28,628 bases of DNA from a virus: IMG/VR virus record IMGVR_UViG_3300030419_001488, positions 1-28,628 of that record. One strand, given 5' to 3'. Made by a program: the position numbers and the translations under genes. This document shows positions 1-28,628 of this stretch, in pieces. The notes below the pieces were generated by a model. That model saw only the letters and a program-made list of their open reading frames with translations, did not search any database and had not been told where the DNA came from. Positions within the stretch are counted from its first letter, which is position 1. Each line of letters opens with the position of its first letter.

Positions 1-293
1 TAGGCATGGATTTCCCACTCCCCAACTTCGTGACCATTGACCTCGAACACAGTTTCAGGATTTACATTAGCCCAACGTCTATGCTCTCTGTCAATACCAT
101 TACCTACTCTATAAACTAGAACATAGTTTTCATGTTCTTTCACATTACTAGGAATAGGATTGTTAGTGTGTCGCCAAGCGTTTTGACCAAGAATACCTCT
201 CTTGATTACTGACACTTCGCCTTTGTTATTAAACCATTTGCAAGAGAAAAACTTGTTTTGTCCTACCATAGTTTTAAATTCTGACTTTGTCAT
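1..293 (-). CDS. Partial small phage protein, possible Sm/SH3-like (WYL_2-type) fold
   Basis: This is an open frame on the minus strand. It starts at the ATG at 293-291, after a GGTAAAC leader, and runs off the left edge after about 97 codons, so the C-terminus is missing. The visible protein begins MTKSEFKTMVGQNKFFSC. It has alternating short hydrophobic strands (FFSCKWF, YVLVYRV, ETVFEVNGHEV) with Lys/Arg-rich turns. The pattern of a K/N-G-x-V strand, a 'G(I/V)LGQ' segment, a VYRV strand and a closing 'NVNPETVFEVNG' resembles the small Sm-like SH3 beta-barrel proteins (WYL_2/DUF2693 type) common in marine phages. That family call is from memory and tentative. It is the only gene on this strand and is divergent from the terminase, so it probably belongs to an early or middle transcription unit. 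Its function is unknown. Confidence 0.6.
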   Translation of the reverse strand, partial: MTKSEFKTMVGQNKFFSCKWFNNKGEVSVIKRGILGQNAWRHTNNPIPSNVKEHENYVLVYRVGNGIDREHRRWANVNPETVFEVNGHEVGEWEIHA

Positions 294-353
294 GTTTACC
301 TACTTTCTATTTATTTAGGAATACGTTATCATATACACAGTTATATTATATAG

Positions 354-367
354 CTAATTGCAATTAG
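354..367. repeat. Perfect 14-bp palindrome CTAATTGCAATTAG
   Basis: The sequence CTAATTGCAATTAG is identical to its reverse complement. It lies in the AT-rich half of the control region, two bases before the first DnaA-box-like site and just upstream of the leftward gene's likely -10 element. It could be a dimeric repressor operator or an origin element. Confidence 0.6.
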
Positions 368-368
368 T

Positions 369-388
369 TGTGGATATCCTGTGGATAA
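369..388 (-). other. Two DnaA-box-like sites, 11 bp apart (candidate origin)
   Basis: TGTGGATAA at 380-388 is the exact reverse complement of the classic DnaA box TTATCCACA. TGTGGATAT at 369-377 differs from it by one base. The two start 11 bp apart, one helical turn, in the same orientation, and lie next to an AT-rich stretch (301-368) that could act as an unwinding element. This is seen directly; use as a replication origin is inferred, and a 9-mer can occur by chance. Confidence 0.45.
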
Positions 389-412
389 GTCGGCCGGGAC
401 ATTAAGACGCAT

Positions 413-427
413 GCGACAAATTGTCGC
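413..427. repeat. Inverted repeat GCGACAA-A-TTGTCGC
   Basis: Perfect 7-bp arms flank one base: GCGACAA, A, TTGTCGC. The one-base spacer makes this more likely a dimeric protein binding site than an RNA hairpin, because a loop of one base cannot form without opening inner pairs. It opens the GC-rich island. Confidence 0.55.
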
Positions 428-430
428 ACC

Positions 431-484
431 CGGCGCCCGGGAACTCTTGCGGCTCACTCCTTCGGAGTTCGCCGCCCGGTAACT
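431..484. repeat. Imperfect 15-nt direct repeat around a stem-loop
   Basis: CGGCGCCCGGGAACT at 431-445 recurs as CGCCGCCCGGTAACT at 470-484, with 13 of 15 bases matching. Between and partly within the copies, positions 449-475 fold as a stem: GCGGC pairs with GCCGC, there is a 2x2 internal loop, then ACTCC pairs with GGAGT around a TTC loop. This is unusually GC-rich for this genome and lies upstream of the terminase, so a packaging site or a structured RNA are both plausible. Confidence 0.5.
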
Positions 485-527
485 ACGGCGACGGGCATAC
501 CCCCCCTTTTGCATCTAACATCCATAT

Positions 528-543
528 AGTGCTGCGTTGCACT
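528..543. repeat. Inverted repeat AGTGC-6nt-GCACT
   Basis: AGTGC (528-532) and GCACT (539-543) are perfect reverse complements separated by TGCGTT. The element sits 9 bp upstream of the -35 hexamer of the late promoter, where an activator or repressor site would be expected. That role is inferred from position only. Confidence 0.4.
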
Positions 544-551
544 GTTTGAGA

Positions 552-580
552 GTGACAATCCTGTACAAAAACGTTATAAT
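552..580 (+). promoter_or_regulatory. Sigma70-type promoter for the late (terminase-fibre) genes
   Basis: GTGACA at 552-557 matches the TTGACA -35 consensus in five of six positions. TATAAT at 575-580 is a perfect -10. The spacer is exactly 17 bp. Transcription would start near 586-588, about 20 bases before the terminase ATG. It is the best consensus promoter I see on the + strand, and all downstream genes point the same way. It implies use of host RNA polymerase for the late genes. Confidence 0.75.
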
Positions 581-606
581 TGGAGTCTCAAAAAAATTTT
601 TACAAA

Positions 607-2067
607 ATGGAAACTGTTTCGAATTTAGAATCATTAGATACGAATACTCTTAAGTTACTCCTGAAAGATGCCATGGACAAAAAACGTGACATAGCACAGA
701 GTGATTTTTTAAAATTTGTTAAAGAGGTTTGGCCTGACTTTATTGAAGGTAAGCACCACAAAATTTATGCAGAAAAATTAAATCGTATTGCAAATGGTGA
801 GCTCAAACGTTTGATTGTCAATATGCCACCAAGACATACAAAATCGGAGTTTGCATCTAATTTGTTTCCGGCGTTTTACATGGGCCGTCATCCAAAGGCC
901 AAGCTTATACAAACTACACACACTGGTGAACTAGCAATCCGTTTTGGACGTAAAGCCAAAAACATGATAGAATCATCAGAATATGAAAAAGTATTTCCAA
1001 CAGTTACACTTGCAGCTGATTCCAAAGCTGCTGGACGTTGGGAGTCAAATCATGGCGGTGAGTATTTTGCTGCTGGTGTTGGTGGCGCTATTACTGGTCG
1101 TGGTGCCGATTTACTTATTATTGACGATCCTCATTCTGAGCAGGATGCTCTCTCGCCAACCGTTTTAGATTCACACTACGAGTGGTACACTTCAGGTCCA
1201 CGTCAACGTTTACAACCTGGCGGCTCGATCGTTTTAGTCATGACACGTTGGTCAACAAAAGATCTTACTGGACGGTTGCTCGAGGCCCAGGGTAAAGACC
1301 CAGCTGCGGACCAATGGGAAGTGGTCGAGTTTCCTGCAATCATTAATGACAAACCCATGTGGGGTGGCTTTTGGACCATGGACGGATTACAAAGCGTCAA
1401 AGCTTCTATACCTCTAACCAAGTGGCAAGCACAATGGATGCAAGCACCAACCTCCGAGGAAGGTGCAATCATAAAACGTGAATGGTGGCGCGAGTGGGAA
1501 GGAGATACTATACCTGAACTAGAGTTTATTATACAGTCATACGATACAGCCTTTAGTAAAAAAGAGACGGCTGACTTTTCTGCTATCACAACGTGGGGTG
1601 TGTTTCAACCTGAAGATGGCAGTGGCAAAGGATTAATTTTGCTAGATGCAAAGAAAGACCGATGGAACTTTCCTGAGTTAAAATCCGTGGCTATGGAGGA
1701 ATATAAGTATTGGGAGCCAGAGATGGTATTGATAGAAGCCAAGGCTTCTGGCCTACCTTTAACTCATGAGTTGCAAAAGATGGGAATACCTGTTATAAAT
1801 TTCACACCCTCTAAAGGAAATGACAAACATTCGAGGGTAAACAGCGTAGCTCCCCTGTTTGAATCAGGAGCTATATGGGCGCCCAAAAAAACTTTCGCCG
1901 AAGAAGTTATAGAGGAGTGTGCAGCATTCCCGTTCGGTGATCACGACGATTACGTGGATTCAACCACGCAAGCTCTAATGAAATATAGACAAGGCTATCA
2001 TATTACGCTAAAAGATGACTTTGAGGACGAAGCAATAGAGAAAGCTAGGAGGAGGGCTTACTATTAA
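607..2067 (+). CDS. terL: Terminase large subunit (packaging ATPase/nuclease)
   Basis: This is the ATP-driven motor that cuts concatemeric DNA and pumps it through the portal. With the ATG at 607 it is 486 aa. A Walker A-like motif (MPPRHTKSE) lies near residues 73-81, followed by a Walker B (LLIIDDPH) near 170-176. A C-terminal RNase H-type nuclease domain shows acidic residues in SYDTAFSK (Asp about 313), IEAKASG (Glu about 378) and DHDDYVDS (Asp 447-451). The Walker A has Thr where Gly is usual in PPRxGKS. An in-frame TTG at 580 would add nine codons, but it overlaps the last base of the -10 element and precedes the predicted transcription start, so ATG 607 is chosen. There is no clear Shine-Dalgarno upstream of it. 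The stop overlaps the next ATG by one base (TAATG). No small terminase subunit is recognised in the window. Confidence 0.95.
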   Translation: METVSNLESLDTNTLKLLLKDAMDKKRDIAQSDFLKFVKEVWPDFIEGKHHKIYAEKLNRIANGELKRLIVNMPPRHTKSEFASNLFPAFYMGRHPKAKLIQTTHTGELAIRFGRKAKNMIESSEYEKVFPTVTLAADSKAAGRWESNHGGEYFAAGVGGAITGRGADLLIIDDPHSEQDALSPTVLDSHYEWYTSGPRQRLQPGGSIVLVMTRWSTKDLTGRLLEAQGKDPAADQWEVVEFPAIINDKPMWGGFWTMDGLQSVKASIPLTKWQAQWMQAPTSEEGAIIKREWWREWEGDTIPELEFIIQSYDTAFSKKETADFSAITTWGVFQPEDGSGKGLILLDAKKDRWNFPELKSVAMEEYKYWEPEMVLIEAKASGLPLTHELQKMGIPVINFTPSKGNDKHSRVNSVAPLFESGAIWAPKKTFAEEVIEECAAFPFGDHDDYVDSTTQALMKYRQGYHITLKDDFEDEAIEKARRRAYY

Positions 2068-3320
2068 TGGCTACAAGAATCGAAATAAAACGTAAACCAC
2101 CAAACCCAAATACACAACCACGTGGACCAGCAGGTTCTGACGTGGCACCACCAGCACCAAGAGGACGCTTTCAACGTGGCGTCGATATGATTACAAACGT
2201 ATTTAGAGATACGGGTAGTAATATTTCAGATTATATGCGTGCATCAGAAGACGCACGTAACGGCAGATTTTTTTCTGCACCAACTGCATATGATGCTGAC
2301 ATGGCAAAATTTCCAATTAATCAAGCTGCAGGTGCGTTAGAATTTTTTGGCGATGTATTACAATTACCTTTTGAATCAGGAGCACAACTGTTAGGTTATG
2401 ATCAATTTGGATCTGGTTACGGTGCAGGCGATACTGGTTATTTTCTAAAAGATGTTTTTAATTTAGGAGACACACGAGAATTAAAAGACATGTATATTAA
2501 TCAGGCTCTTCAAGACTCTCCATTGTCTTTGGGATATGATCAATTAATTGAAGACGAAGCTTTTCAAAATTATTTACGTGGACAAGGTTTTAATATTGAA
2601 GACGATTTTGATTTTTACAGGGACATAATTAAATCAGATGATGCAGAAACAATGAATAAATTTTATCAAATGTCTCAAGACAGAGATAATCCATACTTTG
2701 TTGATATAAATAAATTTACAGCTGAACAAGGAATGGATGTTTACGAACAAGCATTACAAGATCAATACAATCAATATCTAGCTGATGAAGCAAATAAATT
2801 TATGGGTAATGTTTATGAAGGTTTCGCTGACCAACAGTTTCCATTTATGGTAGATCAATTAGCAACGGATTTAGGTGTTTCACCAGAATCAGCTGAAAAT
2901 ATATTGATGGGTGGCACAGCAACTGATTTTGGATTGTTAAATGATATAATAGATTATTATGAAGGACCATTAGAGTATAGTACACCGGAAGGACAAGCAT
3001 TGTTTGGAGATGATGCGTTAATGAATCTTGCTGGAGGCATTACTGCTATAGGTAAAACAGGAAGAGTTTTAAGACGAGCAAAAAATAAATTAGGAACTGG
3101 CAGAACTGCAGCAGTGTTAGAACAACTATATCCAGGAACGTTTGGTGGTAAATTAGAATTTCCTTATAGATTTGGCAAAGATAGCGCAAGATTAAATGTT
3201 GGATTACTAACTGGTTACCCTACAATTTCTGGTTTAATTAGAACACCTACACAACTTGGTATTACAACAATAGCACCAGATCTTAAAGATGATGTGGTAG
3301 GTTTCTTTAGCGGTGAATAG
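2067..3320 (+). CDS. Unknown phage protein, 417 aa, between terminase and portal
   Basis: I do not recognise the family. The protein opens with a basic, proline-rich tail (residues 1-33, with PPNPNTQPRGP), suggestive of a disordered region. It continues with an acidic, Asp/Tyr/Phe-rich, mainly helical body (residues 60-330) and ends with a more basic segment near residues 340-395. There is no signal peptide or clear membrane helix. It is translationally coupled to the terminase by a TAATG overlap, and the next gene's GTG starts eight bases before its end. Position between terL and portal suggests a virion or packaging-associated role, possibly a protein carried inside the head, but this is inference only. 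Confidence 0.8.
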   Translation: MATRIEIKRKPPNPNTQPRGPAGSDVAPPAPRGRFQRGVDMITNVFRDTGSNISDYMRASEDARNGRFFSAPTAYDADMAKFPINQAAGALEFFGDVLQLPFESGAQLLGYDQFGSGYGAGDTGYFLKDVFNLGDTRELKDMYINQALQDSPLSLGYDQLIEDEAFQNYLRGQGFNIEDDFDFYRDIIKSDDAETMNKFYQMSQDRDNPYFVDINKFTAEQGMDVYEQALQDQYNQYLADEANKFMGNVYEGFADQQFPFMVDQLATDLGVSPESAENILMGGTATDFGLLNDIIDYYEGPLEYSTPEGQALFGDDALMNLAGGITAIGKTGRVLRRAKNKLGTGRTAAVLEQLYPGTFGGKLEFPYRFGKDSARLNVGLLTGYPTISGLIRTPTQLGITTIAPDLKDDVVGFFSGE

Positions 3321-4404
3321 ACTACTAGGATCATTTGTTAGTGGTCTTAGTAAAAGAGACCAAAGAGCGTTAACTAATTTTGTTAACGCTGGTAGAACAG
3401 TTGCGGATAAAAAAACAGCTTTTAATATTCTTGGCAACACTGGTGATAAATTTACGGTTCCTCAAAGAAAATTTATAGCTAATATTACCAACACACCTTT
3501 TGATAAAATTTCTAAAAAAACTGGTGACATAATAGGGCCTCTTGGTCATAAACGTTTTGGACATACGGACGAAACAAAAGAAAACATTGCTACAGCTATG
3601 TCAAAAGTTCCTAACTATCCAATGATGCCTTCTCTTGGCACATATGAAAGACAACTAGCACTTGCAGCAAATCAATTTGGTCATTCTATTCGTGATGTAA
3701 AAGCTAACCCTACAAAATATCCTGAGGTATATGCTGCTGTTCAATTTAAACGTGGCGAAAGTTTGCTATTTCCAAATAAAAAATCATCTTATCCAAAAGT
3801 ATTTGAAAAATCAGGATACTCAATTGGAGACGTGTCAGGTATTATAAATCAAAGAAGTGATCTCGTGCAAGACATGATGAAGACAGGAACATTTGGATTG
3901 CTTGATGAATTGGGAATCATGAACCCAGGTCTTCGAGCTGGTAGCATTGGTCATACCATACCTCTGTTTAATGTTAGAAAAGAAATGTTAAAATCTGCAA
4001 GACCACTTGTTTTTGATCCAAAGTATAGCAGAGGTAAGGTTTTAGACGTTATCAATAATCCTAATTTAATGATTGCTGAACCTAATATAGCAAACATACA
4101 AAAAAGAGGAATAGAATCTTTTTTATATAATCCAAAATATAATTTACGTAATTTACAAGGTGTGGGAGATATTCTAGAAGAAGCATCCATGACAACAAAT
4201 GTTTTAAATCCAAAAACTTTACAGATGACAACTTTTGGAACAGGTAGACCTGTAGACATAAAACAATTTAATGAATATTTGAATAGAGTAATAAAAGATC
4301 AACCATACGGAGTTGGAAGCACAGGTAAAACTCTTACTTTTCCTACTGTTCAATACCTACGAAGAAACTTTTTTCGTGGTGGTATAGCGAGCTTGTTAGA
4401 ATAA
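3313..4404 (+). CDS. Unknown virion-region protein ending in a Gly-Gly-Ile motif, 363 aa
   Basis: Starts with GTG at 3313, overlapping the previous gene by 8 nt, and ends in TAATG overlap with the next. The protein is basic, Asn/Lys-rich and predicted soluble. No catalytic motif is recognised. Its last residues are RRNFFRGGIASLLE. The GGIAS element near the extreme C-terminus recurs in two other proteins of this window (ending at 6101 and 10523), which suggests a shared sorting, assembly or processing signal. Start alternatives: an in-frame ATG appears only far downstream, so GTG is the best start given the tight overlap. Function unknown. Confidence 0.8.
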   Translation: MNRLLGSFVSGLSKRDQRALTNFVNAGRTVADKKTAFNILGNTGDKFTVPQRKFIANITNTPFDKISKKTGDIIGPLGHKRFGHTDETKENIATAMSKVPNYPMMPSLGTYERQLALAANQFGHSIRDVKANPTKYPEVYAAVQFKRGESLLFPNKKSSYPKVFEKSGYSIGDVSGIINQRSDLVQDMMKTGTFGLLDELGIMNPGLRAGSIGHTIPLFNVRKEMLKSARPLVFDPKYSRGKVLDVINNPNLMIAEPNIANIQKRGIESFLYNPKYNLRNLQGVGDILEEASMTTNVLNPKTLQMTTFGTGRPVDIKQFNEYLNRVIKDQPYGVGSTGKTLTFPTVQYLRRNFFRGGIASLLE

Positions 4405-6101
4405 TGGTTTTACCTAAAGTATTAGGACCACTACGTCAGTATGCACCAAAGATTGCATCACCAAAAGGCAAAGGTTCTGCTAAAAAGTTAGACATGAGTG
4501 CTAAGCCATTCACTGTTTTTGATGAGGCAGGGCTACCAATAAAAGATTTTTCAACAATTGGAGCAGCAAGAGCTTTTTTATCTTCAGCAGATGGACGAAC
4601 CAAAGGTTATACTGTTGGGGATACACCTAAAACTGAAACAGTAGCTCCAACAGCTACAGCAGACACTCCAGCGCTATTTTACAAGTCCAGAGAAGCGTTA
4701 CTTGACGCTCCTATGGAAAAAATGACGGCAGATAGGTGGTTAAACTACTTAAGAGCCAAAGGAATTAAGAAATCTGAGCTTTTAGACACGTCTTTAGGTC
4801 CATTTTTACAGTCTCAAGGCAATAAAACCTTTACAAAAGCCGATATAATCAAGGAATTTGATGAAATATCCCCAAAATTGGACGTCTTGGCCCTTGGCCA
4901 ACCAGGTCCTCAAAATATTCTTGCTAATATTTACAAAAAAATACAAAAAGTAGACCCACAAGCAGAAGATCCACGTGTAGGGGGTTTTTTATCCTATCTT
5001 CGTGACTCTTTGCCAGGTGTAGTTACTGATCGTAAGGTAAATCAACAAGCTTTGGACAGCGTTGCAGCAAATGTAGACAAATATATGCAACAAGTTTTTG
5101 GTATTAAAGGCGCTTTGAATGAAGGTGTGGCATTAACTGCACCTGTACCCTTTAAAGTACGTGAACCACTTGTTAATTTAGCTGCAGCTCTTGATAGACG
5201 CGGTGTTGGCTTAAAAGCAAAAGATGTTGCAAAAGGAACATCCTATAGTGGTCAACAAACAATGTCAGGTGGCGATAATTACCGTGAATTTTTGTTTAAA
5301 TATGAACCAGGCAAACTTAGAACTGGTGAACCTGTATATACCTATGCACATGACTTTGGATTAACATCATCACAAAGAGCTGGCGGTATTGTTCACGCAC
5401 GTGTGTCAGATAGAACAGACGAGTTTGGTCGAAGATTAATGTTTGTAGAAGAAATACAATCTGATATGCATCAACGTGTACAACGTGCAATGCGTGAGTC
5501 AAAACTCACAGGTAAAAAACCTGATCGTGAAGATAGCTATGCATTTCGTCAAGACATGCCACCTCCACCAGAATTGGCAGTAAATAAACAACAATTAGAT
5601 TTAATTAATCTTAAAATAGAAAATTTATTGGCTACAAATCCAAGATCGCCAGCATTACCTAAATTAAGACAAGAGCGTGAAAAAATTAGAGTTATAATTG
5701 CAGAATCTATGACTAAGGAAGGTAAACAAGGTGGTGATATTGCCATGGGCCCATTTCAGACATCAAAAGAGTACATGGAATTTGTTGCTAAATATTTAGT
5801 GCGTATGGCAAAAGACGGCGATTATGATGGTGTGGCTTTTGCAAACCCTGCAATTAAAAACCGTAATTTATCACCTGGTGGCAGGGATTACCAAGGTAAT
5901 GTTGCTGCATATGGCCCTATTCTTAATGGTGCACTAAAAGAGACATCTAAAAAAACAGGTGCAAATTTATTAAATACTGTTATAAGAGATGACAGGGGAC
6001 GAGTTTTTGGACAAGTCAAAATGTTAAATTTAAAAGATAATCCTAACGTGCGAGATACATTCTCGGCATACGCAAAAGGTGGAATAGTAAATGGCAGATA
6101 A
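4404..6101 (+). CDS. Large-polyvalent-protein-type module (EEIQSD protein), 565 aa
   Basis: The middle and end of this protein match the conserved core seen in very large phage 'polyvalent' proteins. A Trp-containing helical unit comes first (WLNYLRAKGIKKSEL, residues 112-126, followed by GPFLQSQG and a KADIIKEF segment). Then come NYRE (292-295), a strand HARVSDRTDEFGRR (331-344), the signature FVEEIQSDMHQ (347-357), and PF...KEYMEFVAKYLVRMA...YDGVAFANP (450-482). The biochemical activity of this module is not established to my knowledge; in other phages such proteins are thought to be delivered into the host with the DNA. Here it stands alone at 565 aa, much shorter than usual polyvalent proteins. 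The C-terminus is AYAKGGIVNGR, the GGI motif shared with two neighbours. The end overlaps the portal start by 11 nt, and its GGTGGA codons can serve as the portal ribosome site. Confidence 0.75.
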   Translation: MVLPKVLGPLRQYAPKIASPKGKGSAKKLDMSAKPFTVFDEAGLPIKDFSTIGAARAFLSSADGRTKGYTVGDTPKTETVAPTATADTPALFYKSREALLDAPMEKMTADRWLNYLRAKGIKKSELLDTSLGPFLQSQGNKTFTKADIIKEFDEISPKLDVLALGQPGPQNILANIYKKIQKVDPQAEDPRVGGFLSYLRDSLPGVVTDRKVNQQALDSVAANVDKYMQQVFGIKGALNEGVALTAPVPFKVREPLVNLAAALDRRGVGLKAKDVAKGTSYSGQQTMSGGDNYREFLFKYEPGKLRTGEPVYTYAHDFGLTSSQRAGGIVHARVSDRTDEFGRRLMFVEEIQSDMHQRVQRAMRESKLTGKKPDREDSYAFRQDMPPPPELAVNKQQLDLINLKIENLLATNPRSPALPKLRQEREKIRVIIAESMTKEGKQGGDIAMGPFQTSKEYMEFVAKYLVRMAKDGDYDGVAFANPAIKNRNLSPGGRDYQGNVAAYGPILNGALKETSKKTGANLLNTVIRDDRGRVFGQVKMLNLKDNPNVRDTFSAYAKGGIVNGR

Positions 6102-8610
6102 ATCAAAGAATCAAATAGAGAAAGCAATGGATGCTGTTGAGAAAGCATTGGACATTGAACCATTGGGTGAAGAAATACAGTTTGAAAAAAGTGTAGAGTT
6201 TGATGGTTTTGAAATACAAGAAGATGGAAGTGCAGAGATGGCTGGTGATCAACCAATTGATCAATCACAAATTCCATTTGATGCAAACTTAGCAGAGTAC
6301 ATTGATGAAAATAATTTAACCAAGTTTGCTTCAGACTTGGTAGGCGATTTCGAAGGTGATAAAGAGTCACGTAAAGATTGGGAAGATACCTATATCAAAG
6401 GGCTCGATATGTTAGGCTTTAAATACGAAGACCGAACACAACCTTTCGAAGGTGCGTCAGGGGTCGTACATCCTTTACTAGCTGAATCTGTTACGCAGTT
6501 TCAAGCCCAAGCTTATAAGGAACTCCTCCCCCCAAGCGGCCCCGTACGTACACAAATAATTGGTGAAGCATCACCAATGGTAGAACAACAAGCAGAACGT
6601 GTAAAAGAATACATGAACTATTACATTTTAAATGTAATGGAAGAGTTTGATCCTGAGATGGACCAACTATTATTTTATTTACCACTATCGGGTTCTGCAT
6701 TTAAAAAAGTTTACTATGATCAAATACTAAAACGTTGTGTTGCAAAGTTTGTATCTAGTGAAGACTGTGTAATTAATTACGCAGCTACAGATTTAGAACA
6801 ATCAGAAAGAATAACACACGTTGTAAAGATGTCATCAAACGAATTAAGAAAATTACAAGTGTCAGGTTTTTACCGTGATGTACCAATTACGTCAGGATCA
6901 GTTAGCACTGCTGATGATGTTGAAGAAAAAATAGATGAATTAGATGGTGCAAATTCTACAGGCGAAAATGATGAACATGTAATTTTAGAAATGCATGTTG
7001 ATGCAGATGTGCCAGATTTTGAAGACACATCCGGTATCAAACTTCCTTACATTGTTACAATAGATCAATACTCTTCTACAATATTATCTATTAGAAGAAA
7101 CTATGAACCAAACGATCCTAATTTTAAAAAGAAACAATACTTTGTACATTTTAAGTTCCTCCCTGGGTTAGGCTTTTATGGATTTGGCTTAATCCACATG
7201 TTAGGTGGGTTGTCAAGAACTGCAACAAGTGTTTTGCGACAATTAATTGATGCAGGTACTCTTGCCAATCTACCAGCAGGTTTTAAAGCACGTGGTATGC
7301 GTATACGTGATCATGATGAACCTTTACAACCAGGTGAGTTTAGAGATGTAGATGTAACTGGACAATCAATAAAAGAATCTTTGTTACCATTACCATATAA
7401 AGAACCATCACAAACTTTATTTGCATTATTAGGTTTTGCTGTTGACGCAGGAAAATCTTTTGCTGCAATAGCAGATATGAAGATGGGTGAAGGTAATGAA
7501 CAGAATCCTGTTGGCACAACATTAGCATTATTAGAACGTGGCACAAAAGTTATGAGTGCAATACAAAAAAGATTACACTTTTCACAAAGAAAAGAATTTA
7601 AGTTGTTAGCAGGTTCTATCAAAATGTTTACACCACCAGAATATCCATACCAAGTTATCGGTGGTAACAGAATGATTAAACAAGCTGACTTTGATGATCG
7701 TGTTGATATTATTCCTGTAAGTGACCCTAATATATTTTCTATGTCACAAAGAGTTATGTTGGCACAACAACAATTACAATTGGCACAATCTAATCCTCAA
7801 ATGCATAACATACGTGAAGCATATAGACGTATGTATCAAGCAATGGGCGTGGATAATATTGATGCAATATTAAAACCAGATCAAAATCAACCACAACCAA
7901 TGAGTCCTGCAATAGAAAATGCTAGAGCTATGAAAAGTAAACCATTAAAAGTATTTGCACAGCAAGACCATCAAGCACATATGAAAGCACATGCTGAGTT
8001 TATGTTTACGAGAATGGTGCAGATTAATCCACCATTGTATTCTATGTTACAATCACACATGTCAGAACATATTGCTGCAATGGCTGGCACACAAGTACAA
8101 CAACAATTTGCTAAACAAGAGCAACAATTACAAATGGCAATGCAACAAAATCAAGCAAATCCACAAGTTATGCAACAATTACAAATGCAAGCACAACAGA
8201 TGGCTATTGAAAAAGCAAACGCTATTGCAAAAATAGAGGCGGATATAACAACTCAACTTGCAAGAGACGAAGAAGAAAGAACTAAACGTGAGCAACAAGA
8301 TCCTCTTGTTAAATTAAAACAACAAGAGATTGATTTACGTGCAGCAGAAGCCATGGCGCGTCAACAAGATATGCAAACTAAAACAACAATGAATGCAGCA
8401 AGACTTGACATGGATCGCGATAAGATAGAAGCTGATACTACCATTAAATTAATGGAAACAGCTGATCGTATAGACCAAAGTGCTGCAAAGAAGGCTTTAG
8501 GTGAGTTAAAAGAAAATGTTTCTTTAACAAAAGAAGCCTTAAAGAATGAAAAAGACGTAACAACAGCGAGGATAAATGGCGGACGAAATAACAAAAGTCA
8601 AGAAGATTAG
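6091..8610 (+). CDS. Portal protein, P22-like
   Basis: Forms the dodecameric ring at one capsid vertex through which DNA is packaged and ejected. At 839 aa it is large, like P22-type portals (roughly 700 aa) with an extra C-terminal extension. An acidic N-terminal tail of about 60 residues precedes the core. Conserved-looking core segments include PFEGASGVVHPLLAE (residues 118-132), KELLPPSGPVRTQI and the long wing and clip regions around residues 150-480. The C-terminal quarter (about 660-800) is extremely Gln/Met-rich and helical, consistent with the long helical barrel of P22-type portals. Starts at ATG 6091 inside the end of the previous gene, with GGTGGA about ten bases upstream. The downstream gene starts within its last 35 bases. 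Two shadow frames in this region are not genes. Confidence 0.9.
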   Translation: MADKSKNQIEKAMDAVEKALDIEPLGEEIQFEKSVEFDGFEIQEDGSAEMAGDQPIDQSQIPFDANLAEYIDENNLTKFASDLVGDFEGDKESRKDWEDTYIKGLDMLGFKYEDRTQPFEGASGVVHPLLAESVTQFQAQAYKELLPPSGPVRTQIIGEASPMVEQQAERVKEYMNYYILNVMEEFDPEMDQLLFYLPLSGSAFKKVYYDQILKRCVAKFVSSEDCVINYAATDLEQSERITHVVKMSSNELRKLQVSGFYRDVPITSGSVSTADDVEEKIDELDGANSTGENDEHVILEMHVDADVPDFEDTSGIKLPYIVTIDQYSSTILSIRRNYEPNDPNFKKKQYFVHFKFLPGLGFYGFGLIHMLGGLSRTATSVLRQLIDAGTLANLPAGFKARGMRIRDHDEPLQPGEFRDVDVTGQSIKESLLPLPYKEPSQTLFALLGFAVDAGKSFAAIADMKMGEGNEQNPVGTTLALLERGTKVMSAIQKRLHFSQRKEFKLLAGSIKMFTPPEYPYQVIGGNRMIKQADFDDRVDIIPVSDPNIFSMSQRVMLAQQQLQLAQSNPQMHNIREAYRRMYQAMGVDNIDAILKPDQNQPQPMSPAIENARAMKSKPLKVFAQQDHQAHMKAHAEFMFTRMVQINPPLYSMLQSHMSEHIAAMAGTQVQQQFAKQEQQLQMAMQQNQANPQVMQQLQMQAQQMAIEKANAIAKIEADITTQLARDEEERTKREQQDPLVKLKQQEIDLRAAEAMARQQDMQTKTTMNAARLDMDRDKIEADTTIKLMETADRIDQSAAKKALGELKENVSLTKEALKNEKDVTTARINGGRNNKSQED

Positions 8611-8830
8611 TGATGCAATGCAAGAGATTGATGCTCTTGCAAAAACATTAACAGGTAAATCAGAGGACAAATTATTGGTTTGTGCAGCTTTATTGGCTGT
8701 AACAAGGCAAAATTATGTTGAAGCTTTAGGTGAGGAACACACTTCCTTTATCTTTCAATCTGTTGTAGAGTCCTTCGATTATTTAAACGGTTATGGCGAA
8801 GATAGAGATCTTCCTATAACTATACATTAG
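8576..8830 (+). CDS. Small acidic helical protein, 84 aa
   Basis: Starts at ATG 8576 with GCGAGG upstream and overlaps the last 35 bases of the portal gene. The protein is predicted all-helical, acidic and soluble (MADEITKVKKISDAMQEID, then a hydrophobic helix KLLVCAALLAVTRQNYVEAL). No known motif. Small proteins directly after the portal are common in marine phage head modules, but I cannot assign a role. It is followed by a strong ribosome site for the next small gene. Confidence 0.75.
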   Translation: MADEITKVKKISDAMQEIDALAKTLTGKSEDKLLVCAALLAVTRQNYVEALGEEHTSFIFQSVVESFDYLNGYGEDRDLPITIH

Positions 8831-8839
8831 GAGGTAACT

Positions 8840-8968
8840 ATGAAGTTATTGAAAGACCTATGGGCACACTTAAAAGAGTGGAGCGACTGGAGTATGAAAG
8901 ACTGGATTAAAGCCGGTATTGTTGCTGTGGTTGTTATTGTTGTCCTACAGTCAATGATGGGTGCTTAA
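8840..8968 (+). CDS. 42-aa single-pass membrane peptide
   Basis: ATG at 8840 follows AGGAGGTAACT, one of the best Shine-Dalgarno sequences in the region, and the stop overlaps the next ATG by one base. The peptide has a Trp-rich amphipathic N-terminal half (W8, W14, W17, W22 with alternating charges), then one hydrophobic helix, AGIVAVVVIVVLQSMMGA (residues 25-42). That architecture fits a small holin, antiholin or other inner-membrane peptide. A second membrane protein gene (10525-10920) looks more like a main holin, so a partner or regulator role is possible. Function inferred from shape only. Confidence 0.7.
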   Translation: MKLLKDLWAHLKEWSDWSMKDWIKAGIVAVVVIVVLQSMMGA

Positions 8969-9612
8969 TGGCCGAAATTGACAGAAGATCAAGAGCTATT
9001 TTAAATAGTTTAAAAGCTGCACGTGATGAGCGTGCAGCTAAAGCTCAAGAAGAACGTCAGTTCATGACGAGCTTTAATCCGAATACAGCGGATAGAAAAG
9101 ATTTTACAAGATTTAGAACAAATTTAAAAAAACAAGCGTTGGATGCTATTGGTTCAACACAAGGTGGCATACTATCATCATCACAAGGTAGAGCTTTAGA
9201 TAAGTTATATCACGAACCGTATAGAAAAATGATGGGTATGTACATGCGTACTAATCCAAAAGATTACGCAGAAAACTTTCCTATATCATTTGGTATTCAA
9301 AGAGCAATACCATTTGCGGCAGAAAAAGCAGTAGGAGCTTTGACAGGCATACCGTTCCTTGGAAACATGTTGCCAAAAAGAACAAACGAATTATTAGGTG
9401 ATCTAAGTTATTTAGATTACAGACCAACTAGATTAATGAATTATCCAGAGGGATTTGCATTTGATGATGGTAATGAAGCGTTGTTAGGGCTTATAGAATC
9501 TATTGATCCTTACGAAGCAAACTACAGACAATTCTTCCCAATGCAAGTACCAGATTACTTCTATCAGTTCATGGATAATGAAATGTTACCATACATATTA
9601 GGTATGAGATAG
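8968..9612 (+). CDS. Unknown virion-region protein, 214 aa
   Basis: ATG at 8968 overlaps the stop of the membrane peptide gene (TAATG), so translation is coupled. The N-terminal 50 residues are highly charged and helical (RRSRAILNSLKAARDERAAKAQ). The middle holds a hydrophobic, small-residue segment (FAAEKAVGALTGIPFLGNML, about residues 115-134) that could be a weak membrane-active helix. The C-terminal part is Tyr/Phe-rich. No recognised domain. The stop TAG shares its last base with the GTG of the next gene. A virion or ejection-associated role is possible but unsupported beyond position. Confidence 0.78.
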   Translation: MAEIDRRSRAILNSLKAARDERAAKAQEERQFMTSFNPNTADRKDFTRFRTNLKKQALDAIGSTQGGILSSSQGRALDKLYHEPYRKMMGMYMRTNPKDYAENFPISFGIQRAIPFAAEKAVGALTGIPFLGNMLPKRTNELLGDLSYLDYRPTRLMNYPEGFAFDDGNEALLGLIESIDPYEANYRQFFPMQVPDYFYQFMDNEMLPYILGMR

Positions 9613-10523
9613 TGAGCAATAGAGAAGATTATATTGCAAGTTTGTATGGTGGATCCTCATCTGGGTCATCAACAGGCACAACTGGTGGTTTTGCAGGAAG
9701 TGGTATAACCACAACACCAATTGGTGGAGGATCAGGCACATATGGTAGCAATGTAAATACGACTTCTGGTGTAGGTACAAATGTAAGTGGTATTGCAGAT
9801 AAAGAAGAATATAAATATATTAAAGATCCTAAACTAGATGAAGACGCGGGTGTATATGAAGCAAATCAAGATTTATTTGATTATTTAGCTTTTAGAGATG
9901 ATGACAAACAACCGTTTACATCACCACAAGACACGTACGGAACAGGTTCAGGTTTAGATTTTGTAACCGTTGATGCAGGCACTGTAGAAGATTTAGGTTT
10001 TTTTGATGAAAGAATAGGAGATAAAAAAAATCCACTTTTTTTATCTGATGAACTTTTAAAATTTTATGGAATAGATCCTAATGCTTTTGGCATAGGATCA
10101 GGAAGTTTAAGTATTCCAAAAGAATTATATCAAATGATAGCTGAGGGTAGTATTGTTACTCCTATGGAGGCCATGCAATCAGGAGAATCTGGTATAGGAA
10201 CTTTTTCAGATCTTGAAGCTGGTGTTCACCCTTTGTTGGGCAGCATAAATAAATATTATGGAATTATGAGTGGTAGTGCTTTTCCACAACCTGCAACAGG
10301 AGGAGGTGGTGGAGGAAGAGTTAATGTTGGTGGTGGCGGAGATTACGCAGCTGGTATAGCTGCAGGATTAGGTCGACGTCCAAAACAATTAGGTGATGAA
10401 GAAAGTATACCAAGAGGTTTACGTTTACTTGATTATATGGTAAACCTACACAGAAATAATCCATATACAAAAATGGCCCTGCGTAAAAAAAGCGGTGGCA
10501 TAGTGAGTTTAGTAGGAGGTTAA
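9612..10523 (+). CDS. Gly/Ser/Thr-rich protein ending in a Gly-Gly-Ile motif, 303 aa
   Basis: Begins with GTG at 9612, sharing one base with the preceding stop. The N-terminal 60 residues are low-complexity Gly/Ser/Thr (SSSGSSTGTTGG), followed by an acidic middle (residues 65-170) and a second glycine-rich linker (TGGGGGGRVNVGGGG, about 228-242). The basic C-terminus is ALRKKSGGIVSLVGG. This GGIVSL ending matches the GGIASL ending of the protein stopping at 4404 and the GGIVNG of the one stopping at 6101. No enzymatic motif. The final Gly-Gly codons (GGAGG) also form the ribosome site of the next gene. Likely virion-associated; exact role unknown. Confidence 0.78.
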   Translation: MSNREDYIASLYGGSSSGSSTGTTGGFAGSGITTTPIGGGSGTYGSNVNTTSGVGTNVSGIADKEEYKYIKDPKLDEDAGVYEANQDLFDYLAFRDDDKQPFTSPQDTYGTGSGLDFVTVDAGTVEDLGFFDERIGDKKNPLFLSDELLKFYGIDPNAFGIGSGSLSIPKELYQMIAEGSIVTPMEAMQSGESGIGTFSDLEAGVHPLLGSINKYYGIMSGSAFPQPATGGGGGGRVNVGGGGDYAAGIAAGLGRRPKQLGDEESIPRGLRLLDYMVNLHRNNPYTKMALRKKSGGIVSLVGG

Positions 10524-10524
10524 T

Positions 10525-10920
10525 ATGGTATGGCAACTATTGGCCAAGCCTTTATTAGGCGTGGTCGCAGACGGAGTGCAAGGCTTCGTTAAAACAAAAC
10601 AAGCGAAGGCTGAACTAAAGTTAACAGAAGTTAAAGCAGCAACTAAGTTAAAACAGGACCAGATCGCTGGAAAAGTGGCATGGGAAGCATCAGCTGTGGA
10701 TCAAATGAAAGGATCGTGGAAAGACGAACTAATTTTAATTTGTCTTTTGGCTCCAGCCGTAGCCGTATTCTGGCCTGGCATGACACCACATATTGAAGCA
10801 GGATTTATTGCCTTGCAACAACTGCCGGATTATTATAAACATTTATTATATATTGCATGCTCAGCGAGCTTTGGCATAAAGGGTGCTAAAGGTGCAATGG
10901 GTTTAATTAAGAAAAAGTAG
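10525..10920 (+). CDS. Candidate holin, 131 aa
   Basis: The N-terminus has a short hydrophobic helix (WQLLAKPLLGVVADGV, residues 3-18). A Lys/Ala-rich coiled region (23-60) follows, then two hydrophobic segments (LILICLLAPAVAVFW, about 69-83; HLLYIACSASFGIKGA, about 106-121) and a basic tail (KGAMGLIKKK). The motif 'SWKDEL...PAVAVFWPG...YYKHLLYIACSASFG' resembles small holin-like proteins seen in marine phages and the three-helix holin type linked to gene transfer agents. It would accumulate in the inner membrane and time lysis. No endolysin gene is seen beside it, which weakens the call. Ribosome site GGAGG lies at 10516-10520, inside the previous gene. Confidence 0.6.
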   Translation: MVWQLLAKPLLGVVADGVQGFVKTKQAKAELKLTEVKAATKLKQDQIAGKVAWEASAVDQMKGSWKDELILICLLAPAVAVFWPGMTPHIEAGFIALQQLPDYYKHLLYIACSASFGIKGAKGAMGLIKKK

Positions 10921-10928
10921 GAGATACT

Positions 10929-11267
10929 ATGAAAAAAGTAGATAAAAAGAAAAACCCTGGATTAGCAAAACTACCAACTAAAGTTAGAAACAAAATGGGT
11001 TATATGAAAAAAGGTGGTAAAGTTGCATCTAAAATGGGCGGCGGAATGATGAAAAAAGATCCAATGGCTATGGGATACAAAGATGGTGGTTCAAAAAAAG
11101 ATACACACGTAACTAAAGATGGACGTACTGTTAAAAAAGGTTTGTATTATTACATGAACCGCGCTAAAAAAAGAGGTACTAGTAAACCTGGCAAAGGCAC
11201 TGTTACAGATAAAGCATTAAAACAATCTGCTAAAACAGCTAAAAAACCAGCTAAAAAAAGTGGCTAA
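10929..11267 (+). CDS. Very basic Lys/Gly-rich protein, 112 aa (first of four)
   Basis: ATG at 10929 follows TAGGAGATACT. The protein is dominated by Lys, Gly, Ala, Met and Thr, with repeated MKKGGK and KMGGGMMKK elements (residues 26-45) and an AKKPAKK tail typical of H1-like or protamine-like sequences. One more ordered segment, DGRTVKKGLYYYMNRAKKRG (about residues 65-84), could be a folded core. Such a composition suggests nucleic-acid binding, for example neutralising packaged DNA. That is inference; I recognise similar basic proteins in marine phage head modules but know no demonstrated function. Its last 8 bases overlap the next gene. Confidence 0.75.
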   Translation: MKKVDKKKNPGLAKLPTKVRNKMGYMKKGGKVASKMGGGMMKKDPMAMGYKDGGSKKDTHVTKDGRTVKKGLYYYMNRAKKRGTSKPGKGTVTDKALKQSAKTAKKPAKKSG

Positions 11268-11394
11268 GAAAAAATCATTATCACAAAAAAGAAAAGCTAA
11301 GTCAGATAAAAATCCAAAAGGCATAGCAAAAGGATGTGGTATGGTTTTAGAAGGTAAACGTAAAAAAACAAAGTATGCGTAAAACAGCTAAAAA
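11231..11394 (+). repeat. 15-nt direct repeat in the Lys-rich gene cluster
   Basis: TAAAACAGCTAAAAA occurs at 11231-11245, near the end of the first basic gene, and at 11380-11394, at the start of the third. A shortened form, CTAAAACAGCAGC, occurs at 11491-11503. The copies sit in different reading contexts near gene junctions and hint at local duplication. Low complexity (A-rich) makes chance similarity possible. Confidence 0.5.
11260..11382 (+). CDS. 40-aa basic protein with a GCG...RRKKTK-type tail
   Basis: Starts with GTG at 11260, eight bases before the stop of the previous gene (GTGGCTAA). The product is VAKKKSLSQKRKAKSDKNPK followed by GIAKGCGMVLEGKRKKTKYA. The C-terminal pattern 'IAKGCG.V...KRKKTKY' resembles a short conserved phage peptide family that I recall from other marine phages, usually with RRKKT. 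The single Cys and strong positive charge are notable. Overlap geometry and composition support a real gene despite its size and rare start codon. Function unknown; nucleic-acid binding is the simplest guess. Confidence 0.65.
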   Translation: MAKKKSLSQKRKAKSDKNPKGIAKGCGMVLEGKRKKTKYA

Positions 11395-11494
11395 GAAAAT
11401 AAAAAAAGTAATTAAAGGTTTAAAAAAAGCCTCTAAATCTCATGCTGGACAAGCAAAATCTTTAACAGCTGTTATTAAAAAGAAAAATGGCTAA
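11375..11494 (+). CDS. 39-aa Lys-rich peptide
   Basis: Starts at ATG 11375, eight bases before the previous stop (ATGCGTAA). The product is MRKTAKKKIKKVIKGLKKAS followed by KSHAGQAKSLTAVIKKKNG: nearly half Lys, and a cationic amphipathic helix by composition. It also ends in an 8-nt overlap with the next gene. Its start (RKTAKK) echoes the AKTAKKPAKK tail of the first gene of the cluster, so a local duplication is possible. Support is positional and compositional; the function could be DNA condensation or membrane activity, and neither is shown. Confidence 0.55.
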   Translation: MRKTAKKKIKKVIKGLKKASKSHAGQAKSLTAVIKKKNG

Positions 11495-11768
11495 AACAGC
11501 AGCATGGCAACGTAAGGAGGGCAAAAATCCTTCAGGCGGTTTAAACAAAAAAGGTGTTGCATCTTACCGTGCAGCTAATCCTGGATCAAAATTAAAAACT
11601 GCTGTTACAACAAAACCATCTAAATTAAAAAAAGGTTCTAAAGCAGCAAAAAGACGTAAGTCATTTTGTGCAAGAATGGAAGGCATGAAGAAAAGAAGAA
11701 CCAGTGCAAAGACAGCTAGAGATCCTAACTCTAGAATAAATAAATCTTTGCGTAAATGGAATTGTTAG
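11487..11768 (+). CDS. Basic conserved phage protein (SFCARM...SLRKWNC), 93 aa
   Basis: Starts at ATG 11487, again eight bases before the previous stop (ATGGCTAA). The sequence has the recognisable layout of a conserved phage family: AWQRKEGKNPSGGLN near the start, YRAANPGSKLKTAV in the middle, RRKSFCARMEGM (about residues 56-67), and the C-terminal SRINKSLRKWNC. I recall this family as a domain of unknown function (possibly DUF6321) found in marine and cyanophage genomes. The protein is strongly basic, with two Cys (about residues 60 and 93). It is likely a virion or DNA-binding protein. A short 15-base gap separates it from the next gene. Confidence 0.8.
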   Translation: MAKTAAWQRKEGKNPSGGLNKKGVASYRAANPGSKLKTAVTTKPSKLKKGSKAAKRRKSFCARMEGMKKRRTSAKTARDPNSRINKSLRKWNC

Positions 11769-11783
11769 TATATAGACCAATTA

Positions 11784-11996
11784 ATGAGAGATGAAACAGC
11801 GATTTATGTAATCTTGAAAAAGATTAGAGTTCGCAAAGAAGAGTTGAAAGAAATCATAGCAGCTGGATTACCTGGTTGGGATGAGTACAATAGAACCGTA
11901 GGCGAGTATAAGGCCTATGCAATAATGGAACAGGAGATTCAAGACCTGCAGAAAGATGAGGACAACGATGACAGACAAGGAACTGCCAAAGCGTAG
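11784..11996 (+). CDS. Small charged helical protein, 70 aa
   Basis: Starts at ATG 11784 with no clear ribosome site, so translation may depend on reinitiation from the upstream stop 15 bases away. The protein is a Lys/Glu-rich helix pair (ILKKIRVRKEELKEIIAAG, then YNRTVGEYKAYAIMEQEIQDLQKDED) with a Gly-Leu-Pro-Gly turn (residues 28-31). A short coiled coil is likely. It overlaps the start of the co-chaperonin gene by 29 bases. No family recognised with certainty. Confidence 0.7.
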   Translation: MRDETAIYVILKKIRVRKEELKEIIAAGLPGWDEYNRTVGEYKAYAIMEQEIQDLQKDEDNDDRQGTAKA

Positions 11997-12471
11997 ATTT
12001 GCGCTAGAAGAAAAAGATTTAGCTGTTGAGGCTGATGAAAACAATAAAGTAGCTGAAGAAAAAGAAAATAAATTTCTTAAAAAAATTCAAGAAGATGCTA
12101 CTTCTAACATAGAACATTTACCAGACGAAAAAATTTTAGATAGATTACCTGATCCAACAGGTTGGCGTATGCTAGTATTACCTTACAAAGGACAAGGTAA
12201 AACTAAAGGTGGTGTAATATTAACAGATGAAACGATGCAAGAACGTGGGTATACCACGGTAACAGGATTGGTTCTTAAGATGGGAACAGAATGTTATGAT
12301 AATAAAGAAAGGTTTCCAAATGGACCTTGGTGCAAGAAAGGCGATTGGATTATATTTGGTCGTTATGCTGGATCTAGGTTTGGGATAGAAGGTGGTGAAG
12401 TGAGAATACTTAACGATGACGAGATAATTGCTGTGGTAAAAGACCCAGAGGATATCTTGCAATTTAGATAA
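11968..12471 (+). CDS. GroES-like co-chaperonin
   Basis: The predicted protein is a phage counterpart of GroES (compare T4 gp31), which caps host GroEL and can enlarge or retune the folding cage for capsid protein. Residues 1-58 are a charged extension absent from bacterial GroES. Residues about 62-158 form the Cpn10 barrel. A mobile loop near 77-97 holds GGVILTD, matching GroES GGIVLTG, whose Ile-Val-Leu tripeptide contacts GroEL. The later strand GDWIIFGRYAG matches the GroES 'G-D-x-V-I/L-F' segment. An upstream in-frame ATG at 11956 exists, but GAGG at 11958-11961 is correctly spaced for ATG 11968. No GroEL gene is present in the window. It sits just upstream of scaffold and capsid genes, fitting a role in capsid folding. 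Confidence 0.85.
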   Translation: MTDKELPKRRFALEEKDLAVEADENNKVAEEKENKFLKKIQEDATSNIEHLPDEKILDRLPDPTGWRMLVLPYKGQGKTKGGVILTDETMQERGYTTVTGLVLKMGTECYDNKERFPNGPWCKKGDWIIFGRYAGSRFGIEGGEVRILNDDEIIAVVKDPEDILQFR

Positions 12472-12483
12472 ACAGGAGGATAA

Positions 12484-13428
12484 ATGCCTGCAGACGCACA
12501 ACCAAAAGTAGAATCACAAACTGAAGCTGATGCCAAGATCGTTGATTTACCATCAGATGGTCCATCAGTTGATGTAGAACTACCGAAGGAAAAAGAAAAT
12601 GCAGTAGAAACTCAACCGCAAGAAGAAGTTGCAGTTGAGGAAAGTGCATCTCAAGGAGAGATGGATGACTACGGCAAAAAAGTTCAATCCAGGATTGACA
12701 AACTAACTAAAAAACTAAGAGAGTCTGAACGAAGAGAACAAGCTGCAATAGAATTTGCTCAAGGATTACAACATGAGCAAACTAAACTGCAACAAAAAAC
12801 ACGTCAGTTAGATACTGGGTATGTAAATGAATTTGCATCACGTGTTGAAGCTCAAACAGCAGAAGCTAAAAAACAGCTAAAAGATGCTATGGATACGGGT
12901 GATATAGATGCACAAGTAGAAGCACAGCAAAAAATAGCACGTTTAGCAGTAGACGCTGATAGAGCAAAGAAAAGCTTGGATCAACGTGAAAGATTAAAAA
13001 AAGAAATGGAAGCACGTGGAGTTAATCCCAATCAACCCCAAATGCCTACACAACAAGCTCAACCACAGACTCCACAACCAGTAGCTCCGCCTGACCCTAA
13101 AGCAGAAAATTGGGCAGAAAAGAATGAATGGTTTGGAACTGATGAACCTATGACACTCACGTCTTTCTCAATTCACCGTAAATTAGTTGAAGAAGGATTT
13201 GACACAAAGTCAGATGAGTATTATAGTGAGATTGACAAAAGAATGAGGGAAACTTTTCCTCATAAATTTGAACAAGTTTCTACGCCAACGCAAACTGTAG
13301 CTTCTGCAAGCAGAAGTACTCAGCCAGCCAAGCGCCAAGGTACTGTGAGACTCACACCATCACAAGTAGCCATAGCCAAAAAACTAGGTGTGCCACTAAG
13401 CGAATATGCGAAGTACGTGAAGGAGTAG
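12484..13428 (+). CDS. Probable capsid scaffolding protein
   Basis: Scaffolds line the inside of the procapsid and leave before or during packaging. This 314-aa protein has an acidic, disordered N-terminus (residues 1-58). A long Glu/Gln/Lys-rich coiled coil follows (about 62-180, with KLTKKLRESERREQAAIEFA), then a Pro/Gln hinge (184-205) and a C-terminal domain with WAEKNEWFG and the helix PSQVAIAKKLGVPLSEYAKY (about 292-311). That final helix pattern is typical of phage scaffolds preceding capsid genes. It follows a strong AGGAGG site at 12475 and lies two genes before the decoration/capsid pair. A prohead protease is not fused to it. Confidence 0.82.
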   Translation: MPADAQPKVESQTEADAKIVDLPSDGPSVDVELPKEKENAVETQPQEEVAVEESASQGEMDDYGKKVQSRIDKLTKKLRESERREQAAIEFAQGLQHEQTKLQQKTRQLDTGYVNEFASRVEAQTAEAKKQLKDAMDTGDIDAQVEAQQKIARLAVDADRAKKSLDQRERLKKEMEARGVNPNQPQMPTQQAQPQTPQPVAPPDPKAENWAEKNEWFGTDEPMTLTSFSIHRKLVEEGFDTKSDEYYSEIDKRMRETFPHKFEQVSTPTQTVASASRSTQPAKRQGTVRLTPSQVAIAKKLGVPLSEYAKYVKE

Positions 13429-13432
13429 GCAT

Positions 13433-13906
13433 ATGAATAATAAAACAATAAAAACTAAACTACCCCCACGCGAGTCTGAAACCCGAGTTAAAACCGAACG
13501 AAGGAAACAATGGGCTCCACCATCACAGTTAGATGCACCACCCGCACCTAACGGTTTTAAACACCGTTGGATTAGGGCCGAAACGATAGGACAGATGGAT
13601 TCAAAAAATGTTTCCGCTAGAATGCGTGAAGGATGGGAGTTTGTCAGAGCTGACGAATACCCAGACACTGAATGGCCACAAATGGAATCGGGTAGATACC
13701 AAGGTGTCATAGCTGTTGGAGGTTTGATGCTAGCAAGAATTCCTAATGAGATTGTTGAGCAGCGAAAAGAATATTTTGCGCAAGTTGCACAAGATAAAGA
13801 TGATGCTGTTGCAAACGATCCTCTTAAGGACCAACACCCTAGCATGCCTGTACATAATGAAAGCAGGCGATCTCGCGTAACATTTGGTGGCGGTAAGAAG
13901 AACTAG
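13433..13906 (+). CDS. Head-associated protein of unknown function, 157 aa
   Basis: ATG 13433 follows AAGGAG at 13420-13425. The basic N-terminus (PRESETRVKTERRKQWAPPS) leads to a compact domain with HRWIRAETIGQMDSKNVSARM, then a GWEFVRADEYPD segment, a MESGRYQGVIAVGGLMLARI strand pair and an Arg/Gly-rich tail (RRSRVTFGGGKKN). I recall similar proteins between scaffold and capsid genes in marine podovirus-like genomes, but know of no assigned function. The W-I-R...NVS...GWE layout is conserved in my recollection. The gene ends just before a 75-base leader containing a hairpin. Confidence 0.75.
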   Translation: MNNKTIKTKLPPRESETRVKTERRKQWAPPSQLDAPPAPNGFKHRWIRAETIGQMDSKNVSARMREGWEFVRADEYPDTEWPQMESGRYQGVIAVGGLMLARIPNEIVEQRKEYFAQVAQDKDDAVANDPLKDQHPSMPVHNESRRSRVTFGGGKKN

Positions 13907-13922
13907 TTTTTTCTCCCCATAA

Positions 13923-13960
13923 GTTACAAAATGACACATTCATGGTGAGTGTGTTGTAAC
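13923..13960 (+). promoter_or_regulatory. Strong hairpin in the leader of the decoration/capsid genes
   Basis: GTTACAA (13923-13929) pairs perfectly with TTGTAAC (13954-13960). After a 5-base bulge, CACATTCA (13935-13942) pairs with TGAGTGTG (13946-13953, one G-T pair) around a TGG loop. No U-run follows, so it is more likely an mRNA-stabilising, processing or translation-control structure than a terminator. It lies 21 bases before the ATG at 13982. Confidence 0.5.
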
Positions 13961-13981
13961 AATTACTATGAGGATAAAATC

Positions 13982-14581
13982 ATGGCTAATATTGACGCGG
14001 CCTTTGGGTACAGACCTATTGGAAAAGTTGGTAGTGGCGTTCAAAACATGGGTACGACTATGTACACCATCGAAGACAATTACAGTACATCTATTTTTAA
14101 AGGTGATCACGTAATGCAGTCTGGTGGGTATGTAATTGCTGGAACAGCTTCCGGCGCTACGAACCTAGGTGTTTTTAACGGTTGCTTCTACATTGATCCA
14201 GTAAGTAAAAAACCTACATGGTCAAATTACTACAGTCAGACTAATGTAACCAGTGCTGGTTCCATATCTGGCTCAACTAATATAGACGCGTACATCTATG
14301 ATGATCCGTACATGCTTTTCGAAGCTCAATGTGATGGCACTATTGCTAAAACTGACATCGGTAAAAACACTGATTCAGTATTAACAACTGGTAGTACTGT
14401 AACTGGACAATCAAAAAATGAAATTGATGATGGTACAGAAGCAACTACTGCTGGTCTACAGGTCAAAATAATTGGGATTACAAAAGATCCAGAAAATGAT
14501 GATGCTTCAAGTGCGAATGCTAACTGGTACATTATGTTTAATGAACACGTTAAATTAGGCACAGGTATCACTGGAACATAA
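13982..14581 (+). CDS. Probable head decoration / capsid-associated protein
   Basis: ATG 13982 is preferred over an upstream in-frame GTG at 13949 because GAGG lies 8-11 bases upstream and because the protein then begins MANIDAAFGYRPIGKVGSG, a recurring N-terminus of phage proteins encoded beside the capsid gene. At 199 aa it is beta-rich, with conserved-looking stretches GVFNGCFYIDPVSKKPTWS and YIYDDPYMLFEAQCDG. These resemble small head proteins that bind the outside of capsids, as judged by memory of family patterns. It is encoded directly before the major capsid protein and in the same translational unit. The strong leader hairpin suggests high-level expression. Confidence 0.75.
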   Translation: MANIDAAFGYRPIGKVGSGVQNMGTTMYTIEDNYSTSIFKGDHVMQSGGYVIAGTASGATNLGVFNGCFYIDPVSKKPTWSNYYSQTNVTSAGSISGSTNIDAYIYDDPYMLFEAQCDGTIAKTDIGKNTDSVLTTGSTVTGQSKNEIDDGTEATTAGLQVKIIGITKDPENDDASSANANWYIMFNEHVKLGTGITGT

Positions 14582-14600
14582 TAGCTAGAGGAGAGATATA

Positions 14601-15506
14601 ATGGCAATTTCAAGAATGCAATTGGTCAAAGAACTCGAACCTGGCTTAAATGCCTTGTTCGGATTAGAATACGACCGATACGAAAACCAGCACACAGAAA
14701 TTTTCGATGAAGAAAGTTCTGATCGTGCATTTGAAGAAGAAGTAATGCTAGGTGGGTTTGGCAATGCAGAAGTAAAACCAGAAGGTTCTGGTGTTGTTTA
14801 TGAAGCAGCACAAGAAACTTTCACTGCACGCTACACTCACGAAACCATTGCTTTGGCTTTCTCATTAACTGAAGAAGCCGTAGAGGATAACCTTTACGAC
14901 AAAATCAGCACTAGATATACAAAAGCATTGGCACGTTCAATGGCTAACACTAAACAAATTAAAGCTGCTAACGTTCTTAACAGAGCGTTCAACAGTTCTT
15001 ATCTTGGTGGCGATGATAAGGAGCTTTGTGCTACTGATCACCCTACACTTAGTGGAGACCAAAAGAACGAGCTATCAACTTCAGCTGACTTAAACGAAAC
15101 TTCGCTTGAGCAGATGTTAATTGATATTGCTGGTATGAAGGACGAAAGAGGAATGAAAATTGCTCTTCAAGGAGTAAAAATGATTATTCCTGTAAACCTT
15201 CAATTTACTGCTGAAAGGTTAATGAAATCTGCAGGTAGAGTAGGAACTGCTGATAATGACTTAAACGCAATTAGAAACATGGGAATGGTGCCACAAGGAT
15301 ATGTGGTAAACAACTTCCTAACTGATACTGATGCGTTTTTCATTAAAACAGACGCACCTAATGGACTAAAAATGTTCACTAGGTCTCCTATTAGAACTGC
15401 GATGGAAGGTGACTTCGACACTGGTAATGTTAGATACAAAGCTAGAGAGAGATACTCGTTTGGGTTCTCTGACTGGAGAGGTATCTTTGGTTCACCAGGA
15501 GCGTAA
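14601..15506 (+). CDS. Major capsid protein, Mu gpT-like
   Basis: This HK97-fold shell protein (301 aa) shows features of the Mu gpT-type major head family: an early YEAAQETFTARYTHETIALAFSLTEEAVED segment (about residues 68-97), where the Thr-His-Glu-Thr and Thr-Glu-Glu-Ala-Val-Glu-Asp patterns are typical; a central domain with ATDHPTLSG; and the late strand region RSPIRTAMEGDFDTGN...YSFGFSDWRGIFG. GAGGAGAG at 14588-14595 gives good translation. There is no sign of a long N-terminal delta domain, which is consistent with a separate scaffold gene upstream. A strong hairpin follows the stop, suggesting controlled readthrough or mRNA protection at the end of the capsid transcript. Confidence 0.85.
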   Translation: MAISRMQLVKELEPGLNALFGLEYDRYENQHTEIFDEESSDRAFEEEVMLGGFGNAEVKPEGSGVVYEAAQETFTARYTHETIALAFSLTEEAVEDNLYDKISTRYTKALARSMANTKQIKAANVLNRAFNSSYLGGDDKELCATDHPTLSGDQKNELSTSADLNETSLEQMLIDIAGMKDERGMKIALQGVKMIIPVNLQFTAERLMKSAGRVGTADNDLNAIRNMGMVPQGYVVNNFLTDTDAFFIKTDAPNGLKMFTRSPIRTAMEGDFDTGNVRYKARERYSFGFSDWRGIFGSPGA

Positions 15507-15512
15507 ATCTTT

Positions 15513-15539
15513 TAGTGGGGCGCATTATGTGCCCCACTA
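15513..15539 (+). terminator. Strong hairpin after the capsid gene (TAGTGGGGC stem)
   Basis: TAGTGGGGC (15513-15521) pairs with GCCCCACTA (15531-15539). Two further inner pairs (one G-T) extend the stem toward an ATTAT loop. It starts 7 bases after the capsid stop. No U-run follows, so it may be an attenuator or 3'-end protector rather than an efficient intrinsic terminator. The GTGGGGC/GCCCCAC core is repeated in the hairpin at 16532-16549. Confidence 0.55.
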
Positions 15540-15545
15540 TACCTA

Positions 15546-15561
15546 GTATAACAAGTTATAC
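15546..15561. promoter_or_regulatory. Inverted repeat GTATAAC-AA-GTTATAC
   Basis: Perfect 7-bp arms are separated by AA in the 120-base gap between capsid and jelly-roll genes. The two-base spacer and AT-rich arms look like a dimeric operator rather than an RNA hairpin. No convincing promoter could be placed around it; the nearby TATAT/GATATAG elements are weak. Confidence 0.35.
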
Positions 15562-15626
15562 AGACTGGCTAGGCAGACGATATAGAGACTGTGTAACGAT
15601 TGGTCTATATGACCGAGGAGAATATT

Positions 15627-16520
15627 ATGGCTAATACTAGCTTTGTGGGTCCGGTAAGATCCAAAAATAACTATAAATTATATAGTACTACTGCTTCAAC
15701 AGGTGTTGAACATGATAGAACTATAAGTGATCCAGCAAAAGATGCTAGACGATTTTATTTAGAAGAATGGTTTTTACAAAGACCAGGTCTAAATGCAAAC
15801 ATTGACCAAGTATCAACAGTAGAAGTTCAAAGAGCTTTGAATAGAAACTGGGAAGCACTTGGAACTAACGTAACCACTGCACTAGTTACATTTGCTACAA
15901 CTTCAGCAGGAATTTTAGCAACAACAGCAGGTGCAGATCAAGACCAAGCAATCATTACACCTCACTTAGACACTGCCGCAACAGCGTGGGCAGGATGCTT
16001 ATGGGGAACAGAAAATTCAGTTCATTTTGAAACATCAATTATGTTACCTGCACTTGACAACCAAAAGGTTTGGGCAGGATTAAAATTAACTAATGATCAA
16101 TTAATTGCAACTGATGATGATCAAGCATACTTTAAATATCAAACTGATGCTACTAACTCAGAAGCATTTAGTGATTTTGCTGTTTGGCATTTTGTTCACA
16201 GTATTGGTGGCACTGATTATATCACTGCATTACCAGTGACTGTTGCAGCAAATACACCATATCATTTAAAAATTGAAATAGATAGCGACAGAAAAGCTAC
16301 TATTTTTATAAATGGTGTACAGTACAATGTTGCTAATACAGCAGGATCAACTGGTGGTACAGCTGCTACAGCAGTACAACCAGGAGTTCAAGCTACTAAA
16401 ACTGCAGCTTTAACTAACGATGTGGATTTCATTCCATATGTTGGTATTGAAGCTGGTGCGGCTGCTGCAGAAGCAATAAACGTACATCATGTTTGCATGA
16501 GCAGAAACGTATACGAATAA
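15627..16520 (+). CDS. Predicted concanavalin-like jelly-roll virion protein, 297 aa
   Basis: ATG 15627 (MANTSFVGPVRSKNNYKLYS) is chosen because GAGGAG lies at 15615-15620; earlier in-frame starts lack such a site. Residues about 135-285 show the alternating strands of a LamG/concanavalin-type sandwich: VHFETSIMLPALDNQKVWAG, then FAVWHFVHSI, then the strand pair YHLKIEIDSDRKATIFINGV (about 216-235), ending DVDFIPYVGIEAG. In this family the 'L-x-I-E-I-D...A-T-I-F-I-N-G' strands are the hallmark. Position directly after the capsid gene argues for a decoration or capsid fibre that may bind carbohydrate. Flanked by two hairpins with the same stem core, it may be expressed as a separate unit. Confidence 0.75.
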   Translation: MANTSFVGPVRSKNNYKLYSTTASTGVEHDRTISDPAKDARRFYLEEWFLQRPGLNANIDQVSTVEVQRALNRNWEALGTNVTTALVTFATTSAGILATTAGADQDQAIITPHLDTAATAWAGCLWGTENSVHFETSIMLPALDNQKVWAGLKLTNDQLIATDDDQAYFKYQTDATNSEAFSDFAVWHFVHSIGGTDYITALPVTVAANTPYHLKIEIDSDRKATIFINGVQYNVANTAGSTGGTAATAVQPGVQATKTAALTNDVDFIPYVGIEAGAAAAEAINVHHVCMSRNVYE

Positions 16521-16531
16521 TAAATAAACAA

Positions 16532-16549
16532 GTGGGGCTTCGGCCCCAC
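16532..16549 (+). terminator. UUCG-loop hairpin after the jelly-roll gene (GTGGGGC stem)
   Basis: GTGGGGC (16532-16538) pairs perfectly with GCCCCAC (16543-16549) around a TTCG loop, an extra-stable tetraloop. It is followed by AGTTCTTAATT, only a weak U-tract. It starts 11 bases after the stop codon. It could terminate partially; downstream genes continue in the same direction with no obvious new promoter. Confidence 0.6.
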
Positions 16550-16571
16550 AGTTCTTAATTAAGGAGGGAAC

Positions 16572-16991
16572 ATGGCAGATACAGTAACAGGACCAACTAT
16601 CCTACAACAAAACGACAATCGCGTCGTAATCAAAATAGTTAATCAATCAGACGGAACAGGTGGAACAACAGTTTTTGGTGATGTCTCAGCACTTGCTGCT
16701 AGAGGAGACGGAACGGCTGTTGCACATTTAGGATTACTTAGAGTTTGGTATTCTTGTCAAGGCGGCGATGGAGGAGACTCTTACGCACGTTTAGATGAAG
16801 AAGATTCAGATGGAGATATTCCTATTATTGGTTTAACTGGTGCAGGCTATTGGGATTTTAGAGAGTTTGGAGGCATACCAGCAGACAAATCATCTAACAG
16901 TAATCAAAGTGATGTTAACTTTGTTGTGCCCGGCACTGCTGATGGCGGCAACATGTATACAGTTATAGCTGAATTTCAAAAAATTTATTAG
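16572..16991 (+). CDS. Small acidic beta-rich virion protein, 139 aa
   Basis: ATG 16572 follows AAGGAGGGAAC. The protein starts MADTVTGPTILQQNDNRVVI and is Asp/Gly-rich with predicted beta strands (RVVIKIVNQSDGTGGTTVFG; HLGLLRVWYSCQGGDGG; TGAGYWDFREFGG). No signal peptide, transmembrane or catalytic motif. Its place between the jelly-roll protein and the first adaptor suggests a head decoration or neck component, but I know of no assigned function. The gene is followed by a GAGG ribosome site for the next gene. Confidence 0.75.
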   Translation: MADTVTGPTILQQNDNRVVIKIVNQSDGTGGTTVFGDVSALAARGDGTAVAHLGLLRVWYSCQGGDGGDSYARLDEEDSDGDIPIIGLTGAGYWDFREFGGIPADKSSNSNQSDVNFVVPGTADGGNMYTVIAEFQKIY

Positions 16992-16999
16992 AGGTTTAA

Positions 17000-17749
17000 A
17001 TGGCTTATTCAGGCACACAAACCTTTAATCTTTCGATTGAGGAAATAATAGAAGAGGCATACGAGAGATGTCAATTAGAAACTCGTAGTGGTTATGATTT
17101 AAAAACTGCTAGACGATCTATGAATTTGATGTTGGCAGAGTGGGCAAATCGTGGTTTAAATTTATGGACCATAACGTATGGCACACAAACATTAACTGCT
17201 GGCACAAACTTTTATGCAATTGACCAAAAGGTTGTAGATATAATAGATGCTGTTGTAACAACTACAACAGGCGCAACTTCTAATTTAGAAGGTGATAGTG
17301 ACACTACAGATGTTACTATGAATAGAATATCTAGAACTGAATTTATAAATTTAAGTAAAAAAGAAAATTCATCAACAGGTGATGCAAGACCAACACAATT
17401 TGCTTTAGTTCCTGGAACGGTTACAACTGGTGGATCAACTACTAGTGGTAGACCAGCAAACGATATGACTTTGTTTTTATATCCTAGCCCAGACAAAGCA
17501 TATATTTTTAAATATTTTTATCTTGCTAGAATAGCAGATGCAGGAGATTATACAAATAATGCTGATGTGCCATTCTATTTTCTTCCTTGTTTAACTGCAG
17601 GATTAGCTTATTATATAAGTTTAAAAAGAGCACCAATGTTAAGTGCAAACTTAAAAGCGGTGTATGATGAAGAATTTAAACGTGCTTCTGAAAATGATAG
17701 AGAAAGAGTTTCTTTTAGAATTGAACCAGCACGGGCGTACACACCATAG
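17000..17749 (+). CDS. Head-to-tail adaptor (P22 gp4-like / connector type), 249 aa
   Basis: The N-terminus carries a helical signature typical of podovirus head-completion adaptors: IEEIIEEAYERCQLETRSGYDLKTARRS and MNLMLAEWANRGLNLWTI (residues 13-59). A beta-rich insert follows (NFYAIDQKVVDIIDAVV, then FLYPSPDKAYIFKYFYLARI, about 155-175), and then a final helix LPCLTAGLAYYISLKRAP. Such proteins bind below the portal and seal packaged DNA. ATG 17000 has GAGG at 16991-16994. The stop abuts a strong AGGAGG used by the cysteine-rich peptide gene. The assignment is by pattern recognition; the precise family (P22 gp4 or SU10-type) needs a profile search. Confidence 0.75.
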   Translation: MAYSGTQTFNLSIEEIIEEAYERCQLETRSGYDLKTARRSMNLMLAEWANRGLNLWTITYGTQTLTAGTNFYAIDQKVVDIIDAVVTTTTGATSNLEGDSDTTDVTMNRISRTEFINLSKKENSSTGDARPTQFALVPGTVTTGGSTTSGRPANDMTLFLYPSPDKAYIFKYFYLARIADAGDYTNNADVPFYFLPCLTAGLAYYISLKRAPMLSANLKAVYDEEFKRASENDRERVSFRIEPARAYTP

Positions 17750-17757
17750 GAGGTAAT

Positions 17758-17868
17758 ATGCCAATATGTAAACATTGTGATCATGAATGTCATTGTAGTA
17801 ATGGTGGTTCATGTTGCGGAGGACAGTGCCAATGTGGTAACTGTGAATGTAAAAAGGAGGACGAATGA
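17758..17868 (+). CDS. Metallothionein-like cysteine-rich peptide, 36 aa
   Basis: ATG 17758 follows AGGAGG at 17748-17753, and the TGA overlaps the next start (ATGA), so this is a well-formed operon member. The product has 10 cysteines in 36 residues (4, 7, 11, 13, 19, 20, 24, 26, 29, 31) and three histidines (6, 9, 12): CKHC, CHC, a CC pair, CQC and CEC with Gly/Ser spacers. C-x-C and C-x-x-C clusters with no aromatic residues and a Lys-rich end (KKEDE) match metallothionein composition. Zinc, copper or cadmium binding is therefore the best guess. Alternatives are a zinc- or iron-chelating peptide carried in the virion or a structural metal site partner. No function is shown by the sequence alone. 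Confidence 0.75.
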   Translation: MPICKHCDHECHCSNGGSCCGGQCQCGNCECKKEDE

Positions 17869-18107
17869 GCAATAAAAACTGGAACAGTCAAACTGCTAAC
17901 CCTATGGGTGGTGATAAAACTGGAATAAAATTTGGCAGAGGTCAGATAAATATTCCTGCCCCTGTAGAAGCTGCTGCTATAACTACAAAAGGTGTAGCAC
18001 CAGCAAAAGGTAAAGCACAAGATATTACTGTAGAAAAAGGAAAAGTATCTGGTACCATGCAAAGCATGGGTGCTGCCAAAAAAGGCGGCGGTTACACTTG
18101 GAGCTAA
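17865..18107 (+). CDS. Small unknown protein, 80 aa
   Basis: ATG 17865 overlaps the previous TGA by four bases (ATGA), after AAGGAGG at 17853-17859. The protein is Lys/Ala/Gly/Thr-rich, without hydrophobic segments, and ends MGAAKKGGGYTWS. The closing 'MGAA(T/K)KGG' pattern recurs in my memory of marine phage small proteins encoded before adaptor genes. Likely extended or disordered, possibly a virion component. No function assigned. Confidence 0.72.
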   Translation: MSNKNWNSQTANPMGGDKTGIKFGRGQINIPAPVEAAAITTKGVAPAKGKAQDITVEKGKVSGTMQSMGAAKKGGGYTWS

Positions 18108-18110
18108 TGA

Positions 18111-18605
18111 ATGGCTTACGCAACAGGTAAATACGCTAAATTTATTTCTGACCGTAGTGGTATGGAATATCCATACAAAGAAATGGTTGTAGAATGGAAT
18201 GGAGCACGTGTTCACAAAAGTGAGTTTGAACCTAAAACACCACAGGACAGACCAAACAAACACGCACCTGATGCGATAGCATTACAATTTCCAAGACCTG
18301 CAAGAGAAGAAAGTGTAACAGAAAGATTGTTACCTTTAAATCCATTTAGATTTACGGCCTCTAGTACAACAGTGACAGTATTTGAACCTACTCACAAAAG
18401 ATCTACAAGTGATACGGTCAGATTTAGAACTGTGTCTGGTAATTTATTTGGTGCATCAAAATCAGAAATAGAGGCAGAAGCTGGCTTTAGTATAACAAAA
18501 ACAAATGATGATTTTTATACATTTACTGTGTCAACAGCACCATCTATTACAGGAAATGGAGGAGGAGGACAAACGTCTTCTGGTCCAGCAACATTGAGTA
18601 ACTAA
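18111..18605 (+). CDS. Virion protein with N-terminal AYATGKYAKFISDRSG motif, 164 aa
   Basis: Starts at ATG 18111 four bases after the previous gene. The N-terminal 75 residues form a distinctive block, KYAKFISDRSGMEYPYKEMV and WNGARVHKSEFEPKTPQDRP. I recognise it from phage structural modules near neck genes, without a known function. Residues about 80-150 are a predicted small beta domain (FRFTASSTTVTVFEPTH, then FYTFTVSTAP), and the tail is Gly/Ser-rich. It could be a neck or tail-base protein. The stop overlaps the next ATG (TAATG). Confidence 0.75.
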   Translation: MAYATGKYAKFISDRSGMEYPYKEMVVEWNGARVHKSEFEPKTPQDRPNKHAPDAIALQFPRPAREESVTERLLPLNPFRFTASSTTVTVFEPTHKRSTSDTVRFRTVSGNLFGASKSEIEAEAGFSITKTNDDFYTFTVSTAPSITGNGGGGQTSSGPATLSN

Positions 18606-19303
18606 TGACTACATACGCAGAATTAACACAGCAAATATTAGACTACACAGAAGTTAGTACAGATGTATTAACATCTACGAGAACAAATGATTTTATTGAA
18701 CATGTAGAAAATAGGATACTAAAAGAAGCGGATTTAGATGCTTTTAAATCACATCAATCAGCTAACCTTGTTACCAGTAATCCATTTTTATCATTACCTG
18801 GTGGCACATCACCGGATCCAACATCATTAGCTACAATACGAACAGTTCACATATGGCCTGCTTCAGGCACACCAACGAGAGATTTTTTAGAACATCGTGA
18901 TCTTAGTTACATGAATGAATATTGGCCTGATAGAACTGCTACAGGCACACCAAGATATTGGTCATGGTGGGATCAAAACACAATATATCTTGCGCCTACG
19001 CCGGATTCGGCGTATAACGTGGAACTAGGAATTACTAGATTACCAACAAGACTATCTAGTTCTAACACAACCTCTTGGTTGGGTGACAATGCTCCAATGG
19101 CATTGCTTTATGGATGTCTTGCAGAAGCCTTTAAATTTTTAAAGGGACCAGCTGAAATGCTGCAATTATATGAACAATCTTATCAACGTGCTATACAAGA
19201 GCTTATAGTTGAACAAACTGGTAGACATAGACGAGATGAGTACATGCATGGAGAGCTTAAGTTCCCTATGCAATCTGTTAAAACAAATACTAGAGGAGAA
19301 TAA
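18605..19303 (+). CDS. Adaptor / connector protein, SU10-type, 232 aa
   Basis: The N-terminal helices TYAELTQQILDYTEVSTDVL and TNDFIEHVENRILKEADLDA (residues 2-45), then PTSLATIRTVHIWPASG, a central RDFLEHRDLSYMNEYWPD and WSWWDQNTIYLAPTPDSAYN region, and the C-terminal helices MALLYGCLAEAFKFLKGPAE and YEQSYQRAIQELIVEQTGRH match the layout of adaptor proteins that join portal to tail in SU10-like and related short-tailed phages. Coupled to the previous gene by TAATG. Together with the gene at 17000-17749 it suggests two stacked adaptor rings in the neck. Confidence 0.75.
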   Translation: MTTYAELTQQILDYTEVSTDVLTSTRTNDFIEHVENRILKEADLDAFKSHQSANLVTSNPFLSLPGGTSPDPTSLATIRTVHIWPASGTPTRDFLEHRDLSYMNEYWPDRTATGTPRYWSWWDQNTIYLAPTPDSAYNVELGITRLPTRLSSSNTTSWLGDNAPMALLYGCLAEAFKFLKGPAEMLQLYEQSYQRAIQELIVEQTGRHRRDEYMHGELKFPMQSVKTNTRGE

Positions 19304-19305
19304 AC

Positions 19306-19734
19306 ATGGCTATAACACAAGCTGTATGCACGAGTTTTAAACAAGAATTACTTGTTGAAGGACATAACTTTACCAATGGACAAGACACTTTTAAAATTGC
19401 ACTGTATACAAGTTCTGCCTCTCTAGATGCTTCAACCACTGCTTTTACCACATCTAACGAAGTTTCTGATTCAGGATCTTATTCGTCAGGTGGAGGATCA
19501 TTAACCAGTGTAACGCCAACAACTTCAGGTACTACTGCTATTTGTGATTTTGCTGATATATCTTTTACTTCAGCTACTATCACTGCAAGAGGAGCTATGA
19601 TTTACAATAGTTCTAATTCTAACAAAGCAGTTTGTATTTTAGATTTTGGTGGGGATAAAACATCTACGAGCGGAACATTTACAATTCAATTTCCAACAGC
19701 TGATGCAAGTAACGCTATATTGAGATTAGCATAG
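19306..19734 (+). CDS. Beta-rich tail/fibre-region protein, 142 aa
   Basis: ATG 19306 follows AGAGGAGAATAAAC. The protein carries a conserved-looking segment, FKQELLVEGHNFTNGQDTFK (residues 11-30), followed by IALYTSSASLDASTTAF, NEVSDSGSYSSGG and ITARGAMIYNSSNSNKAVCI. This layout is familiar in many tailed phage genomes next to fibre genes and is usually annotated only as a structural protein. Likely a small beta-sandwich subunit of the tail tip or fibre base. No catalytic motif. Confidence 0.75.
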   Translation: MAITQAVCTSFKQELLVEGHNFTNGQDTFKIALYTSSASLDASTTAFTTSNEVSDSGSYSSGGGSLTSVTPTTSGTTAICDFADISFTSATITARGAMIYNSSNSNKAVCILDFGGDKTSTSGTFTIQFPTADASNAILRLA

Positions 19735-19744
19735 GAGAAAATAA

Positions 19745-21238
19745 ATGGCTTTAGTCATTAATGATAGAGTAAAAGAAACAACTACCACAACGGGAACAGG
19801 AGCTGTATCTCTTGCAGGTGCTGTAACTGGTTTTGAAACTTTTGCTGCTGGTATTGGTAATAGTAATACAACATATTATGTTATTGCTCATCAAACAGCT
19901 GCGGAGTTTGAAGTAGGTCTTGGCACGCTAGATGGTGATAGTTCTGATCTTACACGTACAACAGTTATATCTTCTTCTAATAGTGATAGTGCTGTTGATT
20001 TTGCAGCAGGAACAAAAGATGTTTTTTGCACAATACCAGCAAGTAAATTAATATTTGAAGATGCAAACAACGATGCAACGGTAGGACGTAATTTAACTGT
20101 TACAGGTGATTTAACTGTTACAGGTGATGATATCACTTTAAACACAAATACTAGTGGTGCAGCTCTTATTGGAGATGGTACAAATTATAATCCTGTTGCA
20201 ATATCCGGTGATATAACTATAGCTGCAAACGGAACAGCAGCGATTGGTTCCGGTGTTATTGTTGATGCAGATGTTAATAGTTCTGCCGCAATAGCAATGT
20301 CTAAAACTGCTTTTACAGCAGGAGATGGTGTAAGTTTATCAACGAACACACTAAGTGTAGACGCGGCACAAACTACAATTACGTCTATTTTAGCAACAGA
20401 TGTTAAAATAGGTGAAGACGATGAAACAAAAATAGATTTTGAAACTGCCGATACAATTCATTTTTATGCCGGTAATGAAAATCAATTAATTTTAACAGAT
20501 GGTGCATTAACACCAGCTAGTAATGCTATTGTAGATTTAGGAACAGATGCTTTAGAATTTAAAGATGCATACTTTGACGGCACAGTAGAAACAGATGCTC
20601 TTAGTATTGCAGGTACAGCGATAACAACAACTGCAGCTGAGATTAATTTAATAGATGGTGGTACTTCAAGAGGTACTACAGCAGTAGCAAGTGGTGATGG
20701 TATATTAATCAATGATGGTGGTACAATGCGTATGACTAACGTTGATACTGTATCAACTTATTTTGCAAGTCATAGTGTTGGTGGTAGTAATATTGTAACG
20801 ACTGGAGCATTAGATTCTGGTTCAATTACTTCTGGATTTGGAACTATTGACACTGGTTCATCAACTATTACAACGACAGGATTAATTACTGGTGGTTCAT
20901 TAGATATTGATAACGTTTTAATTAACGGAACAACAATTGGACACACAGACGATACTGATCTAATAACTGTGGCAGATGGTTTAGTGACTGTTGCTGGTGA
21001 AATATCAGTGACTACATTAGATATTGGTGGAACTAACATTGCTTCAACTGCTGCAGAATTAAACATCATGGATGGCGGCACTGCTGCTTCATCTATAACG
21101 TTAGCAGATGCCGATAGATTAGTAACAAATGATGATGGAACAATGAAGCAGGTAGCTTTAACAACATTAAAAACGTATTTAACGAGTGCAGGATTTTCAA
21201 CAGAGGACCCAACGGCCCTTGCAATTGCCCTTGGTTGA
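19745..21238 (+). CDS. Tail fibre-like protein, 497 aa
   Basis: The first 105 residues form a compact domain (ALVINDRVKETTTTTGTGAV ... DVFCTIPASKLIF) common at the base of phage fibres. The rest is low-complexity, Thr/Ser/Gly/Asp-rich beta repeat typical of trimeric fibres. Repeated units include TVTGDLTVTGDD (residues about 118-129), TTAAEINLIDGGT...LINDGGTMRM (about 295-330) and STAAELNIMDGGT...VTNDDGTMKQ (about 436-475). No S74-type or other C-terminal chaperone is seen. It would bind the host surface or link other fibres. Ribosome site AGGAG is at 19734-19738. Confidence 0.85.
   Translation: MALVINDRVKETTTTTGTGAVSLAGAVTGFETFAAGIGNSNTTYYVIAHQTAAEFEVGLGTLDGDSSDLTRTTVISSSNSDSAVDFAAGTKDVFCTIPASKLIFEDANNDATVGRNLTVTGDLTVTGDDITLNTNTSGAALIGDGTNYNPVAISGDITIAANGTAAIGSGVIVDADVNSSAAIAMSKTAFTAGDGVSLSTNTLSVDAAQTTITSILATDVKIGEDDETKIDFETADTIHFYAGNENQLILTDGALTPASNAIVDLGTDALEFKDAYFDGTVETDALSIAGTAITTTAAEINLIDGGTSRGTTAVASGDGILINDGGTMRMTNVDTVSTYFASHSVGGSNIVTTGALDSGSITSGFGTIDTGSSTITTTGLITGGSLDIDNVLINGTTIGHTDDTDLITVADGLVTVAGEISVTTLDIGGTNIASTAAELNIMDGGTAASSITLADADRLVTNDDGTMKQVALTTLKTYLTSAGFSTEDPTALAIALG
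20093..20128 (+). repeat. 18-nt exact tandem repeat within the fibre gene
   Basis: TTAACTGTTACAGGTGAT occurs twice head to tail (20093-20110 and 20111-20128), encoding LTVTGD twice in the fibre shaft. Exact repeats of this kind can change copy number by slippage, altering fibre length. Confidence 0.85.
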
Positions 21239-21257
21239 TATTATAATAGGAGGATAA

Positions 21258-21605
21258 ATGGCTAATACTTTTAAAGTTGTAACGAAAGCAGGAGTTACCA
21301 GTGCTGATGTTATCTATACCGTTGCTAGTTCTACAACAACTGTAGTTCTTGGTATCATGGTAGGTAACACAACTACTGGTCAAATTACTGCTAGTGTTAC
21401 TTTAACTTCAGATACCTCTAACAGAGCAGGTGCAAACGACGAAGCAAACCAAGCGGTTGAACTCGTTACCAATGCGCCGATTCCTGTTGGCGGAACGCTG
21501 GAGTTGCTTTCGGGAAATAAAGTAGTAATGGAGACAACAGATACACTGTCACTGACAGCATCTGGCGCGGCTGATATTGCTTTGTCAATAATGGAGATAA
21601 CATAA
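21258..21605 (+). CDS. Small beta-rich fibre-region protein, 115 aa
   Basis: ATG 21258 follows TAGGAGGATAA. The protein is a Thr/Val/Ala-rich predicted beta domain (KVVTKAGVTSADVIYTVASS, then TVVLGIMVGNTTTGQITASV) ending with IPVGGTLELLSGNKVVMETT and ALSIMEIT. The 'VPxGGTLxLLxGNKxVMxxxD' pattern is common in small virion proteins encoded between fibre genes of marine phages. Probably a fibre connector or tip subunit. No enzyme motif. Confidence 0.78.
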   Translation: MANTFKVVTKAGVTSADVIYTVASSTTTVVLGIMVGNTTTGQITASVTLTSDTSNRAGANDEANQAVELVTNAPIPVGGTLELLSGNKVVMETTDTLSLTASGAADIALSIMEIT

Positions 21606-21606
21606 G

Positions 21607-22899
21607 ATGGCTTTTATTGGTACACCTTTAGATACCAGAAATACATTTCAATCTCTTCAAGGTAAGAGGTTTAATGGTGATGGAAGCACAACTGATTTTA
21701 CTTTAGATGTAGCACCGGCGTCTACTTTAGACATTGAAGTATTTGTTGGTAATGTACGTCAAGACCCTAACTCAGCATACACTTTAAGTGGTACAACATT
21801 AACGTTTACTGGTGCACCTCCTAGCGGCACAAACAATATTTATGTTGTTCATCAAGCAAAGAGTGTAGGAACTATTGATGTACCAGACTCTTATAAATCA
21901 GACTCACAAACAATATCTGGTGCTAGAACATTTAATGGCGGTATTACAATGGGCGGAACTACACCTACACTAACAATAGGTGACGCAGGGGCAGAAGATA
22001 CTAAAATAGTGTTTGATGGTAATGCACAAGATTATCATATTGGATTAGATGACTCATCAGATGATTTAGTAATTGGATTAGGTAGCACTCTTGGTACAAC
22101 TTCTTATTTAAATATTGACGAAGCTGGAGAAATATCTACAGGTGGAGAAACTGCACCAGATGTTGATTCAGGTGGTATTACAATAAATCATGGTGCTAAT
22201 GATACTAACACAATGACATTTAAAAACTCTGACGTAGCACATGGTATGACAACTAATGCAGAAACTGACACCTATGCTGAATTTACAAAAGGTGCAAGTG
22301 CTCAAGGAGGATTTAGAATTAGAGGATTATCAGATTCTTCGGGATATTCTGGATTAGACCTTTTTGGTGATATGGGAGGTGCTAGTAATACAGGCGAAGC
22401 AACGCACGTTAATGGTGTAATTCACATAGATGGTGCAATTAAAGATGGTACAGACAGAGGCGCAATGGGTGCTGATGAAAATACAGTTTGTATTAAAAAC
22501 GCCGGTACAACTGAAGTTATTTTTAAAGGTGATGGAGAAATATTTAGTAATCAATCAGCGACCGTTGGAACTTTTGATGCTTATGAAGATGCACAATTAA
22601 TTCGTGCATATGATTTATCACACATGAGAGGTGTTATTAATTCTAAATTTGATAAATTTGTACAATACAATCAGAAAGATTTAGCAGATGCAAGACTTAT
22701 CGGAAAAGATGAAAATGGTAATCCTACAAGTTTTGTAAACTGGACAGGTATGAGCAGATTACATAATGGTGCTATTTGGCAACAATATGAAAAACATAAT
22801 CAGTTACTAGAAGCTGTTTATGATTTAGCAAAAGAAGCAGTTGGTGAAGAAAAAGCTAACGCTATTCTAGAAAAACACGAAGTTAAACGATTGCAATAG
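21607..22899 (+). CDS. Tail fibre with N-terminal attachment domain and helical C-terminus, 430 aa
   Basis: Residues about 20-90 form a beta domain, FNGDGSTTDFTLDVAPASTL ... VFVGNVRQDPNSAYTLSG ... PPSGTNNIYVVHQ. It is a recognisable virion-attachment domain, paralogous to the N-terminus of the fibre at 25682. Residues 100-325 are repetitive beta shaft. The C-terminal about 110 residues switch to a helical, charged region (EDAQLIRAYDLSHMRGVINS ... NWTGMSRLHNGAIWQQYEKH ... KANAILEKHEVKRLQ), a pattern I recall at the ends of many marine phage fibres and which may serve trimerisation. Starts at ATG 21607, one base after the preceding stop. Confidence 0.85.
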   Translation: MAFIGTPLDTRNTFQSLQGKRFNGDGSTTDFTLDVAPASTLDIEVFVGNVRQDPNSAYTLSGTTLTFTGAPPSGTNNIYVVHQAKSVGTIDVPDSYKSDSQTISGARTFNGGITMGGTTPTLTIGDAGAEDTKIVFDGNAQDYHIGLDDSSDDLVIGLGSTLGTTSYLNIDEAGEISTGGETAPDVDSGGITINHGANDTNTMTFKNSDVAHGMTTNAETDTYAEFTKGASAQGGFRIRGLSDSSGYSGLDLFGDMGGASNTGEATHVNGVIHIDGAIKDGTDRGAMGADENTVCIKNAGTTEVIFKGDGEIFSNQSATVGTFDAYEDAQLIRAYDLSHMRGVINSKFDKFVQYNQKDLADARLIGKDENGNPTSFVNWTGMSRLHNGAIWQQYEKHNQLLEAVYDLAKEAVGEEKANAILEKHEVKRLQ

Positions 22900-22908
22900 G
22901 AGGATATT

Positions 22909-23229
22909 ATGGCAATAACAGCAAACGTAGATTTAGGCAATGGTGTTACAGCATCAAGTTGCTACATTATCGTGCCTACTGCTTACGTTAAAAAATTTGA
23001 TGATGTAGATGGTGCAGGTAATGCAGGATTTAAACTTATTTATGATGTAGAAATATATCAAAATAAATCTGCTAGGGATAGTGATGCGAGACAATCTAAA
23101 AAAATTGCTTGTAGAGAAGTTGATCATCATAAAATAACATACGACCCAACAACAAGTGATAATCCATTTAAGTTGGCATACGCAGATTTAAAAACAAATA
23201 GTTTACTTAGTTCAGTATCGGATGCATAG
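22909..23229 (+). CDS. Small protein between fibre genes, 106 aa
   Basis: ATG 22909 follows AGGAGGATATT. The product mixes beta strands (SSCYIIVPTAYVKKFDDVDG; FKLIYDVEIYQNKSARDSD) with a basic segment (SKKIACREVDHHKITYD) and ends acidic. No family named with confidence. The location directly after a fibre and before another suggests a fibre-associated subunit or assembly helper. Confidence 0.75.
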   Translation: MAITANVDLGNGVTASSCYIIVPTAYVKKFDDVDGAGNAGFKLIYDVEIYQNKSARDSDARQSKKIACREVDHHKITYDPTTSDNPFKLAYADLKTNSLLSSVSDA

Positions 23230-23240
23230 AGGAGTAACAC

Positions 23241-23795
23241 ATGAGTAAAACAACAATACCAACAGGAGGGTTAGCAGACTCAGCAGTAACAAGTGCAAAA
23301 ATTACAGATGCCACAATAGCAACTGCTGATATAGCAGATAGTGCTGTAACTTTAGCAAAAACATCTGGAGTAGGTGGCGATTTAAGTTTTGGTGGCGATA
23401 CTTTTGGAGCAGATAAAACTATTGGTTCTAATGATAACTATGCACTAAAGTTTGAAACTAACGGAACCGAAAGATTAGAACTTACAAATGATGGCAGAGG
23501 TTTATCACAATTTACTGCTAAAGCATGGGCAACTTGTAATGCAACTGGAACAGTGTCAATTACTGATTCTCACAATATTAGTAGTTTAGCAGATCCAGAA
23601 TCTGGTCAATTAGTAAATAATTTTGCAAACAATATGGCTAACGCTAACTACACAATTATTGTTAATGCGTGGCACGGTTATGCTTATACTTTTGGTGGTA
23701 TGGATATGAGTACAAGTAGTTTTAAGGCAGTTCAATCTAATGGCTCGTCTTATGTTGATACAAACAGAGTTCACAGTTTAGTTTTTGGGGATTAA
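23241..23795 (+). CDS. Short tail fibre-like protein, 184 aa
   Basis: The N-terminal 50 residues are pseudo-repeats of ADSAVTSAKITDATIATADI, a motif frequent in fibre shafts (A-D-x-A-V-T-x-A-K). A compact domain follows, with YALKFETNGTERLELTNDGR and a C-terminal beta region (NYTIIVNAWHGYAYTFGGMD). It is much shorter than its neighbours, so it may be a tip or a remodelled fibre remnant. ATG 23241 has GAGGAG upstream. Confidence 0.78.
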   Translation: MSKTTIPTGGLADSAVTSAKITDATIATADIADSAVTLAKTSGVGGDLSFGGDTFGADKTIGSNDNYALKFETNGTERLELTNDGRGLSQFTAKAWATCNATGTVSITDSHNISSLADPESGQLVNNFANNMANANYTIIVNAWHGYAYTFGGMDMSTSSFKAVQSNGSSYVDTNRVHSLVFGD

Positions 23796-23797
23796 AA

Positions 23798-24088
23798 ATG
23801 AGAATAATTTATAAACAATCAAGTGGCATATGTGGAGTTTTAATACCTGCCCCTAATTTTTTAGCAACTTTATCAGGTACAGAAGAAGAAAAATTAATTC
23901 ATATTGCTAATAAAGATTTACCAACTGGAACTAAATACGAAATAGTAGCGGATGATTATGTGCCAAGCGATAGAACATTTAGAAATGCTTGGGAATATGA
24001 AACAGGAAGTAATGAAAAAACATCAGCAGATTTAACAGCAGATGAACTGACAAAATACAATAGAACTAAACAATATGGAGAAGAATAA
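23798..24088 (+). CDS. Fibre-region accessory protein, 96 aa
   Basis: ATG 23798 comes two bases after the previous stop; only weak GGGGAT precedes it. The layout MRIIYKQSSGICGVLIPAPN ... IANKDLPTGTKYEIVADDYV PSDRTFRNAWEYE is a pattern I recognise in small genes next to phage fibres: a short beta strand, 'D(L/V)P.G..Y.IV' and 'PSDRTFR.AWE'. The role is unknown, possibly fibre assembly. The Glu/Lys-rich C-terminal 25 residues are probably helical. Confidence 0.75.
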   Translation: MRIIYKQSSGICGVLIPAPNFLATLSGTEEEKLIHIANKDLPTGTKYEIVADDYVPSDRTFRNAWEYETGSNEKTSADLTADELTKYNRTKQYGEE

Positions 24089-24091
24089 ATA

Positions 24092-24337
24092 ATGCCCTTA
24101 ACAACTAACATTGATAAAGCAAAAAATATTTGGAAAGATAAAATTCGTGTTGCTAGAAAACCAAAGCTAGAAGAATTAGATGTTGAGTTTGTTAGAGCAC
24201 AAGAAACAGGTGCAGATACTTCTGCTATAGTTGCAAAGAAAAAAGAACTAAGAGATTTTCCTGCACAGGTTGATTCTGCTACAACAACAGATGAAATAAA
24301 AGCTGTATGGGATACAGATAAACTAGGAGACAAATAA
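24092..24337 (+). CDS. Fibre-region helical accessory protein, 81 aa
   Basis: ATG 24092 follows GGAGAAGAATAAATA, and the stop overlaps the next ATG by one base. The protein is Lys/Asp/Ala-rich and helical: DKAKNIWKDKIRVARKPKLE, ELDVEFVRAQETGADTSAI, then KKKELRDFPAQVDSATTTDE and IKAVWD. This 'K.IRVAR.PKL..LD..F.RA...' layout recurs beside phage tail fibres in my memory and resembles tail-fibre assembly chaperone-type helpers, though this is not certain. Confidence 0.75.
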   Translation: MPLTTNIDKAKNIWKDKIRVARKPKLEELDVEFVRAQETGADTSAIVAKKKELRDFPAQVDSATTTDEIKAVWDTDKLGDK

Positions 24338-25503
24338 TGGCACTAAGTAAAATAGATGTAGCAAATATGTTAACAGGTGTAACTCCTGTAGCTAATGGAG
24401 GAACAGCTGCAACAACTTTTGCGGGAGCAGGATTATCTAAAAGACCTAATGCAAAACCTCTTTGGTATAATGGAAATATGCAAGTTTCTCAGCGTGGAGA
24501 TTCAACGGGAGTAACTAATGGTAATAGTGATTATTATGCTTGTGACAGATATAAATTTAATGAAGATGGTACAATGTCAGCAGTGTTAACAATAACACAA
24601 GAAACATTAACAAGCGGAAGTGCTTTTACAACTGATGGTCACACTAGAGCATTAAAATATGATGTTACTACTGCCGACACTTCTGTTGCAAGTGATATAT
24701 ATGCAAGAATTGAACAAAGATTTGAAAAACAAGATTTGCAAGTTCTTAAAAAAGGAACATCTAATGCAGAAAAAGTTACTTTGGCTTTTTGGGTCAAAGC
24801 AACAGTTACTGGAACAAATGTTGTAGAATTTCAAGATCAAGCAAATACCAGACATTGCTGTGCAACATACACTATATCATCATCAGATACATGGGAGCAT
24901 AAGGTAATTACATTTGCCGCAGATACATCAACTGGAGACCCTTTTGGCACTGGGAATGGTTTAGCCGCAAATATAAATTTTGTTCTTCAAGCAGGTAGTA
25001 ATTATACGAGTGGTACTTTAGCGACAGCTTGGGCAGATTCTGTTGATGCTAACAGAGCTGCAGGACATAACTCAAATCATTTTAGTAGCACTAGTAATAA
25101 TTTTCATCTTACAGGAATACAACTAGAAGTAGGCGAATATACTTCTTCTACTTTGCCACCTTTTCAACATGAAAGTTTTGAAGAAAATGTAGCTAGGTGT
25201 CAAAGATATTTTTTTACAGATGCATTATATTCTTCTGGTGGAAATACTGGTATAATGGAAGCATTTGCTCCAACAAATGATGCAAATTACAAACATATTT
25301 TTAAACAATTTCCTGTTGCTATGAGAGCCGCACCTTCATTTAATAATATAAATTTTAGAGCAGATGTAGGTTCTAGTACAAGTGCATTATCAAGTATAGC
25401 GGGAGCTTTTGCTACAACACTTACAGCAGATTTATATGGTAGGGATGATGATGCGGCAGAAGCATCATATTATCATGGTGCAGATTTTAGTGCGGAGTTA
25501 TAA
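24337..25503 (+). CDS. Tail fibre with carbohydrate-binding-type domain, 388 aa
   Basis: After a 35-residue attachment segment (TPVANGGTAATTFAGAGLSK), the protein reads as a single large beta-sandwich (about residues 40-280). Conserved-looking parts are WYNGNMQVSQRGD, YACDRYKFNEDG, VTLAFWVKATVTGTNVVEFQ and the signature LTGIQLEVGEYTSSTLPPFQ followed by ENVARCQRYFF. The last pattern is typical of marine phage receptor-binding proteins containing a CBM-like jelly roll. A variable C-terminal domain follows (about 290-388), likely the receptor-contact region. Coupled to the previous gene by TAATG. Confidence 0.85.
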   Translation: MALSKIDVANMLTGVTPVANGGTAATTFAGAGLSKRPNAKPLWYNGNMQVSQRGDSTGVTNGNSDYYACDRYKFNEDGTMSAVLTITQETLTSGSAFTTDGHTRALKYDVTTADTSVASDIYARIEQRFEKQDLQVLKKGTSNAEKVTLAFWVKATVTGTNVVEFQDQANTRHCCATYTISSSDTWEHKVITFAADTSTGDPFGTGNGLAANINFVLQAGSNYTSGTLATAWADSVDANRAAGHNSNHFSSTSNNFHLTGIQLEVGEYTSSTLPPFQHESFEENVARCQRYFFTDALYSSGGNTGIMEAFAPTNDANYKHIFKQFPVAMRAAPSFNNINFRADVGSSTSALSSIAGAFATTLTADLYGRDDDAAEASYYHGADFSAEL

Positions 25504-25505
25504 TT

Positions 25506-25682
25506 ATGGATATAAAATCAGTTAAAAAAGTAAACTATATAGGTAAAGATATTTTAGGATGTTATGCTTTAACAGACATAAAAGATAACATACATTTTGT
25601 GCCTTTAGACGAAGATAACACAGACTATCAAGCAATCCTTGCATGGGTAGCAGAAGGTAACACGATACAGGAGGCTGATTAG
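25506..25682 (+). CDS. Small accessory protein, 58 aa
   Basis: ATG 25506 starts just after the previous stop, and the TAG shares its last base with the GTG of the next fibre. The product is MDIKSVKKVNYIGKDILGCY ALTDIKDNIHFVPLDEDNTD YQAILAWVAEGNTIQEAD. The C-terminal 'VP.D..NTDYQAI..WVAEGNTI..AD' is a familiar pattern in short proteins encoded with phage fibres. It may help fold or attach the adjacent fibre. Likely real because of pattern and perfect coupling. Confidence 0.72.
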   Translation: MDIKSVKKVNYIGKDILGCYALTDIKDNIHFVPLDEDNTDYQAILAWVAEGNTIQEAD

Positions 25683-26869
25683 TGGCATACATAGGAAAAT
25701 CAATAGAGAGTGGCACCTTTAGTGTCCTCGATACCAGTGGAAATACTTACAATGGATCTAACACTACATTCAGTTTAGGCACACAAGTTGGTTCTACGGC
25801 ACAGCTCCTGGTCTCTCATGACGGGGTTATTCAAAAACCCGGCACGGATTATACTTTAGCGAGTGGGGGTACACAGATCACTTTCTCTACGGCTCCTGCA
25901 TCTGGTGCAAGTATCTTTATTGTAGAGATATCTGGTGCGGTTGGTGGACCATTAGATTCAGATTTAAATGGTAGTGAATTAATTTTAGATACGGATGGTG
26001 ATACAAGTATTACAGCAGATACAGACGATCAGATAGATATTAAGATAGCGGGCGCAGATGATTTTCAATTTACTGCTAATACGTTTACAGCCGCATCTGG
26101 AAGTGGTGTTGTTATACCAGATGGTGGACTTACTTTAGGAAGCACTGCTGTATCATCCACAGCCGCAGAGCTAAATATCTTAGATGGAGTCACAGCAACA
26201 GCTTCTGAACTAAATCTTTTAGACGGAGGCACTTCTGTTGGTTCATCAATTACTTTAGCAGATAGTGATGGTTTTGTTGTTAACGATGGTGGAACAATGA
26301 AGACTATTCCTGCAAGTGATATAAGCACTTATGCAGGTGGAGGTAATCTAATTAAAATAGCACAAACTAATTTAGGTTCTTCTGGAAATTTAATTGTAGA
26401 TGATTGTTTTAATACAACCTATGATAATTATCTTGTTGTTATGGAAAATGTAAGGTGCACAGTTGATAGTCAATCATTAAGATTTAGATTTAGAACAGGT
26501 GGTAGCTCTGGTTCAACTGATTCAACCAGTCAATATAGATATGCTTCAAGATATTTTGATGATGATGGTGCATTAGCAAGTAACACAGGTGTTGACCAAG
26601 GATACTTTCAAATAAGTGATGATTCAGAAGAAGCTGGGGACTGGAAAGGATATTGTGGAACATTTACTTTTTATCAACCATATAAAGCTACTTCATCAAG
26701 ATATTCTGGTCATGGTAGTTTTATAAGAAATGATAAAGCTGATATTGTATCAAGTCATAATGCAGGTCATTTTGATAATAACACACAACATACAGGTTTA
26801 GATTTTTTTTATTCAAGTGGAGATGTAGCGGCAGGTTCAGTTGTTATAGTCTACGCATTTAAGGAGTAA
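25682..26869 (+). CDS. Tail fibre with attachment domain paralogous to the 21607 fibre, 395 aa
   Basis: GTG start at 25682 shares a base with the preceding stop, with CAGGAGG at 25669-25675. Residues about 20-90 (TYNGSNTTFSLGTQVGSTAQ ... VSHDGVIQKPGTDYTL ... STAPASGASIFIVE) align by pattern with the N-terminal domain of the 21607-22899 fibre. Shaft residues include STAAELNILDGVTATASELN and LLDGGTSVGSSITLADSDGF, VNDGGTMK, which echo the fibre at 19745. The C-terminal half (about 220-395) is a predicted jelly roll (NTTYDNYLVVMENVRCTVDS, SLRFRFRTGG, AAGSVVIVYAFKE). This mosaic of shared modules is typical of recombining phage fibres. Confidence 0.85.
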   Translation: MAYIGKSIESGTFSVLDTSGNTYNGSNTTFSLGTQVGSTAQLLVSHDGVIQKPGTDYTLASGGTQITFSTAPASGASIFIVEISGAVGGPLDSDLNGSELILDTDGDTSITADTDDQIDIKIAGADDFQFTANTFTAASGSGVVIPDGGLTLGSTAVSSTAAELNILDGVTATASELNLLDGGTSVGSSITLADSDGFVVNDGGTMKTIPASDISTYAGGGNLIKIAQTNLGSSGNLIVDDCFNTTYDNYLVVMENVRCTVDSQSLRFRFRTGGSSGSTDSTSQYRYASRYFDDDGALASNTGVDQGYFQISDDSEEAGDWKGYCGTFTFYQPYKATSSRYSGHGSFIRNDKADIVSSHNAGHFDNNTQHTGLDFFYSSGDVAAGSVVIVYAFKE

Positions 26870-26871
26870 TT

Positions 26872-27216
26872 ATGACAGAGAGTTATAAAGTTTTTGATAA
26901 CATTGTTGGTCTAAGAGATATGACCGCAGAAGAAAAAGCACAAAGAGAAAAAGATGTAAAAGAATGGAATGATTCTAGTGCTCAAAGAAAATTAAATAAA
27001 ATAAAAGCAATGAGATTGAAAAGATTACAAGATACAGATTGGATGGCTAATTCTGATGTTACAATGCCAGACTATATAAAAACATGGAGGCAAACTTTAA
27101 GAGACCTACCTCAAAATAATACAACAGAAAGTCAGTATGATACACTTCTAGAAACAACAGGTAGCTTTCCAAATAAATCATATGTTCATTCTGTGTGGAC
27201 ACAACCAACTAGCTAA
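26872..27216 (+). CDS. Probable tail fibre assembly chaperone, 114 aa
   Basis: ATG 26872 follows AAGGAGTAATT. The protein is helical and charged: MTAEEKAQREKDVKEWNDSS, RKLNKIKAMRLKRLQDTDWM, then ANSDVTMPDYIKTWRQTLRD and LPQNNTTES. The 'R...L..TDWM..SD..M.....W..YRQ.LRDLP' motif is the hallmark of the phage tail assembly chaperone family (PF16778-type) usually encoded next to fibre genes. It likely assists folding of the neighbouring fibre. Coupled to the next gene by TAATG. Confidence 0.8.
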   Translation: MTESYKVFDNIVGLRDMTAEEKAQREKDVKEWNDSSAQRKLNKIKAMRLKRLQDTDWMANSDVTMPDYIKTWRQTLRDLPQNNTTESQYDTLLETTGSFPNKSYVHSVWTQPTS

Positions 27217-27614
27217 TGTTATTAGGACACGGATCAGTAGCGGAACATCCTTTTGCCTCTATTAGAGGAACAGGTGTATTAAACGTAGGATCAGCTTTTA
27301 TTAGCGGTCTTAGTCTTACATCAACTGTAAATAGCTTAGAAAGTGTTACAGGAACTGCTTCTGTTTCATTATCTGGCACAGATTTAGGCGCAACATTTTC
27401 TATTGGAACAGAAACTGTTACAGGAACTGCTTCTGTAGATGTGACAACAGCTGGACAAATGACGTTCAGTATTGGTGATGAAACAGCTTTTGGTGAAGAG
27501 TTTCAAAACTTGGTGTCACTATCTGTTGGTGAACCAGACTTCTTTATTTGGAATGAAATAGATGATAGTATGACAGCAACATATACAGACGTAGAACCAG
27601 GATCAACAGATTAA
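27216..27614 (+). CDS. Small repeat-containing tail-region protein, 132 aa
   Basis: ATG 27216 overlaps the previous stop (TAATG). The protein is a low-complexity Thr/Ser/Val/Gly beta chain with a repeated SVTGTASVSLSG / TVTGTASVDVTT unit and 'ATFSIGTETV' / 'MTFSIGDETA' repeats. It resembles a short fibre shaft or spacer. The last 25 residues are acidic (FFIWNEIDDSMTATYTD). No known family beyond fibre-like composition. Confidence 0.75.
   Translation: MLLGHGSVAEHPFASIRGTGVLNVGSAFISGLSLTSTVNSLESVTGTASVSLSGTDLGATFSIGTETVTGTASVDVTTAGQMTFSIGDETAFGEEFQNLVSLSVGEPDFFIWNEIDDSMTATYTDVEPGSTD
27344..27436 (+). repeat. 21-nt exact direct repeat inside a tail gene
   Basis: The 21 bases at 27344-27364 recur exactly at 27416-27436 (beginning TGTTACAGGAACTGC), encoding VTGTASV twice. 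The 72-nt period keeps frame, so recombination between copies would add or remove 24 residues cleanly. Confidence 0.8.
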
Positions 27615-27623
27615 GGAGACAAG

Positions 27624-28625
27624 ATGGCATCAACATATTCAAGTTCATTAAATTTAGAACTACAGGCAACTGGTGAAAACTCGGGATCTTGGGGTACTAA
27701 AACAAATAACAATTTACAAAAATTAGAATCAGCAATTAAAGGTTATGTATCTATTGCTGTAGCAAGCACAACAGATTCACTTGCTACATCAGATGGATCT
27801 ACTACTGACGAACAAAGTAACGCCATAATTAAACTAACAGGCACACTATCTGGTAACACAACCATGCAGTGTGAAGCTGTAGAAACATGGTATATTGTTG
27901 ATGACGCAACTACACACGGTGGCAACACATTAGGATTTAAACCAGCAGGCGGAACTGCCGTTAATCTTGTACAAGGTGCAAAACACATTTTGTATTCTGA
28001 TGGTTCTACTATGTTTGACGTACTAGCTGATGCTGGTAACATAAAAGCAAACGGAACACTAGATGTAACAGGTAACACATCACTTGATGGTGGTACATTT
28101 GTGTTTAACGAATCATCTGCTGACCTTGATTTTAGAATTGAAGGTAATGGTGATGCAAACTTATTCTTTACTGATGCAGGTAATGATCGTGTTGGTATAA
28201 AAACAAACTCACCTTCTACTGAATTGGATGTTGTTGGTGGTGTTAAAGCAACTGGTAACATTGACTTTGATGGTGGCAGTTTTACATTTAACGATTCTAG
28301 TGCTTCTCTTGATTTTAGAATAGAAACAAATACTTTAACACATGCTTTCTTTTCTGATGGTTCTGCTGATAAAATAGCTTTTGGTACGTCTTCTCCAACA
28401 AGTGCACTTGTAACTATAAATCAAGCTAACACTTCTGGTGCTATAGCTTGTTTAACTTTAGATCAAGATGATACAGATCAAGAATTTATTAGATTTGATG
28501 GCACTAGTGGGTCAGATCAAACAAAAAGTATTACCACAGATACAAGTGTAGGATCGCTAACAGGTCATATTCGTGTCAACATAAACGGCACAGACTACTG
28601 GATACCATTCTATGCCACTAACTAA
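27624..28625 (+). CDS. Tail fibre-like protein, 333 aa
   Basis: ATG 27624 follows AAGGAGACAAG; the stop is 3 bases from the window end. The N-terminal block STYSSSLNLELQATGENSGS WGTKTNNNLQKLESAIKGYV is a well-known start of phage fibre proteins (the 'TGxNxGxWGxxTNxNLxxLE' pattern). A collar domain follows (about residues 60-135, YIVDDATTHGGNTLGFKPAG). Repeated shaft units come next: FVFNESSADLDFRIEGNGDA and FTFNDSSASLDFRIETNTLT (each with LDFRIE). The C-terminus ends IRVNINGTDYWIPFYATN. Further fibre or tail genes probably lie to the right of the window. Confidence 0.85.
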   Translation: MASTYSSSLNLELQATGENSGSWGTKTNNNLQKLESAIKGYVSIAVASTTDSLATSDGSTTDEQSNAIIKLTGTLSGNTTMQCEAVETWYIVDDATTHGGNTLGFKPAGGTAVNLVQGAKHILYSDGSTMFDVLADAGNIKANGTLDVTGNTSLDGGTFVFNESSADLDFRIEGNGDANLFFTDAGNDRVGIKTNSPSTELDVVGGVKATGNIDFDGGSFTFNDSSASLDFRIETNTLTHAFFSDGSADKIAFGTSSPTSALVTINQANTSGAIACLTLDQDDTDQEFIRFDGTSGSDQTKSITTDTSVGSLTGHIRVNINGTDYWIPFYATN

Positions 28626-28628
28626 ACT

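Follow-up and report, generated by a model that had tools for sequence, protein, structure and literature searches.

A metallothionein-like small gene between the adaptor genes of a pelagiphage-related virus and its relatives in other phages

Results

The MT-Like Gene and Its Operon

The window analysed here is the whole stretch of 28,628 nucleotides of the IMG/VR virus record IMGVR_UViG_3300030419_001488. As shown in Table 1, a short metallothionein (MT)-like gene lies in it between two genes for SU10-type adaptor proteins. Its predicted product, MPICKHCDHECHCSNGGSCCGGQCQCGNCECKKEDE, contains 10 Cys in 36 aa (28%), has no Phe, Trp or Tyr, and is nearly devoid of hydrophobic residues. Cys makes up 0.72% of the residues in 20 large ORFs of the window, and from this frequency the probability of finding at least 10 Cys in 36 residues is around 8e-14, or around 1.4e-8 when it is calculated from base composition; the Cys richness of the peptide is far from chance.

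The AGGAGG ribosome-binding site in front of the gene shares bases with the TAG stop of the upstream adaptor gene and is kept in nearly all relatives; at the other end, the TGA stop of the gene (17866-17868) and the ATG of the following ORF overlap as ATGA. The preliminary description of this locus, made from the sequence letters, had reported an ORF of 36 codons with 10 Cys, 3 His, an AGGAGG site and ATGA coupling, and it was exact in all of these points. Across relatives, a Lys-Glu pair near the C terminus of the peptide is invariant and always encoded by AAG GAG; as these codons hold the ribosome-binding site of the next gene (AAGGAGG), their invariance is no evidence on the peptide itself.

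Table 1. Features around the MT-like gene in the window.
Feature	Position	Strand	Remarks
Terminator-like hairpin	16532..16549	+	Consensus match only; upstream of gene block 16572-19734
SU10-type adaptor protein 1	17000..17749	+	Pfam PF24175 E=9.6e-8, phrog_12985; immediately upstream of the MT-like gene
AGGAGG ribosome-binding site of the MT-like gene	17747..17752	+	Overlaps TAG stop of adaptor gene 17000-17749
MT-like gene	17758..17868	+	36 codons, 10 Cys and 3 His
AAGGAGG in last MT-like codons and ATGA overlap	17852..17868	+	Ribosome-binding site and start of next ORF
80-aa protein, no assigned function	17865..18107	+	ATGA-coupled; no Cys or His
164-aa protein, phrog_28581	18111..18605	+	Next in operon
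SU10-type adaptor protein 2	18605..19303	+	PF24175 E=1.1e-23

The ORF for the 80-aa protein accompanies the MT-like gene throughout the window clade. No conserved Cys/His cluster was found in either adaptor, in the 80-aa protein or in the 164-aa protein, and neither an M15 peptidase nor any other obvious metalloenzyme is encoded adjacent to the MT-like gene in the window. The N-terminus of the 164-aa protein (ISDRSGMEYPYKEMVVEWNGARVHKSEFEPKTPQ) resembles phage zinc-ribbon-like proteins with CxxC pairs, but the Cys positions of such pairs are absent from this protein and its relatives. The hairpin, being a consensus match, would let a transcription unit start around position 16572, and to judge from its operon the MT-like gene is presumably expressed late. 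The terminase of the window phage shares 67% identity with its counterpart in Pelagibacter phage HTVC027P and 60% with the one in HTVC023P, so the phage is related to the HTVC023P-type pelagiphages; its host may be a bacterium such as SAR11.

Conservation and Selection in Close Relatives

Close relatives were collected through the neighbouring genes, independently of Cys content. The ORF was found at the same place in 102 of the 102 loci fetched in this way with an adaptor at least 80% identical, a count that includes three loci (L016, L036 and L094) overlooked by the automatic start finder, in which the ORF was confirmed, and that represents fewer independent contigs, as some were fetched twice. 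The ORF encodes 28-38 aa in these loci, and it is present in none of 11 distant relatives (0/11) with adaptors 31-36% identical.

Among 32 distinct proteins of the window clade, eight Cys are invariant in the pattern C-x2-C-x3-C-x-C...C-x-C-x2-C-x-C, with two additional residues in the last gap in one of them, and the same pattern is present in 26 diverse members, a set partly chosen by this pattern. The ratio dN/dS (NG86) was 0.157 for the 36-aa class (57 sequences) and 0.192 for the 29-aa class (30 sequences), these sets containing pattern-fetched loci in which Cys conservation is partly due to the way they were chosen, whereas the count of 102 loci is free of such bias. Cys codons exchange TGT and TGC freely across relatives. 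These data show that the MT-like ORF is a real gene under purifying selection, and the metallothionein-like gene of the preliminary description is thus backed by conserved Cys spacing and by dN/dS values of 0.16-0.19.

A Wider Superfamily in Other Phages

The superfamily outside the window clade was gathered with DNA patterns built on Cys, so its likeness is partly a product of how it was sampled, and the counts from the IMG/VR pattern scans are lower bounds. A scan for a ribosome-binding site plus 8 Cys produced at least 119 matches, mostly from the window clade; among the matches listed, L128, L221 and L225 lie in other phage contexts, and L133, L146, L150, L153, L177, L179, L188 and L222 were discarded as chance or low-complexity matches. 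C-H-C with C-x-C-x2-C-x-C after it at other spacings was the target of two more scans, which produced at least 120 matches each and together gave the strict motif in at least 123 distinct ORFs. These C-H-C scans made no demand for an N-terminal C-x2-C, which was found 3 residues before C-H-C in 116 of the 157 in-frame matches listed, an unasked recovery that strongly favours a shared family over chance. The MT-like ORFs of the different contexts may also descend from a common ancestor. The preliminary description had proposed a search for homologues, and homologues with conserved Cys are indeed present in other phages.

The IMG/VR pattern scans yielded at least 196 distinct related small MT-like ORFs, 28-70 aa in length and with 8-13 Cys, the gene being often uncalled. 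At least one aromatic residue is present in 73 of the at least 196 cores, in such a way that a low aromatic content holds for the window clade and partly for the wider superfamily. A tblastn search with the 36-aa peptide against named phages gave no match, low-complexity masking being the probable reason, and a match in HTVC033P was rejected: it lies at a DUF3310/metallophosphoesterase locus and is confined to the tail without Cys. In nine ORFs (L245, L247, L266, L295 and L349, as well as L260, L291, L302 and L343) additions suggest membrane anchoring, some having at the N terminus a helix that looks amphipathic and includes a basic stretch (FFGWLDSLSEKLNDVL...PKKR), and others a Trp-rich C-terminal tail (SWWQKYVDWLF).

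The arrangement of the window, with the MT-like gene after an adaptor gene, accounts for 67 of the at least 196 distinct proteins. Other members lie near genes for DNA polymerase (phrog_17), phrog_3704, phrog_20984, phrog_24646 or an M15 endolysin (phrog_894, at 3.5 kb or less from 18 of the at least 196), immediately precede a T7-like capsid gene, or are close to portal and phrog_2524 genes. Some are next to a ribonucleotide reductase (RNR) gene (phrog_367), and in six contigs (L355, L360, L386, L412, L454 and L461) they follow it at around 150 nt. In 34 contexts (L225, L233, L413 and others) the MT-like gene has nearby a gene for the 216-aa phrog_3704 protein, whose PHROGs label "ferredoxin" (moron category) looks doubtful.

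Members in Named Phages

The cultured Pelagibacter phage HTVC041P carries an unannotated MT-like ORF before its capsid gene, and relatives annotated as "hypothetical protein" are present in Gjalp EXVC020P (gp42) and Eyrgjafa EXVC018P, also in culture. The ORFs of these three phages share with the window peptide the 8-Cys pattern with C-H-C, but they belong to T7-like phages, lie before the capsid gene and have a C-terminal tail KDFWKxMS. In the T7-like HTVC025P and MedDCM-OCT-S30-C28 only the C-x-C-x2-C-x-C half is left, with the same C-terminal tail, and the retention of this tail in half-size forms suggests that it has a function of its own. The half-size ORFs L597:2249 (HTVC025P gp32) and L598:2252 combine CxCxxCxC with an EFWKIMS-type tail. 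The uncultured phage KM23-C739 also carries a relative, which annotated genes cover only in part.

HTVC023P, a further cultured pelagiphage, was found to carry an MT-like ORF at record positions 29080-29151 and on (E=1.2e-4), with a profile built without this phage; its M15 peptidase gene lies between capsid and adaptor genes, and the MT-like ORF is in the same block. By profile search, no member was detected in HTVC011P, HTVC019P, HTVC022P or HTVC027P, an absence that is not final because the profile also overlooked G1049 and G1050, contigs in which the 29-aa class is known to be present. That cultured SAR11 phages exist with no detectable member indicates that the MT-like gene is not needed for SAR11 infection.

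Comparison with Known Metallothioneins

Metallothioneins are well known in cells, and the window peptide shows sequence features of the class: small size, high Cys content, conserved C-x-C, C-C and C-x-x-C, and no aromatics. It had no match in Pfam or NCBIfam at E<=1 nor in PHROGs, and no homology to phage adaptor or neck families was found in PHROG or Pfam; with 26 diverse members no metallothionein model was matched at E<=0.1 (Pfam, NCBIfam), and family searches with diverse members gave nothing convincing. Against the PDB, the best matches of the clade profile were metallothioneins, with weak scores (Neurospora MT 1m0j, E=0.047; MT-1 1dft, 0.5; MT-2 2mrt, 1.6), and the wider profile A2 had no match. 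The Neurospora crassa protein (1m0j) and MT-1/MT-2 (1dft/2mrt) are likewise small with around 28% Cys, the window peptide being free of aromatics, and the phage pattern C-H-C-x5-C-C-x3-C-x-C-x2-C-x-C is similar to that of the MT beta-domain, C-x-C-x5-C-x-C-x3-C-x-C-x2-C-x-C. Compared with these fungal and vertebrate MTs, however, the phage peptide is phage-encoded and has in addition an N-terminal C-x2-C-x3 and a conserved His, and the weak PDB scores (E=0.047 and above) speak for resemblance or convergence rather than establish descent from them. Bacterial metallothioneins of the SmtA/BmtA type (Pfam Metallothio_Pro) have a C-x-C-x2-C-x-C motif and His ligands, general features that they have in common with the phage peptide, but their family profile is not matched by it, and its length leaves no room for the folded, zinc-finger-like part that SmtA has.

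Search in Cellular Genomes and Literature

The family profile had no match at E<=1e-3 in 1,046 bacterial genomes, of which 385 were alphaproteobacterial, 369 gammaproteobacterial and 292 cyanobacterial, whereas the same profile still found HTVC023P, a phage that it did not include. The cellular homologue expected of a host-derived auxiliary gene was thus not found in these 1,046 genomes, and the MT-like family appears to be phage-specific within the alphaproteobacteria, gammaproteobacteria and cyanobacteria sampled. The pattern matches listed from the genome_contigs set were rejected, as they consisted of low-complexity frames rich in poly-Cys or of a different kind of ORF from Streptomyces.

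In open-access PMC papers we found no description of a phage metallothionein, an earlier one elsewhere being possible; the word "metallothionein" in one phage paper refers to an entry in a table of bacterial genes (PMC3974807). A survey of auxiliary genes in HTVC023P-type phages applied cut-offs of E<1e-10 (PMC9599517). Genes of this kind are easily missed, because they encode 28-70 aa, are often uncalled, and such short peptides would hardly reach E<1e-10.

Discussion

The reading that we favour, with a probability of about one half, is that the gene encodes a phage-specific MT-like peptide that would bind Zn(II) or Cu(I) and buffer metal in the infected cell. After translation during infection, the 8-11 Cys and the conserved His of C-H-C would wrap a small metal-thiolate cluster, most likely of around 3-4 Zn(II) or else a Cu(I) cluster, as known metallothioneins suggest. 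In a host, for example SAR11, the peptide would then act as a soluble metal buffer, which may hold the zinc or copper freed by the breakdown of host proteins and may either pass it on to phage processes or withhold it from them. With no hydrophobic or aromatic core, the window peptide would have no folding route except around metal. A free metal buffer fits the data best, because the gene neighbours vary and those in the operon lack Cys/His clusters, and the many genomic contexts fit a trans-acting soluble peptide better than a component dedicated to a single neighbour in the virion. The membrane-like helices of some members count against a plain soluble buffer, which needs none. In infection by HTVC027P, a phage with no detectable member, host genes for iron uptake go up together with the regulators zur and irr (PMC12753301); pelagiphage infection does touch metal control, but no part of the peptide in this shift is implied. 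The published pelagiphage transcriptomes (PMC12753301) were consulted for the timing of the gene, but HTVC022P, like HTVC027P, has no detectable member.

It is rather unlikely that the peptide is instead a virion component, which would carry metal and be built into, or attached to, the neck or capsid, serving as a clip stabilised by metal or as metal cargo packaged in the particle. Such a role would possibly be best placed in the T7-like and adaptor contexts, where the gene directly precedes the capsid gene in T7-like pelagiphages, or lies between adaptor genes in translational coupling to the next ORF and with the 80-aa partner throughout the clade; other members are near portal genes. However, the 11 distant adaptor relatives without the gene indicate that the neck does not need the peptide. 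The preliminary description had argued from the position beside the adaptors that the peptide could load a virion metalloprotein or be packaged, an argument weakened by neighbours with no metal-ligand clusters and by relatives found elsewhere, for instance close to DNA polymerase genes or next to RNR genes.

Delivery of metal to a phage metalloenzyme, for instance an M15 zinc endopeptidase, would make the peptide a metallochaperone and not a general buffer, and the M15 endolysin genes near 18 members, together with the shared block in HTVC023P, are in its favour. We regard this as quite unlikely, since the window gene has no M15 or obvious metalloenzyme gene beside it, for most members no gene of this kind lies nearby, and the peptide shows no conserved docking region. 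Less credible still is that it strips metal from a metal-dependent host defence protein or regulator, or serves as a thiol/redox buffer rather than as a metal store. The patchy presence across phages suits an accessory, arms-race type of gene, but its retention in every close relative of the clade goes against fast turnover; and the many Cys would suit redox buffering, but their arrangement as CxC and CxxC, alongside a conserved His, is typical of metal ligation rather than of redox proteins. A spacer or leader ORF with no functional peptide, kept only for the ribosome-binding site of the 80-aa gene, would account for the invariant AAG-GAG and the ATGA coupling, but is extremely improbable given the 8 Cys codons kept with free TGT/TGC exchange, the dN/dS of 0.16-0.19, and the relatives elsewhere that are not upstream of the 80-aa gene.

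If the family binds metal, as the buffer reading supposes, trace metals would be handled directly by marine phages as they infect, which would connect viral lysis both with Zn/Cu cycling and with the debate over metals in virions. Viruses that abound in the ocean may possess a metallothionein of their own. More tentatively, one may picture virus-specific metallothioneins, with no known cellular ancestors, as common in abundant marine phages (pelagiphages and others) and as moving metal with infection, either as cargo carried or released beside virions, or as a buffer that reshapes Zn/Cu use in infected SAR11. As cultured carriers exist, the metallothionein question is testable now.

Two minor observations concern the family and its surroundings. 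In 41 of the at least 196 members (L239, L268, L385 and L591:19938 are examples) a second conserved C-terminal motif, VVDDTGECESCQ, NECEWCQ or EECLSCQ, follows the putative metal-binding core. The window also encodes, at 10525-10920, a small phrog_2524 protein that has hydrophobic segments and looks like a holin by eye; its relatives are encoded near MT-like genes in 25 further contexts.
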